From: Clostridiales bacterium
Lineage (GTDB): Bacteria; Bacillota; Clostridia; Saccharofermentanales; Saccharofermentanaceae
Assembly: GCA_017617525.1 (NCBI GenBank)
Contig: JAFZWA010000060.1
Coordinates: forward strand, 1 to 64,000
Direction of reading: 5' to 3'
DNA length: 64,000 bases
In this document: one piece after another, positions 1-64,000 of the stretch
Layout of the letters: the number at the start of each line of letters is the position of its first letter
Position numbering within the stretch: position 1 is the first letter of the stretch
The notes under the pieces: generated by a model
The model's input: the letters and a program-made list of their open reading frames with translations, nothing else
Databases searched by the model: none
What the model was told of the DNA's origin: nothing
Made by a program: the position numbers and the translations under genes

Positions 1-122
1 CGCAGAAAAAGAAGAAAAAGTTGAGAAGCAGGCGGATTTTTGTTCTGAAAATGCAAGAATTATTGTGAAATTTTGCATTTAGGTAAAGACTTTTTCCCGA
101 TTTTGATATATAGTTTACAGGG

Positions 123-171
123 TGGGATCAGAGATCCCATCTAACCAATGCCAAAATCTGTTTTACAGATT
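123..171 (+). promoter_or_regulatory. pckA leader with two short hairpins
   Basis: The region before pckA holds two perfect small inverted repeats: TGGGATC/GATCCCA (123-129 and 133-139) and AATCTG/CAGATT (155-160 and 166-171). They lie between an AT-rich stretch that probably carries the promoter and the ribosome binding site AAGGAAG before the start codon. Their function is unknown; they could stabilise the leader of an abundant transcript. Confidence 0.3.
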
Positions 172-200
172 GAGAAATATAGAGAAAAGGAAGATGAATT

Positions 201-1814
201 ATGGCACAGATTGATTTGACCAAGTATGGCATCACAGGCACGACCGAGATCGTCTACAATCCTTCTTACGAACTGCTTTTCGAAGAAGAGACAAAAGCCG
301 GTCTTACAGGTTACGAGGTAGGTAAGGTCACCGAGCTGGATACTGTTAACGTTATGACAGGTATCTTCACAGGCCGTTCCCCGAAAGACAAGTACATCGT
401 AATGGACGCTAACTCCAAGGATACAGTTTGGTGGACATCCGATGAGTACAAGAACGACAACCACCCGATGAGCGAAGAGACATGGGCAGTTGTTAAGGAC
501 ATCGCTAAGAAGGAGCTCTCCAACAAGAGACTTTTCGTAGTAGATGCTTTCTGCGGTGCTAACAAAGATACAAGAATGGCTATCCGCTTCATCGTTGAAG
601 TAGCTTGGCAGGCACATTTCGTAAAGAACATGTTCATCGTTCCGACAGCTGAAGAGCTCGAGAGCTTTGAGCCTGACTTCGTAGTTTACAACGCTTCCAA
701 GGCGAAGGTTGAGAACTTCAAGGAGCTCGGCCTCAACTCTGAGACATGCGCTGCATTCAACATCACATCCCGTGAGCAGGTCATCATCAACACATGGTAC
801 GGCGGCGAGATGAAGAAGGGTATGTTCTCCATGATGAACTACTACCTCCCGCTCAAGGGCATCGCTTCCATGCACTGCTCCGCTAACTGCGATATGGAAG
901 GTAAGCACACAGCTATCTTCTTCGGTCTTTCCGGTACAGGTAAGACAACACTTTCCACAGACCCGAAGCGTCGTCTCATCGGTGATGACGAGCACGGCTG
1001 GGATGACAACGGCGTCTTCAACTTCGAGGGCGGCTGCTATGCTAAGGTTATCGGCCTGGATAAGGAATCCGAGCCGGACATCTACAACGCGATCAGAAGA
1101 AACGCTCTTCTCGAGAACGTTACAGTAGCAGATGACGGAAAGATCGACTTCGACGACAAGTCCGTTACAGAGAACACACGTGTTTCTTACCCGATCAACC
1201 ACATCAACAACATCGCTGCAGAAGTTAACGGCGTTTCTTCCGGCCCGGCCGCTGAGAACGTAATCTTCCTGTCCGCTGATGCTTTCGGCGTACTCCCGCC
1301 GGTTTCCATCCTCACACCTGAGCAGACGAAGTACTACTTCCTCTCCGGCTTCACAGCTAAGCTCGCTGGTACAGAGCGTGGAATCACAGAGCCGACTCCG
1401 ACATTCTCCGCTTGCTTCGGTCAGGCATTCCTTGAACTGCACCCGACAAAGTACGCTGAGGAACTGGTAAAGAAGATGGAGAAGAACGGCGCTAAGGCTT
1501 TCCTCGTTAACACAGGTTGGAACGGCACAGGCAAGAGAATCACCATCAAGGATACACGTGGAATCATCGACGCTATCCTCAACGGCGACATCCTCAAGGC
1601 TCCGACAAAGAAGATCCCGATGTTCGATCTGGAAGTTCCGACAGAGCTCCCGGGCGTAGATTCCGGAATCCTCGATCCTCGCGACACATACGCTGACGCT
1701 TCCGTTTGGGAAGAGAAGGCAAAGGATCTCGCTGGCCGCTTCATCAAGAACTTCGCTAAGTACGAAGGCAACGAAGCAGGTAAGGCTCTCGTAGCTGCAG
1801 GCCCGAAGCTTTGA
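201..1814 (+). CDS. pckA: Phosphoenolpyruvate carboxykinase (ATP)
   Basis: This 537-residue protein matches the usual length of ATP-dependent PEP carboxykinase, which interconverts oxaloacetate plus ATP with PEP plus CO2 plus ADP in the cytosol. The P-loop [11 protein letters not shown] sits near residues 244-254, followed by the metal-binding [18 protein letters not shown] segment. In fermenting anaerobes the enzyme often runs toward oxaloacetate, fixing CO2 for succinate or anaplerosis; that direction is inferred. Codon use is strongly biased (ACA for Thr, TTC, AAG), as expected for a highly expressed gene. It is a single-gene unit closed by a strong terminator. Confidence 0.97.
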
Positions 1815-1846
1815 TCTTCGCGAAAAGCACTTGTTTAGAGTGATTC

Positions 1847-1882
1847 AGAGGTCACCTCGAAAGAGGTGGCCTCTTTTCTTTT
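1847..1882 (+). terminator. Rho-independent terminator of pckA
   Basis: A near-perfect 12-bp stem, AGAGGTCACCTC and GAGGTGGCCTCT, with a GAAA tetraloop is followed by a T-rich run. It lies 33 nt after the pckA stop codon. Confidence 0.9.
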
Positions 1883-1891
1883 ATTTTCCCG

Positions 1892-1920
1892 TTGCAGTGC
1901 TTTTCCCAATGTATTAGAAT
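1892..1920 (+). promoter_or_regulatory. Promoter of mntP
   Basis: A -35 box TTGCAG (1892-1897) and a -10 box TAGAAT (1915-1920) are separated by exactly 17 bp. Transcription would start about 25 nt before the mntP start codon, so there is no room for a manganese riboswitch. A copy of the repeated 9-mer AGTGCTTTT overlaps the -35 region (1896-1904). Confidence 0.6.
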
Positions 1921-1951
1921 GTTGCAGTAATTCGATTTTGAGGTGACAAAT

Positions 1952-2530
1952 ATGCCGTGGAGCCCGATGCTCTTTGTAAATAGTGTTCTTCTTGGTGTGG
2001 GTCTTGCGATGGATGCATTCTCTGTGTCTCTTGCCACCGGTCTTCGTGAACCGAAGATGAAGCTTCGAAGGATGAACCTGATCGCCGGAGTGTTCGGCGG
2101 TTTTCAGGCGGCAATGCCTCTGATCGGATGGATCTGCGTGCATACGCTTCTTGTGTATTTCCAGGCATTTGAGAAATTTATCCCATGGATCGCCATGATC
2201 CTTCTCGGCTTTATCGGCGGAAAGATGCTCTACGAGGGCATCAGGAAAAAAGGAGACGATGAGGCCCCGACTCAGATGGGACTTCACGAACTCTTCATTA
2301 TGGGTGTTGCGACATCTATAGACGCGTTGTCCGTAGGCTTTACGATCGCCGAATACGAGGCGCTTCAGGCTATTGTGGCCGCCCTTATCATCGGCGTCGT
2401 CACGTTTGTTATCTGTATGGTCGGACTCTTCCTCGGAAAGAAATTCGGCACGCGCTTCTCTTCCAAAGCTCAGATCCTGGGCGGTGTAATCCTTATCGTT
2501 CTAGGGATAGAGATTTTTGTGAAAATGTGA
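1952..2530 (+). CDS. mntP: Manganese efflux pump MntP
   Basis: The protein (192 residues) is a six-helix membrane exporter of the MntP family, which removes excess Mn(II) from the cytoplasm. It shows the family's paired halves, each with an acidic signature: GLAMDAFSVSLATG near the N-terminus and GVATSIDALSVGFT in the second half. The chosen start is the ATG at 1952, preceded by TGAGGTG with 7 nt spacing; an upstream in-frame GTG lies inside that ribosome binding site. Transcribed alone between the pckA terminator and the pilus locus. Confidence 0.93.
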   Translation: MPWSPMLFVNSVLLGVGLAMDAFSVSLATGLREPKMKLRRMNLIAGVFGGFQAAMPLIGWICVHTLLVYFQAFEKFIPWIAMILLGFIGGKMLYEGIRKKGDDEAPTQMGLHELFIMGVATSIDALSVGFTIAEYEALQAIVAALIIGVVTFVICMVGLFLGKKFGTRFSSKAQILGGVILIVLGIEIFVKM

Positions 2531-2581
2531 ATATATAAATAACAAAATATAATATTATAGATTTTTTGATTTTTTCGGTGC

Positions 2582-2646
2582 TATAATGACCCTATAAACT
2601 AATGGCCGTTTGAAACCTTGCTTTACATTGATACGGCAGGGTTTTC
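2582..2646 (+). promoter_or_regulatory. -10 box and leader hairpin of the pilus locus
   Basis: A perfect TATAAT (2582-2587) lacks a good -35 partner at normal spacing. The leader after it can fold GAAACCTTGC (2612-2621) against GCAGGGTTTTC (2636-2646). The ribosome binding site GGAGGG follows. A weak -35 suggests dependence on an activator, which is an inference. Confidence 0.4.
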
Positions 2647-2673
2647 AACATTTACCATGTGGAGGGTACACAC

Positions 2674-4044
2674 ATGAAAGACACAAGAAAGAAGATAGGT
2701 GCATTAATCATTTCAGCAGCATTGGTATTCGGCCTCAGCACAACTCTGTTTGCGGCCGGTGAAGCTGAACTGACCGGTGGTGAAGTCGGCGGATATACCA
2801 GTACTGATTCTCCGACTGTCCAGAGTAAGCAGGTCAAGATCAAAAAAGAGATCACCGCTTACAACAAAGAGGGTTCTAACGTCAACGCCCCGACGATCAG
2901 CTATACATACGCGATCGAAGCGGGCAGCGCAGGCGTATCCATTACGGATGCAGACTCTGATCACAATCCGGCGGCAGCTGTTACAAAGACAACGCTTGCC
3001 GGAATCACAACAGGCGTAACGATGACAGGAACGTCTGCCAATACGATCGCCTGGACGACAGATGATACATTGGAAACTGCCGATGCAGGAAAACCGAATT
3101 ACAAGGATCTGACCATCGATTTTTCGAATGTAGTATTTACAGCTCCTGGCGTTTACCGTTATAAACTTACGGAAACTGCCTCAGGTTATGCTGATGCCGG
3201 TGTTACGGAAACGACAAATGTAAGTGCGAATCCAAATACAGCAGGCAGTCATGAACGTTATCTGGATGTTTATGTAATGGCTTCTTCCACATATACCGAT
3301 GGCACGAAGGCTTCTGACTGGGATATCTACGGTTATGTATGTCTCTACGAAGATGAAGCGATCACTCCGGATGGTGACACGACAACGACCGGTGCGGTAA
3401 AGACAAACGGTTTTGTGGCGGCGACAAATGATGGAGATACGATCAACGCTGACAGCTATTACACATTCAACGTAACGATCAGTAAGACGCTCACCGGTGA
3501 TAATGCCAGCATGAATCACCAGTTCCCCGTTAATGTGGACTTTACAAATGCTGCAGTCACTAAAGATGTAAAACTTAACGCAGAAACTAACGGTTCTGTA
3601 ACGGATTATGCTCATACAGCAGTTGCTGCAAGTAATCTGGACGGACTGGTTACGATCGCAAGTGGCGGATCTGTCAAGTATATCGGAATTCCTTGCGGAA
3701 CTTCCGTAGAGATCTACGAGACAAACGATGTAGCTAATGTTACCTACAGAACGACACTTACAGTAGATGGAGCAGCCGGCACGGCAAAAGATATTTCATC
3801 CACATCTACACCGTCGGCTTTCGCAGCATATACTGCGGCGGACTATAACTCCCTGAATGGCGTGATCACAACGACAGCGAATGCGGATGATGATACTGCT
3901 CATACAGTTGCGATCGCGAACGTCTTCCAGACGATCTCTCCTACCGGCGTAATCGTAAGAACCGCTCCGTACATTCTCCTTCTGGGTGCAGGCATTGTCC
4001 TGTTCGTACTGAGCCGTCGCTGGGGCAAAAAAGAAAAAGCATAA
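2674..4044 (+). CDS. Spy0128/FctA-like major pilin with xPTG sorting signal
   Basis: The 456-residue protein has a signal peptide (KKIGALIISAALVFGLSTTLFA), Ig-like pilin domains of the streptococcal Spy0128/FctA type (segments such as APGVYRYKLTETASGY and the later YYTFNVTISKTLTGDN), then a C-terminal sorting signal. That signal is ISPTG near residues 421-425, a hydrophobic helix and a positively charged tail RRWGKKEKA. It is not LPXTG but resembles the EVPTG/VPPTG class used in FCT-type pili. Family knowledge predicts Lys-Asn isopeptide bonds within each domain and polymerisation by the neighbouring sortase. Start at 2674 is set by GGAGGG 8 nt upstream. First gene of a four-gene locus. Confidence 0.8.
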   Translation: MKDTRKKIGALIISAALVFGLSTTLFAAGEAELTGGEVGGYTSTDSPTVQSKQVKIKKEITAYNKEGSNVNAPTISYTYAIEAGSAGVSITDADSDHNPAAAVTKTTLAGITTGVTMTGTSANTIAWTTDDTLETADAGKPNYKDLTIDFSNVVFTAPGVYRYKLTETASGYADAGVTETTNVSANPNTAGSHERYLDVYVMASSTYTDGTKASDWDIYGYVCLYEDEAITPDGDTTTTGAVKTNGFVAATNDGDTINADSYYTFNVTISKTLTGDNASMNHQFPVNVDFTNAAVTKDVKLNAETNGSVTDYAHTAVAASNLDGLVTIASGGSVKYIGIPCGTSVEIYETNDVANVTYRTTLTVDGAAGTAKDISSTSTPSAFAAYTAADYNSLNGVITTTANADDDTAHTVAIANVFQTISPTGVIVRTAPYILLLGAGIVLFVLSRRWGKKEKA

Positions 4045-4101
4045 GAAGATACCGGTCTTTTATGTGAGAAATCACATCCTTATCTAGTATCGGGGTAATC
4101 G

Positions 4102-4635
4102 ATGATCAAAGAGAAGCTTAAGCAAATATCCACAGTACTATCCAAAAACAGGGATGGTATCAGAAGATTTATACGCAACAGCTTTCTGATCGTCATAAGT
4201 CTGTGGGTCATGTTTTCCTTCATCATCGGAACGAAGACCGTGAACACATACGACATGTCCCCGGCGTTGAATATCGGTGACCGGATCATCTATTCGCGTG
4301 TCAATAAGGACCCTGTCTCACAGGATATCATCGTTTTCAAGAAAGAAGGGGAAACGTGTATTTCCCGTGTGATCGCGATCCCAGGCGATACTGTAGAGAT
4401 AACGGAAGACGGCGCGGTAAAAGTCAATGGCAATCTCATCGTTGAAGAGAAGATCTATAGCCTGACTTTTCCGTATACCGATTTTCTGGAATATCCGATC
4501 ACGCTATCTTCCGACGAATACTTTGTTTTAGGAGACAACCGCCTGACCGGCGTCGACAGCAGGTACTATGGTCCTGTCAAAAAAGACGAGATCCTGGGTA
4601 CGCTGATACTGCTTATAAGGCAGCATAGTTTTTAA
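4102..4635 (+). CDS. Signal peptidase I homologue lacking catalytic residues (SipA-like pilus chaperone)
   Basis: The 177-residue protein has one N-terminal membrane helix (about residues 27-43) and the S26 fold, including the conserved GDNR box and DSRYYGPV. The catalytic serine motif (SMxPxL in active enzymes) reads YDMSPALNIGD, so Asp51 occupies the serine position, and the lysine of KRVIGLPGD is replaced by Ser89 in ISRVIAIPGDTV. The same two positions are replaced in Streptococcus pyogenes SipA, which is not a protease but is needed for pilus polymerisation. Its place between pilin and sortase matches that locus. An alternative is a peptidase using Ser53, which I think less likely. Confidence 0.78.
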   Translation: MIKEKLKQISTVLSKNRDGIRRFIRNSFLIVISLWVMFSFIIGTKTVNTYDMSPALNIGDRIIYSRVNKDPVSQDIIVFKKEGETCISRVIAIPGDTVEITEDGAVKVNGNLIVEEKIYSLTFPYTDFLEYPITLSSDEYFVLGDNRLTGVDSRYYGPVKKDEILGTLILLIRQHSF

Positions 4636-4647
4636 GGTAACAGAATA

Positions 4648-5787
4648 ATGGCGTTTTCAAAGACATTGAAAATTGCAAATAAAGTTCTTTCTGCGGTGGC
4701 AACCGTCACCTCTGTTTCGATCATGGCCTTTTCCGGGTATATGATCTATGAGAACACCTATCTTCAGAATCGGGCATTCAGTTCTGCGTATATCCAGTAC
4801 AAGCCCGAACTAAATGAGGAGACGGTTTCCGTTGATGAACTGATGTCGAACATTCCCGACGCTGTCGGCTGGATCACGATGGATGATACCCACATCGATT
4901 ATCCGGTCGTCCACGGGAACGATGACCTTTACTATGCAAACCGTGATATCTATCAGCAACCCTCTCTTACAGGAGCCATTTATCTGCAGGCGAAAAATGC
5001 AGGTGATTTTGCCGAATCCTACAATCTCCTCTACGGACATCACATGGATAATGGCGCGATGTTCGGAGATCTCACGAAGTACCTAGATCAGGGATTCTTC
5101 AGTAGTCACCTTACGGGAACGCTGGTCACATCCAAAGAAGTCCTCGACGTCGAAGTCATCTCCGTTGTTGAAACGGATGCATATGAAGATGCTGTTTACG
5201 GTATTACTTCTCTGGATTGGAACGGATATACCAATAACATTCTGAACAATAACAACATCGTGGTCGTTAATACGAACAGCGCGGTAAAAAGCGCGGAGAA
5301 GTTCCTTGTTCTCTCTACTTGTGAGGGGGCTGCGACGGACGGAAGAATACTTCTGATCTGTAAACTCAAAGAGACACAGAAAACCGTTGATCCGGTAGTT
5401 ACACAGGCGCCGGATGAAGATCATGCGGGACGGGCGATCGTCAAGACCGGTGATTCCCAAAGATACGGCTCGGGATGGGCGCTTCTTAACCTCTGCTGTC
5501 TGATACTGACGATCATGACCGTGATTCCATGTCTCATGGATATGACGGATAAGAAGAAAGAAAAAACACCAGGCAGGTTTGCCGGACCTATCGTCGGGAT
5601 CCTGCTTGCGATCGCTGCGCTTGTGATCTTCATAACTTACGAGAACATGACGCAGCCTATGGTCATGAAAGACAAATATACACCGTGGATGCTGATCATC
5701 CTCGGAATCGCGCTTGTGTCGGAGGAGTTCTTCGCACGGCGCAAGAAGAACGAAGAGAAAGAGGGAGAAGAAACAGCTGATGTTTAA
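4648..5787 (+). CDS. Class B sortase with C-terminal membrane domain (pilus polymerase)
   Basis: A 379-residue membrane-anchored transpeptidase. After an N-terminal helix (about 13-35) the sortase core carries the class B catalytic set: His131 in LYGHHMDNGAMF, Cys225 in VLSTCEG and Arg233 in TDGRILL. It should cleave the xPTG signals of the two surface proteins here and join them into a fibre or to the wall. Unusually the catalytic domain is followed by three extra membrane helices (about 277-297, 311-331 and 346-362) and a charged tail. Its 3' end overlaps the start of the giant surface protein, indicating translational coupling. Confidence 0.88.
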   Translation: MAFSKTLKIANKVLSAVATVTSVSIMAFSGYMIYENTYLQNRAFSSAYIQYKPELNEETVSVDELMSNIPDAVGWITMDDTHIDYPVVHGNDDLYYANRDIYQQPSLTGAIYLQAKNAGDFAESYNLLYGHHMDNGAMFGDLTKYLDQGFFSSHLTGTLVTSKEVLDVEVISVVETDAYEDAVYGITSLDWNGYTNNILNNNNIVVVNTNSAVKSAEKFLVLSTCEGAATDGRILLICKLKETQKTVDPVVTQAPDEDHAGRAIVKTGDSQRYGSGWALLNLCCLILTIMTVIPCLMDMTDKKKEKTPGRFAGPIVGILLAIAALVIFITYENMTQPMVMKDKYTPWMLIILGIALVSEEFFARRKKNEEKEGEETADV

Positions 5788-8700
5788 GCGCTTGTCTGGA
5801 AAACTTACACGGACTTGTGTTTCAACGGTGTTAGCCGCCGCTTTACTCTTTTCTGCTGTTCCGATCGGACTTATAGATTCTCCCTTCCTCCACACAGTCA
5901 GATCCGTACAGGCATCTTCTGATGATGAACCTTTCACACTGGAGCAGGAACTTACCGGAATCGACGGGAAGAAGTATCATTTTACCGCCACATATTCCCA
6001 AGATGCAGGAATCCCTTCAGACGCGGAACTGGTCGTTAATGAGATCAGTGAAGGCGAAGAATATGACGAGTACCTCGAAGAAGTTCAGGCGACGCTGGAA
6101 GAAAAAACTGTCGAAAAAGTCCACCTGTTCGATATTTCTATCATGAAAGAAGATACCGAGTATCAGCCGAAAGACGGATATCCGGTCAACATGAAGATCG
6201 AACTGGAAGAGACCTCTTCCGAAGATCTTACCGTGGTTCACTTCGCTGAGGAACCCGGCGAGGGTGAGGCCGAGATCATCGAAAATACTACGCTTCCGGG
6301 AGAAGACGATACGACGATCGTTGAGTTCGCTGCGGAGAGTTTCTCCGTCTATGCCATTGTTGAACACGAAGGCGAAGATGTTGTGACTCCCAGATTTACC
6401 GTTCACTACCTAAGTCCGGTAACAGACCTGGCTTCTCAGGAAAGTGTCGTAAATGGCGAATACTATTACACCGTCCCTTCTTATTCTTTCCCGAACACTG
6501 CCAATCAGATGCAAACGACGCAGATCGTTCAGGATGGAGAGACGCTGGAAATGATCGTGAATCCGCCGAACATGGCCAATAAGTTTTTCTTCGGCTGGTA
6601 TGTTGTAGATGAGACTTCTTCCAACGGAAACAACTATACATACCGCTGGACGCAGTCGCCGGACCATCTCCCGTTTGAAACACCGATCTCCGTAACAGAT
6701 AACGGAGATGGCACATTTACCATGTCCTGGACAGTCGACGGAAAGACATGCAGTAAGACGGCCGAAATGGATCCGACAGATTACAGCGCGCATATCTATG
6801 TTGCACCGATCTACGAGAACTACTGCTTTGTAAACTTCCACGAACTTGCATATGCGGTCAGTAACGCCAGTAATCTTCTTACCCGTAAGCTTGTGATTCT
6901 CGGCAGTGACGGAACCGAGAGTGTTCTCATCAGCGACGTCAGCGCCAAGGCGACAGATACGATCCGCCGAATCTTCCGCGGATGGCAGTACCGTACGAAC
7001 AACACCTGGATCTCGGTCCAGACGATGGATGACAACGGAAATCCGGTTACGAAGAGTATCGATGTCACGGAAGATGTTGACCTTTATCCGTACTTCCAGG
7101 AAGGACGCTGGCTGTACTTTAACGTAGGTGACAGTGGTAACGGCGCAACTTATGTTCCTGCCCAGTTTACACTTGCCGAATTTGACTCCGAAGACGGCGG
7201 CGCAAGTGTTGGCGGTGAAGTGACGAGCCTTCCGCCCACGAGTCGTGTCGGTTACGATTTCGGCGGATGGCGAGTGATCACCGGGTATACAAACGGTGAT
7301 CCGGATCAGCCTGAATACATGCTGGTCACGGATGAAAACGGAAACTTCCTCCCGTCCGTAGATCTGTCTATAGACGGAACATATGAGGATAACGACGGCA
7401 ACTTGCAGACCGGCGTGGCCTATACCATCAAAAACGGAAAACTTACGATCAAGTATCCTCTTGAATCGCTTACTTTCTATGCAGAATGGATCGAGAAAGC
7501 GAATTCCTCGTACACAGTAGTTATCTGGAAGCAGAAGGTCACGGATGATCCAAATGCATCCAACGCTGACAAGGAATACGACTATTATGTATTGGATCCG
7601 AATGTCCTTCCTTCTGTTGTCGCAAGTGCATCCGGACTTACCGTGGATCAGCTGGATCTGAATTCGTACAAAACATTGACTACGAATTCCTCTACCGCAA
7701 GTGACTTTACGGGATTCCATCTTCGCACGACCGATCCAGTAGTTATGAGTGACGAGAGAGTTCGCGGCGACAAGTCAACAGTAGTAAATATCTACTATGA
7801 CAGAAATGTTCGTACACTGTCTTTCAGAACTACGAACAACGGAACGCCGATCAAGCAAATCACGGCACTTTACCAGCAGAATATCTCGTCGAATTTTCCG
7901 ATCGTCGGTAACAACGGCGTTACGTATGATCAAGGAGAGCGCTGGGCTCCTCAGGGCTATGGCACATCACAAAATACATTTAAAGAGGTCCTTGTATATA
8001 TCGACGTAATGCCGAATGAGAATATTACGTTTGTTTTGAATGAGGGCACAGCCACCCAGAAGGATCTATACTACTATATCGAACCTCTTCCGGATGAAGC
8101 CCCCGGAGAAAGCGATCGGACATATAACGGAAAAAGATTTAAACTGTATCATCATACAGTCGCCAAATACGGATATTTCACAGAGGCTGAAGACTATCTG
8201 TCACTTGTTGGCTTTTCTAAAAGCACTGCTTATCCGCCTCAGGCATACAATTCAAACGGGCAAAGTGTAACCCAGGTATGGGACTACAATTCGAATGCCA
8301 ATACCAGAGCAGCATCAATCTATTGTTACTATCTCAGAGATGGAAGCAAACTGACTTTTGACTACAATTATCCTACAGCTACCGGCATGTCGGACAAAAC
8401 GGTCGTGATAGACGATGTCTTATATGAGACCCCTCTTGAAAAGTACGACTATCGTGCTCATCCGGACGACACGGAAAACGCGATCCGTCCGACAGGCTCC
8501 GATATTCCCGCTCACTATGAGTTCGGCGGATGGTTCGAAGACAAGGCATGTACAAAGCCTTTCGATTTTTCAACTACGATGCCGGCAGCAGATAAGATCG
8601 TTTATGGTAAATGGACACCGATCTACTACTATATCGAGATCGATCCAAACGGTGGTGAGATCAACCATATCAATTTCACGGAAGCGACGGATGGTGGATG

Positions 8701-11700
8701 GCCGACATTTTACCTCGGCGGATTTGAAAGTTCGAATTCTTCAGATCCAAAGTGGATCGCTGCCTGGAATGCAAATGGCGATGCGATCGGAAGTACGCCG
8801 TCCTGGGTATCCGTTCTTCAGAATATCGGAACCGGTCACAATACCTCCCAGTCTACATACTTTAGTGCGATGTATGGTACGGCGATCGGCGAGTATGAAT
8901 TGGAGCGGACATTCGTTGAATACGAAGGTGCGGATGACGGCACAAAATACTACTATATGAACATGCAGTTCGATGATACCAGTGGGGATTGGGGCTTGCA
9001 TGCGGATCTTCGTAATGCCCTGTATCTTACGGCCGATGAACTGGAAGCATACTACAAGTATTTGAAAGCCGCACAGGCTTGGCATGAGGCCTCTCGTCCG
9101 GGGTACTACGACGGAACGATTCCGGCAACCTTTGAAGACTTCAAGGATCGCTATGTCAAAAAGGATAACAACGGCGACTTTGTTTTGTATGAAGAAGTAC
9201 CGAGCGGATCTTATGCATTTGTCGGTTGGTATGTGGTAAAACCGGATGGTACACTTTCCGATACCCCCTACAATTTCGCAAACGAAGTCGAGGATACGAT
9301 CAAACTTCGCGCTGTATGGCGAAAGGTCGGTTCCTACTATATTGCCTATAATCCTTCGTACATCCTTACATTGGGCGACGGAAGTCAAGTTTTCATAAAT
9401 GGTGAGATAACTGCATGGACTGACCCTGTCAACAGCGGGGAAGAGATGTATAACGACGGTGCTCAGACGACCACATTACAGCAGCCGACCGGCGTTACCG
9501 TAAATGGTCAGGAAATGGGAGATGATTACATTTTCCGCGGCTGGCAGGTCGTAAAGTATACAGGATATGACGCAAATGGACATGCGACTTTTACGCCGCT
9601 TCATGATGTGTACTATGCGGAACCGACTCCGTTTGTGATCGATGCGCATGATGCTGATGCAAACGGATGCATCCACATGCAGGCGATCTACCAGCTTGCT
9701 ACTGAAGCAGACCGAAGACCGCTTGTGGCCAATCTGATGCTGAATGCCAATGACGGTTATCTGGTAGATGGAAACGGATCTGAACTGAATTCGGTTCAGA
9801 ATATTACTGCTGCATCTGGCTGGACCGATTCGGGTTCCGTCGTAGAAGATGGTTCTGCCAATGAGATCGTATTCGGAGATATGCAGTCCAATGCGGCGGT
9901 ACATATCTACAAATATGGTGTAACTCCGGGAATGCTGGATGATCCTTATGATGTCAGTACGAATTACTATAAGCATCCGAATAATTATCTGCTGATCGGT
10001 TTCGACGAAGGTTCCGACTATACACTTTCAAAGACGGCGGCAACTGATGACGACCTTAAGACAGGAGCGGCTTATGTTCCTACTTATGCAACAGATTCCG
10101 TCATTTCCGTGCAGAGAACAGATAGCGTCAGACTTTACGCGGTATGGGAGCCGATGGTATATGTAACATTTACGAACCGTACGGATTCTCCAGTTACCTA
10201 TACGATCTCCGGCACGGGAGCCGCCATGAGTATCGTCAATCAGGCGACAGGTGCTTTTGGACGTGAAAAGTTCACGGAAACTACGATCACTCTGGATCCG
10301 GGCGAAAGCATTAAACTCGTCATGCCGGAAGGCGCCGAGGAGCAGTTCACGATCAACGGAATTAACAGGAGCACCACACAGCTTCTGAATGTTTCGAGTT
10401 ATTTCCGCGGACAGCAGACGGGACTTGCTACCGCAGGTCTTTACAGATCCAGTGAAGCGGATTTCACTCTTACGGATACACTCCATGAGGATCCGGACGG
10501 TGTTCTTGTCTATTTCGACGGTGTGGATACGATCTTCTACGACACAAACGGAGGAACATGGACGGATACGGCCAGGACCGGAAGCAGTTATGAGTCTGTA
10601 ATCAATGACAGTTCTCTCGTTTATGTGGACGAGGATGGTCTGCCATATGAGCCGGTAGATCTTTCCAACGGTAATACGGCAAAAGCAACAGAGCCTACTG
10701 ATCCGACTCGTGCCGGGTATACTTTCATCGGATGGACGACCAGCGAGGAAGCGGCACTCTGCGAACCTGACGGATACACATTGCCGGGAACGAGCGCTGC
10801 CGACGGAATCAACAACCTGGCGGTCATTAAGAGAGATCTACTCTGGGATTTCGATACAGACGTCCATAGTGGTATGACGCTGTATGCGGTCTGGGGTCAG
10901 AATGTTACGGTCACTTTCCACCTGACGAATAACCATACATGGAACAACGGCAATGACAGCAGTTACTATGTGCCCGGAAATAACCGCATATATGTAGTAA
11001 CGCTGGCAAAGGGTGATACAGTAAATACGCCGATAGCACCTTCCTGGAATAACACGAATCAGTTCTATCGCTGGATAAAGGACAATAATAGTTATCAGGA
11101 TATGACTACAACGAACGCTGGCTCGGTGACCGGTATATACGATTTTTCGGAACCAGTTACACAGAATATTGATCTTTATACTTCATGGGTCGATGCCTCG
11201 CACATCGACGTTGTGATCAGTAAGACAGTTGCGAACGCAGATAATTCGCCTCTGACGGCAAGTCAGCAGACCAAAGAATTTACCTTTACTGCTGAGATTA
11301 CGACAACTACATACTCGAGAACAATTACACGTAGTTGGGCCGGTTGGTCGGTATCAAATGTTTCTACAAGCTCCGTTACAGATACTCAGACATTCACGTT
11401 GAAACATGGAGAGGATCTTACTCTTCCTCTGTATTTTGTGCCCTCTGATTCTGAGAGAATCAGTCAAACTGGAACTTATGAACTGAACGTGTTTTTTCAG
11501 TCCGTTGTGATCACCGAGGTTTCCGACCCGGCATATACGGTAACACTGCGAGTGAATAACCAACCGATAGCAAGTGGAAACGGAGCTTCGGTAAATACGA
11601 TGCGAACCGCTCCAACAGCGAACAATCCAACGGGTAATACCAGGACGTATTCGTTGAACGGAACAGGCAGTTACTCTGATGGTGCGACAGTGACGGCTGA

Positions 11701-13291
11701 CTTCACCAATACGCGTACACATACGAGTGTGGATGTAACGAAGAGCGTTGTCGCGGATGACTATACGACCGGTGATGAAGAGTTCACTTTTGCAGTCGAG
11801 TATAGAGATACGACCGGAACGGTCGTCACGCCTACTGAGTATATTGGAACCACTTTCACTCTGAAGAATGGCGAAACGAGGAAACTTGAGCATGTTCCGA
11901 TCGGAGGAACAGTTGTAGTGACGGAGACGGCTGACGGATGGACAGCAGTATCTTCAAACGATGCTGATCCGACGCAGACATCCGGGAAACCATTTACTCT
12001 GGCAAGTATTCCTGAAGAAGGCGGATCGATCACCTTCACAAATACAAGAGATACATATGATGTGACAGTTGCAAATCAGGTGCTTCCGGATGAATACGGC
12101 AGTAAGACAAAGTCGTTTACCTACACGGCGACGCTGTGGAACGGCGATACGCAGGTCGTATTCCCGAGCTCGCTCACAAATGCGACTTTCAGCAACGGCA
12201 GAAAAGAAATGACCTTTGTTCTCAAGGACGGAGAATCCTATGTGATCAAGGATCTTCCGGGTGGATATAGACTGATCGTGACGCAGACTGCGGAAGAAGA
12301 CTATGTCACCAAAGTCGGTAAGGACAGCGAGACAAAAGTCGAGGCGCTGACATACACCATTTCGAATCTGGCAAGCGATGCACAGATCGGTTTTGTGAAC
12401 ACGCTGAAGACCGGTGATTATACCATCACCAAGAATGTACAGCTTACAGGATCGCAGACGATTCCTGCCGGCACTACCTTCGCGTTTACGGCAAAACTTC
12501 TGAGTACGGCAAACTCCGGCACCCCGGTCGCTATTTCCTCGGACATTGAGGCGATGGTGACTGCTTTGGGCGGAAGCGTGTCCGGAGATGTGATCAATTT
12601 CACTTTGACCAATGGCGGCAGCATCACTCTCACAGGCCTTCCGGTCGGCTACTTCCTGCAGGTCCAGGAGAATGCACCAGGTTACGCGGCATACGTCAAC
12701 GGCATTCGAACATATGCGGTCACCGTTCCGATCGCGGAGACAGGGAACAGCGATATCAACTACATCAACCGAATTGCCGAAGCGACACTGAAGATCCAAA
12801 AAGTTGATAAGGAAACCGGAGATCCGATCCCCGGAACTGCATTCCGTTTGTATAACATAAAGAATGGTTCGCAGAATACAATGTTTACTCTGGTATCCGG
12901 TACGGACGGATTCCTGGCTTATACGGAGTCTGGTGAAACGAAGCATGAGTTATCGCTCGAGAGCGGAACTTATTATCTGGCAGAGCAGGCACATGCCGGA
13001 GGTTATGAACCGCTTCCGGATGAGATCGTGATCACGGTAGATAATACGAAGTCTTCAGATGAGAGAATAAGTATCAGCCAGAGCAGCGATGCGACGCTTA
13101 CCTATGATACGGTGGAAGGCAAGTTTACACTTACAGTCGAAAATGCAAAGGTCAAGACACCTGCGCCGACGGGTCTTTCCTTCGACTTCCGTCCGTTTGT
13201 GATGGTCCTTTTCACGGGGCTCATCCTCTTCGTTTCGGTAAAACGGGGAAAAGAGAAAAAAGAAGAGGAAGATACACCTGATAAAGCATGA
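5780..13291 (+). CDS. Giant InlB-repeat and Cna-type surface adhesin, 2503 residues
   Basis: The start ATG at 5780 overlaps the sortase stop; an RBS-like GGGAG lies upstream. Order of parts: signal peptide ending near VRSVQA; an N-terminal domain (to about residue 210); many InlB B / Listeria-Bacteroides type modules recognised by repeated FxGW cores (FFGWYVV, FRGWQYR, FGGWRVI, FGGWFED, FVGWYVV, FRGWQVV, FIGWTTS) to about residue 1800; four FTNTR-type pilin domains beginning near 1808, 1984, 2092 and 2213; a prealbumin-like Cna B domain (LKIQKVDKETGDPIPGTAF) near 2335; and a sorting signal APTG near 2462 with membrane helix and charged tail. It is probably the pilus tip or wall adhesin; the ligand is unknown. 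Confidence 0.85.
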   Translation: MFKRLSGKLTRTCVSTVLAAALLFSAVPIGLIDSPFLHTVRSVQASSDDEPFTLEQELTGIDGKKYHFTATYSQDAGIPSDAELVVNEISEGEEYDEYLEEVQATLEEKTVEKVHLFDISIMKEDTEYQPKDGYPVNMKIELEETSSEDLTVVHFAEEPGEGEAEIIENTTLPGEDDTTIVEFAAESFSVYAIVEHEGEDVVTPRFTVHYLSPVTDLASQESVVNGEYYYTVPSYSFPNTANQMQTTQIVQDGETLEMIVNPPNMANKFFFGWYVVDETSSNGNNYTYRWTQSPDHLPFETPISVTDNGDGTFTMSWTVDGKTCSKTAEMDPTDYSAHIYVAPIYENYCFVNFHELAYAVSNASNLLTRKLVILGSDGTESVLISDVSAKATDTIRRIFRGWQYRTNNTWISVQTMDDNGNPVTKSIDVTEDVDLYPYFQEGRWLYFNVGDSGNGATYVPAQFTLAEFDSEDGGASVGGEVTSLPPTSRVGYDFGGWRVITGYTNGDPDQPEYMLVTDENGNFLPSVDLSIDGTYEDNDGNLQTGVAYTIKNGKLTIKYPLESLTFYAEWIEKANSSYTVVIWKQKVTDDPNASNADKEYDYYVLDPNVLPSVVASASGLTVDQLDLNSYKTLTTNSSTASDFTGFHLRTTDPVVMSDERVRGDKSTVVNIYYDRNVRTLSFRTTNNGTPIKQITALYQQNISSNFPIVGNNGVTYDQGERWAPQGYGTSQNTFKEVLVYIDVMPNENITFVLNEGTATQKDLYYYIEPLPDEAPGESDRTYNGKRFKLYHHTVAKYGYFTEAEDYLSLVGFSKSTAYPPQAYNSNGQSVTQVWDYNSNANTRAASIYCYYLRDGSKLTFDYNYPTATGMSDKTVVIDDVLYETPLEKYDYRAHPDDTENAIRPTGSDIPAHYEFGGWFEDKACTKPFDFSTTMPAADKIVYGKWTPIYYYIEIDPNGGEINHINFTEATDGGWPTFYLGGFESSNSSDPKWIAAWNANGDAIGSTPSWVSVLQNIGTGHNTSQSTYFSAMYGTAIGEYELERTFVEYEGADDGTKYYYMNMQFDDTSGDWGLHADLRNALYLTADELEAYYKYLKAAQAWHEASRPGYYDGTIPATFEDFKDRYVKKDNNGDFVLYEEVPSGSYAFVGWYVVKPDGTLSDTPYNFANEVEDTIKLRAVWRKVGSYYIAYNPSYILTLGDGSQVFINGEITAWTDPVNSGEEMYNDGAQTTTLQQPTGVTVNGQEMGDDYIFRGWQVVKYTGYDANGHATFTPLHDVYYAEPTPFVIDAHDADANGCIHMQAIYQLATEADRRPLVANLMLNANDGYLVDGNGSELNSVQNITAASGWTDSGSVVEDGSANEIVFGDMQSNAAVHIYKYGVTPGMLDDPYDVSTNYYKHPNNYLLIGFDEGSDYTLSKTAATDDDLKTGAAYVPTYATDSVISVQRTDSVRLYAVWEPMVYVTFTNRTDSPVTYTISGTGAAMSIVNQATGAFGREKFTETTITLDPGESIKLVMPEGAEEQFTINGINRSTTQLLNVSSYFRGQQTGLATAGLYRSSEADFTLTDTLHEDPDGVLVYFDGVDTIFYDTNGGTWTDTARTGSSYESVINDSSLVYVDEDGLPYEPVDLSNGNTAKATEPTDPTRAGYTFIGWTTSEEAALCEPDGYTLPGTSAADGINNLAVIKRDLLWDFDTDVHSGMTLYAVWGQNVTVTFHLTNNHTWNNGNDSSYYVPGNNRIYVVTLAKGDTVNTPIAPSWNNTNQFYRWIKDNNSYQDMTTTNAGSVTGIYDFSEPVTQNIDLYTSWVDASHIDVVISKTVANADNSPLTASQQTKEFTFTAEITTTTYSRTITRSWAGWSVSNVSTSSVTDTQTFTLKHGEDLTLPLYFVPSDSERISQTGTYELNVFFQSVVITEVSDPAYTVTLRVNNQPIASGNGASVNTMRTAPTANNPTGNTRTYSLNGTGSYSDGATVTADFTNTRTHTSVDVTKSVVADDYTTGDEEFTFAVEYRDTTGTVVTPTEYIGTTFTLKNGETRKLEHVPIGGTVVVTETADGWTAVSSNDADPTQTSGKPFTLASIPEEGGSITFTNTRDTYDVTVANQVLPDEYGSKTKSFTYTATLWNGDTQVVFPSSLTNATFSNGRKEMTFVLKDGESYVIKDLPGGYRLIVTQTAEEDYVTKVGKDSETKVEALTYTISNLASDAQIGFVNTLKTGDYTITKNVQLTGSQTIPAGTTFAFTAKLLSTANSGTPVAISSDIEAMVTALGGSVSGDVINFTLTNGGSITLTGLPVGYFLQVQENAPGYAAYVNGIRTYAVTVPIAETGNSDINYINRIAEATLKIQKVDKETGDPIPGTAFRLYNIKNGSQNTMFTLVSGTDGFLAYTESGETKHELSLESGTYYLAEQAHAGGYEPLPDEIVITVDNTKSSDERISISQSSDATLTYDTVEGKFTLTVENAKVKTPAPTGLSFDFRPFVMVLFTGLILFVSVKRGKEKKEEEDTPDKA

Positions 13292-13381
13292 AGTTTCACC
13301 GTTGAAATGTGAAATCATAGATGTTTTGAATATCAATGTATGATATTATATCTGTACTAGGTTATAGGGGAGTGTATCGTC

Positions 13382-14353
13382 ATGAAAGAAAGAACACCTT
13401 TAGTTACACACATTTTTACCGCAGATCCTTCTGCACATGTTTTTAACGGTAAGATCTATGTCTATCCGTCCCACGATATCCCGCACGACGGCGAGGATAA
13501 CGACGATGGTGACGAGTACAGAATGGAAGATTACCACATCCTTTCTCTGGATAATCTCGACGCAGACTGCGTGGATAACGGCGAGGCTCTCCACATGAAG
13601 AACATTCCGTGGGTCAGCAAGCAGATGTGGGCTCCGGACTGCGCATATAAGAACGGCAAGTACTATCTTTATTTCCCGGCTCGTGACAAGGACGGCATCT
13701 TCCGTATCGGTGTTGCTGTATCCGATAAGCCGGAAGGTCCTTTTGCACCGGAAGACAACTATATCGAGGGTTCCTACAGTATCGACCCGGCAGTTCTCGT
13801 AGATGATGACGGACGTTCCTACATCTACTACGGCGGTCTCTGGGGTGGTCAGCTCGAGATGTGGCAGACAGGTAAGTTCGATGAGAACACACCGCGCCCG
13901 GTTGGCAAGGATAAGGCTCTCGGACCGATGTTCGCAGAACTCAATGACGACATGAAGTCCTTTAAGACAGAACCGAAGCACCTCGAGATCCTGGACGAGA
14001 ACGGCAACCCGCTTCTCGCTGAGGATGAGGACAGAAGATATTTCGAAGGTCCTTGGATGCACAAGTACAATGGACTTTATTACCTCTCCTATTCGACAGG
14101 TACGACACACTATCTCGTATACGCGACATCTGAGAATCCGGACGGTCCTTTCACATACAGAGGACGCATCATGGAGCCGGTAATCGGCTGGACGACACAC
14201 CACTCGATCGTTGAGTATCAGGGCAAGTGGTATCTGTTCTATCACGACTGCGAGCTCAGTAACGGCATCAACCACCGCCGCTGCGTTAAGTACACAGAGC
14301 TCAAGTACAACGAGGACGGTACGATCCAGACCATCAAACCGTACGAGAAGTAA
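13382..14353 (+). CDS. Cytoplasmic glycoside hydrolase family 43
   Basis: The 323-residue protein has the five-bladed propeller pattern of GH43 (beta-xylosidase / alpha-arabinofuranosidase type). The three expected acidic residues are visible: catalytic base in FTADPSAHVF near residue 15, pKa modulator in SIDPAVLVDDDG, and the acid in RRYFEGPWMHKYNGLYYLSYS. There is no signal peptide, so it should act on imported oligosaccharides. It stands alone between the pilus locus and a terminator. Codon bias suggests strong expression. The exact substrate cannot be told from sequence. Confidence 0.87.
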   Translation: MKERTPLVTHIFTADPSAHVFNGKIYVYPSHDIPHDGEDNDDGDEYRMEDYHILSLDNLDADCVDNGEALHMKNIPWVSKQMWAPDCAYKNGKYYLYFPARDKDGIFRIGVAVSDKPEGPFAPEDNYIEGSYSIDPAVLVDDDGRSYIYYGGLWGGQLEMWQTGKFDENTPRPVGKDKALGPMFAELNDDMKSFKTEPKHLEILDENGNPLLAEDEDRRYFEGPWMHKYNGLYYLSYSTGTTHYLVYATSENPDGPFTYRGRIMEPVIGWTTHHSIVEYQGKWYLFYHDCELSNGINHRRCVKYTELKYNEDGTIQTIKPYEK

Positions 14354-14367
14354 GAAAGACTCGACAC

Positions 14368-14402
14368 GGAGCGTTTCCCGAAAAGGAAACGCTCCTTCAT
14401 TT
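14368..14402 (+). terminator. Terminator after GH43
   Basis: An 11-bp perfect stem GGAGCGTTTCC / GGAAACGCTCC with a CGAAAA loop is followed by a short T-rich stretch. It separates the GH43 gene from the NUDIX gene. Confidence 0.75.
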
Positions 14403-14420
14403 CGAACAAAGAGGTTCACT

Positions 14421-14957
14421 ATGGGAAAAGAACAATGGGATGCATACGATATTCACCGCGTGAAAACAGGTGAGGTCGTTACGCGTGGACAAAAGCCTGC
14501 GGAAGGACAGTTCCGCATGGTCGTACATATCTGTATTTTCAATTCGGAAGGAAAGATGCTGATCCAGCAGCGCCAGCCATTTAAATCCGACTGGTCGAAT
14601 CTGTGGGATATTTCCGTGGGCGGATGCTCACAGTCCGGCGAGACATCTCAGGATGCCGCGCACAGAGAACTCCTGGAAGAGATTGGTCTGGATGTGGATT
14701 TCACAAACGTCGTTCCGAGATTTACTATCAACTGGGAACACGGTTTCGATGACTTTTACATGCTCGAAAAGGACCTGGATCCGGCAACTCTTACTCTTCA
14801 GCAGGAAGAAGTGCAGGCCGTGAAATGGGCAAGCCACGAAGAGATCATCGACATGATCAGAAACGACGAGTTCATCACGTACTATGAAAGCCTCATCGAC
14901 ATGATCTTTGATATGCGTGTGGGATACGGTGCGCACAGCAGCGAAAAGCTTCGCTGA
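14421..14957 (+). CDS. NUDIX hydrolase, IDI-like
   Basis: The NUDIX box is complete, starting at GGCSQSGE and ending RELLEEIGLDV, fitting Gx5Ex7REUxEExGU. Such enzymes hydrolyse nucleoside diphosphate derivatives; this branch (opening EQWDAYDIHRVKTG and a WDISVGG segment) resembles isopentenyl-diphosphate isomerase-like NUDIX proteins. The start ATG at 14421 has AGAGG upstream. 178 residues, cytosolic, single gene. It converges with the PH-domain gene, leaving only 2 bp between them. Substrate not predictable. Confidence 0.85.
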   Translation: MGKEQWDAYDIHRVKTGEVVTRGQKPAEGQFRMVVHICIFNSEGKMLIQQRQPFKSDWSNLWDISVGGCSQSGETSQDAAHRELLEEIGLDVDFTNVVPRFTINWEHGFDDFYMLEKDLDPATLTLQQEEVQAVKWASHEEIIDMIRNDEFITYYESLIDMIFDMRVGYGAHSSEKLR

Positions 14958-14959
14958 TC

Positions 14960-15475
14960 TTACGCTTTACTCTTATCTTCGGCCTGTCCTTTTTGGAGCT
15001 TATCCTGAAGCTTTAAGATAATTATCGCAAGTTCTTCCGCGTTTCTTATGTTCCTCAGGAAGATCTTTTTGCCGTTATACGGGTGAATGATCAGATGCGC
15101 GTAACGAAAGAGCCTGGTGCCGATCGTGGCTCTGACCTCGACTTCTTTGATCTCGGAAAGAGCGATCTCGATCCTTCTGTTTGACGGAAGAAAGCGGTAG
15201 ATCTGACCGTAAAGACGGTACTTCGTAACGAAGACCAATGTGCATATGCGGGCAAGAAGAGCACACATGAATCCGAGAAAAGCGATGAGCCAGAAACCGA
15301 ATGCCAGAAGACCGATCAGGCGTCCCGTCCGCGTGGTCATATCGGTGTAAAAGTACAGAAATCCCAGACAGCAGCCCAGGAAAAAGTCTGCAAATACGGG
15401 GATCAGGGACGATCTCAGATAAAACAGGATCGAATTATCCTTGTCGTTACGTTTTTCAATGGGTTCGAATTTCAT
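14960..15475 (-). CDS. Membrane protein with bacterial PH-like domain
   Basis: A 171-residue protein with two membrane helices (about 26-45 and 53-78) followed by a segment FVTKYRLYGQIYRFLPSNRRIEIALSEIKEVEV typical in pattern of bPH2 (DUF304) domains. Function unknown. It starts 6 nt after the potD stop codon, so the two are co-transcribed. No clear ribosome binding site is seen, which suggests coupling. The spacer contains AGTGCTTT, eight bases of the repeated 9-mer. Confidence 0.6.
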   Translation of the reverse strand: MKFEPIEKRNDKDNSILFYLRSSLIPVFADFFLGCCLGFLYFYTDMTTRTGRLIGLLAFGFWLIAFLGFMCALLARICTLVFVTKYRLYGQIYRFLPSNRRIEIALSEIKEVEVRATIGTRLFRYAHLIIHPYNGKKIFLRNIRNAEELAIIILKLQDKLQKGQAEDKSKA

Positions 15476-15481
15476 AAAGCA

Positions 15482-16603
15482 CTAAACTGTGGCGCCGACG
15501 GCATCCCAGACTTCTTCGTACTTCTTCTCATAGTCTTCGGAAGAGTAGTACACTTCAAGCTGCGCGAAAGTCGCTTCGTCCGGGTAGTAGCACGGGTTGT
15601 TGGCGATCTTCGGATCGAGCATCTCACGTGCGGCGGTATTCGGTGTGGAATAGCCGACGAACTTGCAGTTCGCGAGAGCTACGTCCGGGTCGTACATGTA
15701 GTTGATGAAAGCGTGCGCGCCCTCGACGTTTTTGGCGTTCGTCGGGATGCACATCATGTCGATCGACCAGTTACTTCCGCTCGGAAGGATGAAGCGAATG
15801 TCGATATCATTGCTCTTCCCGAGCTTCTTTACACGTTCTTCGATAACGCGATGGTCACCGCTCCAGCCGACAGACGCGACCAGGTCTCCGTTTGCCATCT
15901 TGTCCTTTAAATTGTCGATACCGAGTGCCGGCGCGACCTGAGTTTTCTGATCGAGCAGGACTTTCTGCGCTTCGGAGAGTTCTTTGTCATCGATGGAGTT
16001 GATGCTGTAGCCGCAGTAGTTCAGTGCGACGCCGATGGATTCTCTCATGCTTCGGTACATGCCGATCTTTCCGCGATACTGCTGATCGAAAAGCACTCCC
16101 CAGATCTCTTTCGGGTCAGTGGTATCTTCCGGGATCTCCACGCGGTTGGCATCATAGATGAGACCGACGGTGCAGTAAAGGTACGGGATCGCGTAATTGA
16201 GCATGCCGTCGTTGATCGCTTTTTCCGTGGAATAAGTGACGGAGCGGAACATCGGATCCATGTATTTTTCAACATTCGGGAGCTTGCTCCAATCGAGATC
16301 GCGAAGCTTGTTCTCTCTGAGAAGACGGGTCACCATGTATTCGGAAGGGATGATGACGTCATAGGAATTGTCGAGGTTCGGATACATGTCTTCGTTGTCT
16401 TCGAAAGTCCTGTAAACGACCTTATACTTCGGATATGCTTTTTCAAAATTGGTGATGGTATCTTCCGCGATGAAATCGCCCCAGTTGTAGATGACCAGCT
16501 CGCGGCGGGAGTTACAGCCCGTCAGAATACAAGCGGATGAGATCAATGCGAACGACATCCCTAAAGCGGCGATACGACGCGTCAAGCCGAAAAACTTTTT
16601 CAC
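15482..16603 (-). CDS. potD: Spermidine/putrescine-type periplasmic-binding lipoprotein, PotD-like
   Basis: The 373-residue lipoprotein has an n-region KKFFGLTRR, a hydrophobic core and lipobox LTGC, then a PotD/PotF-type solute-binding fold (ELVIYNWGDFIAEDTITNFEKAY opening; GWSGD and WSIDMMCIP inside). It should bind polyamines or related cations outside the membrane. The start is a GTG at 16603 placed 10 nt after AGGAGG; a much longer open frame upstream on this strand is antisense to proB and is rejected. No potABC genes are nearby, so the transporter is elsewhere or the protein has another role. Confidence 0.85.
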   Translation of the reverse strand: MKKFFGLTRRIAALGMSFALISSACILTGCNSRRELVIYNWGDFIAEDTITNFEKAYPKYKVVYRTFEDNEDMYPNLDNSYDVIIPSEYMVTRLLRENKLRDLDWSKLPNVEKYMDPMFRSVTYSTEKAINDGMLNYAIPYLYCTVGLIYDANRVEIPEDTTDPKEIWGVLFDQQYRGKIGMYRSMRESIGVALNYCGYSINSIDDKELSEAQKVLLDQKTQVAPALGIDNLKDKMANGDLVASVGWSGDHRVIEERVKKLGKSNDIDIRFILPSGSNWSIDMMCIPTNAKNVEGAHAFINYMYDPDVALANCKFVGYSTPNTAAREMLDPKIANNPCYYPDEATFAQLEVYYSSEDYEKKYEEVWDAVGATV

Positions 16604-16660
16604 TAACACTACCCCTCCTGATCCTATGTTAGGGAAAAGAACTACCCGATTAACACGCAC

Positions 16661-16666
16661 ATTATA
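16661..16666 (-). promoter_or_regulatory. Extended -10 promoter of potD
   Basis: On the minus strand the sequence reads TGTTATAAT, an extended -10 (TGnTATAAT). The -35 region is poor, which is normal for this promoter class. It lies about 60 nt before the potD start. Confidence 0.55.
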
Positions 16667-16783
16667 ACATAAACCATTGCAATTTAACGCGGAAGAGATT
16701 ATTCTATTTGGTGCTGCGATGTTTCTGTAATAAGGATTTGACAGAGCATCATCTAATGTAAGTTTAGAAATTGAGGTCTGATA

Positions 16784-17608
16784 ATGGGCGAAGAAGAGAG
16801 ACAAGGTCGTCATCTTATAACCGAGGCAAAGCGTGTCGTCGTTAAAGTCGGTACGTCTACTATCACGTACGAAAACGGCCGTATGAACATGCGTAACATG
16901 GATCGTCTGGCCAGAGCGATCGCGGACCTCATGAATTCCGGAAGAGAAGTAGTACTCGTTACGTCCGGTGCGATCGGCGTTGGTGTCGGCTGTCTGGATC
17001 TGCCGGAACGTCCGAGCGAGATGCGTGACAAGCAGGCGGTTGCCGCTGTCGGTCAGTGCGAGCTCATGAACGTATACAGCCGTTGCTTCGCGGAATATTC
17101 CCGTGTCGTTGCCCAGATCCTTTTGACGAAGGACGGTATCGACGATCCGATCACAAGAACAAATATCAGCAACACCATGGAGGCTCTTATCGAAAAGGGT
17201 ATTCTGCCTGTTGTTAACGAAAACGATACCGTATCTACTGCCGAGATGCCTCACGCAGGCACATTCGGTGATAACGATACACTTTCCGCACTGGTTGCAC
17301 GTGTCGTAAACGCTGATCTTCTGATCATCCTTTCCGATATCGATGCTGTTTATGACAGCAATCCGAAAGAGAATCCGGACGCAAAGCGCATCTCTGTCGT
17401 TACAGAGGTCAGTGATGAACTGATCAAGGGAGCAGGCGGCGCAGGATCCGCACTCGGAACCGGCGGAATGCAGACGAAGATCCTCGCGATGAGCATGCTG
17501 ATGGATCATGGCATCGCAGGTGTTATTGCCGAGGGCTCCCAGTCCCAGATCCTCGAGGATATCCTCGACGGAGAAGACATCGGCACACTGTTCGTTCCGC
17601 ACAAATAA
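16784..17608 (+). CDS. proB: Glutamate 5-kinase, short form without PUA domain
   Basis: This amino acid kinase (274 residues) phosphorylates glutamate, the first step of proline synthesis. Visible family motifs are VVVKVGTSTIT near residue 20, VTSGAIGVGV, NENDTVST, FGDNDTLSALVA and GTGGMQTKI. It ends where the kinase domain ends, so the C-terminal PUA domain of the E. coli enzyme is absent, as in many Firmicutes. proA is not adjacent. A TTGACA (16738-16743) lies upstream but the -10 is unclear. Followed directly by structured RNA element copy A. Confidence 0.93.
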   Translation: MGEEERQGRHLITEAKRVVVKVGTSTITYENGRMNMRNMDRLARAIADLMNSGREVVLVTSGAIGVGVGCLDLPERPSEMRDKQAVAAVGQCELMNVYSRCFAEYSRVVAQILLTKDGIDDPITRTNISNTMEALIEKGILPVVNENDTVSTAEMPHAGTFGDNDTLSALVARVVNADLLIILSDIDAVYDSNPKENPDAKRISVVTEVSDELIKGAGGAGSALGTGGMQTKILAMSMLMDHGIAGVIAEGSQSQILEDILDGEDIGTLFVPHK

Positions 17609-17618
17609 GTATTAAATA

Positions 17619-17696
17619 GACGCAAAAATCAGAAACGTCGTCGCTGGTCCTCGGGATTTGCCCTGCAGAATCGCTCCGACGTTTTGTTTTTGCGCC
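17619..17696 (+). ncRNA. Structured 3' element, copy A (downstream of proB)
   Basis: Begins 11 nt after the proB stop. An outer stem pairs CGCAAAAA with TTTTTGCG and AACGTCG with CGACGTT; it encloses a core containing GGTCCTCGG, CCCTGC and AATCGCTCC. The core is 36/45 identical to a second element on the opposite strand (18106-18150). An inner hairpin GGG/CCC here is GGAC/GTCC in the other copy. The T-rich 3' arm could let it end proB transcription. Identity with a known RNA family could not be checked. Confidence 0.55.
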
Positions 17697-17699
17697 GCT

Positions 17700-18085
17700 A
17701 AACTTCTGAATGTTGGCGGAACGAACGGTACTTCTAAAAGAAGGGATAAAAAAAGCAGCCTTTGTTGAAAGACTGCCCGGAGTTTTTATGAAGCACTTTG
17801 TTGTTAATCGGATGGTCAGCTAAAACCCTATAACACAAACTCAAAACCCGGGTTTTCAACAAGCTTCCCCGGAAGCACTCTCAACTGCTTCCATTGTCAT
17901 TATATCGATACGACCGCGAAAAGAAATCATCAATCTGTTAACGCAAAAATAAGAATAGTGAAGACCACTTCATATTTGAACACATTTTCTTCACAATTGC
18001 CCGCAAGCCATTGAAAACAGGGCTTTTACATTCTAAAGAAAATGTATCCCGGAAGACCTGTTTCCAGAAAATCTCTCTTATTGCA
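17700..18085. other. Intergenic stretch between two RNA elements
   Basis: No convincing protein-coding frame is seen. On the minus strand there is a TATAAT (17899-17904), then about 145 nt with several short palindromes (GGAAGCA/TGCTTCC; AAAACCCGGGTTTT) and finally a terminator at 17747-17777. This arrangement would fit a small RNA or a long 3' tail of the asparaginase transcript. No good -35 is present at normal spacing. Confidence 0.3.
17747..17777 (-). terminator. Terminator on minus strand
   Basis: Read on the minus strand, GCAGTCTTT and AAAGGCTGC form a 9-bp stem with a CAAC loop followed by seven T residues. It can end transcripts coming from the asparaginase side or from a local small RNA. 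Confidence 0.8.
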
Positions 18086-18163
18086 ATAGCCGAAAGAAAA
18101 CATAAGGAGCGATTCCGCAGGACGAAGTCCGAGGACCGGCAACGTTGTTTATCTTTCGACTAT
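18086..18163 (-). ncRNA. Structured 3' element, copy B (downstream of asparaginase)
   Basis: Starts 13 nt after the asparaginase stop codon. The outer stem pairs ATAGTCGAAAGA with TCTTTCGGCTAT (12 bp, one mismatch or wobble). The core repeats copy A: GGTCCTCGG, CCTGC and AATCGCTCC in identical spacing, with hairpin GGAC-TTC-GTCC. One pair is A:U here and G:C in copy A. Outer stems differ in sequence but are conserved as pairing, which points to selection on structure. Confidence 0.55.
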
Positions 18164-18175
18164 GATATGAACAGA

Positions 18176-19171
18176 TTATTTCTTAATAAGTTTTCCGAGC
18201 CATGTGGAAAGCATCAGGTAAGCCCATGCTGCTTCAAGCGGCATATCGTACAGCGGCTTGATCTTGGCATTGAGGATCGCCTTCGTGGAAGGAGAAGGAA
18301 CCATCGAGCTGTCGATCGGTGCTACGAAGACCTGCTTGCCATAGTGGTCGCAGGCTTTTTTCAGATACAGGATCGAGAACGGGTTATCCTCGGAAAGTGT
18401 ATTCACGGTGCCGTCGTGATGCAGGCGCTGCAGTACGTACTTATAGTCGGAACGCGCGATGCTGTAGTTATCGTAGCTGATACATACCGGCGCGCCGATC
18501 GTTAAGATCGTGTCTTCCTTCGGCAGAGTCATGAGCTTGCTCAAAGCGCGGAGATTCTTCATGGCGTTCGGGCATTCTTCCGGGGGAACAACGCCTTCGT
18601 TTGGGACGAACTTCTTGCCGGAGATCTTTCCCGCGACACGATTCTTATAGCTTGCGTAGTCGTCGGTCTTTCTGTTCGGGGTCATGATGTAGCCGGCGTA
18701 GTGGACATAGATCTTGCCGTCCGCTGCTTTTCCAACGACATAAACGCCCTTGTCGACTTCCATAGCCAGCGCGTAGGCGGCTTTCAAGTTAACGACGGCG
18801 TCGGAGTCTTCTTCCGTCGGAGCGATCTTGGATCCGAAGAATACGATCGGGATCTCATATCCGGAAAGCAGAAGGTCCGCGAGCTGGGCTGTGTACGACA
18901 TGGTGTTCGCGCCGTGAGCGACGAGCACGCATCCGTAGCCGCCCTTATCGAGTTCGTTTTTCATGGAATCGAAAAGCACCTTATACATCGGCGGTGTGAA
19001 GTTTTCGGAGCAGACATCTACAGGTTCGATGATCGTGAAATCCTTGCCGAACTTGCCGGCAGCATCGAGGACAGCGTACGGAGCCGTACCGAGCTCGAGT
19101 GCTTTTTTAGATAAGCGGGTAGATATATTTCCACCGGTGAATACCATCAGGACTTTCTTCAGATCTGCCAT
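18176..19171 (-). CDS. Asparaginase-family protein with altered active site
   Basis: The 331-residue protein follows the type I/II asparaginase fold. The first catalytic threonine motif is present (FTGGNIS near the N-terminus), but the second, HGTDTM in active enzymes, reads AHGANTMSYTA, so the Thr-Asp pair is replaced by Ala-Asn. By a hand alignment the catalytic lysine also appears to be lost (around TPNRKTDDYASY). It may be inactive, or act on something other than asparagine. Start at 19171 is set by GGAGGTG 6-7 nt upstream. Single gene followed by RNA element copy B. Confidence 0.75.
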   Translation of the reverse strand: MADLKKVLMVFTGGNISTRLSKKALELGTAPYAVLDAAGKFGKDFTIIEPVDVCSENFTPPMYKVLFDSMKNELDKGGYGCVLVAHGANTMSYTAQLADLLLSGYEIPIVFFGSKIAPTEEDSDAVVNLKAAYALAMEVDKGVYVVGKAADGKIYVHYAGYIMTPNRKTDDYASYKNRVAGKISGKKFVPNEGVVPPEECPNAMKNLRALSKLMTLPKEDTILTIGAPVCISYDNYSIARSDYKYVLQRLHHDGTVNTLSEDNPFSILYLKKACDHYGKQVFVAPIDSSMVPSPSTKAILNAKIKPLYDMPLEAAWAYLMLSTWLGKLIKK

Positions 19172-19256
19172 TTGTCGCACCTCCAAATCTGGAAATCTCG
19201 GCTTCCGGTCACGAGGAAAATCCGTCCCCGAGGGAAGACCGATTACTCATATTTCC

Positions 19257-19293
19257 ATTATATCGCAATGATTTTTAATTTGTCTGATATAAT
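19257..19293. promoter_or_regulatory. Divergent -10 boxes for asparaginase and xth genes
   Basis: Two TATAAT hexamers lie 25 bp apart on opposite strands: 19257-19262 reading left toward the asparaginase gene and 19288-19293 reading right toward xth. The -35 regions are weak. The close back-to-back spacing means one bound polymerase or regulator would affect the other. Confidence 0.45.
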
Positions 19294-19332
19294 ACACAAG
19301 AAAGATAAAAGAAATAGCGGGGAAATGTTAAC

Positions 19333-20097
19333 ATGCGGTTAATTAGTTGGAATGTAAACGGCATCCGTGCAGTAGCGAAAAAAGGCTTTCTCGATACGGT
19401 AAAAGCACTCGACCCGGACGTACTCTGCATCCAGGAAACAAAGGCGTCCGTCGATCAGCTGGACGACAGCCTTTTGAATATCCCGGGCTACAAGAGTTAC
19501 TTTTCCTCGGCAGAGAGAAAAGGATATTCCGGTACCTGTGTATATACGAAAAAAGAACCTGTGTCGGTCTCGTACGGACTCGGCACGGATGAATTCGACC
19601 ATGAAGGAAGAACGATCGAACTGGACTTCGGTGACTTCATCCTCTACAACATCTATTTTCCGAACGGCGGACAGGGTCCGGAGAGAGTGGATTTCAAACT
19701 GCGCTTTTACGACTGCTTCCTTGAGAAGGTGAAAAAGCAGATGGACGAAGGACGCATGGTTCTTGTCTGCGGCGACGTCAACACCGCACATAAAGAGATC
19801 GATCTTTCCAATCCGAAAGCAAACAGCAAGATCTCCGGATTCCTTCCGGAGGAGCGCGTATATATGGATCATTTCGCGGAAAAAGGACTGGTCGACACCT
19901 TCCGCATGCTCTATCCGGACGTTACGGAGAAGTACACCTGGTGGTCCTATAAGACTTTTGCCAGAGACAGAAACGTCGGCTGGCGTATCGACTATTTCTT
20001 CGTAGATGAAGCGCATAAGGATAAGATCGCCGAATCGGAGATGATGTCCGACATCATGGGATCCGATCACTGCCCGATCTATATCGACCTGAAATAA
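19333..20097 (+). CDS. xth: Exodeoxyribonuclease III / AP endonuclease
   Basis: The 254-residue enzyme of the ExoIII family cuts DNA at abasic sites in base excision repair. Key blocks are all present: SWNVNGIRA, CIQETK (catalytic Glu), GYSGTCVYTK, NIYFPNGG, CGDVNTAH, WRIDYFFV and GSDHCPIYIDL (catalytic His-Asp). Length is normal. GGGGA precedes the start. The gene stands alone between divergent promoter and a hairpin near 20120-20151. Confidence 0.95.
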   Translation: MRLISWNVNGIRAVAKKGFLDTVKALDPDVLCIQETKASVDQLDDSLLNIPGYKSYFSSAERKGYSGTCVYTKKEPVSVSYGLGTDEFDHEGRTIELDFGDFILYNIYFPNGGQGPERVDFKLRFYDCFLEKVKKQMDEGRMVLVCGDVNTAHKEIDLSNPKANSKISGFLPEERVYMDHFAEKGLVDTFRMLYPDVTEKYTWWSYKTFARDRNVGWRIDYFFVDEAHKDKIAESEMMSDIMGSDHCPIYIDLK

Positions 20098-20118
20098 TCG
20101 GATATTCTTACCGACAAA

Positions 20119-20171
20119 CTCCCTATATAACTAAAAAATTAGTGTATAGGGGGGCTTTCCTGTGGTATAAT
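20119..20171 (+). promoter_or_regulatory. Hairpin after xth and extended -10 promoter of foldase gene
   Basis: CTCCCTATA and TATAGGGGG form a hairpin with an inner CTAA/TTAG pairing. It is followed by TGGTATAAT, an extended -10 whose hexamer is at 20166-20171. The hairpin may end xth transcription although no long T run follows. Confidence 0.45.
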
Positions 20172-20251
20172 GCCCGTGTTATAGAATTCTACGCACGTTC
20201 GGCGGTGCTTTTCAGAAGGAGAAAGCCGAACTGAAAAGAGAGGAAAAACTT

Positions 20252-21397
20252 ATGAAAAAGTTACGTATCAGCGCTGCGGTCATGGCTCTGTGCCTGATGA
20301 GCGGTGTTTGTCTGTCCGGTTGTAAGAGCTCCGAATACGCGGCTACTTCCGAGACAAGTCTTTCCGGCGCGAGCCAGTCTGATTCCGGTCTTACGCTTCC
20401 GATGGATACCGGTTCCGGAACAGGTGATTCGGCGGCCACAGCTTCGGATGGGACATACATGAAGATGACATTCGAGAACAACTACGACGCGGCAGCGATC
20501 GCCGAGATGAACAAGACGGTCAAGATCCACGGCATGCAGTTTACTACTCTGGATTACAACTATTATTTTGCTCAGGAGTACGTTCAGCTGTATACAAACG
20601 GATATGGCAGCATTCAGATGACAGCCGCGGGCTTCCTCGATATGAACTCTAATCTGACAGAGACAAAGACGGTAAAGGATTACCTGGGTGAGCAGGTTAT
20701 CTTCGATCTGCAGGGCGAGGCATTCCTCCTCGAATACTCACAGAAGAATAATCTGGAACTTGATGATGAGATCCTTCAGAAGATTGAGGATACTTTCAAA
20801 GAAACAGAGGAGACAGCCGCTCAGTATGGTATGACTCTTGATGAGTATCTGCAGGCATGGTACGGACCGGATGCAACCGTTGACGGCATGCGTTCTGTTC
20901 TTCAGCGCTATGAGCTGGTAACTCTTGCTATGAAGCATTATGTTGAAGTTTATCCGTTCGCGGAAGGCGAGACACTTCTTCCGGTCGTTTATCACGTTCT
21001 TTTCCCGACGATCAGTCTGGAAACAGGCGCGAAGCTTTCCGACGAGGAGTGTGCGGCAGCTAAGCAGAGAGCAGAGGATCTTCAGAAGTCCGTAACCGGT
21101 CTTGAGGATCTCCAGACAAAAGCAGATGCCGCGGTCGCAGCAGGTGAAGCAGGTGAAGCAAGACAGTACAGAGTAAACCTCGGCCAGATGGTAAAGCCGT
21201 TCGAAGAATGGTGCTTCGCAGAGCACAATGTAGGTGATTGCGATATCGTTGAGACTGATTATGGTTATCACGTAATGTACTTCGTCGGTAAGGAAGAAGC
21301 GGACGAGAGCGAGAGATCTCAGATCGCTTACAAGCAGTTCCAGGATGAGATGGATGTAGCCGTTGCCAGCCCGGAATATGCTCCGGAGTTTTCCTAA
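20252..21397 (+). CDS. PrsA/SurA-like peptidyl-prolyl isomerase lipoprotein
   Basis: A 381-residue lipoprotein (lipobox LSGC near residue 24) with a low-complexity Ser/Thr linker, a helical chaperone segment and a C-terminal parvulin-type domain recognised by YHVLFPT, GQMVKPFEEWCF and TDYGYHVMYFVG. It should help fold secreted proteins at the outer face of the membrane, which suits an organism exporting the large surface proteins in this window. Alternative membership in the trigger factor/SurA N-domain group is possible. Single gene, well-placed GAGAGG ribosome site, own terminator. Confidence 0.82.
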   Translation: MKKLRISAAVMALCLMSGVCLSGCKSSEYAATSETSLSGASQSDSGLTLPMDTGSGTGDSAATASDGTYMKMTFENNYDAAAIAEMNKTVKIHGMQFTTLDYNYYFAQEYVQLYTNGYGSIQMTAAGFLDMNSNLTETKTVKDYLGEQVIFDLQGEAFLLEYSQKNNLELDDEILQKIEDTFKETEETAAQYGMTLDEYLQAWYGPDATVDGMRSVLQRYELVTLAMKHYVEVYPFAEGETLLPVVYHVLFPTISLETGAKLSDEECAAAKQRAEDLQKSVTGLEDLQTKADAAVAAGEAGEARQYRVNLGQMVKPFEEWCFAEHNVGDCDIVETDYGYHVMYFVGKEEADESERSQIAYKQFQDEMDVAVASPEYAPEFS

Positions 21398-21412
21398 TCG
21401 TTAATAACTAAT

Positions 21413-21494
21413 AAAGCAAAAGAATATCTCTCTTGCGACTCAAACAGTTTGCTGAAGCAAAACTCGTCGCCTGAGAGATTTCTTTTGCTTTTTT
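21413..21494 (+). terminator. Long branched terminator after foldase gene
   Basis: An outer stem AAAGCAAAAGAAT...CTCTC pairs with GAGAGATTTCTTTTGCTTT and ends in a T run. Inside, GCGAC/GTCGC and AGTTTGC/GCAAAACT form a second hairpin. The size exceeds an ordinary terminator. Confidence 0.7.
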
Positions 21495-21544
21495 ATTTGT
21501 TGCTTTTCGATTAAGAAAACGTCGTGGGGGAGCTTAAGTTTTGC

Positions 21545-21604
21545 TTGCTTTTTCAAACTCTTTCTTTTATACTGTCTTTTGCAATTGCGAACCATTCGCA
21601 ATTG
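21545..21604 (+). promoter_or_regulatory. Promoter and palindromic Zur-type operator of znu operon
   Basis: The -35 TTGCTT (21545-21550) and -10 TATACT (21568-21573) are 17 bp apart. Immediately downstream, over the expected start site, lies a perfect inverted repeat CAATTGCGAA / TTCGCAATTG separated by CCA (21582-21604). Fur-family repressors bind such palindromes, and the last gene of this operon encodes one, so zinc-dependent autoregulation is likely. Confidence 0.75.
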
Positions 21605-21633
21605 GAAGAAGTTAGGAAAGAGTTTTTTGTTGT

Positions 21634-22623
21634 ATGAAGTTTAGTTTGAAACGTTTCATTTCGAGTGTTCTTGCGGTTTCTTTTACCGTTGGCACGGCGG
21701 GGCTCCTTTGCTCCTGCAGGCGTGGCTTCGGCGCGGATGCCGAGGGCAAGGTCAAGGTCGTCGCGACGATCTTCCCGATGTATGATTTTGCGCAGAAGAT
21801 CGGCGGGGATAAGGTCGCGGTGAAGATGCTGATCCCGGCAGGTACGGAACCGCATGAATGGGAGCCGTCCACGAATGACATGCTGATGCTCGAAGAAGCG
21901 GATCTGTTTGTATATAACGGCGCGGGCATGGAGCCCTGGGCCGAGGACGTTCTCGGAAGTGTGAAGAACAAGGATCTTGTCGCGCTCGAGGCATCAAAAG
22001 ATGTCACGCTTCTTAAGACAGCGGAAGTGCACGATATGGAAGACGTTCATGATCATGAAGAAGAGCATGACGAAGAAGAGCATGAGCATCATCACCACGG
22101 CGAGTACGATCCGCATGTGTGGCTTTCTCCGAAGAACGCGGAAGCAGAGATGGAGGCGATCGCGGAAGCCTTGATCGCCATCGATGAGGCAAACGCGGAT
22201 ATCTACAGAAAGAATCTGGAAGACGCAAAGAAGCAGTGCGAAGACCTGGACAGTGCTTTTCGCGAGGCATTAAAGCCATATGAGGGCGGACATATCGTTG
22301 TCGCTCACGAGGCATACGGATACCTGTGCCGCGAATACGGACTCAAGCAGATCGGCATCGAGGGCGTGTCGGCGGATCAGGAACCGGACGCGGCGAGAAT
22401 GAGAGAGATCATCGACAAGGTCAACGAATACGGCATCAAGTGTATTTTCTTCGAAGAACTCGTTGACCCGAAGGTCGCGCAGACGATCGCGGACGAAGCG
22501 GGCTGCAAGACGCAGGCGCTTTCCCCGCTGGACGGACTTTCGAAAGAAGATATCGATTCCGGGCGTGACTACTTTTCGGTCATGCAGGACAATCTGAAAG
22601 CACTTGTGGCTGCATTTGAGTGA
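21634..22623 (+). CDS. znuA: Zinc ABC transporter substrate-binding lipoprotein
   Basis: The 329-residue cluster A-I binding protein carries a lipobox (LLCSC), the family opening VVATIFPMYDFAQKIGG, and the metal-ligand regions GTEPHEWEPS, YDPHVWLSP and VVAHEAYGYL. Between residues about 132 and 157 is a very His/Glu/Asp-rich loop typical of zinc rather than manganese binding proteins. It delivers Zn(II) to ZnuB. First gene of znuA-znuC-znuB-zur, behind a palindromic operator. Confidence 0.93.
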   Translation: MKFSLKRFISSVLAVSFTVGTAGLLCSCRRGFGADAEGKVKVVATIFPMYDFAQKIGGDKVAVKMLIPAGTEPHEWEPSTNDMLMLEEADLFVYNGAGMEPWAEDVLGSVKNKDLVALEASKDVTLLKTAEVHDMEDVHDHEEEHDEEEHEHHHHGEYDPHVWLSPKNAEAEMEAIAEALIAIDEANADIYRKNLEDAKKQCEDLDSAFREALKPYEGGHIVVAHEAYGYLCREYGLKQIGIEGVSADQEPDAARMREIIDKVNEYGIKCIFFEELVDPKVAQTIADEAGCKTQALSPLDGLSKEDIDSGRDYFSVMQDNLKALVAAFE

Positions 22624-22643
22624 TCAGCAGGGAGGAGCGGGCT

Positions 22644-23417
22644 ATGACCAAAGTCATTGAAGTCGAGAATATGTCCTTCGGCTATACGCGGGACATGATC
22701 CTGGAGAACGTGGATTTCACCGTCGAGGAGGGCGATTTTGCCGTCGTCATCGGCGATAACGGCGTGGGCAAAAGCACCATGGTCAAGCTCCTTCTGGGCG
22801 CGATCCACCCGACAAAGGGCAGGATCAGTATCGAAGGAAAGACCGTCACTTCGCTTTCCGGTTCGGGCATCGGATACCTGCCGCAGAACGGCGGTAACCG
22901 CGCGGCCGCTTTTCCCGCGACTTGCGAAGAGATCGTCATGAGCGGTCTTTACAAGAAGATCGGCTTCATGCGTTTCCCGGGAAAAGCACATAAGGAGAAG
23001 GCAGAAGCCGCGCTTTCGAGCGTCGGCATGCTGGATAAGAAGAAGGAACTGATCGGAAATCTCTCGGGTGGACAGCAGCAGCGTATCATGCTGGCGAGAG
23101 TTCTTGCGGGAGATCCGAAGATCCTGATCCTCGACGAGCCGACGGTCGGAGTCGACGCGGAATCCGTCGATCGCCTGCTTCACATCCTTCACCATTTGAA
23201 TATCGAGAAAAAGGTCACCATTCTCATGGTCACTCATGACGTTGAGAAGGTTGGTCCGTACGCGAACCGAGTGCTGTGCCTTTCCGAAGGTGCATGCAGG
23301 GAAGAGCTTCTTCCGGACGCGCAGATCGTGCACGCGCACTCTCACAGCCACCCGCATGGCGTAGAGCATATCCACTGCGCGAACTGCGAGCATGGCCACG
23401 GAAAGGAGGCGAAGTAA
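22644..23417 (+). CDS. znuC: Zinc ABC transporter ATP-binding protein with His-rich tail
   Basis: A 257-residue ABC ATPase with Walker A GDNGVGKST, Q-loop YLPQNGG, signature LSGGQQQR and Walker B ILILDEPTVGVD. It powers ZnuB. Unusually, the C-terminus is a His/Cys-rich tail (HAHSHSHPHG...HIHCANCEHGHG) in a cytosolic protein, which could bind zinc and sense or buffer it. Start at 22644 follows GGGAGGAG; 20 bp after znuA. It runs to within 1 bp of znuB. Confidence 0.92.
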   Translation: MTKVIEVENMSFGYTRDMILENVDFTVEEGDFAVVIGDNGVGKSTMVKLLLGAIHPTKGRISIEGKTVTSLSGSGIGYLPQNGGNRAAAFPATCEEIVMSGLYKKIGFMRFPGKAHKEKAEAALSSVGMLDKKKELIGNLSGGQQQRIMLARVLAGDPKILILDEPTVGVDAESVDRLLHILHHLNIEKKVTILMVTHDVEKVGPYANRVLCLSEGACREELLPDAQIVHAHSHSHPHGVEHIHCANCEHGHGKEAK

Positions 23418-23418
23418 T

Positions 23419-24243
23419 ATGCCGTTGATCCTTCAGTATGAGTACATGCAAAGAGCGCTTTTCGTAGGCCTTCTTCTTTCGGTGATCGTCGCCTGCCTCG
23501 GCACGGTCATGGTCCACAAGCGCCTGTCCCTGATCGGAGACGCGCTTTCGCATTCTTCCCTCGCCGGTGTCGCGCTGGGACTTCTTTTAGGCTTTAATCC
23601 GATCGTGGGCGCGATGGCGATCTGTATCGTTTCGGCGCTTTCGATCGAAGCGATCAGAAAGAAGCTCGGAAACCATTCGGAGCTTGCGGTCGCGATCGTG
23701 ATGTCCACGGGCATCGGTCTCGCTGGTGTGCTTTCCGGCTTCGTCAAAAGCTCTGCCGACTTCAACAGCTTCCTCTTCGGATCGATCGTCGCGATCAGCA
23801 GCTTTGAGGCGCGCCTGGTCATGATCCTTTCCGTCATCGTACTTCTCGCGTTCGTCCTGCTCTACAAAGAGCTTTTCTACATCTCCTTCGATGAACAGGC
23901 GGCGGCGATCTCCGGCGTTCCGGTCGGATTCGTCAACGCGGTATTCACGATCCTTACGGCCGTGACGGTCTCCATCGCGGCAAGAACGGTCGGTGCCCTG
24001 ATCATCTCATCGCTTCTGGTCGTACCGGTCGCGGCGGCCATGGGCATCGCGAAAAGCTATAAGACGACCGTCCTGTGGGCGATCTTCGTTTCCACGGTCT
24101 CAACGATCGGAGGCCTGGTGCTTTCTTTCTACTTCGGCTTAAAGCCGGGAGGAACGATCGTACTTCTCTCCGTTGTGTTTTTCCTGCTTTTCCGCGTGAT
24201 CGGATATCTTCGCGAAAAGCACTCTGTGAAGAAAGGAGCCTGA
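23419..24243 (+). CDS. znuB: Zinc ABC transporter permease
   Basis: A 274-residue membrane protein of the ABC-3 family with about eight helices, showing the conserved RLSLIGDALSHSSLAGVALG segment after the first helix and NAVFTILTAVTVSIAARTVGALIISSLLVVPVA later. It forms the channel for zinc uptake. The ATG at 23419 follows GGAGG overlapping the end of znuC. Confidence 0.93.
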   Translation: MPLILQYEYMQRALFVGLLLSVIVACLGTVMVHKRLSLIGDALSHSSLAGVALGLLLGFNPIVGAMAICIVSALSIEAIRKKLGNHSELAVAIVMSTGIGLAGVLSGFVKSSADFNSFLFGSIVAISSFEARLVMILSVIVLLAFVLLYKELFYISFDEQAAAISGVPVGFVNAVFTILTAVTVSIAARTVGALIISSLLVVPVAAAMGIAKSYKTTVLWAIFVSTVSTIGGLVLSFYFGLKPGGTIVLLSVVFFLLFRVIGYLREKHSVKKGA

Positions 24244-24244
24244 C

Positions 24245-24673
24245 ATGTCTTTTCCGGATTCTCTTCGCAAAACAAAATCCAGACTTAAGGTCTGGGAGAT
24301 ATTAAGCGACAGCAAGACGCCGCTCACGGCCCGTCAGATTGCGCAGAAAGCAGCCGACGGGGAACAGGAGAAGGGTGTGTGGCTCTCAAGCGTATACCGC
24401 GCCCTGGAGGCTTTTGAAAAAGCGCAGGTCGTGAACCGGACTTTTCTTAAGGACAGCCCGGAGGCGCTGTATTCTCTTTCCGAAACGGGACACCATCACT
24501 ACGCGATCTGCATGAACTGCAAAAGCAGAACGGAACTCGAAGGGTGCCCGTTTGGCGAGCACGATCACCTGCATACGGTCGATGAGGACTTCATGGTCGT
24601 GGGACATGTCGTAGAGGTCTTCGGATACTGTAAGGACTGCCGAAAGAAGATGCAGAAGAATGAGAAGAAGTGA
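24245..24673 (+). CDS. zur: Fur-family zinc repressor
   Basis: A 142-residue Fur-family regulator: winged-helix part with VWLSSVYRALEAFEKAQVV, then the metal-sensing part with HHHYAICMNCK and a second Cys pair GYCKDCRKK for structural zinc. Its place as last gene of the znu operon argues for Zur rather than Fur or PerR. It starts 1 bp after the znuB stop with AAGGAGCC as ribosome site. Likely binds the palindrome at 21582-21604. Confidence 0.9.
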   Translation: MSFPDSLRKTKSRLKVWEILSDSKTPLTARQIAQKAADGEQEKGVWLSSVYRALEAFEKAQVVNRTFLKDSPEALYSLSETGHHHYAICMNCKSRTELEGCPFGEHDHLHTVDEDFMVVGHVVEVFGYCKDCRKKMQKNEKK

Positions 24674-24701
24674 TCCCTGATCGCTCACAATGAAGAAAAA
24701 G

Positions 24702-24737
24702 AAAAGCGCCGTTTCCGTGATCCGGAACGGCGCTTTT
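24702..24737. terminator. Bidirectional terminator between zur and PAP2 gene
   Basis: AAAAGCGCCGTT and AACGGCGCTTTT pair, extended by CCG/CGG around a TGATC loop. A-tract and T-tract on each side allow termination in both directions for the two convergent genes. Confidence 0.85.
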
Positions 24738-24759
24738 GGTTAAGTCAGATGACCCGGAA

Positions 24760-25299
24760 TCAGAATACGATGATTCCGCGTGTATAAAGGTAGCTGACGA
24801 GGATTCCCGTGGCTACACCGAAGATCGCGCTTGTCAGTACGTCGGAGATGTAGTGGACGTACAGATAAAGACGCGAGAATGCGATTCCGAATGCATAGAC
24901 CAGAGCGGCAATGCCGAGCTTCGGCGAGAAGCGGACGATCGTTGTCGCGGCTGCAAACGAAGAGAATGTGTGTCCGGAAGGGAAGGAGAAGTCCTTCGGC
25001 TCGCGGATGATGATGTCGCGGAGCTCGCCTCTTGCCTCGTACGGGCGGGGACGCTTCGTGACTCTCTTGAGAATAAGGTTAACGAACAGCAGGCTGCAGC
25101 CAAGCGCGAGAAGAATGCAGATGGCGGCTTCCTGATTGATGTTTGCGAAATAGAAAGTAGCGGCAGCGGCAAACCATACGATGCCGAAGTTGCCTGTCAG
25201 CGAAAGAAACGGCATGACATGGTCAAACACTCTGCAACGCAGGTGCTCATACATCCAATCCAATACTTTCAGTTCGCGTCTGGAAATACGTGACGGCAT
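24760..25299 (-). CDS. PAP2-family membrane phosphatase
   Basis: The 179-residue membrane protein contains the three phosphatase motifs of the PAP2 superfamily: KRVTKRPRP, FPSGH and SRLYLYVHYISD. Such enzymes remove phosphate from lipid phosphates, often undecaprenyl pyrophosphate. The start at 25299 is set by AAGGAGGAAC just upstream; an in-frame start 66 nt further is less likely. Single gene facing zur. Confidence 0.9.
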   Translation of the reverse strand: MPSRISRRELKVLDWMYEHLRCRVFDHVMPFLSLTGNFGIVWFAAAATFYFANINQEAAICILLALGCSLLFVNLILKRVTKRPRPYEARGELRDIIIREPKDFSFPSGHTFSSFAAATTIVRFSPKLGIAALVYAFGIAFSRLYLYVHYISDVLTSAIFGVATGILVSYLYTRGIIVF

Positions 25300-25509
25300 A
25301 CCGTTCCTCCTTCCTGATTTTTCGGTTTTAAGACGCGTCCACCAGGATATCTCCCGAGCGGACATACCTACTTACGTTATATAGGATAGCTTGAACAGCT
25401 AGATAAATCAATGTTTATTTGCTTCAAAACCGTTAAAAAACTATGAAAAGAGGGCATGATTTTCTGTCGCTGTTTAACATATTTGAGATTTTCATGTTAT
25501 CCTTTCTGT

Positions 25510-26559
25510 ATGACTACGTTTTTGCATCCATTTTCAATCGGAAAAGTGACGATCCCGGAGAACATTTCTCTGGCCCCGATGGCCGGTACGAGCACGTGCA
25601 TCTACCGCACGATCGCTCACGAATACGGCTCTGCTTTCGGCGTGACGGAGCTTGTTTCCGCGCGCGGGATCAGGTTCAAGGAGTCCGTCGAGATCTCGAT
25701 GCGTTATCTGCGTATCGATCCGGAGAAAGAAGGGAAGACCGGTATACAGCTTTTTGGTGCGGACCCGGATGATTTTGCCTATGCGGTCCCGTGCATCCTC
25801 GAAGATCCGCGCCTTGCCGCGGTCGATGTGATCGATATCAATATGGGATGTCCGGTAAGTAAAGTCGTGAAGACCGGTGCAGGATCGTCACTCATGATCG
25901 ATCCGCGCCTGGCAGCGTCAATTATCGAGGCGAGTGTGCGCGCCGCAGAGCCCTATGGAAAGCCCGTTACCGTGAAGTTCCGCTCCGGCTGGGACGAAGA
26001 AGATATCAACGCGCCTGAGTTTGCGAAGATGTGTATTGATTCCGGTGCAAAAGCACTTGCCCTCCACGCCAGAACGCAGAAACAGATGTACCGCGGCACC
26101 GCGGACTGGGAAGTCATCCGCAAGACGAAAGAAGCCATCGCAGGAACCGGTATTCCGCTTTGGGGAAACGGTGACGTCACGGATGGCATTTCCGCAGTTG
26201 CCATGCTGAAAGAGACCGGATGTGACGGCGTCATGGTCGGTCGTGCCGCTCAGGGAAATCCGTGGGTATTCAGTGAGATCCGCGCGGCACTTGAGGCAGC
26301 CGACAGGGGAGAAGATCCTGCTGTTGTGAGAGGAAACTTCACACCTGACAGAAAGACAAAAGCAGAAGTGATCCGCCGTCACCTTATCGGTCTTTGCGAG
26401 GACCTTGGGGAGAAGACGGGCGTAAAGGAAATGCGTTCGCAGATCGCCTGCTACTTAAAAGGCGGACGAGGCACGGCCGAGATCAAGAACCGCCTGATGA
26501 CCGCAGGTACGATCCCTGAGGTAGAGGCGCTCCTGGATGAGTACGCAAGCGCGGAATGA
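25510..26559 (+). CDS. dusB: tRNA-dihydrouridine synthase, DusB type
   Basis: An FMN-dependent TIM-barrel enzyme (349 residues from the preferred start) that reduces uridine in tRNA. Visible signatures are LAPMAGTSTCIYRT, DINMGCPVSKV with the catalytic Cys, VKFRSGWD, ALHARTQKQMY, GNGDV and DGVMVGRAAQGNPWVF. The start at 25510 fits the family's N-terminus, but there is no ribosome binding site and a promoter-like TTTAAC...TGTTAT lies just upstream, so the message may be almost leaderless. The stop is followed at once by the repeated AGTGCTTTT motif. Confidence 0.9.
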   Translation: MTTFLHPFSIGKVTIPENISLAPMAGTSTCIYRTIAHEYGSAFGVTELVSARGIRFKESVEISMRYLRIDPEKEGKTGIQLFGADPDDFAYAVPCILEDPRLAAVDVIDINMGCPVSKVVKTGAGSSLMIDPRLAASIIEASVRAAEPYGKPVTVKFRSGWDEEDINAPEFAKMCIDSGAKALALHARTQKQMYRGTADWEVIRKTKEAIAGTGIPLWGNGDVTDGISAVAMLKETGCDGVMVGRAAQGNPWVFSEIRAALEAADRGEDPAVVRGNFTPDRKTKAEVIRRHLIGLCEDLGEKTGVKEMRSQIACYLKGGRGTAEIKNRLMTAGTIPEVEALLDEYASAE

Positions 26560-26586
26560 GGCACGAGTGCTTTTCGCGCAGTAGGA

Positions 26587-27225
26587 TCAAAGATCGAATT
26601 CAGCCACTACGCAGAAGTCTTCCGAATGGTCGAGGGCTTCGCCGGAAAGAAGAGATATGTCCTTGATGAGCCGGTAATGGCCGGAAGGAAGATCATCCCC
26701 GCACATTTCACTGAGATCGATATCATCTGAAGCGACCACACGGCCGTTCTCCGCAGGCTCGCGGCTGCTTTCGAGATACTCGCGTACGCTCTCGACGATG
26801 CGCTCGGCTTCTTCTTCATTCTGATACGGAATGTCTATTTCTTCATCGCCGTCATAGTAATGGATACTGTTTCCATCATCGGAGATGAATTCGTTATCGA
26901 GGATATATCCTTCCATCGTAAACATGTGGTCCGCAAGGAACGGAACGACATACCAGTCATCCCCTGACTTGTATTCCAGAGTGTAGAGATTGCCGAACAT
27001 ATACTTGTCGTTATCCTTGGCGGTGATCTCGTAGTGGATCGTCCTGCCGCTTACGACGTCGACGGTCATATTGAGTTCGCGGTCGCCGGAAGTGCTGTCG
27101 GATGCAAATGTAGACTTTTCGTTAAAGGGAGACGACTGTTTCTTCGCGCAGGCTGCGGTCCCGAAAAGAAGAGAGGCGCATGCGGTAAGAGCGATCATAC
27201 GAATTGAATGCGATAGTTTTTTCAT
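26587..27225 (-). CDS. Lipoprotein with Ig-like domain, function unknown
   Basis: A 212-residue lipoprotein (lipobox near TAACAKK). The middle, with HYEITAKDNDKYMFGNLYTLEYKSGDDWYVVPF, resembles bacterial Ig-like domains that recur in Firmicutes lipoproteins. No catalytic motif is visible. The start ATG at 27225 follows GAGG with 8 nt spacing. It converges on dusB. Not assigned to a pathway. Confidence 0.65.
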   Translation of the reverse strand: MKKLSHSIRMIALTACASLLFGTAACAKKQSSPFNEKSTFASDSTSGDRELNMTVDVVSGRTIHYEITAKDNDKYMFGNLYTLEYKSGDDWYVVPFLADHMFTMEGYILDNEFISDDGNSIHYYDGDEEIDIPYQNEEEAERIVESVREYLESSREPAENGRVVASDDIDLSEMCGDDLPSGHYRLIKDISLLSGEALDHSEDFCVVAEFDL

Positions 27226-27307
27226 AGACAATACCTCAGATTCTATTTTGCTTTCACCCTATAAAACAGTTTTCCGAAAGATATCTTACACTTAATTATC
27301 TTAGCAT

Positions 27308-27354
27308 GAAAAAGGACTGCCCCGCGAAGGAAAAGATCCTTGCCGGGACAGTCC
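27308..27354 (-). terminator. Terminator of the HerA-like gene
   Basis: GGACTG-CCCG and CGGGA-CAGTCC form a long stem with an inner AAGG/CCTT pairing; on the minus strand it is followed by TTTTT. It lies 22 nt after the stop codon. Confidence 0.8.
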
Positions 27355-27375
27355 CTGAATTTCAACTTACTGTGA

Positions 27376-29121
27376 TTACTTCTTCAGAAGTCCTCCGAAG
27401 AGTCCACGTACGAGGGAAGAACCAACCTGACGACCGGCAGCTGTCATCGCGGAATTCGTGATCTTGGTCAGCGGGCTGTTCTTCTTCGCGCGCTCTGCCT
27501 CGGCCTTTGCCTTAGCTTCTGCACGTTCAGCTTCTTTTCTCGCCTTTTCTTCTTCACGCTTGATGCGCTCTTCTTCTCTTCTTGCGCGGTCTTCCTGGCG
27601 CTCTCTTTCTCTCTGCTCACGAAGCTCGGCAGCGCGCTCTTTCTCTTCGATCCTGCGCTCTCTGTCTTCCTGACGGTCCTTTTCGCGCTGTTCGCGGATC
27701 TCGGCGGCACGCTCTTTCTCTGCGGCCTTTTCTTCTGCGATGCGCTCCTTTTCGGCAGCTTTCTCTTCAGCAGCAGCGGCTTTTTCTTCAGCGATCGCCT
27801 GCTTTTCTTCTTCCGCCTGAGCAGCGGCAGCGTTCGTTCCTTCGTATTTCGCCATCAGCAGTTCATAAGCGGACTCCGGATCTACAGGGAGTCTGTACTT
27901 TTCGTACAGATCGTTGGACTCGGTGACTTCCTGGATCTTCTCGAATCCGGCAGAACCGATAAAGCTCTGCGGCGGGAGGATGAAGGCGCGCTCTACGACA
28001 TTCGGTGTACCCTTCTCATCGAGGAAGGAAACGAGAGCTTCACCAACAGCCAGCTCGGAAAGAGCAGTTTCTGTATCGAAGGACGGGTTCGCGCGGAAGG
28101 ATTCCGCAGCGGCCTTGACCTTCTTCTGCTCAGCCGGTGTATAAGCACGAAGCGCGTGCTGAACACGGTTCTGGAGCTGTGCGAGGATGTTGTCCGGGAT
28201 ATCGCTCGGGCTCTGGGAAATGAAGTAAACGCCGATGCCCTTACTGCGGATCAGACGAACGATCTGATCGATCTTCTCGAGGAGGAATGCCGGAGCATCG
28301 TTAAAGAGAAGATGTGCTTCGTCAAAGAAGAATACCATCTTCGGCTTTTCCGGATCGCCGACTTCCGGCATGTTCTCATAGATCTCGGAAAGGAGCCAGA
28401 GAAGGAATGTCGAATAAAGAAGCGGCTTATTGAAAAGCTCTGTGGCGTTGAGAACATTGATCATGCCGCGGCCGTTGCTGTCGCACTTGAAGAAGTCGTT
28501 GACATCAAATGCAGGCTCGGAGAAGAAAGCTTCTGCGCCTTCGTCAGCGAGGAGAGCCAGATTTCTCTGGATCGCGCCGATCGTCGCGGTGGAGATATTA
28601 CCATAGGTGAGTTTATATTCGTCAGCGTGGTCACCGATGTAGGTGAGAAGGAGACGCAGGTCCTTGAGGTCAAGGAGCAGAAGTCCCTGATCGTCAGCGA
28701 TACGGAATACCATGGACATTACCGCGCGCTGTACATCGGAAAGACCCAGCATACGGCCGAGAAGGATCGGACCGAGCTCGGAGATGGTCGTTCTCATCGG
28801 GATACCCATCTGACCGAATACATCGTAGAAAGTGGTCGGATATGCCTTATACTCGAAATTCTCGATACCGAACTTCGCGATACGTTCCTGCATGTTTTCA
28901 TTACTTACACCTGCAGAACAGATACCGGACATATCACCTTTTACGTCAGCGAGAAATACCGGGACACCCATATCGGAGAAACTCTCAGCCATGACTTTGA
29001 GAGTTACGGATTTACCTGTACCTGTCGCGCCGGCGATCAAACCATGACGGTTCGCCTTTGAAGGCTCAATGAAGCACTTGTTGGCGGTTCCGCCTACCCA
29101 AATTTTATTATCGTAAAGCAT
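27376..29121 (-). CDS. HerA-like DNA-translocating ATPase (DUF853) with charged helical tail
   Basis: The protein (581 residues) belongs to the HerA/DUF853 helicase-like ATPases. Walker A is GATGTGKSVT near residues 30-39 and Walker B is MVFFFDEAHLLF; AFILPPQSFIG and RVQHALRAYTPAEQKKVKAAAE fit the family's C-terminal half. After about residue 430 comes a ~110-residue tail almost entirely of Glu, Arg, Lys and Ala, with a near-duplicate block ERAAE(I/L)REQRE, likely a single long helix. The last residues GSSLVRGLFGGLLKK end the family as usual. Role in DNA processing is inferred. Confidence 0.85.
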   Translation of the reverse strand: MLYDNKIWVGGTANKCFIEPSKANRHGLIAGATGTGKSVTLKVMAESFSDMGVPVFLADVKGDMSGICSAGVSNENMQERIAKFGIENFEYKAYPTTFYDVFGQMGIPMRTTISELGPILLGRMLGLSDVQRAVMSMVFRIADDQGLLLLDLKDLRLLLTYIGDHADEYKLTYGNISTATIGAIQRNLALLADEGAEAFFSEPAFDVNDFFKCDSNGRGMINVLNATELFNKPLLYSTFLLWLLSEIYENMPEVGDPEKPKMVFFFDEAHLLFNDAPAFLLEKIDQIVRLIRSKGIGVYFISQSPSDIPDNILAQLQNRVQHALRAYTPAEQKKVKAAAESFRANPSFDTETALSELAVGEALVSFLDEKGTPNVVERAFILPPQSFIGSAGFEKIQEVTESNDLYEKYRLPVDPESAYELLMAKYEGTNAAAAQAEEEKQAIAEEKAAAAEEKAAEKERIAEEKAAEKERAAEIREQREKDRQEDRERRIEEKERAAELREQRERERQEDRARREEERIKREEEKARKEAERAEAKAKAEAERAKKNSPLTKITNSAMTAAGRQVGSSLVRGLFGGLLKK

Positions 29122-29141
29122 ATTCAAACCTCCCTATCCAT

Positions 29142-29171
29142 ATAATAGAAGTACTGTTTCTATTTTCGCAA
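29142..29171 (-). promoter_or_regulatory. Promoter of the HerA-like gene
   Basis: On the minus strand TTGCGA (29166-29171) and TATTAT (29142-29147) are separated by 18 bp, about 20 nt before the start codon. Confidence 0.55.
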
Positions 29172-29302
29172 AGACGGGGGATAATCGCAAGGCAATTTTA
29201 TGTAAAAGTGTCCGATAAATGAAAACGTTTTGTTACATCCGTGCATTGCCCGGACCGTATAATAGACGCAAAGTTTTCGAATGGAAAAGGAGGTGCCGAA
29301 AG

Positions 29303-30061
29303 TTGCTCGATACAGTAACCCTGATCACGTTTCTTGCGATGGGTATTCTCCTTTGTTTTTACGGCTTCCGTCTCTTCCGTTTTTCCATGGCGCTGGCCGG
29401 ATTCTTCATGGGCATGCAGGGCGCGAATCTCATGAATTCGCTCTTCCTTCTTTCGAAGATCCCGGAAAAATCCCAGAAGATGTGGGAGTTCTTTTTCCCG
29501 ATCATACTCGGTGTCGCTTTGGCGGTGCTTTCCTATGCGCTTTATAAAAAAGCACTGTTCTTCATCACGGTGTTCTTTACCTGGTATACGCTCGTAAAGA
29601 TCTGCCTTCTCTACATCATCAAGACACAGAATAATCTTTCGCTCGTGATCTCTCTTTCACCGGATTCGATCGCGAAGCTCACCGACGGCTCGGAAAACGT
29701 GCAGAACCTGATCCCGGACGACAAGCTCGCGAGTGTCATGAAATGGCTGCCCGGAGGCACCGACGGGGAGAAGCTTCTGGCGGTCTGCCTGATCGCTCTC
29801 GTGATCGGCATCTTCGTCGGCATCATCATCTGTTTGATCCAGGGCCCCGCGATCAAGATCGTCACTTCCGTCATCGGCGCGGATATCCTGCGAGATGTTT
29901 TCCTCGGATGTATGGGCATCCTTTACGAGTGGAAGAGCCTGCCGTCATTTCTTGAACCGGTGGTCAAAGCGGGACTTCATAACGGATGGGTATCGTTCTT
30001 CATATGGGCGGCGCTCATCGGCTCGGGCATTACCGTGCAGTTCAAATACGGGGATGATTAA
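29303..30061 (+). CDS. Seven-helix-type membrane protein (DUF4203-like), TTG start
   Basis: A 252-residue protein with about seven hydrophobic helices and no catalytic motif; the opening helix pair and glycine-rich LAGFFMGMQGANLM recall the DUF4203/TMEM198 family. The start is taken as TTG at 29303 because AGGAGGT lies 8 nt upstream and a TATAAT at about 29259 would place the transcript start downstream of the alternative ATG. Function unknown. It precedes the peptide/radical SAM unit by 116 bp. Confidence 0.65.
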   Translation: MLDTVTLITFLAMGILLCFYGFRLFRFSMALAGFFMGMQGANLMNSLFLLSKIPEKSQKMWEFFFPIILGVALAVLSYALYKKALFFITVFFTWYTLVKICLLYIIKTQNNLSLVISLSPDSIAKLTDGSENVQNLIPDDKLASVMKWLPGGTDGEKLLAVCLIALVIGIFVGIIICLIQGPAIKIVTSVIGADILRDVFLGCMGILYEWKSLPSFLEPVVKAGLHNGWVSFFIWAALIGSGITVQFKYGDD

Positions 30062-30177
30062 ATAGTAGACTCACTTTTCGCAAAAAAGTTCTGCTAAGGT
30101 ACAAGAAAAGTGCAACAGATCCGAGATCCGCGTCGTCTTATTTTCAGAAGCGAATAATCGCGAAGGAGACCAAGACC

Positions 30178-30645
30178 ATGAAAAAGCAACCTGTACAAAA
30201 TGCAAACAGACCGACATATCCGACTCTCTACCAGGTAAACAGCAGGACCGGTAACGTCCCGATCAAAAAGATCGCCGTTGTATCCGCGCTTACAGCTTCG
30301 ATGGCACTCATGAGCGGATGTCTCGAAGAAAACGGATCGAAAAAGAGCATGGGCCGATTCGAGAAGATGGGCGAGAAATTCGGACAACAGACCGAGACGT
30401 ATATCGAAGGTGAAATCGAGACATTAGCGACAGATGATTACGTTCTCGGGGGTGAGGCCGAGACGGTAGCTACAGATGATTACGTGCTCGCGGGCGCGGC
30501 CGATACGGAAGCGACAGACGACTACGTAGTAATGGGTGATATGGTAGAGTACACCGATGACTATGAACTCACGGGGGGAGAGACGGTAGAGACTGAATGT
30601 ACCGTATCCTACGAGATCGTCGGCGACATGTTCACCGAAGGCTGA
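30178..30645 (+). CDS. Candidate RiPP precursor with four TDDYxxxG repeats
   Basis: A 155-residue protein of unusual build. Residues 1-28 are polar (with PTYPTLYQVNSRTGNVP), then a hydrophobic stretch ends in LMSGC (Cys48), a possible lipobox, then a charged linker, then repeats: TDDYVLGG at 85, TDDYVLAG at 99, TDDYVVMG at 113 and TDDYELTG at 126, followed by a decayed TVSYEIVG. Spacings are 14, 14 and 13 residues. The next gene is a radical SAM/SPASM enzyme 37 bp downstream, so the repeats are probable sites of modification. I do not recognise a named family. AAGGAG precedes the ATG. Confidence 0.7.
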   Translation: MKKQPVQNANRPTYPTLYQVNSRTGNVPIKKIAVVSALTASMALMSGCLEENGSKKSMGRFEKMGEKFGQQTETYIEGEIETLATDDYVLGGEAETVATDDYVLAGAADTEATDDYVVMGDMVEYTDDYELTGGETVETECTVSYEIVGDMFTEG

Positions 30646-30682
30646 TATTGATCGAAAAGCACTACCCGAGGAGAATCCGGAC

Positions 30683-31795
30683 ATGGAAAAAAGTTCGACT
30701 GAAAAACTCGCGAAAAGAATTACACTGGTGGTCACTCACCAGTGTAATTTTGATTGCAGATATTGTCTTCAGAAACATGAAGATGTCTCCATGACAAAAG
30801 AGACCGCGATCAAATCGATCGATGCTTTTGCATCCGGAATCGTCGAAGGAGACAAAGCGCAGATCTCCTTTTATGGTGGTGAACCGCTCCTTCAGAAAGA
30901 ACTGATCAAAGAACTCGTGAACTATTCTTGCGAGAAGATCCTTTCGATTCCGGATACCAGACTCACTTTCGAGATCACGACCAACGGACTTCTTCTTGAT
31001 GAAGACTTCATCGCGTTCGCGAAAAGAAATAAGATCCTCCTTGCGCTTTCCCATGACGGACTTGCCCAGGATGAGGTACGAACTGACCGTGGCGGCAATA
31101 AGACGAAAGACCGCATAGACGAGAAACTTCAGATGCTCCTTAAGACATTCCCGGAGACGATCGTCATGATGACCGTGCATCCCGACTACGTCGACCGCAT
31201 CGTCGACTCTCTGAAGTTCTTCCGAAGCAAAGGAGTAAAGTCGGTAAGCATGGTGCTCGCGCACGGCGAAAGAGTCAGCTGGGATGACGAGACTTTCGAA
31301 AAACTCACGCGGGAAATGAATAAGGTAGAGGCGCTTTACGAGCAGTGGAACGCGGGTAATGATGTGTTCCGTTTCATCCCGTTCGATAACAAGATCAAGA
31401 ACTACATCCGTCAGCGTGACGCCGACAGTGTGACGTGTCATTTCGGATGCCACAAGTTCATGGTGGATGCCGACGGAAAATATTATCCGTGTTCGCACTT
31501 TATCGGAAGAGACGGATTCGGTATCGGCTCTTTGGAAGAAGGCATCAGCGAAGAAAAACTGAAGGATCTCGAAAGCAAGAGAGTGGAGCCGGAGGACTGC
31601 AAGGGATGTGCGCTCCGTTTTCGCTGCCGACACACCTGCGCGTGCAGTAATCACGGCCATACGGGAAGCATGTCGGAGGTTTCCGCGCTGCAGTGTGAGT
31701 ATGAAAAACTGACCATTCAACTGGCCGATCGGGCAGCGGCTCTGCTCCTTAACGAAAGCAACCCGGGATTCGTCTCGAGAATGTATCCGATCTGA
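30683..31795 (+). CDS. Radical SAM/SPASM peptide maturase
   Basis: The 370-residue enzyme has the radical SAM cluster motif CNFDCRYC (Cys21, 25, 28), GGEP at 65-68, and a complete SPASM pattern for auxiliary clusters: Cys256-x8-Gly-x4-Cys270, Cys306-x2-Cys309-x5-Cys315-x3-Cys319 and Cys338. This arrangement is that of enzymes which form thioether, ether or carbon-carbon links in ribosomal peptides. Its operon partner is the repeat-bearing precursor just upstream. GAGGAG precedes the start, and a terminator 34 nt after the stop closes the unit. No RRE domain, protease or exporter is visible nearby. Confidence 0.9.
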   Translation: MEKSSTEKLAKRITLVVTHQCNFDCRYCLQKHEDVSMTKETAIKSIDAFASGIVEGDKAQISFYGGEPLLQKELIKELVNYSCEKILSIPDTRLTFEITTNGLLLDEDFIAFAKRNKILLALSHDGLAQDEVRTDRGGNKTKDRIDEKLQMLLKTFPETIVMMTVHPDYVDRIVDSLKFFRSKGVKSVSMVLAHGERVSWDDETFEKLTREMNKVEALYEQWNAGNDVFRFIPFDNKIKNYIRQRDADSVTCHFGCHKFMVDADGKYYPCSHFIGRDGFGIGSLEEGISEEKLKDLESKRVEPEDCKGCALRFRCRHTCACSNHGHTGSMSEVSALQCEYEKLTIQLADRAAALLLNESNPGFVSRMYPI

Positions 31796-31828
31796 CTCTT
31801 CGAACTACACAACAAAAGACATTTTTCG

Positions 31829-31861
31829 CACTGGAAAATCGTTGTTTTTCCAGTGTTTTTT
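31829..31861 (+). terminator. Terminator of the peptide/radical SAM operon
   Basis: A perfect 10-bp stem CACTGGAAAA / TTTTCCAGTG with a 7-nt loop is followed by at least six T residues. Confidence 0.92.
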
Positions 31862-31887
31862 CATGCGTCTCTTTATAGTAACCGTGC

Positions 31888-31893
31888 TATAAT
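31888..31893 (+). promoter_or_regulatory. Extended -10 promoter of the antiporter gene
   Basis: TGCTATAAT is an extended -10 with consensus hexamer at 31888-31893. An AGTGCTTTT motif lies between it and the start codon (31933-31941). Confidence 0.55.
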
Positions 31894-31961
31894 CCGTTAT
31901 TGTGCAAAAGAAGCTTTATTAAGGAACACGAAAGTGCTTTTGTAAAAGAGGGGATTTTAAA

Positions 31962-33221
31962 ATGCATAACATGCTTATGAGTCTTGCGCTGATGTTTTTG
32001 CTCGGCTTTTGTATCAGCGGGATTTTTAAGAAATTACATATACCGTCGCTTCTGGGACTGATCATCACAGGTATCATCCTGGGTCCTGCCGCGCTCAATC
32101 TTCTGGATACGAAGATCCTCTCGATCTCTTCCGAGCTTCGTGAGATCGCGCTTATCGTTATCCTGTTCCGCGCAGGTCTTAGTCTCGATATCAGCGACAT
32201 GAAGAAGATCGGTCGCCCGGCTATCATGCTCTGCTTTGTCCCGGCGACATTTGAGATCATCGGCGCGATCGTTTTAGGACCGATCTGTCTCGGACTTTCC
32301 CATGTCGATTCCGCGATCGTCGGCGCTATGCTGGCGGCAGCGTCCCCGGCGATCATCGTTCCGAAGATGCTGTGGCTCATGGAAGAAGGCTACGGTACGG
32401 ATAAGCATATCCCGCAGCTCATCATGGCGGGTGCTTCCGCGGACGATATCTACGCGATCGTTCTTTTCACCGCGTTTATCGGCATGAGCAAGGGCGAAGG
32501 CCTTTCCGCGTGGACGATCGTTTCCATCCCGATCTCGATCGTGACCGGTCTCGGTGTCGGTATCTTCGTCGGTATCGTTATGTCGCAGATCTTTAAGAGG
32601 ATGCACCTTCGTGACACCATCAAGATCCTTCTCCTGTTCGGTATGTCCTTCTTCTTCGTCGGAGCTGAGACATATGTTTCCAGATTTGTTCCGTTCTCCG
32701 GACTTCTCGCTGTTATGGCACTCGGCGGAACGATCCTCAACAGAAGAAAAGAAGTCGCCAACCGTCTTTCCGCGAAGATCGCGAAGATCTGGGTCGGCGC
32801 GGAGCTTTTACTTTTCATCATGCTCGGTTCTGCCGTTGAGATCAAAGCTCTTGTTTCGGCAGGTCTCGGATCTGTCGTCCTGATCCTCGGCGCGCTTTTG
32901 TTCCGTTCGGTCGGCGTTATCTTCAGCCTCTTGGGTTCCGGATTGAAGATGAAAGAGATCCTTTACTGTGATGTCGCTTATTTTCCGAAGGCGACCGTAC
33001 AGGCTGCCGTCGGTGCGATTCCGCTGGCACAGGGTCTTGCTTGTGGTATGATGGTTCTGACCACAGCCGTTCTTTCGATCCTGATCACGGCACCGCTCGG
33101 CGCGATCCTTATGGATATCACCGTAAAGAAGTGTCTGACCAGAAGCAGAAAACCGCGAGATGTTTCGGGAAGACGAAACCCGGGTCTTACGTTACCGGAG
33201 GAAGAACAGAGCTTTTCGTAG
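31962..33221 (+). CDS. Cation:proton antiporter (CPA family)
   Basis: A 419-residue membrane protein with about 12 helices of the Na+/H+ exchanger domain. Recognisable segments are HIPSLLGLIITGIILGPAAL near the N-terminus and LRPA-like FRAGLSLDISDMKK following the third helix. It should exchange Na+ or K+ for protons across the membrane. GAGGGG precedes the start. Its operon relation to the next gene is unclear (90-bp gap with no terminator). Confidence 0.88.
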   Translation: MHNMLMSLALMFLLGFCISGIFKKLHIPSLLGLIITGIILGPAALNLLDTKILSISSELREIALIVILFRAGLSLDISDMKKIGRPAIMLCFVPATFEIIGAIVLGPICLGLSHVDSAIVGAMLAAASPAIIVPKMLWLMEEGYGTDKHIPQLIMAGASADDIYAIVLFTAFIGMSKGEGLSAWTIVSIPISIVTGLGVGIFVGIVMSQIFKRMHLRDTIKILLLFGMSFFFVGAETYVSRFVPFSGLLAVMALGGTILNRRKEVANRLSAKIAKIWVGAELLLFIMLGSAVEIKALVSAGLGSVVLILGALLFRSVGVIFSLLGSGLKMKEILYCDVAYFPKATVQAAVGAIPLAQGLACGMMVLTTAVLSILITAPLGAILMDITVKKCLTRSRKPRDVSGRRNPGLTLPEEEQSFS

Positions 33222-33311
33222 TGAAGTGCTTCACTTCGGGGTAGAAAATGGCAGGTAAATAAACGCGCGCGATCGATCTCGCGAATGCGTAAGAGAATAA
33301 CGGAGGTCCCC

Positions 33312-34562
33312 ATGGAGATCGCATTAGGTTTTGGAAAAGAGAAGATCCCGGTACAGGTACCGGATAATCAGGTCATGGCGGTTCTGACGCCGAACGAGGC
33401 TGAGATCGGCCTTACCGGCAGTGACGAAGTATACCGCTCCATGCGTGAGCCGATCGGTCTTCCGCCGCTTCGCGAAGTCGTAAAAGCAGGCGAGACCGTC
33501 GCGATCATCACATCCGACATCACACGCCCGATCCCGAGCTACAAGGTGCTCCCGGCAGTGCTCGATGAGCTCTCCGCCGCAGGCGTTAAGGACTCCGACA
33601 TCACGATCGTTTTCGCGCTCGGATCTCACGGCGGACACACCGAAGAGCGTATGCGTTACATGGTCGGCGACGCGGTTTACGATCGTGTCCGTTGCATCGA
33701 CTCTGACGTCAACGACGCCGTTCATGTAGGCACAACTTCCAGAGGCACACCGGTCGACATTTTCCGTCCGGTAGTTGAAGCGGACCGCCGCATCTGCCTC
33801 GGCAACATCGAATATCACTATTTCGCCGGTTATTCCGGAGGCTATAAGGCCATCATGCCGGGCGTTTCCACATGGGACGCCATCCAGCACAACCACAGCG
33901 CGATGGTCGAGCCGACCGCCTGTGCCGGCCGCCTCGAGGGTAACCCGGTCCGTGAGGACATCGAAGAATCCGGTAGGATCCTGGGCGTCGACTACATCGT
34001 AAATGTCGTTCTCGACGCGAAGAAGGAGATCATCCGAAGCTTTGCCGGTGACCCGATCCTCGCGCACAGAGAGGGCTGCAAATTCCTCGATTCTTTCTAT
34101 AAGGTATCCATCCCGGAGCAGGCGGACATCGTCGTCGTTTCCGCGGGCGGTTTCCCGAAAGACATCAATATGTATCAGGCGCAAAAAGCACTGGACAACG
34201 CCAAGCACGCGGTCAAGGACGGCGGTATCATCGTCTGGATCGCTTCCTGTAAGGAAGGGCTCGGCGAGCATCACTTCGAGCAGTGGCTGACAGGTCACGA
34301 GAAGAGCTCCGACATGATCACACACATCAAGACGGACTTTGTCCTCGGCGGACATAAGGCGGCCGCGATCGCGATGGTCCTCGAGCGCGCACGTATCTTC
34401 TTCGTATCCGATCTCGATCACGACTTTGTTAAGAAGGTATTCCTCGAGCCGTATTCCGATATCCAGACAGCCATCGACGCGGCGATCGCGGAGAAGGGTC
34501 CGGACGCGAAGATCGTTCTCATGCCGTACGGAGGATCCACACTTCCGAAAGTAGAAGCCTGA
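33312..34562 (+). CDS. LarA-like nickel-dependent lactate racemase family protein
   Basis: A 416-residue protein of the LarA fold. Putative catalytic and cofactor residues are in ALGSHGGHTEERM, HYFAGYSGGYK (His and Lys that hold the nickel-pincer cofactor in LarA) and HNHSAM. Members interconvert D and L forms of lactate or other 2-hydroxyacids. No larB, larC or larE for cofactor synthesis is in the window. The start ATG at 33312 follows GGAGGT. A D-2-hydroxyacid dehydrogenase gene lies 1 kb away on the other strand, a possible functional link. The 53-bp palindrome array begins 17 bp after the stop. Confidence 0.82.
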   Translation: MEIALGFGKEKIPVQVPDNQVMAVLTPNEAEIGLTGSDEVYRSMREPIGLPPLREVVKAGETVAIITSDITRPIPSYKVLPAVLDELSAAGVKDSDITIVFALGSHGGHTEERMRYMVGDAVYDRVRCIDSDVNDAVHVGTTSRGTPVDIFRPVVEADRRICLGNIEYHYFAGYSGGYKAIMPGVSTWDAIQHNHSAMVEPTACAGRLEGNPVREDIEESGRILGVDYIVNVVLDAKKEIIRSFAGDPILAHREGCKFLDSFYKVSIPEQADIVVVSAGGFPKDINMYQAQKALDNAKHAVKDGGIIVWIASCKEGLGEHHFEQWLTGHEKSSDMITHIKTDFVLGGHKAAAIAMVLERARIFFVSDLDHDFVKKVFLEPYSDIQTAIDAAIAEKGPDAKIVLMPYGGSTLPKVEA

Positions 34563-34578
34563 GTGCTTTTCGAGAGGC

Positions 34579-34936
34579 AATGGGATAAAGATCTGTGGGA
34601 TGAGTGATTTATCCCAATAAAATGAATCGTAACTGAGATAAAAACGATGATCCTGTCGTTTTTATCTCAGTTTTTTTGTGCCCGATTGAGATAAATTCAG
34701 GAAAAACCGTGTTTTTATCTCAGTGATCCTTGAATTTATTGATATAAAGAAGAAGAAAAGCAAGTTTTTATCCCAATTGCTCCGAGATTTATTGATATAA
34801 AAACGGAGAAAAATGATTTTTTATCCCAATCGTCTCGAGATTTACTGATATAAAAACGAAGAATCTGATGTTTTTATCCTACTCGTATTTGGAATCACTG
34901 AGATAAATCAAGGAAAAACTCGAGTTTTATATCAAT
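34579..34936. repeat. Array 1: seven 40-bp palindromes at exact 53-bp period
   Basis: Units start at 34579, 34632, 34685, 34738, 34791, 34844 and 34897, each exactly 40 bp, with 13-bp spacers. Consensus is ACTGrGATAAAAACG, about 10 variable bases, CGTTTTTATCyCAGT. Unit 2 is a perfect 15-bp stem. Arms therefore alternate in orientation every 26-27 bp. Some changes are paired between arms (GAGAT with ATCTC, GGGAT with ATCCC). No coding frame is present. A second array of the same type is at 60214-60529. Confidence 0.9.
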
Positions 34937-34975
34937 GACCCTGTTTTTTTAGGGGGGATCCGAGCAGAAGTCGTA

Positions 34976-35437
34976 TCAGAGCAGGAAGCTTAAGCCTGCG
35001 AGCGCACCATAGGCGATGAGGGTGACGACAACGGCGGCGATGCATACGCCGATCACAGCCGCGAGGATCGCTTTCTTGAACGGTACTTCACATACCGCGG
35101 CGATGCCCGATCCGGTCCAGGCGCCGGTTCCTGGAAGAGGAATGGCGATAAATCCGACCAGTGTCCAGAAAGCGGTATTTCCGGCCTTTTCGACTTTCTT
35201 CGCGAACTTGTTCTCGCAGAAGTCTACGATCTTTTTCAGCTTCGGATACTTTCTCATCCAGTCAAAGATCTTCTTTATGAAAAGAAGGATGAAGGGAACG
35301 GGCAGAAGATTTCCGACGATCGCCAGCGGCAGCGCGACGTGCCACGGGATTCCGACAGTCGCGGCGTACGGGATGCTGCCACGGAGTTCCACGACCGGAA
35401 CCATCGATATGAGAAACATGTAAAGGATCTTGCTCAT
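34976..35437 (-). CDS. Small multi-drug export family membrane protein
   Basis: A 153-residue membrane protein matching the Sm_multidrug_ex / COG2426 family in length and in PVVELRGSIPYAATVGIPW, NLLPVPFILLF and AIPLPGTGAWTGSGIA. The family name is historical and its substrate is not established. Single gene, placed between the palindrome array and a copy of the AAAAGCACT motif at 35467. Confidence 0.85.
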   Translation of the reverse strand: MSKILYMFLISMVPVVELRGSIPYAATVGIPWHVALPLAIVGNLLPVPFILLFIKKIFDWMRKYPKLKKIVDFCENKFAKKVEKAGNTAFWTLVGFIAIPLPGTGAWTGSGIAAVCEVPFKKAILAAVIGVCIAAVVVTLIAYGALAGLSFLL

Positions 35438-35545
35438 CCTGTCTTAAGCTCCTTTATTTCTACGGCAAAAGCACTTGCCGGGAATTCATTCTTCACAAAC
35501 GGCATAAGGATACCACATAAACGCCGGTCTGCCAAACCGACGAGA

Positions 35546-36511
35546 TCACGATACGACGTTGACCGGGGATCCGTTTAAATACGCGGCAAGATTTCCCGCC
35601 GCAACATCCATCAGGCGGAGGCGAGTCTCTTTCGGTGCCCACGCGATGTGCGGTGTCAGGAATGTATTCGGAGCCGAAAGGAGAGGATTGCTCTCACGGA
35701 TCGGCTCGACACTTACGACATCGGCGCCGAGGGCGGCGATCTTACCGCTCTTTAAGGCTTCGGCCACGGCGGCCTCATCGAGAACGGGACCGCGGGAGGT
35801 GTTGAGAAGGATGACGCTGTCTTTCATCTTCGCGATCGTCTCACTGTTTACAAGACCTGTGGTATCCGCGGTGAGTGGGCAGTGGAAAGAAAGGATGTCC
35901 GACTCTTTCCAGAGCGTTTCCGCGTCTACAAAGGTGACCTGAGGATCGGCGTTTTTCATTTCTTCCGTGACCTCGGATCTTCTGCAGGCAAGAACTCTCA
36001 TGCCGAGTTCATTTGCGATGCGGCTTACGCGCGAAGCGATCTTTCCGAATCCGAAAAGACCTAATGTTTTTCCATAAAGTTCGGTCAGATCTCCGTCCCA
36101 GAAACAAAAGTCGCGGTTTTTGGACCAGACGCCCTGGTGCACCAGATCGCTGTGATGACCTACGGCATTACAGATCTCCAGAAGAAGTGCAATGGTCATC
36201 TGCGCGGTGGCAAAGGTCGCATATTCCGGGATATTCGTTACAGTGATCCCGTGTTCTCTGCAGTATTCCACATCCACGACATTAAAACCCGTGGACAGAC
36301 AGCCGATATATTTCAGATCCGGAAGCTTTTCCAGAACTTCTTTCGGGAAACATGTCTTATTTGTGAGACAGATGGAAACTCCGGAAAGTCTTTCGAAGAT
36401 CTCGCAAGGCACGGTGTAGTCATATACCACCAGTTCGCCGAGCGCTTCAAAAGGAGCCCAGGAGATGTCTCCGGGGTTTTCCGTGTATCCGTCAAGAACT
36501 ACTATCTTCAA
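35546..36511 (-). CDS. D-2-hydroxyacid dehydrogenase (NAD-dependent)
   Basis: A 321-residue member of the D-isomer 2-hydroxyacid dehydrogenases. The NAD site reads LGLFGFGKIASRV, the arginine region is LLNTSRGPVLDEAAV, and the catalytic His is in LTPHIAWAP. It resembles hydroxypyruvate/glycerate reductases more than D-lactate dehydrogenase, but the substrate is not certain. The TTG start at 36511 follows AAGGAGAAG and overlaps the nfnB stop, so it is the third gene of the nfnA-nfnB operon and may use NAD(P)H made there. Confidence 0.85.
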   Translation of the reverse strand: MKIVVLDGYTENPGDISWAPFEALGELVVYDYTVPCEIFERLSGVSICLTNKTCFPKEVLEKLPDLKYIGCLSTGFNVVDVEYCREHGITVTNIPEYATFATAQMTIALLLEICNAVGHHSDLVHQGVWSKNRDFCFWDGDLTELYGKTLGLFGFGKIASRVSRIANELGMRVLACRRSEVTEEMKNADPQVTFVDAETLWKESDILSFHCPLTADTTGLVNSETIAKMKDSVILLNTSRGPVLDEAAVAEALKSGKIAALGADVVSVEPIRESNPLLSAPNTFLTPHIAWAPKETRLRLMDVAAGNLAAYLNGSPVNVVS

Positions 36512-37899
36512 GAATTCTTCTCCTTGATGTATTTGTCGATGGAAGCAGCAGCCGTCTTACCTGCGCCCATGGCGAGGATAACGGTAGCCGCGCCGGTTAC
36601 GGCGTCACCGCCGGCATATACGCCCGGACGGGATGTTGCCATAGACTCATCGGCAACGAGACAGCCTCTCGCGTTGGCATCCAGACCATCAGTCGTAGAT
36701 CTGATCAACGGGTTCGGAGATGTACCGATCGACATAACGACGGTATCGACTTCGATCTCGTGCTCGGAGCCCGGGATCGCGACAGGTCTTCTTCTTCCGC
36801 TCGCGTCAGGTTCGCCGAGTTCCATGGAGATGACTTCGATGGCACGGACTTCGCCGTTTTCGGAACCGAGGATACGTGTCGGATTATTCAGGCACATGAA
36901 CTCGATGCCTTCTTCTTTCGCGTGATGTACTTCTTCGGCACGGGCCGGCATTTCCTCTTCGGAACGACGGTATACGATGTAGACTTTATCTGCGCCGAGA
37001 CGCTTCGCTGTACGAGCTGCGTCCATAGCGACGTTACCGCCGCCGACAACGGCTACGGCATTGCTCTTTCTGATCGGTGTGTCGTATTCGTTAATATACG
37101 CCTTCATGAGGTTGACGCGTGTGAGATATTCGTTAGCGGAATATACACCGATCAGGGACTCGCCCTCGATACCCATGAAGGACGGAAGTCCTGCGCCGGA
37201 TCCGATGAAGATCGCTTCATAGCCTTCCGCGAAGATCTCGTCGACGGTAAGAGTCTTACCGATAACGAAGTTGGTTCTTACCTCAACACCAAGTGCCTCG
37301 AGGTTATCGACTTCTTTCTGTACGATCGCCTTCGGGAGACGGAACTCCGGAATACCATAGACCAGAACGCCGCCGGCCTTATGGAATGCCTCGAAGATCG
37401 TGACTTCATATCCGAGTCTTGCGAGGTCGCCCGCGCAGGTGAGACCGGACGGACCGGAACCTACGACAGCCACACGGTGACCGTTCTTTTCAACAGTCGG
37501 AGCGGCTTCCTTGGAATGAGCCATATGGTAATCGGCAACGAAACGCTCGAGACGACCGATACCGACGCTCTCGCCCTTCATGCCGCGAACGCACTTGCTT
37601 TCGCACTGTGTTTCCTGTGTGCAGACACGACCGCAGACTGCAGGGAGGCAGTTGGTCGCCGTGATGATCTTATACGCTTCTTCGAAGTTTCCTTCCGCGA
37701 CCTGTGCGATGAAATCCGGGATGCGGACATTGACCGGACATCCGCTGACGCACGGACGGTTCTTACAGTTTAAGCAGCGGGTCGCTTCTTCTTTTGCCAT
37801 TTCTTCGGTATAGCCGAGCGCGACCTCGTCGAAATTCTTGTTACGCACATTCGGATCCTGCTCCGGCATCGGAACTTTGGTAAGAGACATATTAGCCAT
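36508..37899 (-). CDS. nfnB: NADH-dependent reduced ferredoxin:NADP+ oxidoreductase, large subunit
   Basis: The 463-residue flavoprotein is of the glutamate synthase small-subunit type. It has an N-terminal pair of 4Fe-4S sites (CLNCKNRPCVSGCP and VCGRVCTQETQCESKC), an FAD fold VAVVGSGPSGLTCAGD and an NADP fold VAVVGGGNVAMDAART. The gene overlaps the FAD/2Fe-2S subunit gene upstream, the arrangement of NfnAB, which couples ferredoxin and NADH oxidation to NADP+ reduction. GltA alone is the other reading, but no glutamate synthase large subunit is present. Confidence 0.87.
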   Translation of the reverse strand: MANMSLTKVPMPEQDPNVRNKNFDEVALGYTEEMAKEEATRCLNCKNRPCVSGCPVNVRIPDFIAQVAEGNFEEAYKIITATNCLPAVCGRVCTQETQCESKCVRGMKGESVGIGRLERFVADYHMAHSKEAAPTVEKNGHRVAVVGSGPSGLTCAGDLARLGYEVTIFEAFHKAGGVLVYGIPEFRLPKAIVQKEVDNLEALGVEVRTNFVIGKTLTVDEIFAEGYEAIFIGSGAGLPSFMGIEGESLIGVYSANEYLTRVNLMKAYINEYDTPIRKSNAVAVVGGGNVAMDAARTAKRLGADKVYIVYRRSEEEMPARAEEVHHAKEEGIEFMCLNNPTRILGSENGEVRAIEVISMELGEPDASGRRRPVAIPGSEHEIEVDTVVMSIGTSPNPLIRSTTDGLDANARGCLVADESMATSRPGVYAGGDAVTGAATVILAMGAGKTAAASIDKYIKEKNS

Positions 37900-38758
37900 T
37901 GTTCTGTTCCTCCTTCTTTTCGTCGCCCATCTTCAGCATGCGGCACTCGTGCTCCGCGCTTTCTCTTTCCTGGGCCTTGTAGTAGGAGTTTCTTCTCATC
38001 AGTTCGTCAAAGTCGACTTCATGTCCGTCGAAATCCGGACCGTCAACACAAGCGAAACGGATCTTGCCACCGACCGTTACACGGCAGCCGCCGCACATTC
38101 CCGTTCCGTCGATCATGATCGGGTTCAAGCTGACAAGTGTCTTAATGCCGTAAGGACGTGTGACCTCGGCTAAGAACTTCATCATCGGGATCGGTCCGAT
38201 CGCGATGACCAGATCGTACTTATTGCCCGCGTCGATCAGGGACTGGAGTTTATTGGTAACGAAACCTTTTTCACCGTAGGAGCCGTCGTCTGTCGTGACA
38301 TAAAGGTTGTCACTTACGGCGCGCATCTCGTCTTCAAGGATAACGATGTCCTTGTTTCTGAAACCGGCGATCATATCAACATGAGCACCCGCGTTGTGCA
38401 GTGCTTTTGCGGAAGGATAAGCGATCGCACATCCGACGCCGCCACCGACGACACAGACGTTCTTGTAGCCGTCGATCTCGGTCGCGTTTCCCAAAGGTCC
38501 GACGAAATCCTGGATCGAATCGCCCTCGTTCATCTTGGCCAGTGCTTTTGTAGAAGTACCAACGGCCTGGAAGATGATGGTAACGGTACCACGCGCAGGA
38601 TCCGTGTCGGCGATCGTCAGCGGAATACGCTCGCCGTATTCGTCGATGCGGAAGATGATGAACTGCCCGGCCTTCGCTTTTTTCGCGATGTACGGAGCAT
38701 CGATATCCATGAGAGTGACAGCTTCGTTGAGCTGCCTTTTGGCTACGATTCTAAACAT
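37892..38758 (-). CDS. nfnA: NADH-dependent reduced ferredoxin:NADP+ oxidoreductase, small subunit
   Basis: The 288-residue protein is a ferredoxin reductase-like FAD/NAD subunit (also annotated sulfide dehydrogenase subunit B). FAD is held by RIPLTIAD, NAD by VCVVGGGVGCAIAYP, and a 2Fe-2S cluster by GTGMCGGCRVTVGGK...FACVDGPDFDGH. First gene of the nfnA-nfnB-dehydrogenase operon. Two AGTGCTTTT copies fall inside the gene, and another lies just upstream of the start (38776-38784). Confidence 0.87.
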   Translation of the reverse strand: MFRIVAKRQLNEAVTLMDIDAPYIAKKAKAGQFIIFRIDEYGERIPLTIADTDPARGTVTIIFQAVGTSTKALAKMNEGDSIQDFVGPLGNATEIDGYKNVCVVGGGVGCAIAYPSAKALHNAGAHVDMIAGFRNKDIVILEDEMRAVSDNLYVTTDDGSYGEKGFVTNKLQSLIDAGNKYDLVIAIGPIPMMKFLAEVTRPYGIKTLVSLNPIMIDGTGMCGGCRVTVGGKIRFACVDGPDFDGHEVDFDELMRRNSYYKAQERESAEHECRMLKMGDEKKEEQNNG

Positions 38759-38904
38759 ATTTCCCCGTCCTTTCGAAAAGCACTATCCCTCGATGCTTCT
38801 CAAATGAAAATCATATCCTTATTTAATACTAGAGGGAAATGAAAATCAATATTTTCTCCTATATTGGAAAAAAAGAGTAACGGGGATTGTCGATTCTTTA
38901 TCGG

Positions 38905-40224
38905 TCAGGATTCGGGAACGGAATCGACCTTGCTGTCGAGAAGACGGATCGCGCCCATTTTCTGCTGATTCCACTTGGAATAATCGTCCTTGTCGTGAGC
39001 AGATTCGATCTGGAAAGTAAATCCCGGAGATACGGCATCGATCCTTCTTTCGTTACCGCCCGCGTCGAGCTGGTAAACGACGATGTCCGCGGTATATCTT
39101 CCGTAGGTCAGATGCGTAAGCGGAAGGGTGAGCTTGACCTTGTTTTCACCCGGAAGGATATCGACAAGATTTCCCGGCAGGGAAGAAGCGATCCTGCTTC
39201 CGTCCTGATACGAGAGCTGAACGCGGAAGCCCACGTTCTTGATGTCTTTTGCGGCCGTGTAAGTAAGCTCGAACTCGGCCTCTCCGGAGGTCGGGAAAAC
39301 GGGCTCCGGCTTATTGAGAAGACGGAAACTGTCCAAAGAGAAAACGTCTCTTGCGCGCATGCGCTGGTAATCCTTCGAACGGTGCTCCGGCCCGTATTTG
39401 ATCTCGGAAGGCATGATGGCTTCGGATCCGAGGTAGACGGCGATCGCCTGATCGACATCTCCTTCGAAGATGACCTTACCTTTATCGAGCACGATGCAGC
39501 GCTTGCAGAGTTGGCGGATCGTGTTCATGTTATGGCTGACGTAAAGCACGGTACGGATATCGTTGTTGGCCGCCTCGAGAAGACTGTTGATGCACTTTTT
39601 CTGGAACTCGACATCGCCGACCGCGAGCACCTCGTCCATAATGACGATCTCACTTTCGAGGTGATAAGCGACGGAGAATCCGAGCTTTACGAACATGCCG
39701 CTGGAATATCTTTTTACCGGTGTGTCGATGAATTCTTCAAGTCCCGAGAACGCGATGATGTCATCCATCTTTTCGTCGATCTCCGCTTTTGTCATGCCGA
39801 GGATCGCGCCGTTGAGATAGATGTTCTCGCGTCCGGTCATCTCGCCGTGGAAACCTGTTCCGACTTCGAGCATGGAAGTGATGTGACCATAAAGATCGAT
39901 GGTGCCTTCGGTCGGTGCCGTGATGCGGCAGAGGATCTTAAGGAGCGTGGATTTGCCGGCGCCGTTCTTTCCGAGGATGCCGAGCGTCTCGCCCTTATAG
40001 ACCGTCAGGTCGATGCCGTCGAGCGCATAGAATTCTTTGTTGCGGCTCGTCTTCGTGGCCGGTGCTTTTGGATCGGTATTCTTATCGCGGGAACGCCATT
40101 CCTTGATCGCGCCCTCGAGCGTGCGCGCGCCGATCTTACCGAGACGGTACTTTTTCTTCAGTCCCGAAACACGGATCATGACCTTTCTTTCGGTATTTGC
40201 GTTGTTGTTTTCCGTCGTACTCAT
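38905..40224 (-). CDS. wzt: Polysaccharide ABC exporter ATPase with Wzt C-terminal domain
   Basis: A 439-residue ABC ATPase of the O-antigen/teichoic acid export group: Walker A GILGKNGAGKST, signature YSSGMFVKLGF, Walker B EIVIMDEVLAVGD. After about residue 270 a beta-rich domain (SGEAEFELTYTAAKDIKNVGFRVQLSY...YGRYTADIVVYQL) corresponds to the Wzt carbohydrate-binding domain that recognises the glycan end. It overlaps the permease gene by 4 bp. No glycan synthesis genes are in the window, so the cargo is unknown. Confidence 0.9.
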   Translation of the reverse strand: MSTTENNNANTERKVMIRVSGLKKKYRLGKIGARTLEGAIKEWRSRDKNTDPKAPATKTSRNKEFYALDGIDLTVYKGETLGILGKNGAGKSTLLKILCRITAPTEGTIDLYGHITSMLEVGTGFHGEMTGRENIYLNGAILGMTKAEIDEKMDDIIAFSGLEEFIDTPVKRYSSGMFVKLGFSVAYHLESEIVIMDEVLAVGDVEFQKKCINSLLEAANNDIRTVLYVSHNMNTIRQLCKRCIVLDKGKVIFEGDVDQAIAVYLGSEAIMPSEIKYGPEHRSKDYQRMRARDVFSLDSFRLLNKPEPVFPTSGEAEFELTYTAAKDIKNVGFRVQLSYQDGSRIASSLPGNLVDILPGENKVKLTLPLTHLTYGRYTADIVVYQLDAGGNERRIDAVSPGFTFQIESAHDKDDYSKWNQQKMGAIRLLDSKVDSVPES

Positions 40225-41090
40225 ACCGTATCCGCGAACGTCCTTTCCACACGATTAAAGATGATGATGCTGAAGAAGAACATCAGGATCGTTATGACAA
40301 GTCCTGCCAGATAGTAGACCAGGTCGAATTCGCCCTGCCCGAGCATGATCATACGGATCAGCTCCATCATTTCACTGACGGGATTGATCTTAACGAGGAT
40401 CTTCATGACGCCGTCCGGGATGCTGCTGATCGGGTAGACCACGGCAGACCCGTACATCCAGAGATTGACGAGGACATTGACGACCGCGAGGAGGTCTCTG
40501 TATTTCGTGGTCACGCTGGAGATCAGGACGCCGACGCTCATGCCGAAGATCGCCATCTGCAGGAACAGAAGCGGAAGGAGCGGATAGAGCGCCCACATCG
40601 GTGAAACATCGCCCTTAACGACGAAGGTCACGAGCAGCACGGCCACGATGAGAAGCTGAATCAGGAACTTCAGGATACTTACGATCATGTTCGAGATTGG
40701 GACACATATCCTGGGGAAGTATACTTTACTGAAAAGGTACGCGTTAGCGACAAACGTCTGTGAGTTTCTCGTCAAGCTGAAAGAGAAGATCTCCCAGACC
40801 GCGGAAGATACAAAGTAGAAGAGGATCTGCGGGATCCCTGCCGTTCCGACATCGGCGATATGGCCGAAGACGAACATGTAGATCAAGCTCGAAAGAACAG
40901 GGTTGATGATGATCCATAAAGGACCCAGGACCGTCTGCTGATAAGTGACGGTGAAAGTTCTTTTCGTAAGGAGGACGACGAGATCGCGGTACTGCCAGAC
41001 TTCGCCCAGATTGAGCCGCGCGCTTTTGTCGTCCGGCCTGAGGGTGATATGGTAGGAACTATCCTGTTCGATCATGGTTTTATCCGACAT
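40221..41090 (-). CDS. wzm: Polysaccharide ABC exporter permease
   Basis: A 289-residue ABC-2 permease with six helices, opening RDLVVLLTKRTFTVTYQQTVLGPLW, the hallmark of Wzm/TagG proteins. With the overlapping ATPase gene it exports an undecaprenyl-linked polymer. The start at 41090 is chosen because the promoter at 41148-41176 would begin transcription downstream of the longer frame's first codon, and AAGGAC lies upstream. Confidence 0.88.
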   Translation of the reverse strand: MSDKTMIEQDSSYHITLRPDDKSARLNLGEVWQYRDLVVLLTKRTFTVTYQQTVLGPLWIIINPVLSSLIYMFVFGHIADVGTAGIPQILFYFVSSAVWEIFSFSLTRNSQTFVANAYLFSKVYFPRICVPISNMIVSILKFLIQLLIVAVLLVTFVVKGDVSPMWALYPLLPLLFLQMAIFGMSVGVLISSVTTKYRDLLAVVNVLVNLWMYGSAVVYPISSIPDGVMKILVKINPVSEMMELIRMIMLGQGEFDLVYYLAGLVITILMFFFSIIIFNRVERTFADTV

Positions 41091-41147
41091 CTGTCTGTCC
41101 TTTTCGTTTCCTTCGTTTTCGGGAGATACCTTTTCCCGACCTTTACT

Positions 41148-41176
41148 ATTGTACTCAAGATACAAAGAATAGTAAA
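41148..41176 (-). promoter_or_regulatory. Promoter of the wzm-wzt operon
   Basis: On the minus strand TTTACT (41171-41176) and TACAAT (41148-41153) are separated by 17 bp. Confidence 0.7.
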
Positions 41177-41238
41177 TTCACTTAAAAAATGATAGACTAT
41201 ATCTTGTCTTATTATGTAATTGTACTGGGGAGGATAAG

Positions 41239-42096
41239 ATGCTTCGTGTCAAAGGATTGACGAAGAAATTCGGCAAGAAAGTGGCTAACGAGAACGTGAA
41301 CCTTTCTCTTGAAGCGGGAGAGATCGGCGTTCTGCTGGGACCGAACGGTGCCGGTAAATCGACTGCCATCAAATGTATCCTCGGTCTTTTGCATTTTGAC
41401 GGAACCGTTAAGATCGGGGGCTTCCCCGCAAACTCCAGCAAAGCCAAACAGATCCTGGGCTATGTCCCGGAATTCCCGTGCCTTTATGACATGCTCACCG
41501 TCCGTGAGCAGTTTGAGTTCGTCGTCCGCGCGTATAAGCTCGACCGTGAGAAGAGCCGAAGATACGCCGCGGAACTTGTCGACCGCCTGCGCCTTACAGA
41601 AGTCGTGGACACGCTCTGCAAGGACCTTTCCAAGGGCATGCAGCAGAAGGTCTCGATCATCTGCGCGCTGCTCCCGCGTCCGAAACTTCTCCTTCTGGAT
41701 GAGCCGATGCTGGGTCTGGATCCGCACGCGATCAAGGAACTCCGCATCATCATTCAGGATCTCGCGGATGAAGGCGTCGCCGTTTTGATCTCGACACACA
41801 TGATCGCCACGGTCGAAGGCATCTGGGGCAAGGCATATATCATGAACAAGGGCAAGGTCGTTTCCTGCCACAGAAAAGAAGAGATGGTCGGCATGTGGTC
41901 CGAGTCTCTCGAGAGGATCTTCTTCGCGGAGACCGAGTCGTATGACTCGCAGTGGCGTTATGACGAAGATATCCGTCCTTCTACGGCAAAAGCACCTGCC
42001 GGAAAACCAGCGGCGCAACCGGCCAAAAAGCCTGCCCAGACGGTAAGCCGTCCGAAGACGACAAAGAAAAAGAAGAACAACAAAAAGAAGAAGTGA
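41239..42096 (+). CDS. ABC exporter ATP-binding protein with Lys/Ala/Pro tail
   Basis: A 285-residue ABC ATPase: Walker A GPNGAGKST, Q-loop YVPEFP, signature LSKGMQQK, Walker B LLLLDEPMLGLD. It pairs with the adjacent 529-residue permease, 8 bp downstream. The last 40 residues are an unstructured Lys/Ala/Pro tail ending in a lysine run; its DNA contains a near-copy of the repeated motif inside a 20-bp stretch also seen at 35463. The GGGAGG ribosome site is strong. Substrate unknown. Confidence 0.9.
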   Translation: MLRVKGLTKKFGKKVANENVNLSLEAGEIGVLLGPNGAGKSTAIKCILGLLHFDGTVKIGGFPANSSKAKQILGYVPEFPCLYDMLTVREQFEFVVRAYKLDREKSRRYAAELVDRLRLTEVVDTLCKDLSKGMQQKVSIICALLPRPKLLLLDEPMLGLDPHAIKELRIIIQDLADEGVAVLISTHMIATVEGIWGKAYIMNKGKVVSCHRKEEMVGMWSESLERIFFAETESYDSQWRYDEDIRPSTAKAPAGKPAAQPAKKPAQTVSRPKTTKKKKNNKKKK

Positions 42097-42103
42097 AGAA
42101 GCC

Positions 42104-43693
42104 ATGAGTGCTTTTACGTATTTGGTGACCAAGCAATGGAGAAACTCTCTCCGCGAAAAGATCAGACACCCGCAGTTCTGGATCGGTGTCTTGATCGTGC
42201 TTGCGTATTTCGCGCTCTATATCTATCAGGAGATCAGCCACACAGGCGAGACCGGTGTTCTGGATAACGCGATCCCGACGTTTAAAGGCGGCGTGACGAT
42301 CGCTTTCCTCGTCATCGCTTTTGCCGCGCTCAGCATCGGTCTTAACCATGGCAGTTCTTTTTTCAAGGCATCGGACATCAACTACCTGTTCGTATCTCCG
42401 CTTTCGCCTTACAAAGTCCTCATTTACGGACTCTTAAGAAAATTCCTGGTCACCGTGGTCGCGACGCTGATCCTTTTGATGCAGCTTACGAATCTGCGTT
42501 TTTATTTCGGACTCGGCATTCGCGAGCTTCTCATCCTGATGGTCTCGTGGATCCTTCTTTCGACGAGCCTTTCGGTGATCACGCTGTCCGTGTATTCGAT
42601 CACGGCCGTTTCCAAAGTGATGAGAAGGATCATCCTGATCGCTCTTTACCTTACATGCACGACGATCCTTGTGGGTGTCGTTTTTGCCCTCTGGCAGAGT
42701 GGCACGCCATTCTCGGATACGATCACGTTCTTTAACGAACCGCACCTTCACTACATCCCGCTCGGCGGCTGGGCTTCCGGCTTCATGGTTGCGGCCATGG
42801 AAGGAAGAAAGACCCATGCCCTTATCTACGCGGGTCTTCTCGTCCTGCTTTCCATGGTCGGACTGTTCTTCGCGTTACGTAACCGTTCCGAGTATTACGA
42901 AGACGTACTTACTTCCATCGGTCACGGCTATGGTAATTCCCAGTACCACAATAGTTCGGAAATGATGATGAAAGACCAGGGCAAGAAGAGAAAGTCGCAT
43001 CTCATCGGAAAGAAGAGAGGCGAGGTCGTTCTTTTCCAAAGGCAGATGACCGAGCAGAAAAGAAGCCTGACGATCCTTTTTGACCGGGGAACGCTCGGCA
43101 TGATGGCGCTGGCGATCCTACTCGGCGCGTTCTTGCAGTCGCTTGACCGAAAAGGCATGTATCCTTTCATCATGGAGATCCTCTCGGTCGCGATCCTCTG
43201 CTATGCCATGATCTTTACGATCCCGATGAGCAAGTTCGTCGATGAACTGAATAAGCCTTTTATCTATCTGATCCCGGGAAGCTCTCTGCGCAAGCTTTAC
43301 TACGCTTCCACCGCGCCTATGATCAAAGCTTTCGTCGAAGGCATCCTCTGCTTCGTAATCGTTTCTCTGTTCGCGAGACTTCACCCGGCATTCGTACTCT
43401 GCGGCGCTTTCTTCTACGCGTCTGCGGCGCTTCTTTTCTACGCGTCCTATCTGGCATCTTTGAAAACGATGGGACTTCGAAACTCCAGAGGCTCTCACAT
43501 GACACTGGCGTTCGCGATCCTTTCGGCCATCTTCCTTTTCGAACTGTCCGTCGGCGCGAATATCGGAAAGAAGCTTTATGATATCTCGCCGGCCATGTTC
43601 CTTCTGGATTTCGTGATCCTGGCGGCATTTAATGTTTTAGTATCGATCGTCTTTTTCTACAGTTCAAAAGGCATACTTGACTATCGGGCATAA
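42104..43693 (+). CDS. ABC exporter membrane protein (ABC_export family)
   Basis: A 529-residue polytopic membrane protein with about twelve helices in two halves split by a hydrophilic stretch (residues about 280-320, SEMMMKDQGKKRKSHLIGKKRGEVV). This is the pattern of putative ABC exporters in Firmicutes. The opening, LVTKQWRNSLREKIRHPQFW, is cytosolic. Eight bp separate it from the ATPase and 15 bp from the first large solute-binding lipoprotein, so transcription probably continues. The start codon overlaps an AGTGCTTTT motif. Confidence 0.8.
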   Translation: MSAFTYLVTKQWRNSLREKIRHPQFWIGVLIVLAYFALYIYQEISHTGETGVLDNAIPTFKGGVTIAFLVIAFAALSIGLNHGSSFFKASDINYLFVSPLSPYKVLIYGLLRKFLVTVVATLILLMQLTNLRFYFGLGIRELLILMVSWILLSTSLSVITLSVYSITAVSKVMRRIILIALYLTCTTILVGVVFALWQSGTPFSDTITFFNEPHLHYIPLGGWASGFMVAAMEGRKTHALIYAGLLVLLSMVGLFFALRNRSEYYEDVLTSIGHGYGNSQYHNSSEMMMKDQGKKRKSHLIGKKRGEVVLFQRQMTEQKRSLTILFDRGTLGMMALAILLGAFLQSLDRKGMYPFIMEILSVAILCYAMIFTIPMSKFVDELNKPFIYLIPGSSLRKLYYASTAPMIKAFVEGILCFVIVSLFARLHPAFVLCGAFFYASAALLFYASYLASLKTMGLRNSRGSHMTLAFAILSAIFLFELSVGANIGKKLYDISPAMFLLDFVILAAFNVLVSIVFFYSSKGILDYRA

Positions 43694-43708
43694 GGGGGAG
43701 AAAAGGAA

Positions 43709-46099
43709 ATGCACTTTCAATTCAAACGCGTTCTTTCCATGTGCCTGATCGGAGGCGTCCTTCTCTCATCCGTTTCCTGCGGAAAGAAGAAGAGCAAGAA
43801 GGAACTGGTAAAAGAAGATGACCCGTATTTTACCCCGAGCTATGTGGAACTTACGGTCGATCCGATGCCGGGAAACAAGATCGAATATTCGTGTATAAAT
43901 ACATCCAAGATCATCGGCAACAATGTCGTGATCGGATATCTGGTCGTCTACGATTTCCCGGACGAACTGATCGACCAGTATGTAACTGACTGGGATCAGC
44001 CCAGCCAGGAGTATATCGATTTCATCGAGAAGTACTACAAAACGGGTTTTGCGATCTTTGACCAGGAAGGAACGCTGGTCACCGATATCGAGCTTGCGTA
44101 TAACTGTGAACCGATCGCCGTCGCGGAAGGAAAAGACGGAGAAGTGATCTTCATGGTCAATAACTATAAGGCCGGTGAATGCAAGGCGACATACGTTATG
44201 AATACCTATAGCGCCGAGGGGATCCAGACCGGTTCACTCACGCTCCCGGACAGCTTCGACGATTATCCGCAGACCTTCTATCAGGCGGAAAACGGAAATT
44301 ACATCATCGTTTGTGATGAGGCGATATATGTTTATTCCCAGGAGGCAAAATTCGTCGGTAAGTCCGATATCGAGAACTCCTTGAATCTCATGGCGCAGAA
44401 CGGTGAACTGTATCAGTTCATCTACGAAGTATCCGGGAATGAAGAGATCACCGTGTACATGCGCGAGTTCGATTCCAAGACCGGAAAATTCAAAGACGAA
44501 AAGAAGATGGAACACCTTTTCACGAACCTGATCGCGGGCGGTGACGGTAACTTCTATAACGTTGACGGTAACGGCATTTCGAAAGTCGATCTTGAGACCG
44601 GAAGTGAAGAAGCGTTCTTTAACTGGAACGCCACGGATGTCAATTACAGTTCTTATGACGAAGAAAGCTTCCACGTATTCTCGGAAGACAAGATCGCATT
44701 TACCTGTTCGGAATGGGAAACGGATAAAGAGACCGGAGATGTGCAGCCGCACAACTATTTCGTGACACTGACCCGCGCGGAAAAGAACCCGCATGCCGGT
44801 AAAGCCTATATCGAGATGGGGACGATCGGTATGCCTTCCTCTGACCTTCAGGATTACATCATCCGTTATAACAACGAGGAAGACGGAAAAGCAAGGATCC
44901 GCGTCCATGACTACTTTGTTGATGAGATCACCGGAACTCATGACCTGGGCTTACAGACAGATCTTTCGAACCGTGTATACATGGATATGATCAATGGAGA
45001 AGGACCGGATATCCTCGTCAACTTCGCGGGCTACAGCCAGTTCAATTCCGACGAGGTCCTCGTCGATCTGAATAAGTATGTCGACGGTAAGAACGGACTT
45101 AACAGAGACGAGTATTTCGATAACGTACTGACCGCCTATGAGAATAAAGATAAGCTTTTCCAGATTCCGGTTTGCTTTGATATCCGAGGCCTTATGGGTA
45201 ACAAGGAGATGATCGGTGAAAGATCCGGATGGACCTATTCCGAGTTCAATCAGATCATCGGAGAACTTCCGGGGGATGTACAGGTCTTTGAAGATACGGA
45301 ATACAAAGATCTCCTTTATTCTCTTCTCACCGGCGCGATGAGAAGCTTCATCGACTATGACAAAAAAGAGGTCTTCTTCGACGGCGACGAGTTTAAGCAG
45401 CTTCTGGAGATTGTCAAAAAATACGGCCTGGAATATGTTCCGAGCTACGAGGAATACGAAAATCCGTTTAACACGAACACATGCGCTCCGATCGAACCCT
45501 TTAACCCTGTTGATCCGACGGAGCTGATGCAGGATGACAATCTGGCTCTTATGGTCACTTATATCTACAGCATCACCCAGTATGCGGAGATCTCACGTTC
45601 TCTCGGGAACAAGGAGATCTTCATCGGCATGCCTTCCCCGGACGGAACGGGCGTATGCGCAAGCGCGTCTCTGACACTGGCGATCTCCGCGTTCTCGCAG
45701 AACAAAGACGAGTCCTGGGATTTCATTCGTCGTCTTTTCGATGAGGATTCCCAATACCTTTATACTAATTCTTATATGTCGATCCCGCTGAACAGAAAAG
45801 CGTTTGACCGTGTCAATCAGGACGCGATCGACGAAAGAGAGAGGGAACTTAAAGAGAATCAGGAGTTCGCCGCAGAGTACGGTATGCTCCTTCACGGAGA
45901 CATCAACCCGATCACGGAACAGGATGTTCAAGGATATAAAGAACTCGTTGAAAGCGTCAGCACGATCGAGTCTTATGACCCTGCGCTCCTGGACATCATT
46001 TTGGAGGAATCGGCTGCCTACTTCGCGGATCAGAAGAGCGTAGATGATGTGTGCGCGATCATCCAGAATAGAACCCAGACAATTGTCAACGAAAGATGA
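43709..46099 (+). CDS. Large two-part solute-binding lipoprotein, copy 1
   Basis: A 796-residue lipoprotein (lipobox SVSC, Cys near 26). The first half (to about residue 355) is a beta-rich region of repeated short strands like a propeller; the second half, from about HAGKAYIEMG, resembles family 1 sugar-binding proteins, with GPDILVNFAGYSQFNSDEVLVDLNKYVDG and a closing helix region. Normal binding proteins are about 420 residues, so the N-terminal half is an added domain. It is a paralogue of the next gene. Confidence 0.78.
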   Translation: MHFQFKRVLSMCLIGGVLLSSVSCGKKKSKKELVKEDDPYFTPSYVELTVDPMPGNKIEYSCINTSKIIGNNVVIGYLVVYDFPDELIDQYVTDWDQPSQEYIDFIEKYYKTGFAIFDQEGTLVTDIELAYNCEPIAVAEGKDGEVIFMVNNYKAGECKATYVMNTYSAEGIQTGSLTLPDSFDDYPQTFYQAENGNYIIVCDEAIYVYSQEAKFVGKSDIENSLNLMAQNGELYQFIYEVSGNEEITVYMREFDSKTGKFKDEKKMEHLFTNLIAGGDGNFYNVDGNGISKVDLETGSEEAFFNWNATDVNYSSYDEESFHVFSEDKIAFTCSEWETDKETGDVQPHNYFVTLTRAEKNPHAGKAYIEMGTIGMPSSDLQDYIIRYNNEEDGKARIRVHDYFVDEITGTHDLGLQTDLSNRVYMDMINGEGPDILVNFAGYSQFNSDEVLVDLNKYVDGKNGLNRDEYFDNVLTAYENKDKLFQIPVCFDIRGLMGNKEMIGERSGWTYSEFNQIIGELPGDVQVFEDTEYKDLLYSLLTGAMRSFIDYDKKEVFFDGDEFKQLLEIVKKYGLEYVPSYEEYENPFNTNTCAPIEPFNPVDPTELMQDDNLALMVTYIYSITQYAEISRSLGNKEIFIGMPSPDGTGVCASASLTLAISAFSQNKDESWDFIRRLFDEDSQYLYTNSYMSIPLNRKAFDRVNQDAIDERERELKENQEFAAEYGMLLHGDINPITEQDVQGYKELVESVSTIESYDPALLDIILEESAAYFADQKSVDDVCAIIQNRTQTIVNER

Positions 46100-46146
46100 C
46101 GAAAGCCCCTGTAAAATAACAATTCATTCACATTACATTTCATTCA

Positions 46147-46174
46147 TTTATTCCCCGTGGTGCATTCCTATAAT
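46147..46174 (+). promoter_or_regulatory. Promoter of the second binding-protein gene
   Basis: TTTATT (46147-46152) and a perfect TATAAT (46169-46174) are spaced 16 bp. The start at 46205 lies about 25 nt after the expected first base of the transcript, excluding the upstream GTG as start. Confidence 0.55.
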
Positions 46175-46204
46175 GAGTCTGACAAGAACCACGGAGGTGT
46201 TTTT

Positions 46205-48631
46205 ATGAAGAAATTAGCGCGTAATGTTTTAGCGTTTGCGTTAGCATTAACAATGGCTGTTCCGCTTGCCGCCTGTAAGAAATCAGGCAAGGGCGCAAAG
46301 GGCGGCAGCGGAAAGAAAAATTCGGTGATCGCAGAGGACGATCCGTTCTTTGACGCGGTCGAGATCCCACTCGATATAGAGACAGACGCGAATAAGAAAC
46401 TCCAGTACAAGGAGATTTCCGAACCGACGATCGTCGGTGACAGAGTCTTTGCGACATACAATCTCTCTTACGAGATGCCGCAGGAACTCATGGACAAATT
46501 CGACAAGGTCGACTGCACCAATGAAGCAGCATATTCTCAACTGATGGATGAGTTTAACGAGTATAACGAGATGGGAACTCTCGTTTTCGATCTGGACGGA
46601 AACCTTCTTTCCAGAACGCCGTCTGACAATATGGAATCAAATGCCGGAAATCTTGCCCAGCTTTCTGACGGCTCGTTCGTCATGATCGTTTCCCGCTTAG
46701 CTCAGAACGAATGCAAGACGAGTACGGAGATCGTCAAATTGAACGCCGATTTCCAAGAGCAGAGCTCGGTCAAGATCGATCAGGATGTTGAACTCGGATG
46801 GGATATGCAGATCATTCCGATGGATAACGGTAATCTTCTTATCGCTGACTATGCCGGCATTCACATCGTAAGTCTCGAAGGCAAGTTGATCGCCAATGAA
46901 TCTCCTGCCGGCTTCTGCGGAAAAGCATATGTTCAGGACGGAGATATCTATGCGCTGATCGATGAATTCGACAGTGGTAAAAACGAGGATAAATTCTATT
47001 TCCAGAAGCTCGACGGAAATACGGGTAAGCCGACCGGTGATCGTATTGCCACCACATTTGAAGCATATACTCTGATCCAGGGTACCGATGGTATCTACTC
47101 TGTCGGTTATTCAGGACTTAGAAAGTTCGATATTCCGTCCGGAACTTCCACTGATTATGTGATCGAATGGAACTGGACAGACATCAACTCCGGTTATATT
47201 TCTACACAGAACGCGACGATCCTTTCAGACGATGAGATGATCTTCACCAAGTATTCTTATGAAGAGACTGACGATCCGAATATCAAAGTCAGCGGTCGTG
47301 ATATTTCTCTTATGAAGTTTAAGAGAGCGGAAAAGAATCCGCATGCCGGAAAGAATGTCATCGTGCTGGGCTGTGTCGGCGCGGAAACTCCTTTCAGAGA
47401 TTACGTGATCGACTACAACAAGGATCCGAACCACATCTCCCGTATCTACATCACAGACTACGCGGATGACCTGTTCGCTTCGAGTGACTATATGCAGGCT
47501 TTAGCAGATGTATCTGACAAAGTTTATCTCGACATGATGTCCGGTGATGGTCCTGACATCCTGATGAACTTCTACGAGTTCGCGCAGTTTAATTCAGAAG
47601 ATATCCTTGTAGATATGAACAAGTTTATCGACGGCCAGAATGGTCTCAATAGAGCTGATTATTTCGACAACATCCTGCGCGCCTGTGAAACATCCGGAAA
47701 GCTTTTCCAGATCCCGGTATGCATTGCCATCAACGGTTTTGCTGCCAACCCGTCCCTGATCGGAGAGCGCACTTCCTGGACATTTGATGAGTTTGACCAG
47801 ATGGCATCTTCACTTCCGCAGAACGTATCTCTTATCTCTGACACATCCAGACAGGATCTGATGCAGATGCTCCTCGACTTCTCGATGTCTTCCTTTGTTG
47901 ACAGCGACAAGAAAGAAGTCTCCTTTGACAGCGCGGATTTCAGAAAACTTCTTGAGATCGCAAAGAAGTACGGTTCGGACAAGACCGCCGGCGGTGACAT
48001 GGGATTGTTTGCCGGATCGACCACGGACATGGAGTATGTTGATGACAGTTCCAAATTCGCAGAGGGCCTTATCGCGCTCACGAGTGTAGATATCTGCGGT
48101 GTTGATGATTATGCGCGTGTCGTAAACGAAGTAACCTTTAAGCCGACATTTATCGGTATGCCGGGAGCTTCCGGAGCCGGTATGGCAGCAAGAGCTCAGA
48201 TGTCGTTCGCGATCTCCGCGTCTTCCTCGCATCAGGACGAAGCCTGGGATTTCATCAAGTTCCTGTACGGCAAAGACTGCCAGGCAAAATTCGCGAGATC
48301 TTTCTGGGGACTTCCGATCCACAAGGGAGCTCTTGAAGAAAAGAACGCAGAAGACGTAAAGAACTATAACGAGTTCATTGAAGATTATTCCAAGTTCCTG
48401 CAGGAAGAAGGTCTCGAAGGACAGGGCAAGGAAATGACAAAGATCACCGACGAGATGTGTGCGGATTTCATAACGATGCTCGAGGGCGTTTCCGTCATCA
48501 AGAATTCCGATCTCGGCATCATGGCGATCGTCAAGGAAGAAACAGCAGCGTTCTTCGAAAATCAGAAGCCTGTCGATGACGTAGTCAAGATCATCCAGAA
48601 TCGTGCGACGACTAAGGTGCATGAGAGGTAA
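46205..48631 (+). CDS. Large two-part solute-binding lipoprotein, copy 2
   Basis: An 808-residue lipoprotein (lipobox LAAC near residue 24) that aligns along its length with the previous gene: shared blocks include EDDPFFDAVEIPLD/EDDPYFTPSYVELT near the N-terminus, RAEKNPHAGK at the domain junction, GDGPDILMNFYEFAQFNSEDILVDMNKFIDG, and the ending QNRATTKVHER. The pair arose by tandem duplication. CGGAGG sets the start. It probably feeds the two permeases downstream. Confidence 0.78.
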   Translation: MKKLARNVLAFALALTMAVPLAACKKSGKGAKGGSGKKNSVIAEDDPFFDAVEIPLDIETDANKKLQYKEISEPTIVGDRVFATYNLSYEMPQELMDKFDKVDCTNEAAYSQLMDEFNEYNEMGTLVFDLDGNLLSRTPSDNMESNAGNLAQLSDGSFVMIVSRLAQNECKTSTEIVKLNADFQEQSSVKIDQDVELGWDMQIIPMDNGNLLIADYAGIHIVSLEGKLIANESPAGFCGKAYVQDGDIYALIDEFDSGKNEDKFYFQKLDGNTGKPTGDRIATTFEAYTLIQGTDGIYSVGYSGLRKFDIPSGTSTDYVIEWNWTDINSGYISTQNATILSDDEMIFTKYSYEETDDPNIKVSGRDISLMKFKRAEKNPHAGKNVIVLGCVGAETPFRDYVIDYNKDPNHISRIYITDYADDLFASSDYMQALADVSDKVYLDMMSGDGPDILMNFYEFAQFNSEDILVDMNKFIDGQNGLNRADYFDNILRACETSGKLFQIPVCIAINGFAANPSLIGERTSWTFDEFDQMASSLPQNVSLISDTSRQDLMQMLLDFSMSSFVDSDKKEVSFDSADFRKLLEIAKKYGSDKTAGGDMGLFAGSTTDMEYVDDSSKFAEGLIALTSVDICGVDDYARVVNEVTFKPTFIGMPGASGAGMAARAQMSFAISASSSHQDEAWDFIKFLYGKDCQAKFARSFWGLPIHKGALEEKNAEDVKNYNEFIEDYSKFLQEEGLEGQGKEMTKITDEMCADFITMLEGVSVIKNSDLGIMAIVKEETAAFFENQKPVDDVVKIIQNRATTKVHER

Positions 48632-48812
48632 AGTGACGTTTTTGTCACTTTAAGGTCACTTGTTAGTCATACCGCAATGTGACAATAAAATTGCCGGAAG
48701 GGAAACGGTCCCCCTAAGCTGGTTTCCCGGACGGATGGAAAAAAGTAGAGAACCTTTACTATCTTCTATTTACTTTCATACCCCGGGAGCGAGGTCCACC
48801 CCCCTCGCTCCC
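48631..48812 (+). other. Hairpin-rich region between binding protein and permease genes
   Basis: About 300 bp without a gene (48632-48930). It holds AAGTGAC/GTCACTT (48631-48650, overlapping the stop), then further GTCAC and GTGAC copies to 48683; GGGAAAC/GTTTCCC flanked by CCGG (48694-48730); and a perfect 10-bp GGGAGCGAGG/CCTCGCTCCC stem (48785-48812). All lie upstream of the promoter at 48859. They could be terminators, a small RNA, or operator sites. Confidence 0.45.
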
Positions 48813-48858
48813 ACCCCTCCTTAACAAAACAGCAAGGCGACCAGACGCATAAAGTACA

Positions 48859-48888
48859 TGACACAAATCTGTTGCGATATAGTACAAT
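48859..48888 (+). promoter_or_regulatory. Promoter of the permease operon
   Basis: TGACAC (48859-48864) and TACAAT (48883-48888) with 18 bp between; 42 nt before the start codon. Confidence 0.5.
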
Positions 48889-48930
48889 AATTGCGTTGGG
48901 GCTTGTGCGAAAAAATACAAAGGTATAAAG

Positions 48931-49854
48931 ATGGCGACACACGAATACAATCCGGATGAAGTGAGAAAAAGACGAATCAAAGGACGGAGAAAAAGAAAGC
49001 TCCGTGAATGGTTCGTATTTACCGGATATCTCACACCGAGTCTTCTTGGTGTTCTGCTTTTCTTCTTCGGACCGATGCTCATCGTTCTGGTCCAGTCCTT
49101 TCAGAGAAGTTCAACCAATACCGAGTTTGTCGGATTCGATAACTATGTACATGTCTGGAACAACCAGGCATTCAAAACGGCAGCTACAAACACACTGATC
49201 TTTGCAGGCATCGCCGTTCCGCTGGCAGTGCTCCTCGCACTCCTCCTGGCTCTCCTTTTAAGTTCGAAGATTCCGGGCAAGAGCGTTTTCAGAAGTATCA
49301 TGCTCAACCCGATGATGGTACCGGTTGCCTCGATCGTTCTGATCTGGCAGGTCATGTTCAGTTACAACGGCGCGCTGAATACATACATGGGATGGTTCGG
49401 CATCGACAAGATCGACTGGATGAAATCTGACTGGTCACGAATGGTTATCCTGATCCTCTTCCTGTGGAAGAACCTCGGATACAACATGGTACTTTTTATT
49501 TCCGCGATCTCCGCTGTTCCTCAGGAGCAGCTTGAGTCGGCGAAGATGGACGGCGCGAGCGCGGTCCGCAGATTCTTCAGCATCAAACTGCCATACCTGT
49601 GGCCGACGATCTTCTTTGTCGGGATCATGTCACTGATCAACTCGTTTAAGATCTTCCGTGAAGTATATCTTCTCGCCGGTGACTATCCGTTTGACGCACT
49701 CTACATGCTTCAGAATTTCATGAACAATATGTTCTCACACTTAGATAACGCGAAACTTACTGCAGCGGCGATCATCATGTGTATCGCGATGATCATCATC
49801 GTCGGTATCCTCTTTATTGCGGAGAACCGACTGGGCAGAGATACGGAGGAGTAA
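48931..49854 (+). CDS. Carbohydrate ABC transporter permease, MalF/UgpA type
   Basis: A 307-residue permease with six helices and the EAA loop EQLESAKMDGASAVRRFFSIKLP, which docks to the ATPase. Such permeases import oligosaccharides or glycerol phosphates. It is followed after 4 bp by the partner permease. No MalK/MsmK-type ATPase is in the window; in Firmicutes one shared ATPase often serves several such transporters. Confidence 0.9.
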   Translation: MATHEYNPDEVRKRRIKGRRKRKLREWFVFTGYLTPSLLGVLLFFFGPMLIVLVQSFQRSSTNTEFVGFDNYVHVWNNQAFKTAATNTLIFAGIAVPLAVLLALLLALLLSSKIPGKSVFRSIMLNPMMVPVASIVLIWQVMFSYNGALNTYMGWFGIDKIDWMKSDWSRMVILILFLWKNLGYNMVLFISAISAVPQEQLESAKMDGASAVRRFFSIKLPYLWPTIFFVGIMSLINSFKIFREVYLLAGDYPFDALYMLQNFMNNMFSHLDNAKLTAAAIIMCIAMIIIVGILFIAENRLGRDTEE

Positions 49855-49858
49855 TGAC

Positions 49859-50923
49859 ATGAAGAAAAACGAAATTACTCCACTTCAGCCGATGCCCGAA
49901 AAGGTGCAGGGAGAACAGCACGATCACGGTTCCATCCGTGACATCCAAGAGGTCGAGATCGTCCGTCTTTCCGATGAAGAACTCGAAGAGATGCACGAAA
50001 GAGCAAGAGCCGTCGCTAAGAGAAAAGCGGTCGTAAGAAACGCGACAACGAAATTCTGGACGGCGCTCGGAACGCTCCTCGCGATCGCGGTCGCGGCTTT
50101 CGCCCTGATGCCGATCGTACTTACGATCCTCGACTCGTTCATGTCGACGGATGAGATCAAGACAAACTACAGTGCCGTTTATAACAGCCTTTCTTCCGCG
50201 GCGGCCGAGACGAAGACTTATCTTTCTTCGACACCGAAGCTGAAGATGATCCCGGACATGGTTTCTTTCAGCCAGTATAAGACGCTTCTGTTCTTAAGTC
50301 CGACTTATCTTCTGAAGTTCTGGAACTCCGTGGCACTCGTTGTGCCGATCGTTTTCGGACAGCTTCTGGTAGGATGTCTCGCGGCATACAGTTTCTCAAG
50401 ATACAGAAGAAAGAGAAGAGAAGTTCTTTTCTTCTCGTACGTAATCCTGATGCTCATGCCATTCCAGGTAACGCTGGTTCCGAACTACCTGATCGCGAAC
50501 TGGCTCGGGATCTATAACACATGGTGGGCGATCATCCTTCCGGGTGTATTCTCCACATTCAGTGTTTACCTCTTAAGTAAATACATGAGGCAGATCCCTT
50601 CGTCGTATATCGAAGCGGCGAAGCTGGACGGCGCGAACGAATGGAACATATTCACGAAGATCAGTCTGCCGATGTGTAAGAGCGCGATCTACGCGATGGC
50701 GATCCTTCTGTTCATCGACTACTGGAACATGGTTGAGCAGCCGCTCATCCTTTTGGAAAACGAGAGCAAGCAGCCGCTGTCCGTATTCCTTTCACAAATC
50801 AACGCATCGGAGATCGGCGTAGCTTTCGCGGCATCATTCATATTCATGTTACCGCCGCTTCTGATCTTCCTTTACGGCGAACAGTATCTGGTCGAGGGTA
50901 TCTCCCGATCGGGAATCAAATAA
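49859..50923 (+). CDS. Carbohydrate ABC transporter permease, MalG/UgpE type
   Basis: A 354-residue permease with the EAA loop SYIEAAKLDGANEWNIFTKISLP. It has an unusual hydrophilic N-terminal extension of about 70 residues before the first helix, and about 45 residues of predicted outside loop after it (SSAAAETKTYLSSTPKLKMIPD). Start at 49859 follows GGAGG. The following gene is an HlyD-like adaptor only 30 bp away. Confidence 0.9.
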   Translation: MKKNEITPLQPMPEKVQGEQHDHGSIRDIQEVEIVRLSDEELEEMHERARAVAKRKAVVRNATTKFWTALGTLLAIAVAAFALMPIVLTILDSFMSTDEIKTNYSAVYNSLSSAAAETKTYLSSTPKLKMIPDMVSFSQYKTLLFLSPTYLLKFWNSVALVVPIVFGQLLVGCLAAYSFSRYRRKRREVLFFSYVILMLMPFQVTLVPNYLIANWLGIYNTWWAIILPGVFSTFSVYLLSKYMRQIPSSYIEAAKLDGANEWNIFTKISLPMCKSAIYAMAILLFIDYWNMVEQPLILLENESKQPLSVFLSQINASEIGVAFAASFIFMLPPLLIFLYGEQYLVEGISRSGIK

Positions 50924-50953
50924 GGTTACGAGGTTTTTGAGGAGGTTTTGACT

Positions 50954-52642
50954 ATGTCAGACGAAATAAAAAAGAAAAAGAGCAAAAAGTGGATAATCAA
51001 AGCTCTGATCATCTTCCTGATCGTGATGGGCATCCTGACGTTCTTTTCTAATACCATCATGAATATGACATTGACGCAGGTCAGCACACAGCAGATCTAC
51101 GGTGGTACGTTGACTTCGATCTCCCGTACTTCCGGCCTTCTGCGAGCGAATACCGAGCTTCAGGTAAAGGCTCCGGGTGAGATCAAAATTGAAGAAGTTC
51201 CTGTATATCCGTATCAGGAAGTTGCGGAAGGCGATGTTCTCGCTGTCCTTGAGATCCCCGAGAAGAAAGAGGACCTCGAAGCCAAGAAAAAAGAGCTTGA
51301 AGATCTTAAGAAAAAGATGGGATACGATGAGCGCACACCGAACAGACCTGTTGACCACTATTCAGATGAGATGCAGATCGTCGATTACGAAAAAGACGTA
51401 AAGCAGTGTACAAAGAATCTCGAGGCGGCTAAGAACAAGGAAGCGGCGATTGCAAAGACCAAAACTGAGATCAAGACGATCGAAGATGCGATCGTACAGC
51501 TGAATAAAGAAGCGGCAGATCTGGAAAACCAGAAGGCCGAGTATGAGCAGAGAAGAGACGAGGCGTACGAAAAGTTCGAAGCGGCAAAAGAAGCCCTGAC
51601 GCTTGCTCAGGAAGATCTCGCTGCTCAGATCACGGATCCGGCCGATCCGAATTTCGATCAGGCGGCTCTTGATGCGGCGAACCAGGCGGTCGCCGATGCG
51701 GAAAAAGAAGTTCAGACACATCAGGATTCTTATAACGGATTCAATGCCAATATCAAGACAGTAAGCGATAAGATGATCGATAACGAAACAGCCAAGGCCG
51801 CGAAAGATGCGGAACTGCAGGAAAAGCAGACCGATCTTGCGGAGTTCGAACAGCTTTCTTCCGTAGAAGACGCAGAGAGAGCTCTGAAAGACGCAAAGCA
51901 CAATCTCCAGCAGGCAAAGCAGAATCTGAGCGATGCCAGAACAAATGAAAGCATTGACAAGGATAAAGCCGCGGACGACAAGAATCTGGAACTCAAGCAA
52001 CTCGAGGACCTCGAAAAAGAAGTCGAGGAACTTGAAAAGTATTACGAGATCACGGAGATCAAGGCACCGATCAGCGGTACTCTGATCACGATCAACGCTG
52101 AAAGAAAAGGCACATACGCAAAAGATGATGTACTGTTCGTAATCGCGGACATGGAATCCGGTTTCTATATTGAGTGTCCGGTAACTAAGACCGAAGCACA
52201 GAGCATGTATCCCGGCATGGAAGTAAGAACGGATATCAGCGAAAGCAGCCGTATCGAGTCCATCCGACCGGACCCGCAGAATCCGTCCGACAGCTGCATC
52301 ATCAAGGTTGCGATCGATGACAGCGGCTGGTATATGGTACCGGGCGCGATGACAGTCGACTGCACACTCTCGACATTCAACAAGTCCTACGAGAGTGTAG
52401 TGCCGAAGGGCGCGGTCCAGACAGATTCCGAGGGAACTTTCATCTATGTTCTCGTCACGAAGAACAGCCCTCTCGGTGAAAGATATATCGCCAGAAAAGT
52501 GGAAGTAAAGATCCTTGCTGAGGACGCGACAACCTACGCGATCCAGGGCTCCGGCATCAGCTACGCGTACTGTATCGTACGTACGGAAAAACCGATCAAG
52601 AATGGTGAGCAGGTACGTCTTGCTGAAGGAGAAGCAATCTGA
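50954..52642 (+). CDS. HlyD/MacA-like membrane fusion protein
   Basis: A 562-residue adaptor: one N-terminal helix (KKWIIKALIIFLIVMGILTFF), a lipoyl-like half (LQVKAPGEIKIEEVPVYPYQEVAEGDVLAVLE), a long coiled coil (about residues 100-370, Glu/Lys/Ala-rich), the second lipoyl half (ITEIKAPISGTLITINAERKGTYAKDDVLFVIAD) and a beta-barrel part. Adaptors usually serve exporters such as MacB. The ATG at 50954 has GGAGG 8 nt upstream. The stop overlaps the start of the next gene (TGATG). Confidence 0.85.
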   Translation: MSDEIKKKKSKKWIIKALIIFLIVMGILTFFSNTIMNMTLTQVSTQQIYGGTLTSISRTSGLLRANTELQVKAPGEIKIEEVPVYPYQEVAEGDVLAVLEIPEKKEDLEAKKKELEDLKKKMGYDERTPNRPVDHYSDEMQIVDYEKDVKQCTKNLEAAKNKEAAIAKTKTEIKTIEDAIVQLNKEAADLENQKAEYEQRRDEAYEKFEAAKEALTLAQEDLAAQITDPADPNFDQAALDAANQAVADAEKEVQTHQDSYNGFNANIKTVSDKMIDNETAKAAKDAELQEKQTDLAEFEQLSSVEDAERALKDAKHNLQQAKQNLSDARTNESIDKDKAADDKNLELKQLEDLEKEVEELEKYYEITEIKAPISGTLITINAERKGTYAKDDVLFVIADMESGFYIECPVTKTEAQSMYPGMEVRTDISESSRIESIRPDPQNPSDSCIIKVAIDDSGWYMVPGAMTVDCTLSTFNKSYESVVPKGAVQTDSEGTFIYVLVTKNSPLGERYIARKVEVKILAEDATTYAIQGSGISYAYCIVRTEKPIKNGEQVRLAEGEAI

Positions 52643-53883
52643 TGGAGATCCGTCAAAAGTTGAAAAACTTCATAAAGAATAAGTGGGCTGTCCTTTGTCG
52701 ACGCACTCACTATGTCCTTCTCGGCATACCATTCGTATTAGCCACGGCAGGACTGGTGCTCGGAGTGGCATCCGTCATCCGGATCGACCAGGTACTGGAC
52801 CGTCAGAGTTTCCAATACGCGGCTGAACATTACGAATCGAAAGTAATGCCGTACCGCCAGATGACCGTTTTAGGTCCGGGACTTGCGCAAGGCGACGGCT
52901 CCGCGGCAAGAAGCACCGAGGATGGTCTGAATCTCGAGAAGGTCAAGAGTCTTCATGAGGCACTGGACATCACGGAAAGATCTACGGTCGGTGACTCGAG
53001 TAAAGGTCAGGGCAAGGGAAGCGTTATCGTTAACCCGTGGAAAGACTGCTACTCCACGACCGCGACATACGCCGCGAAAGGAATGATCAACAAAGAAGAG
53101 ACCGGCTCTGTGGACTCTTGTGAACTTGTCGGAGTCGGCGGTGACTATGCGTCACTTCACCCGTTCATCTACGAAAGCGGCGGATTTCTCCAGCAGGACG
53201 AGGCAGGAAGACTGTCCATCGTACTCAACACTCAGATGGCATGGAACCTCTTCCGCTCGTACCAGGTCTTAGGTGCTTTTGTCGAGATCAACGGAACGAT
53301 CTATTCGGTCGTTGGTGTCGTCAACGACGGAACCGATGAACTTTCCGAGACAGTCGGGGCGACAAAGCCGAGAGCATATGTCCAGTTCTCGCAGCTGGCT
53401 TCTCTCGCCAACGGAGGCTTCATCCCGACGAATTCCATGGAAACAGACTCGGCCATCAAGGAGGAAGATCTGGCGATCACTTGCTACGAAGTCCTCATGA
53501 TGGATCCGATCAAGAACATCGCGTTCAACGACTTAAAGAAAGCGCTTTCCGATACGGTCAGCTATTCGGAAGACACTTCCAAGCTCGTATTGATCAATAA
53601 CACAGACAGATTCAACGTGATCTCTCTTTTCAAGAAATATTTCCCGCTGAAAAAGTCTTATGTCGGCGGTGACGGAATTTCCGTTCCATATTACGAGCGT
53701 TCGGCGCGACTTGCCGAGCAATATGTGGTATTCTGGGCAGAGGCACTGGTCGTCGGAATCTTCTTCGTGATCGTCGGTGGATGCAACATCTACGCGATCA
53801 TCCACGGGAAGAAGCCACGGCACAAAAAGGAAGAAGCCGAGGATGACAATGAGTTCGTTGCAGAAGACGAAAAAACAAGATAA
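52642..53883 (+). CDS. MacB periplasmic-core-like membrane protein without FtsX helices
   Basis: A 413-residue protein with one helix near the N-terminus (LLGIPFVLATAGLVLGVASVI) and one near the C-terminus (EALVVGIFFVIVGGCNIYAII), and a ~300-residue outside domain. The segment QMAWNLFRSYQVLGAFVEINGTIYSVVGVVND matches the pattern of MacB_PCD domains. A true MacB permease would have four helices and its own ATPase; both are missing. It is translationally coupled to the HlyD-like gene, so the two likely form one complex. Confidence 0.65.
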   Translation: MEIRQKLKNFIKNKWAVLCRRTHYVLLGIPFVLATAGLVLGVASVIRIDQVLDRQSFQYAAEHYESKVMPYRQMTVLGPGLAQGDGSAARSTEDGLNLEKVKSLHEALDITERSTVGDSSKGQGKGSVIVNPWKDCYSTTATYAAKGMINKEETGSVDSCELVGVGGDYASLHPFIYESGGFLQQDEAGRLSIVLNTQMAWNLFRSYQVLGAFVEINGTIYSVVGVVNDGTDELSETVGATKPRAYVQFSQLASLANGGFIPTNSMETDSAIKEEDLAITCYEVLMMDPIKNIAFNDLKKALSDTVSYSEDTSKLVLINNTDRFNVISLFKKYFPLKKSYVGGDGISVPYYERSARLAEQYVVFWAEALVVGIFFVIVGGCNIYAIIHGKKPRHKKEEAEDDNEFVAEDEKTR

Positions 53884-54946
53884 GACATTTACTTCAGAAA
53901 AAGCGCCCGCATCTTTTCTTTTGAAAAGATCGCGGGCTTTTGTCGTTTTTTGCATGATCACGGCTATCCTTCTTTTCAGCCTTTCCGGCTGCCGCTCAGC
54001 AGAAAAGAAAACGACCCGCTCGCTCTTTGCGCTCGACACATATATCACGATCACGCTCGAGGGAAAAGACTCGGAAGAGGCGGCGAATGAAGCGGCAAAC
54101 TACATCATGGAACTTGAAAGGAAACTCAGTAGGCAGGATCCGGGTAGTGAGATCTCTTCGCTGAATCTTTCCTCGAAAGAAATGCCGGTCACTCTTTCAA
54201 AAGAGACATACGATCTGCTTTCCATGGTCGTCGAATACTCGAATGAAACCGAAGGAAGATTCGATCTAACGATCGCTCCGGTCATGGACATCTGGGGATT
54301 CGGAACAGAAGACGCGCATGTTCCGACACAAGAGGAGATCGCTGAAGTCCTTCCTCTTGTCGACTATAGTAAAGTCCATCTTCTGCCGGATAACAAAGCC
54401 TATCTCGAAGAAGGCGTGAAGGTCGATCTCGGTGGCGCGGCCAAGGGCTACATCGGAGATCTTCTGATGGAAAAACTGGAAGGGTATAAGCTTTCGAAGA
54501 TCATCCTCGATCTCGGCGGAAATATCTGCTGCGGATCAAGTTCGTCGGAACTCAATATCGGCATCATCTCTCCGCTTTCCTCCGATCAGCTCTGCTGCAC
54601 GTATTCGCTTCCCAAAGGTCAGAACTGCTCGGTCATTACGAGCGGCGCGTACGAAAGAAACATCGAAGAAAACGGTGTCCGTTACGGGCACATCATGGAT
54701 ACGTCAACCGGGTATCCGGCGGACACGGACCTTCTTTCCGCGACTGTGATCGGACCTGACGGAACGAAGGGAGATGTTTACTCGACAACGCTCTTTTCAC
54801 TCGGTTCCGAAAAGGCGATGGAGCTTTCGTCCCGTGAGGGCATCGATTGTATTCTCTGTATGGAAAATGGTACATTATGGGTATCATCAACACTTGAAGG
54901 AAAAGTGAATGCCCAAGAAGGATGGAAAATCGAATACTTCAGCTAA
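53843..54946 (+). CDS. apbE: FAD:protein FMN transferase lipoprotein
   Basis: A 367-residue ApbE-family protein. After KRSRAF and a hydrophobic helix comes a lipobox (LSGC). Family features are FALDTYITITL, FDLTIAPVMDIWGF, VDLGGAAKGYIGD, ILDLGGNI and GHIMDTSTGYP, with the metal-binding VYSTTLFSLG. It attaches FMN covalently to threonines of extracellular or membrane redox proteins. The start is uncertain: the ATG at 53843 overlaps the previous gene, and an intrinsic terminator lies inside the first 35 codons. Confidence 0.87.
   Translation: MTMSSLQKTKKQDKTFTSEKAPASFLLKRSRAFVVFCMITAILLFSLSGCRSAEKKTTRSLFALDTYITITLEGKDSEEAANEAANYIMELERKLSRQDPGSEISSLNLSSKEMPVTLSKETYDLLSMVVEYSNETEGRFDLTIAPVMDIWGFGTEDAHVPTQEEIAEVLPLVDYSKVHLLPDNKAYLEEGVKVDLGGAAKGYIGDLLMEKLEGYKLSKIILDLGGNICCGSSSSELNIGIISPLSSDQLCCTYSLPKGQNCSVITSGAYERNIEENGVRYGHIMDTSTGYPADTDLLSATVIGPDGTKGDVYSTTLFSLGSEKAMELSSREGIDCILCMENGTLWVSSTLEGKVNAQEGWKIEYFS
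53905..53951 (+). terminator. Intrinsic terminator inside the 5' end of apbE
   Basis: GCCCGC-ATCTTTTC and GAAAAGAT-CGCGGGC form a 14-bp stem (one bulge) with a TTTT loop, followed by TTTTGTCGTTTTTT. It lies 21 bp after the stop of the preceding gene but within the apbE frame. Confidence 0.8.
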
Positions 54947-55367
54947 AGCACTTCCGAAGAGACGTTTCCGTTTCTGCCTCGGCGATGTTTTCGTGATCGT
55001 TTCGATCCTTCTTTTCTACGCGATCCTGATCGTCGGAACATGGATCTACACCCGAAAGAATAAAAACAAGCCGCCGTATGTGCGCATCACCCGGGACGGT
55101 CAGGTACTGCTCGAAAAGGACCTGCGTGAGTTTTCCGAGCCGATGGAATATCGGATCGACGGTGATCACGGCCATATGGTGATCTATATTTCCTCCGAAA
55201 AAGTATATGTGAAAGAAAGCGACTGCCCGGATAAGATCTGCATGGATCAGGGAGACCTGAAAAAGCCGGGCGACGGTGCCGTATGCCTTCCGAACCGCGT
55301 GGTCGTAGAGATCGTCGCGGGTGATGAGGACGATGCTTCAGGAAAGGTGGATGTAATTTCAAAATGA
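54909..55367 (+). CDS. NusG domain II-like membrane protein
   Basis: A 152-residue protein with one helix (about residues 26-47) and an outside domain with SDCPDKICMDQGDLKKPGDGAVCLPNRVVVEI, the Cys-bearing pattern of the NusG_II family (unrelated in role to transcription factor NusG). It overlaps apbE by 38 bp and the next gene by 4 bp. Proteins of this kind often neighbour ApbE and Gx transporter genes; the exact role is not established. Confidence 0.8.
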   Translation: MPKKDGKSNTSAKALPKRRFRFCLGDVFVIVSILLFYAILIVGTWIYTRKNKNKPPYVRITRDGQVLLEKDLREFSEPMEYRIDGDHGHMVIYISSEKVYVKESDCPDKICMDQGDLKKPGDGAVCLPNRVVVEIVAGDEDDASGKVDVISK

Positions 55368-55888
55368 GAATGAAACGTACCGCCTATGACCTGACAAAGA
55401 CCGCCATGATGCTCGCGCTTGCGCTGATCCTGAGCATCGTTGAGGCATGGCTTCTGCCTCGTGGTATCCTTCCGATCCCGGGCTTTAAGCTGGGCCTTGC
55501 CAATGTCGCCATCCTCGTTACGCTTTATAGCGTCGGAAGAAAAGAGGCGCTCGCCGTGGCGATCCTTCGCTCGGTCGTCATCCTTGCTTTCGGCGGAAAT
55601 GTCATCGGCTTCATGTTCTCGCTTTTGGGCGGCGTATCTGCCTGGGCGACGATGAGTCTTCTTTCGGATATGGAGCATGTCTCGATCTACGGCGTAAGTA
55701 TGGCGGGCGCCGCGACCCATGCCGTCGGGCAGATCCTGGTCGCGATCTTCGTTACAAAGACCGTCTATGTGATCGGTTACATGCCGTATCTTGTGCTGGC
55801 GAGTTCTTTTGCCGGAGCATTCATCGCTTTCCTGACGATCCCTGTGGTAAAAGCACTCGACCATATCGGAAATGAAATGATACAATAA
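55364..55888 (+). CDS. Gx transporter family membrane protein
   Basis: A 174-residue protein with about five helices, similar to the family once named heptaprenyl diphosphate synthase component I (Hpre_diP_synt_I). It opens with DLTKTAMMLALALILSIVEAWLLP and has PIPGFKLGLANVAILVTLYSVG. Third gene of the overlapping apbE / NusG-II / Gx set. A role in quinone or flavin supply to a membrane redox chain is suggested by context only. Confidence 0.82.
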   Translation: MRMKRTAYDLTKTAMMLALALILSIVEAWLLPRGILPIPGFKLGLANVAILVTLYSVGRKEALAVAILRSVVILAFGGNVIGFMFSLLGGVSAWATMSLLSDMEHVSIYGVSMAGAATHAVGQILVAIFVTKTVYVIGYMPYLVLASSFAGAFIAFLTIPVVKALDHIGNEMIQ

Positions 55889-55932
55889 ACAGGTAGATCG
55901 AAGAATCGAAGAGGATAAGGCGGGGTCGAAAT

Positions 55933-56784
55933 ATGAGAAAGAATGAAAGTCCTTTTTGGCCACAAAAAAGCATACTGAATCCACCACCACCGAAAGAGCC
56001 CTACGAGCCCGTTCGCCGCGTGCGTATGACACTGACGCGCGAAGAGCAGAGAACACTCGATAAGGTAGCGGCATCTGATTATCAGGTTCCGGTCTCGATC
56101 CTTATGGAACACGCGGGACTTGCGGTGGCGAATGCCTGTGTTGTCGCGGCAAAAGCAACGACGACACCGATCCACTTCTTCGCCGGTAAGGGCATGAACG
56201 GCGGCGACTCCTATGTAGCCGCAAGGATCTTATCTTCCTGGGGATATAAGGTCACGATCTGGGACTGCTTCCCGGGCGAGACGCATTCCCCGACGGTAAA
56301 GAACAACCGCGCGGCCGCCGAGAAGTTCGGCGTACCGATCAAGCCGGCCACGGAATTCGACCCGAGCAACTGGCAGGCCGGTATCTCCCGCATGATCTAT
56401 GAAAACGAACCCGGTATGCCGTGCGTACTTGTCGACGGCATCATCGGAACAGGATATGAATTCACAAGACCCCTACCGCCGCAGCTTACGGCGATCACGG
56501 AAAAGATCGAAGAAGGTCATGTCCGCGGGGCAAGAGTCCTTTCCATCGATATCCCGACAGGTGTCGACTGCGATACCGGTGAGGTCGATCCGGGCGCGGT
56601 AAACGCCGACATGACGATCTCTTTTGTGCTTCCGAAGAAAGGTATCACGATCTTCCCCGGAAAGACGAAGGCAGGTCAGGTGAGAGTTCCGACGATCGGT
56701 CTTCCGATCAATTTCGCGGATATCGTACTCGGTCCGATCCCGGAGGAAGTCATCGAAGACGGCTCCGAACAAGAGAGTACATAA
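55933..56784 (+). CDS. nnrE: NAD(P)H-hydrate epimerase (YjeF N-terminal domain)
   Basis: A 283-residue protein of the YjeF_N family that epimerises damaged NAD(P)H hydrates for repair. It shows LMEHAGLAVANA, FFAGKGMNGGDSYVAAR (GxGxNGGD binding loop), DGIIGTG and SIDIPTGVDCDTG with the catalytic Asp. The kinase-like NnrD domain that is often fused in bacteria is absent. A proline-rich N-terminal extension (ILNPPPPKEPYEP) precedes the domain. It stands alone before purA. Confidence 0.87.
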   Translation: MRKNESPFWPQKSILNPPPPKEPYEPVRRVRMTLTREEQRTLDKVAASDYQVPVSILMEHAGLAVANACVVAAKATTTPIHFFAGKGMNGGDSYVAARILSSWGYKVTIWDCFPGETHSPTVKNNRAAAEKFGVPIKPATEFDPSNWQAGISRMIYENEPGMPCVLVDGIIGTGYEFTRPLPPQLTAITEKIEEGHVRGARVLSIDIPTGVDCDTGEVDPGAVNADMTISFVLPKKGITIFPGKTKAGQVRVPTIGLPINFADIVLGPIPEEVIEDGSEQEST

Positions 56785-56849
56785 TGAACTAAAAACAAGT
56801 GGAATTGTTAAAAAGAATGGTTGGAAAATCTGAAAATATCTGATTATTC

Positions 56850-56929
56850 TTGACAATGCCTATTATATAGAGTATAAAGTGTGCGGTATTGACAATGGTG
56901 TCTTGATGGAGTATTCAGGACACCCTTGT
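56850..56929 (+). promoter_or_regulatory. Consensus promoter and leader hairpin of purA
   Basis: A perfect TTGACA (56850-56855) and TATAAA (56873-56878) are 17 bp apart, the strongest promoter in the window. The leader folds GGTGTC (56897-56902) with GACACC (56919-56924), extended by ACAA/TTGT outside. There is no purine riboswitch pattern. Confidence 0.8.
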
Positions 56930-56966
56930 TTTGAAAAGGCTTTCGCACCGAAAAGGGAGGCAAAAA

Positions 56967-58244
56967 ATGAAAAACTGCGCAATCGTAGGTATCAACTGGG
57001 GCGATGAAGGTAAGGGCCGTATGGTCGACCTGCTCACGGAAAAGTACGACATCGTCGTTCGTTTCCAGGGTGGCGGTAACGCCGGTCATACAGTTATCAA
57101 TGAGAAGGGCAAATTCGCTCTGCATCTTCTGCCGTCAGGTATCTTCCGCGATGGTGTCGTAAATATCCTCGGAAACGGCGTAGCGCTGGATCCGGAAAAC
57201 CTGTGGAAGGAAATGTCGGAAGTTATTTCTCAGGGCGTTGCGATCACTCCTGAGAACCTTAAGATCTCCGACCGCGCATCTTTGCTTCTTCCGTGGCACA
57301 GAGAACTGGACGGACTGGAAGAACAGCGTCTGGCTGATAAGAAATTCGGTTCTACCAAGCAGGGTATCGCTCCTTTCTATTCTGACAAGTATCAGAAGAA
57401 GACGATCCTTGCCGGTGAACTCTTCTATAAGGATCACCTGATGGAGCACCTCGCAGATCTTCTCGAGTGGAAGAATCTGACGATCACAAAGGTTTACGGC
57501 GCAAGACCGTACACCATGGAAATGCTCAAAGAGTGGGTCGACGACGCTTGTGAGAAGATCAAGCCGTTCGTATGCGACACAGGTGCTTTTCTCGCAAAGG
57601 CAAAAGAAGAAGACAAGAACATCCTCTTCGAGGCTCAGCTCGGATCTCTCCGTGACCTCGACTACGGAATCCACCCGTACACCACATCTTCCAACACAAT
57701 GGCTGCTTACGCGCCGATCGGATCCGGTTTCCCGGGTGCGAAGATCGAGGATGTTGTCGGTGTCGTAAAGGCATACTCCACATGCGTAGGTGAAGGCCCG
57801 TTCGTATGCGAGATGTTCGGTGACGAGGCAGAAGAGCTTCGTAAGGCCGGCTTCGAGTATGGCGCAAAGACCGGTAGACCGCGTCGTGTCGGTCCGCTGG
57901 ATATCGTTGCTACACGCTACGGTATCGAGGTTCAGGCAGCAACTGAGATCTCTCTTACCAAGCTCGACGTTCTGAGCTACATGGATAAGATCCCGGTATG
58001 CACACAGTATGAACTGGACGGACAGAAGATCGACCGTTTCCCGTTCCCGGTAGCACTGAATTCCTGCAAGCCGGTCATCGAGTATTTCGAAGGCTGGAAG
58101 ACGGACATCTCCGGCGCGAGAAAATGGGAAGACCTTCCGAAGCAGGCTCAGGACTACGTCCTTTATGTCGAGAAGGCAATCGGCTGCCCGATCACGTATG
58201 TCTCGGTCGGACCTGAAAGAGAAAGCATCATCATCAGAAAATAA
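56967..58244 (+). CDS. purA: Adenylosuccinate synthetase
   Basis: A 425-residue GTP-dependent enzyme that joins IMP and aspartate, the first step to AMP. The N-terminus GINWGDEGKGRMVD carries the phosphate-binding loop and catalytic Asp; GGGNAGHTV follows, and FLAKAKEEDKNILFEAQLGSLRD...GIHPYTTSSNT is the central conserved part. The start at 56967 follows AGGGAGG. Strong promoter and biased codon use suggest high expression. Confidence 0.97.
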   Translation: MKNCAIVGINWGDEGKGRMVDLLTEKYDIVVRFQGGGNAGHTVINEKGKFALHLLPSGIFRDGVVNILGNGVALDPENLWKEMSEVISQGVAITPENLKISDRASLLLPWHRELDGLEEQRLADKKFGSTKQGIAPFYSDKYQKKTILAGELFYKDHLMEHLADLLEWKNLTITKVYGARPYTMEMLKEWVDDACEKIKPFVCDTGAFLAKAKEEDKNILFEAQLGSLRDLDYGIHPYTTSSNTMAAYAPIGSGFPGAKIEDVVGVVKAYSTCVGEGPFVCEMFGDEAEELRKAGFEYGAKTGRPRRVGPLDIVATRYGIEVQAATEISLTKLDVLSYMDKIPVCTQYELDGQKIDRFPFPVALNSCKPVIEYFEGWKTDISGARKWEDLPKQAQDYVLYVEKAIGCPITYVSVGPERESIIIRK

Positions 58245-58256
58245 AATGAAAAACAC

Positions 58257-58285
58257 TTCGGGCTTCGTTTCGGAGCCCGTTTTTC
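58257..58285 (+). terminator. Terminator between purA and glmS
   Basis: CGGGCT pairs with AGCCCG around a short loop and is followed by five T residues. Confidence 0.75.
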
Positions 58286-58331
58286 GTATCCGAAAAGACG
58301 ATAAGAGGATACGGAAGAAAGGGAGAACATT

Positions 58332-60158
58332 ATGTGTGGAATCGTTGGATATACAGGATCACAGCCCGCGGCACCGATCCTTCTGGACGGACTTAAGAAA
58401 CTCGAGTATAGAGGCTATGACTCCGCCGGAGTTGCTGTTCTGAACGAAGGCACCATCAAGGTCGATAAAGTCAGCGGCCGTATCGCAAACCTCTGCGAAC
58501 TGACAGAAGACGGTAAGAATTGTCCCGGAATGCTTGGTATCGGTCACACAAGATGGGCAACACACGGTGCCCCGACAGATACCAACGCGCACCCGCACCT
58601 CAGTAACGATGGCCGTTTCGCTATCGTTCACAACGGTATCATCGAGAACTACATTTCTCTTCGTGAGGAACTCATCAGCAAGGGATATCACTTCGACAGT
58701 GAAACAGATACCGAAGTTATCGTTCACCTCATCGAAATGTACTACAAGGGCGACCTTCGTCGTGCCGTTATCAAGACATCCGCTCGTCTTTCCGGTTCCT
58801 ACGCTCTCGGCGTTATCTGCACGGATAAGCCGGACACGATCGTAGTTGCCCGTGAGGCAAGCCCGCTGATCCTTGGTGTCGGTGCAGGCGAGAACTTCTT
58901 CGCTTCCGACGTAACCGCACTCGTAGCAAACACAAGAAACGCGATCTACCTTGACGATGGTGAGTTCGCTGAATTGACACCTGAAGAAGTCAAGGTATTT
59001 GACGCTGCAGGTCAGACCATCACTAAGAAGATCTCCCGTATCACATGGGATATCGAAGCAGCTGAAAAAGGCGGCTACGAGCACTTCATGCTCAAGGAGA
59101 TCATCGAGCAGCCGAGAGCTGTCAAGGCAACTGTTGCTCCTCGTATCAAGGACGGCAAGATCGTTCTCGACGAGATCGAATGGACAAAGGATTATCTCGA
59201 GTCCATCAACAAGATCGTCATCACGGCATGCGGTTCCGCTTACTATGCAGGATGCGCCGCTAAGTACACGATCGAAAAGCTCTGCCGTATCCCGGTTTCC
59301 TGTGAGCTCGCAAGTGAGCTCCGTTACAGCGATCCGCTGATCGACGAGCATACACTTCTGATCGTTCTTTCCCAGTCCGGTGAAACAGCGGATACCATCG
59401 CTGCCATGAAGGAGTGTAAGGAGAGAGGCGCAAGAACTCTGGCGATCGTAAACGTTGTCGGAAGCACCATCGCAAAGCTCGCGGACGATGTCCTTTACAC
59501 ATGGGCAGGTCCGGAGATCGCCGTTGCGACAACAAAGGGTTACACGACACAGGTTTCCGTTCTGTACCTTGTTGCCGTATATATCGCTAAGACACTCGAT
59601 AGACTCGAGGATGCCGATTATTATCACCACCTGTCCACACTCCTGATGCTCCCGAAGCGTGTTCAGGAAGTTCTCGACATGAACCCGAAGATCCCGAAGA
59701 TGGCAAAGAAGTATCACAACACCAAGTCGATGTTCTTCATCGGAAGAAATACCGACTCCGCGATCGCTCTGGAAGCGGCTCTGAAGATGAAGGAGATCTC
59801 CTACATCCACGCAGAATCCTATGCCGCAGGTGAGCTCAAGCACGGCACCATCGCTCTCATCGAAGAGCATCAGCCGGTCATCGCTCTTTGCTGCAACCCG
59901 CACATCATGGAAAAGACATTGAGCAACATCGTTGAGGTCAAGGCCCGTGGCGCTGAGGTCCTGGCGGTTACTTACAAGGGCAACCACGAGATCCTGGCAC
60001 AGGCAGACGACGTTATCTTCATCCCGAAGATCGACAATCTCTTCTCCGCGGTAGTTGAGATCGTTCCGCTTCAGATGCTCGCTTACCACGTTGCCAAGGA
60101 GAACGGCTGCGATATCGATAAGCCGAAGAACCTTGCGAAGTCCGTTACGGTAGAGTAA
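58332..60158 (+). CDS. glmS: Glutamine--fructose-6-phosphate aminotransferase
   Basis: The 608-residue enzyme makes glucosamine-6-phosphate for cell wall synthesis. It opens MCGIVGYTG with the catalytic Cys after Met, has the glutaminase signatures GHTRWATHG and HNGIIENY, and two SIS domains (SQSGETADT; CNPHIMEKT region), ending in the conserved AKSVTVE. Only 47 bp separate it from the purA terminator, so the glmS ribozyme known from Bacillus and relatives is absent here. The second palindrome array follows. Confidence 0.97.
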   Translation: MCGIVGYTGSQPAAPILLDGLKKLEYRGYDSAGVAVLNEGTIKVDKVSGRIANLCELTEDGKNCPGMLGIGHTRWATHGAPTDTNAHPHLSNDGRFAIVHNGIIENYISLREELISKGYHFDSETDTEVIVHLIEMYYKGDLRRAVIKTSARLSGSYALGVICTDKPDTIVVAREASPLILGVGAGENFFASDVTALVANTRNAIYLDDGEFAELTPEEVKVFDAAGQTITKKISRITWDIEAAEKGGYEHFMLKEIIEQPRAVKATVAPRIKDGKIVLDEIEWTKDYLESINKIVITACGSAYYAGCAAKYTIEKLCRIPVSCELASELRYSDPLIDEHTLLIVLSQSGETADTIAAMKECKERGARTLAIVNVVGSTIAKLADDVLYTWAGPEIAVATTKGYTTQVSVLYLVAVYIAKTLDRLEDADYYHHLSTLLMLPKRVQEVLDMNPKIPKMAKKYHNTKSMFFIGRNTDSAIALEAALKMKEISYIHAESYAAGELKHGTIALIEEHQPVIALCCNPHIMEKTLSNIVEVKARGAEVLAVTYKGNHEILAQADDVIFIPKIDNLFSAVVEIVPLQMLAYHVAKENGCDIDKPKNLAKSVTVE

Positions 60159-60213
60159 TCGGTAACAACCTGATAATCGATCAAAAGAAATCCTCTTTAC
60201 TTGAAAAAGCAAT

Positions 60214-60529
60214 ACTGGGATAAAATCGACAAATGAGTCGGATTTATCCCAGTCTTTTTTCTCCTCGATAGGATAAAAACGCAAAAAACGTCGTTTTTAT
60301 CCCAGTGCTTTTCGCGCGGAATGGGATAAATCTTCACAAAATAGAGTTTTTATCTCAATTTCCCTCTGATTTCCCGGACACAAACTGGGATAAAACGAGA
60401 TGATTTACCGTTTTTATCCCAGTTGACCTTGGATTTATTGGGATAAAAAACGGATAATCGCGCTTTTTATCTCAGTGACGATCAAAATTACTGGGATAAA
60501 ACAACCGATTCTTCAGGATTTATATCAGT
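60214..60529. repeat. Array 2: six 40-bp palindromes at 53-bp period
   Basis: Units start at 60214, 60267, 60320, 60384, 60437 and 60490. Each is 40 bp; four steps are 53 bp and one is 64 bp (53 plus about one helical turn). Consensus ACTGGGATAAAA(A)CG, variable centre, CGTTTTTATCCCAGT, the same as array 1. Unit 1 also pairs internally (TCGAC/GTCGG) and is followed by a T run, so it may double as the glmS terminator. No coding frame seen. Confidence 0.9.
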
Positions 60530-60587
60530 CCTGTATGTCGCGAGGCCATATGACGAAGGGGATATACGTCGATCTCGTATGAATAGC

Positions 60588-60617
60588 AAAAGGCCGTCTC
60601 GTTTGAGACGGCCTTTT
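60588..60617. terminator. Terminator of the tRNA-Ala gene
   Basis: AAAAGGCCGTCTC and GAGACGGCCTTTT form a perfect 13-bp stem around a GTTT loop. It lies 4 nt beyond the tRNA 3' end on the minus strand and can act in both directions. Confidence 0.88.
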
Positions 60618-60621
60618 GATT

Positions 60622-60697
60622 TGGTGGAGCATAGGGGACTTGAACCCCTGACCCCCACACTGCCAGTGTGATGCGCTCCCAACTGCGCTAATGCCCC
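60622..60697 (-). tRNA. tRNA-Ala (anticodon GGC)
   Basis: The 76-nt sequence folds into a full cloverleaf: acceptor GGGGCAT with ATGCTCC, anticodon loop CTGGCAG giving anticodon GGC, T arm AGGGG-TTCAAGT-CCCCT, discriminator A and an encoded CCA tail. Promoter and terminator flank it closely, so it is a single-gene unit. Confidence 0.96.
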
Positions 60698-60721
60698 GAG
60701 AGTCTTTGTCAGACAAATGAG

Positions 60722-60750
60722 ATTTTATTATGAAACAGCGGTGTTGTCAA
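60722..60750 (-). promoter_or_regulatory. Promoter of tRNA-Ala
   Basis: On the minus strand a perfect TTGACA (60745-60750) and TAAAAT (60722-60727) are 17 bp apart, about 25 nt upstream of the tRNA. Confidence 0.8.
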
Positions 60751-60783
60751 TTATTCGGGAAACTAACCGTGCGGTCACTTTTG

Positions 60784-60812
60784 TTGAAAGAGGTCAAGTA
60801 TTGTTGTAAACT
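60784..60812 (+). promoter_or_regulatory. Promoter of the solute-binding lipoprotein gene
   Basis: TTGAAA (60784-60789) and TAAACT (60807-60812) spaced 17 bp, 29 nt before the start codon. Confidence 0.55.
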
Positions 60813-60841
60813 TTATCATAGATATTTCTGCGGAGGGTAAG

Positions 60842-62302
60842 ATGAAAGCAGGTAAACTTTTAGCTTCGATACTTGTGGTCTCGATGGCGTTGCCGATGTG
60901 CGCCTGCAAGCCCTCGTCTTCTAAGGTAACGGACGATCAGACGGAGAAGACTTCCGAGAAGAAACAGACCGGAACGATCCCTACCGATACGGAAGATCCG
61001 ACGGACACATCCGACGGAACAGAAACTTCCTCTGAGCCATCGGTTCCGAGCACAGTTACTGACGAATCAACAGATCCCCTCGTGATCTACGGATACGACA
61101 AAGACTTCGAACAGACGCTCGCCGATTATCTTACGGATATCGAATATGAGTATGTCCTCATCGATCGTTCCGAATATACTAAAGAACTGAATAACGCGAT
61201 CGTTCTGGGCGAGAAGAAGCCGGACCTTTTCATGATGGATGCCGACAATCTCGAGGCTTGGACCGCAAGCGAGAACTCCATCGGAATCGAGCAGGTAGGT
61301 ATCAGCCGACAGGAGCTTTCCGATCAGTTCAAATACACCTATGACGCGGCTACGAACAGTGAGAATTCCATTAAAGGACTTGCTTTCGAGCTTCAGCCGT
61401 CTGTAGTTTTCTATAATCGCGCGGAAGCGGAGCAGTACCTGGGTACGGCGGATCCTTCCAAGGTAGCCCCGATGGTTTCCTCGTGGGATATTCTGCTTGA
61501 GTACGCAAGGGAAGTCAGCATGAATTCCGAAGGCGCAAAGAAGCTTCTTGCAGACAGGACTCAGATCAGCAACGTTTTCTGGGCAGCGCATACAGGCTCG
61601 TGGGTAGAAGATGGTGCCGTTAAGACCGATTCTGATTTCGATAAGTATGTGACGCTTCAGTCGACACTTTACCATGAGACCCTGACCATGGATCTTCCAA
61701 TCGGAAGCACCGAATGGCAGCAGGCGATCGCAGACGGACAGTGTGTCCTGTTCTTCGGTTCGCTGAAGACGGCTTCTGATGTGATCGGTTATGTTCCGGG
61801 CCATAAAGAAGTAGAAGAGACAACGACTTCTACAGAGACCGGCGCGGAAACGACAGAGAGCACTACCGTTCCGCCGGAGACAGGTTGGTCGATCGTTCCT
61901 GCCGCGACACCTTCTTTTGACGGAGGCATGTGGCTGATGGTCGCTTCCACCTGTGACCGAAAAGAGACCGCGGGAAAAGTACTTCGAACGCTCACTACAG
62001 ATTCGACGGTATTGACGGATCTTGCCGTAAAAGGTCAGTTCGTCAACAGCGTGAGCATCATGGAAAAGTGCGCGGCCGATCCGAACTTTACAAGCGATTT
62101 CCTTCACGGCCAGAATCCTTACGCGGTCCTGGTTCCGGAGGCAAAGAAGATCTCTGCTCCGAAGGACATCACCATTCAGAAATACGCTGTCGCGGAGATC
62201 GACAAGCTTCTTCCTTCTTACTATGACGGTGAGATCGAGACTTTAGATGAGCTGAAGGAACTGTTCACGGTCGGCTTGTCCGAACTGCTCGGTCTGTCTT
62301 AA
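60842..62302 (+). CDS. Extracellular solute-binding lipoprotein, sugar type
   Basis: A 486-residue lipoprotein (lipobox MCAC near residue 22) with a Thr/Ser/Asp-rich linker of about 60 residues and a family 1 binding fold (FMMDADNLEAWTASENSIGIEQVG; FELQPSVVFYNRAEAEQYLG; WLMVASTCDRKETAGKVL). A second low-complexity Thr/Glu insert (ETTTSTETGAETTEST) interrupts the fold in the middle. No permease genes adjoin. Cellobiose phosphorylase lies next, so a beta-glucan oligosaccharide ligand is possible but unproven. GGAGGG precedes the ATG. Confidence 0.8.
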   Translation: MKAGKLLASILVVSMALPMCACKPSSSKVTDDQTEKTSEKKQTGTIPTDTEDPTDTSDGTETSSEPSVPSTVTDESTDPLVIYGYDKDFEQTLADYLTDIEYEYVLIDRSEYTKELNNAIVLGEKKPDLFMMDADNLEAWTASENSIGIEQVGISRQELSDQFKYTYDAATNSENSIKGLAFELQPSVVFYNRAEAEQYLGTADPSKVAPMVSSWDILLEYAREVSMNSEGAKKLLADRTQISNVFWAAHTGSWVEDGAVKTDSDFDKYVTLQSTLYHETLTMDLPIGSTEWQQAIADGQCVLFFGSLKTASDVIGYVPGHKEVEETTTSTETGAETTESTTVPPETGWSIVPAATPSFDGGMWLMVASTCDRKETAGKVLRTLTTDSTVLTDLAVKGQFVNSVSIMEKCAADPNFTSDFLHGQNPYAVLVPEAKKISAPKDITIQKYAVAEIDKLLPSYYDGEIETLDELKELFTVGLSELLGLS

Positions 62303-62487
62303 AGAATTTGATTTTTCTCCGAAAATCCGAAACCGTTTTCGAGTGCCTTGCTAATTGCCTTTTGCCGAATTTGCCCGAAAAACAGGCGTTTTTTACCGTT
62401 TTTTAACAGCGCGAATCGTTCCGATTTGCGCTTTTCTATTGTATGATATATGTACTTGAAATCTTGTCTTAAGGAGGCACATGGCAA

Positions 62488-64000
62488 ATGCAATTCGGAC
62501 ATTTTGACGATAAGACGCGTGAGTATGTAATCGAAACCCCTAAAACACCATATCCGTGGATCAACTACCTTGGCTCGGAGGCTTTCTTCGGTCTGATCTC
62601 CAATACGGCAGGCGGATACAACTTCTATAAGGACGCACGTCTCCGCAGAATCACAAGATATCGCTACAACAACGTACCGATCGATATGGGCGGACGTTAT
62701 TTCTACATCAATGACAACGGAACAGTCTGGAATCCGGGCTGGTCTCCGGTAAAGACAGAACTCGACTCTTACGAGTGCCGTCATGGTATGGGCTATACCA
62801 TCATCACAGGTAAGAAGAACGATCTTAAGGCTGAGGTCACATTCTTCGTACCGAACGGATACGACGGAGAAGTTCAGCAGGTAGTTCTCACAAACGAAGG
62901 ATCTTCTGCTAAGACATTCAAGCTTTTCTCTTTTGCCGAGTGGTGCCTTTGGGACGCGCAGGATGACTGCACCAACTTCCAGAGAAACTTCTCCACAGGT
63001 CGTGTAGAAGTAGACGGTTCCGTTATCTACCACAAGACAGAGTACAGAGACAGACGTAATCACTACGCTTTCTATTCCGTAAACGATGCGATCGACGGTT
63101 ACGACACAGATCGTGATTCCTTCATCGGCATCTACAACGGCTTCAATAATCCGGAAGCAGTACTGGCCGGCAAGGCAACAGATTCCTTCGCAGACGGCTG
63201 GTCTCCGATCGCTTCCCACTACAAAGAGATCACACTCGCAGCAGGCGAGAGCAAGACACTCATCTTCATCCTCGGTTATGTTGAGATGCCTGTTGACCAG
63301 AAGTTCGAAGCTGACGGCAAGACAATCAACAAGGTAAAAGCCAAGGCTATGATCGAGAAGTTCGATACACCGGAAAAGGTTGCCGCAGGTCTTGCTGATC
63401 TGAAGGCTTCCTGGGACAAGCTCCTCGGTATCCTCAACGTCACAACACCGGATGACAAGGTCGACCGTATGGTCAACATCTGGAACCAGTACCAGTGCAT
63501 GGTTACATTTAACCTTTCCCGTTCCGCTTCTTACTTCGAATCCGGAATCGGCCGTGGCATGGGCTTCCGTGATTCCAACCAGGATATCCTCGGTTTCGTT
63601 CACCAGATCCCGGATCGTGCGAAAGAGCGTATCATCGATATTGCTTCCACACAGTTCCCGGACGGCGGATGCTATCACCAGTATCAGCCGCTCACTAAGA
63701 AGGGTAACGCCGACATCGGCGGTGACTTCTCTGATGACCCGCTCTGGCTGATCCTTTCCGTTTCCGCTTACATCAAGGAGACAGGCGACTGGTCCATCCT
63801 TGACGAGATGGTTCCTTACGACAACGACATGAGCGTTGCACAGACCATGCTCGAGCACCTGAAGGTTTCCTTCTATCACATCGTAAACAACCTCGGTCCT
63901 CACGGTCTGCCGCTCGCAATGCGTGCTGACTGGAACGACTGCATCAACCTGTCCTGCTACTCCGACACACCGGGTGAGTCCTTCCAGACATACACCAACC
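62488..64000 (+). CDS. Cellobiose phosphorylase (GH94), 3' end outside the window
   Basis: The frame runs from ATG 62488 (AAGGAGG 10 nt upstream) to the window edge, 504 codons of an expected ~810. The start [18 protein letters not shown] and [22 protein letters not shown] are typical of GH94 cellobiose phosphorylases, and GFRDSNQD contains the catalytic Asp. The enzyme splits cellobiose with phosphate into glucose-1-phosphate and glucose in the cytosol, saving ATP. An ATG 7 nt earlier is out of frame and stops after eight codons. Codon bias points to high expression. Confidence 0.93.

Follow-up and report, generated by a model that had tools for sequence, protein, structure and literature searches.

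RiPP–lipoprotein hybrids, termed DAG-RiPPs (DybA/DybH, NedA/NedBC), were described in 2025 for MNIO enzymes, and further ones were suggested (Chen et al. 2025 preprint, PMC12636315). Their precursors contain a lipobox, are modified in the cytoplasm and are then lipidated through Lgt and LspA, and repeats can be the modified units, as in the EGKCG repeats of NedA. The locus presented here resembles them in its lipobox precursor, in a route of cytoplasmic modification and subsequent lipidation that is predicted from the genes, and in its repeats as candidate modified units. However, DAG-RiPPs rely on MNIO enzymes and Cys-containing motifs, whereas we find a radical SAM/SPASM enzyme and Cys-free LxG(D/E) repeats. 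Moreover, the DAG-RiPP authors expected mostly leader-independent systems (PMC12636315), in contrast to the conserved N-terminal leader motif found here. Bufferins, which are also MNIO RiPPs, have a Sec signal peptide on the precursor, a feature termed highly unusual for RiPP precursors, and about 16% of Buf2 are predicted lipoproteins; they differ from the present pair by the enzyme class and by their Cys-based copper binding (PMC12452194). Among SPASM enzymes, the PapB/freyrasin maturase (NF047865) is a peptide maturase whose substrate repeat has acidic residues, as here, but the precursor of our locus is a lipoprotein and its repeats mostly lack a Cys partner. The SCIFF maturases (TIGR03974), of which CteB is the nearest solved fold (PDB 5wgg/5why), act on a Cys-rich substrate. 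TvgB, the SPASM enzyme that makes poly-cyclopropylglycine in TvgA, resembles our enzyme in having a substrate whose repeats lack Cys and place a hydrophobic residue close to Gly, but the repeat is TVGG, the locus has its own peptidase/transporter and oxidase genes, and no lipobox is reported (PMC9062424).

In the window (the whole stretch of 64,000 nucleotides analysed), the precursor gene (30178 to 30645, forward strand, as are all features of the unit) follows the ribosome-binding site AAGGAGA, read directly at 30163 to 30169. It encodes a 155-aa lipoprotein built of leader, lipobox and repeats. The protein starts with MKKQPVQNANRPTYPTLYQVN, a leader that forms the long n-region of a signal peptide (30178 to 30258) and contains a PxYPTxxQV motif, here PTYPTLYQV, with Y14, P15 and T16. 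Two lysines and a hydrophobic stretch ending in the lipobox LMSGC come next (30259 to 30321), the last codon (30319-30321) being that of Cys48. The mature tail is acidic and Thr-rich. Gly residues 78, 91/92, 106, 120, 133 and 149 mark the (Y)x(L/I/V)xG(D/E/G/A) motifs of its repeat region (30400 to 30630), and four of these motifs include TDDY. The stop codon is separated by 37 nt from the gene for a 370-aa radical SAM/SPASM enzyme (30683 to 31795), which, according to profile, alignment and structure-model comparisons, has no RRE domain and has a family-specific CxxCx5CxxxCxCxN motif. The two-gene unit ends with an intrinsic terminator (31828 to 31856), seen as a terminator-like 11-pair stem followed by a run of T. 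The layout described in the original prediction, i.e. a 155-residue lipobox protein, a SPASM enzyme 37 bp downstream and a terminator, was thus re-found in full. Searches against Pfam, NCBIfam and PADLOC returned no family for the precursor, which bears out the earlier view that it lies outside any named family; the match with NCBIfam NF002475 (16 bits for a cut-off of 142) was dismissed as a chance match.

A 280-aa membrane protein, weakly TM7S3/TM198-like and under the Pfam cut-off, is encoded at 29219-30061 (+); in 16 loci, all within the genus, its gene directly precedes the pair. A HerA-like ATPase (27376-29127) and a Na+/H+ antiporter-type protein (31962-33221) also show synteny with the pair, again within the genus only. 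Since these three neighbours are kept beside the pair only in the genus, they were rejected as a third component. A mobile origin was rejected as well: there was no plasmid match, and viral contigs gave only SPASM relatives with 22-32% identity.

Relatives of the enzyme were sought in the taxonomic family, in the class and on contigs of public genomes. The enzyme's own family is large and distributed patchily across Clostridia, including Ruminococcus, Oscillospiraceae and Saccharofermentans-like MAGs from rumen and gut, and in one Coriobacteriia MAG. Precursor relatives are present in 22 of the 23 genomes of the window's genus, the enzyme in the same 22, and the remaining genome lacks both. 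For the linkage count, duplicate enzymes were removed and only loci whose upstream flank measured 600 nt or more were kept (n=119); most loci are from MAGs, and the two genome collections overlap. A gene with leader and lipobox was found beside 115 of the 119 distinct enzymes, the leader being mostly of the YPT or YKKPLYA type, and at 97 of the 115 loci it ends no more than about 50 nt away from the enzyme match. Two or more such genes are present at 36 loci. Two of the four misses, L139 and L095, have a precursor when inspected by eye. A few loci (L094, L200) have none in the stretch of DNA examined. The neighbour test had been devised after the sequences were read and was hence rerun on controls, with 30/30 positives in a subset of the family and 0/39 for other SPASM enzymes. 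Clustering of all neighbours revealed no third gene common to different genera. Precursor and enzyme are a real genetic unit. Homologues of the upstream gene do co-occur with the enzyme (115/119 versus 0/39), so that a lack of co-occurrence, named in the original prediction as a ground for refutation, is not what is seen.

Evolution of the precursor also points to a RiPP. Y14, P15 and the lipobox Cys (C48) are invariant across thirteen diverse leaders. Between the window precursor and its three closest relatives, dN is 0.05-0.07 in the leader versus 0.21-0.25 in the mature part, and the number of repeats varies among these four proteins. The precursor thus behaves in a RiPP-like manner, with a conserved leader and a divergent mature part. 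Together with its linkage to a modifying enzyme, this conserved leader and variable core support the earlier assignment of the pair to the RiPP type. When the whole genome was scanned with a leader profile, the window's own precursor was the one convincing match, and no further substrate was detected by this profile. In many other genera the leader has YKKPLYA or PKYAA in place of YPT; as the variants (YPT, YKKPLYA, PKYAA, YxxGY) differ by clade, the recognition motif seems to drift with the clade. The prediction of a lipoprotein product from the LMSGC stretch is also supported: a lipobox recurs in precursors at nearly all loci, and the genome has profile matches for both Lgt and LspA, so that the genes expected for a DAG-RiPP (a precursor signal peptide with lipobox and host Lgt and LspA) are all present. 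Two matches above cut-off were obtained for Lgt, the prolipoprotein diacylglyceryl transferase (G000:C37 and G000:C1, 235.7 and 104.5 bits).

The enzyme has the radical-SAM motif CxxxCxxC (C21, C25, C28) and the SPASM cysteines C252, C270, C306, C309, C315, C319 and C338, in agreement with the pattern CX9-15GX4C...CX2CX5CX3C...C (C252-x17-C270, G265-x4-C270). All of them are invariant in 69 homologues, which confirms that both cysteine patterns are complete. An extra cysteine, C321, is part of the CxxCx5CxxxCxCxN motif, which SCIFF maturases do not have: the window enzyme reads CRHTCAC where SCIFF-type enzymes have CxGGC (CxxxCxCxN versus CxGGCAAN). The NCBIfam profile search gave no equivalog, only distant models, with viperin-type models weaker. 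The best one was PapB (NF047865), with 179.6 bits, about half the cut-off of 340, whereas SCIFF maturases reach 285-300 bits on this same model. An identity with PapB was rejected on this score, on its placement in a separate clade and on the rarity of Cys near the repeats (35/330). A SCIFF maturase was rejected likewise (TIGR03974, 141.4 bits versus a cut-off of 425, CxGGC motif missing). So was an anaerobic sulfatase maturase (TIGR03942, 94.8 bits versus 349.45), the identity that the original prediction had itself named as contrary to a RiPP system. In a tree made by a quick method with two PapB rows, a branch with support 100 separates the 75 family rows from PapB and SCIFF maturases. Judged from profiles and tree, the enzyme belongs to a distinct, monophyletic SPASM family.

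The AF2 model of the enzyme (pLDDT 92.7) has the radical-SAM core right from the N-terminus and no RRE, unlike CteB, which has an N-terminal RRE domain. The nearest folds are CteB (TM 0.81), anSME and ChlB, all peptide or protein modifiers; TigE (TM 0.65) and EpeE (TM 0.46) are weaker. PqqE and SkfB use a CXC motif as ligand of their Aux I cluster, whereas in CteB one position of the cluster stays free for a Cys of the substrate (PMC6231123). By analogy, Aux I may need no substrate thiolate in the present enzyme, CxC perhaps giving a further ligand, and this would fit with Cys-free repeats.

TDDY occurs at residues 85, 99, 113 and 126 of the window precursor. These four copies with spacings of 14, 14 and 13, as originally reported, are far above what is expected by shuffling (0.008 expected in the mature sequence; none of 20,000 shuffles as high). 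However, the proposal that TDDYxxxG is the defining repeat was not borne out. Once identical precursors were removed, 128 distinct neighbouring precursors with 330 motifs were left, and in these TDDY is found in just six copies, of which the window contributes four; these counts make it a local trait of the window's lineage. In the same 128 precursors, [LIY]xG[DE] has 296 matches versus 42 expected (sd 6) in within-sequence shuffles. The conserved repeat core that can be read from the 128 precursors is (V/Y)x(L/I/Y)xG(D/E). When all Gly of the mature parts are considered, the signal is strongest for Leu at -2 (26% versus a background of 6%, z=31), and V/L/I at -4, E/D at +1, V/I at +2 and V/I at +4 are also enriched. 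Tyr, Thr and Cys do not appear to be general targets, since Tyr or Trp at -4 is a trait of the genus and the conserved part is LxG(D/E). The earlier idea of Tyr or Thr as probable targets is not supported: in 196 of the 330 motifs, none of the six residues that precede Gly is aromatic. Better candidates, although tentative ones, would be position -2 of the Gly, which is hydrophobic, and position +1, which is acidic.

Several loci show variations on this scheme. At L135, L137, L140, L156 and L165, Ruminococcus-type precursors are extended C-terminally, behind the LxG(D/E) repeats, by about 120 aa (xxYxxAFxxAGxxxxRD...VxFYDG). A single enzyme gene accompanies two to five tandem precursor genes at L080, L153, L161, L164 and L165. 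LxG(D/E) motifs are nearly missing from some of these tandem precursors, although leader and lipobox are there; what is modified may hence be defined more loosely than by the consensus.

These sequence data are best explained, with good probability, by a RiPP–lipoprotein hybrid made up of two genes. The N-terminal motif, observed within the n-region of a lipoprotein signal peptide, would double as the recognition motif. The RRE-less SPASM enzyme would, in all likelihood, bind this leader in the cytoplasm and modify the (V/Y)x(L/I/Y)xG(D/E) units located C-terminal to the lipobox. A cytoplasmic site of action is expected, as the enzyme lacks a signal peptide and depends on Fe–S clusters and SAM. 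Sec would then export the protein, Lgt would add diacylglycerol to Cys48, and signal peptidase II would cut before Cys48 and so take off the leader. As Sec, Lgt and LspA would carry out export, anchoring and leader removal, the system would need no protease or exporter of its own; this route would explain the absence of a protease or transporter nearby. The product is predicted to be a membrane-anchored, acidic, Thr-rich surface chain with several modified units, for which a structural, binding or self-protection role is likelier than that of a released antibiotic. Several points speak against the hybrid model: modification would have to outrun Sec export, the leader motif differs between clades, the neighbour test was devised after the sequences had been read (although its controls gave 0/39), a few loci (L094, L200) show no precursor, and the lipoproteins of one enzyme subclade are poor in LxG(D/E) repeats.

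As for the chemistry, a Cys-independent two-electron oxidation of about -2 Da per repeat, for example a C–C or C–O cross-link, is possible though somewhat doubtful; it would involve Leu/Ile/Tyr at -2 or Asp/Glu at +1 of the conserved Gly. The strongest sequence signal, hydrophobic residues at -4, -2, +2 and +4 of Gly, could also mean that single residues of the alternating Val/Leu/Ile are changed by epimerisation, desaturation or a TvgB-type cyclopropane formation, with no inter-residue cross-link. TvgB does modify the Val of TVGG repeats (PMC9062424), and TigE is a distant relative in structure, but position -2 can also be Tyr or Phe, which speaks against a single simple reaction on aliphatic residues, and TigE and EpeE are weaker structural matches; we regard such a change as unlikely. 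A triceptide-like three-residue cyclophane would join an aromatic residue at -4 of Gly to Leu/Ile/Val at -2. The window's genus has suitable Y-x-L sequences, position -4 being Tyr in 33% of the motifs and Trp in 9%, and [YW]x[LIV]xG[DEG] occurs 47 times versus 3 in shuffles. However, position -4 is mostly Val/Pro/Leu/Ile outside the genus, so that an aromatic-x-x conserved in every core is not what is seen (an aromatic near 134/330 motifs, and the 42% of Tyr/Trp at -4 in the genus only). The cyclophane maturase models also score low (YhhB 68 of 445 bits, AmcB 58 of 425 bits), and this link is quite unlikely.

PapB being the top NCBIfam model, and PapB joining Cys to Asp/Glu (PMC9413430), a ranthipeptide-like thioether between scattered Cys of the precursor and Asp/Glu of the repeats has also to be considered. 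We find it very improbable: Cys lies within seven residues of just 35 of the 330 motifs, 43 of the 128 precursors have no Cys after the lipobox, the enzyme scores well below SCIFF maturases on the PapB model (180 versus 285-300 bits) and forms a clade separate from PapB, and CxC, as in PqqE/SkfB, may ligate Aux I rather than leave a thiolate site. The original prediction that a thioether is unlikely as the general chemistry is consistent with these counts. Finally, the precursor could be an ordinary, unmodified repeat lipoprotein and the enzyme could act on another substrate. The precursors are longer than usual RiPP precursors, and their modification is a prediction. The linkage of 115/119 versus 0/39 in controls, the tandem precursors, the co-absence of both genes, the clade-specific substrates and the failure to find a third conserved gene nevertheless make this reading extremely improbable.

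For the RiPP–lipoprotein hybrid, the elements that are new would be the enzyme family, the repeat motif and a leader built into the signal peptide. Lipidated RiPPs are already known for MNIO enzymes, and the radical-SAM version appears new; no radical-SAM lipoprotein RiPP was found in the literature searched, where subscription papers and preprints were partly covered, so that priority is not proven. We lean slightly towards a widespread radical-SAM RiPP class of Clostridia, in which lipid-anchored surface proteins would receive a new Cys-independent LxG(D/E) modification, the leader would lie inside the signal peptide and signal peptidase II would be the leader peptidase. If this is true, lipidated RiPPs would for the first time have a radical-SAM route, which would join two pathways of protein modification so far not described in combination. 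The family escapes today's family libraries and RiPP miners because its precursors resemble ordinary lipoproteins. A Cys-free repeat substrate probably reveals new radical chemistry, and an unusual chemical group would then be present on the surface of abundant gut bacteria. Bacterial lipoproteins are sensed by host Toll-like receptors.

One enzyme subclade (L192-L199, L100-L102 and others) is paired with its own, longer type of YPT-leader lipoprotein. This second type has a YP[TKN] leader, an LPxRW segment, a lipobox, a conserved HGxGxGSxGC...LSEEEA stretch and a C-terminal LRxQVRDFxxWL helix. No Pfam and no useful NCBIfam match was obtained for the lipoprotein of L157, and its fold had no PDB match below E 0.001. 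The HGxGxGSxGC...LSEEEA stretch is poorly ordered in the structure model, which would suit a modified peptide segment. LxG(D/E) repeats are few or absent in these lipoproteins, and what the enzyme acts on may therefore be less strictly defined. The type of substrate follows the enzyme clade. The second lipoprotein type was observed at L138, L172, L157, L147 (the Coriobacteriia MAG), L195 and L100-L102, and at L138 both kinds of lipoprotein are encoded in tandem.

Follow-up and report, generated by a model that had tools for sequence, protein, structure and literature searches.

A stretch of 64,000 nucleotides from a Clostridiales genome (G000; assembly of 2.47 Mb, 95% complete), hereafter the window, contains a row of regularly spaced palindromes that lies in the gap between two convergent genes. 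What kind of element is this array, and what holds its units at so constant a distance? The original prediction described seven 40-bp palindromes repeated at an exact 53-bp period, and considered a dimeric protein, an architectural site, or a multi-hairpin RNA as possible explanations. In this work, we found that this array (array 1) is probably an orphan from a family of half-site arrays that are dispersed, keep phase with the DNA helix, and are tied to a multi-copy gene for a putative nuclease, which we call the driver. The relevant features of the window are as follows.

33285..34562, + strand: 425-aa gene to the left of array 1, presumably LarA-like; used as a synteny anchor
34579..34936, no strand assigned: array 1, seven 40-bp inverted-repeat units with a period of exactly 53 bp, half-site ACTGRGATAAAAAC / TGNNATAAR
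34631..34672, + strand: unit 2 of array 1 (core 34632-34671) with flanking bases, a near-perfect stem followed by a T-run, terminator-like
34976..35437, - strand: 153-aa gene to the right of array 1, convergent; by its look a putative membrane protein
58332..60158, + strand: 608-aa gene to the left of array 2, which we take to be glmS-like; used as a synteny anchor
60214..60529, no strand assigned: array 2, six units (3+3) with steps of 53, 53, 64, 53, and 53 bp, located 3' of the glmS-like open reading frame and before a minus-strand tRNA
60625..60697, - strand: the tRNA beyond array 2, found by Rfam scan

Arrays in the window and at orthologous sites

The units of array 1 start at positions 34579, 34632, 34685, 34738, 34791, 34844, and 34897, such that all six steps are exactly 53 bp, as had been predicted. 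Each unit consists of a 14-bp arm, 12 bp, and a second 14-bp arm; units are joined by 13-bp linkers, and the arm orientation flips every 26/27 bp, matching the alternation of ~26.5 bp described previously. Judged on repeat structure, the inverted-repeat units and short linkers do not resemble a CRISPR array, in line with the original prediction. A phage or plasmid origin was also rejected, as the DNA of array 1 matches no phage or plasmid record. The Rfam scan of the window gave the tRNA as its sole match, with no Rfam family at the arrays, and a search for promoter-like sites found none.

A chance origin is ruled out by half-site counts against shuffled sequences, a genome-wide pattern scan, and control tiles. 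At up to three mismatches, ACTGRGATAAAAAC has 32 matches in the window, compared to 8.45 +/- 3.0 in shuffles (largest 18). At up to two mismatches, the pattern TGRGATAAA-N18-TTTATCYCA occurs at 18 places per strand in the 2.47-Mb genome, all within three arrays, and the reversed-pattern control gave 0 matches in the same genome. The motif is thus confined to these three arrays, namely, array 1, array 2 (absent from the original prediction), and a third array on contig C33 with steps of 53, 63, 53, and 53 bp. Array 1 and the C33 array are 73% identical over 235 bp, with a 10-bp indel in one linker.

Two other repeats were observed in the window. A short sequence like GTGCTTTTCGAGA / TTCTCGAAAAGCAC lies near gene ends and inside some arrays genus-wide; in the window it is found at 34563-34575, 60304-60315, and 35465-35480, and it also occurs in many intergenic stretches of relatives. 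Furthermore, a 42-bp tandem repeat (30409-30527) lies within the open reading frame 30178-30645.

Outside of this genome, the relaxed pattern TGNNATAAR-N18-YTTATNNCA matches 11 of the 98 genomes of the family, and the letters at NN vary by species. A four-half-site pattern has 33 matching stretches in a collection of 84,980 species, 31 of them in metagenome-assembled genomes (MAGs) labelled 'Clostridiales bacterium', whose sample names are mostly ruminant. The two remaining, non-Clostridiales matches (L077 and L081; two units each, on contigs of ~7 kb) were taken as chance or binning errors. Among 2.9 million viral contigs, the array pattern has 0 matches.

For arrays 1 and 2, we inspected the orthologous sites in 23 genomes of the genus. 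Array 2 is shared by G000 and G002 at the same place (85% identical). In the sister genome G013, terminator-like DNA replaces both arrays, with an ordinary terminator at the array 1 site. Further genomes carry arrays, or repeats resembling arrays, that are alike in geometry but differ in half-site, for example, TTACAGTATA in G019 and TGCCGTATAA in G020 (strict scan), as well as, by eye, ACCGATARAA in G006 and G016, ATGGTCTAA in G001, and TACGGC in G007. The array geometry is conserved while the half-site sequence is not, which bears out the earlier statement that spacing is kept more strictly than sequence. Arrays are intergenic and mostly 3' of genes; many lie between co-directional genes and some between divergent ones. 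Apart from the driver, the flanking genes are mutually unrelated except for two pairs.

Among the loci viewed, an array of palindromes with a 50-bp period (GGTCTCC...GGAGACC; L030:335-560 on G020:C40) resembles the array upstream of a distant driver (L229) of the same genome. In G021, two to three array types lie head to tail in a single intergenic gap (L048:3023-4015 and L047:5101-5668), as if arrays attract arrays.

A putative nuclease gene adjoining the arrays

A protein of ~266 aa recurs beside arrays in four genomes, with the stop codon 15-66 bp from the array. Neither this family nor array 2 figured in the original prediction. Driver genes are present in several copies per genome, and matches were found in all 23 genomes of the genus (distant ones only in G000 and G011), 99 of the 188 genomes of the order, and five of the 398 genomes of a phylum sample, four of these five belonging to one other family of the class.

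Adjacency was counted for 76 near-full-length driver copies of the genus, with the two G003:C4 pieces counted as a single locus. An array adjoins the driver gene in 60 of the 76 copies by the union of two automatic tests. The palindrome scan found arrays at 50 copies (26 downstream, 24 upstream, and 0 on both sides), and an independent finder of half-site chains found them at 58 (two weak second-side calls set aside). The same tests found arrays in 0 of 373 control tiles of 600 bp and 0 of 152 shuffled flanks. The other 16 copies are negative by both automatic tests; by eye, many of them have an array among the matches listed. Adjacency extends beyond the genus: arrays were found at six of nine driver loci in a second genus, and the chain finder was positive at four of ten driver loci in the phylum sample, one of which (from yet another family) is a 627-codon frame with a partial match. 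Eleven of the distant C-terminal matches were viewed separately, and the whole-locus scan was positive at seven of these. A second, distant nuclease subfamily of the genus (FRSKSE...IEHLG; L214, L215, and L227-L235) has repeats with periods of ~50-62 beside several genes, and these are more complex than simple inverted pairs.

The half-sites beside drivers drift with the driver lineage: motifs are nearly identical between closely related drivers but not between distantly related ones. Motif likeness correlates with protein identity (r = 0.41; r = 0.18 for pairs below 65% identity; reached in 0 of 2000 permutations each), a relationship that vertical descent by itself would also produce. On the driver protein tree, which covers 71 of the 76 copies (five with in-frame stops were left out), copies with the array on the same side group together: six changes of side are needed, compared to a mean of 19.4 after shuffling, and 0 of 500 shuffles were as low. 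When dispersed arrays were scored against driver-linked arrays, the top-scoring driver came from the same genome in seven of 26 cases (one tie), in what is a blunt test because AT-rich motifs match many drivers. For array 1, the top score was G008:C19.

The motif of the window arrays belongs to the type that accompanies the ATAA clade of drivers, including G002:C10 (array TGATATAAA/TGAGATAAG), a copy adjoining speE. At the speE site, the driver is kept in G002, G010, and G022, and none is present there in G000, G013, G005, and G009; G005 and G009 carry such copies elsewhere. Between speE and its upstream neighbour, G004 has decayed driver pieces that are 96% identical to the G002 copy (L281; G004:C7). 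No cognate driver for the window arrays was found in the G000 assembly. Its only drivers are two remote family members (C-terminal identities of 28 and 30%), which bear other arrays with periods of 61-62; accordingly, the window arrays look like drifting orphans that still show the lattice. The matching driver may have been lost from G000, or may sit in the missing ~5% of the assembly.

Residues E161, D192, E207, and H208 of the driver are invariant in all 39 family members compared, as are R157, K159, and N238. The first three fit the conserved E...D...E/x catalytic residues of the PD-(D/E)XK nuclease superfamily, which suggests that the driver is an uncharacterised, nuclease-like protein with a PD-(D/E)XK/Vsr-type active site. 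In sequence searches, the C-terminal half of the driver matched the C-terminal end of PDC-S68, a PADLOC candidate family (E-values of 1e-25 to 2e-29 in four of five proteins, and 3e-18 in the fifth), and, weakly, a Holliday-junction-resolvase PHROG; RecD-like proteins encoded on viral contigs contain this domain as well. Neither Pfam nor NCBIfam gave a match above the family cut-off, no Y1 transposase family was found at E <= 0.1 in a Pfam-A scan of the 39 members, and a PDB sequence search gave no match. A structure model based on 12 sequences (pLDDT 82), which replaced one based on four (pLDDT 51), predicts a helical hairpin with a small sheet followed by a nuclease domain. The modelled catalytic half resembles I-Bth0305I (3r3p) with a VIA Z of 8.4 and an rmsd of 2.9 over 91 residues, just above the level of unrelated folds; Bax1 (Z 8.0) and 3hrl (Z 7.4) also match the nuclease domain at modest Z values, and structural matches to the N-terminal part are helical hairpins of a generic kind. 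Foldseek returned nothing at E <= 0.001, with DrdV, R2 endonuclease, Bax1, and MunI near the top.

Spacing, symmetry, and dispersal of the arrays

In the 58 driver-linked arrays, which differ in sequence, same-strand steps (n = 415) cluster at 50-55 bp (331), 61-66 bp (59), and 72-77 bp (13), with the remaining ones at 56-60 bp (five), 67-71 bp (one), and under 50 bp (six). Because steps within one array are not independent, we also obtained per-array median periods (n = 58): 49 are at 51-54 bp, seven at 62-64 bp, one at 68 bp, and one at 73 bp. A further set of spacing counts, in which some loci are represented twice, was set aside. For the ATAA clade, the distance between convergent half-sites is 27 bp in 56 of 57 cases; divergent half-sites are separated by 25-27 bp (42 cases) or 37 bp (three cases). 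Steps quantised at ~10.5 bp indicate the helical phase of DNA rather than an RNA, which has no such need, and agree with the earlier reading of 53 bp as five helical turns. This whole-turn spacing points to a requirement of protein assembly on duplex DNA. Taken with the convergent and divergent distances and the 10-bp indel between arrays 1 and C33, it makes cooperative binding of a dimeric protein the best-fitting of the explanations that had been proposed.

The symmetry of individual units has a different basis from the one initially suggested. Paired changes in the two arms had been put forward as a sign of selection on each palindrome. Some units do show such pairing (the unit at 34632 is a perfect palindrome), but three units of array 1 pair a TGATATAAA arm with TTTATCC. 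Across 71 units from 13 arrays of the window motif clade, no covariation was detected within units: 692 of 994 paired cells agree, compared to 710.9 when arms were permuted within arrays. The arms match no better than shuffled ones, so the symmetry of a unit is accounted for by two readings of one half-site and not by a hairpin in RNA or a cruciform. Neither selection for symmetric palindromes nor a multi-hairpin RNA is thus supported.

Dispersal is most evident in G009. Among 14 arrays compared, eight at different loci align unit by unit as a single element of ~300 bp with five units, found in both orientations, and identity among them stops near the array ends. Two of these eight are absent from the sister genome G022, with flanks that are 97-98% identical, and at one such site G009 has an array and a terminator where G022 has a different terminator. 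Arrays therefore come and go as whole cassettes, by gain or loss. Given the many similar copies in G009, we favour gain in this genome, while loss in G022 is possible. The original prediction had raised the decayed remnant of a known repeat element as a refutation; array 1 is indeed a drifting copy of a dispersed element, but this element matches none that we found described.

Interpretation and relation to known systems

The reading that we consider probable is the orphan status of array 1 within a driver-linked family. As to mechanism, we infer that driver dimers would bind each convergent pair of half-sites and that neighbouring dimers would touch in phase along the DNA. The nuclease may then cut at or near the array, and repair may copy array cassettes, often with a terminator, to other intergenic sites or convert existing ones, so that cassettes would spread in the manner of REP/RAYT or homing. 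The intergenic placement, mostly 3' of genes, fits insertion at little harm, and the terminator-like unit 2 fits replacement of resident terminators. A more specific version, plausible but held tentatively, is that each genome has several orthogonal nuclease-array pairs, in which a dimeric PD-(D/E)XK/Vsr-type nuclease would form a phased filament on four to seven duplex dimer sites and spread the cassettes, with specificity drifting along with the protein and the lattice fixed.

Phasing this strict would also suit a driver that is a former nuclease turned architectural protein or repressor, with arrays as immobile operator sites for gene control or chromosome folding. The arrays that lie 5' of their driver gene (about half of the copies) and the long retention of the glmS array in G000 and G002 are consistent with such a role. 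However, the invariant active-site residues argue for catalysis, the differences between sisters and the similar cassettes at many loci argue for dispersal, and the neighbouring genes are largely unrelated; we regard operator arrays as unlikely. Many arrays lie between genes that are not convergent, which speaks against a bidirectional transcription terminator or a multi-hairpin RNA between convergent genes, as do the lack of covariation, the quantised spacing that has no reason in RNA, and the absence of any Rfam family at the arrays. The terminators at the array 1 site in G013 and at the G009/G022 site, together with the terminator-like unit 2, point the other way, but termination may be a by-product, and we give this explanation very little weight. 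Much the same low probability applies to an anti-phage or anti-plasmid enzyme with arrays as self-marks, decoys, or sensors. The domain shared with PDC-S68 and viral RecD-like proteins is compatible with defence, as is the presence of several driver copies with different arrays per genome, whereas the array pattern in 0 viral contigs, the lack of phage or plasmid records for array 1, and conserved chromosomal sites that are not island-like (e.g., beside speE) are not.

Our best reading is that the logic of driver and arrays is closest to REP/RAYT, built from unrelated parts and without two defining features of REPtrons. As portrayed in two reports, REP/REPIN-RAYT systems consist of dispersed intergenic palindromes with clusters beside a single-copy nuclease gene, several gene-repeat pairs per genome, and co-divergence of gene and repeat (PMC3116915; PMC8266576). 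Likewise, driver arrays are found both beside the gene (in the 60 copies above) and dispersed in the genome. However, RAYT is an HUH/Y1 enzyme whose substrates are GTAG-tagged hairpins formed by single strands, whereas the driver appears to be of PD-(D/E)XK/Vsr type; its arrays lack hairpin covariation (in the window motif clade), mostly have four to nine units locked to helical turns, and are few per genome.

The predicted fold of the catalytic half resembles, at modest Z, the EDxHD/Vsr-like homing endonuclease I-Bth0305I, which according to a review dimerises on a target of nearly 60 bp (PMC3943268). In contrast to I-Bth0305I, the driver was not seen in introns, has an N-terminal helical-hairpin domain, and adjoins a tandem array rather than interrupting its target; no insertion of a driver gene into an array was observed, and the arrays themselves disperse. 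With PDC-S68 and RecD-like helicases bearing a C-terminal nuclease, the driver shares its C-terminal ~125 residues, but it is small and stand-alone, lacks the helicase part, and is accompanied by arrays. CRISPR and BIME/ERIC-type repeats are likewise repeats in intergenic DNA; driver arrays differ in having no unique spacers, a strict helical phase, and another gene partner.

In the open-access literature, we found no account of a nuclease of this kind paired with arrays of this kind. We rate the system as new as a kind, with parts that follow known principles. Most of the arrays in these gut bacteria adjoin a driver gene or match an array that does. The distinct array sequence of every driver lineage suggests a system for spreading repeats that has yet to be described. 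If this is true, it would be a second, unrelated solution to the problem solved by REP/RAYT, namely, the linkage of a persistent nuclease gene to repeats within the genome. It would also provide dozens of naturally occurring pairs of protein and site whose specificities diverge together, from which the DNA code of the protein might be read using sequence data only, and an unusual experiment of nature in which whole helical turns set the spacing. Finally, these bacteria would allow ideas on the spread of short repeats, and on the reasons for which cells retain the enzyme, to be tested.
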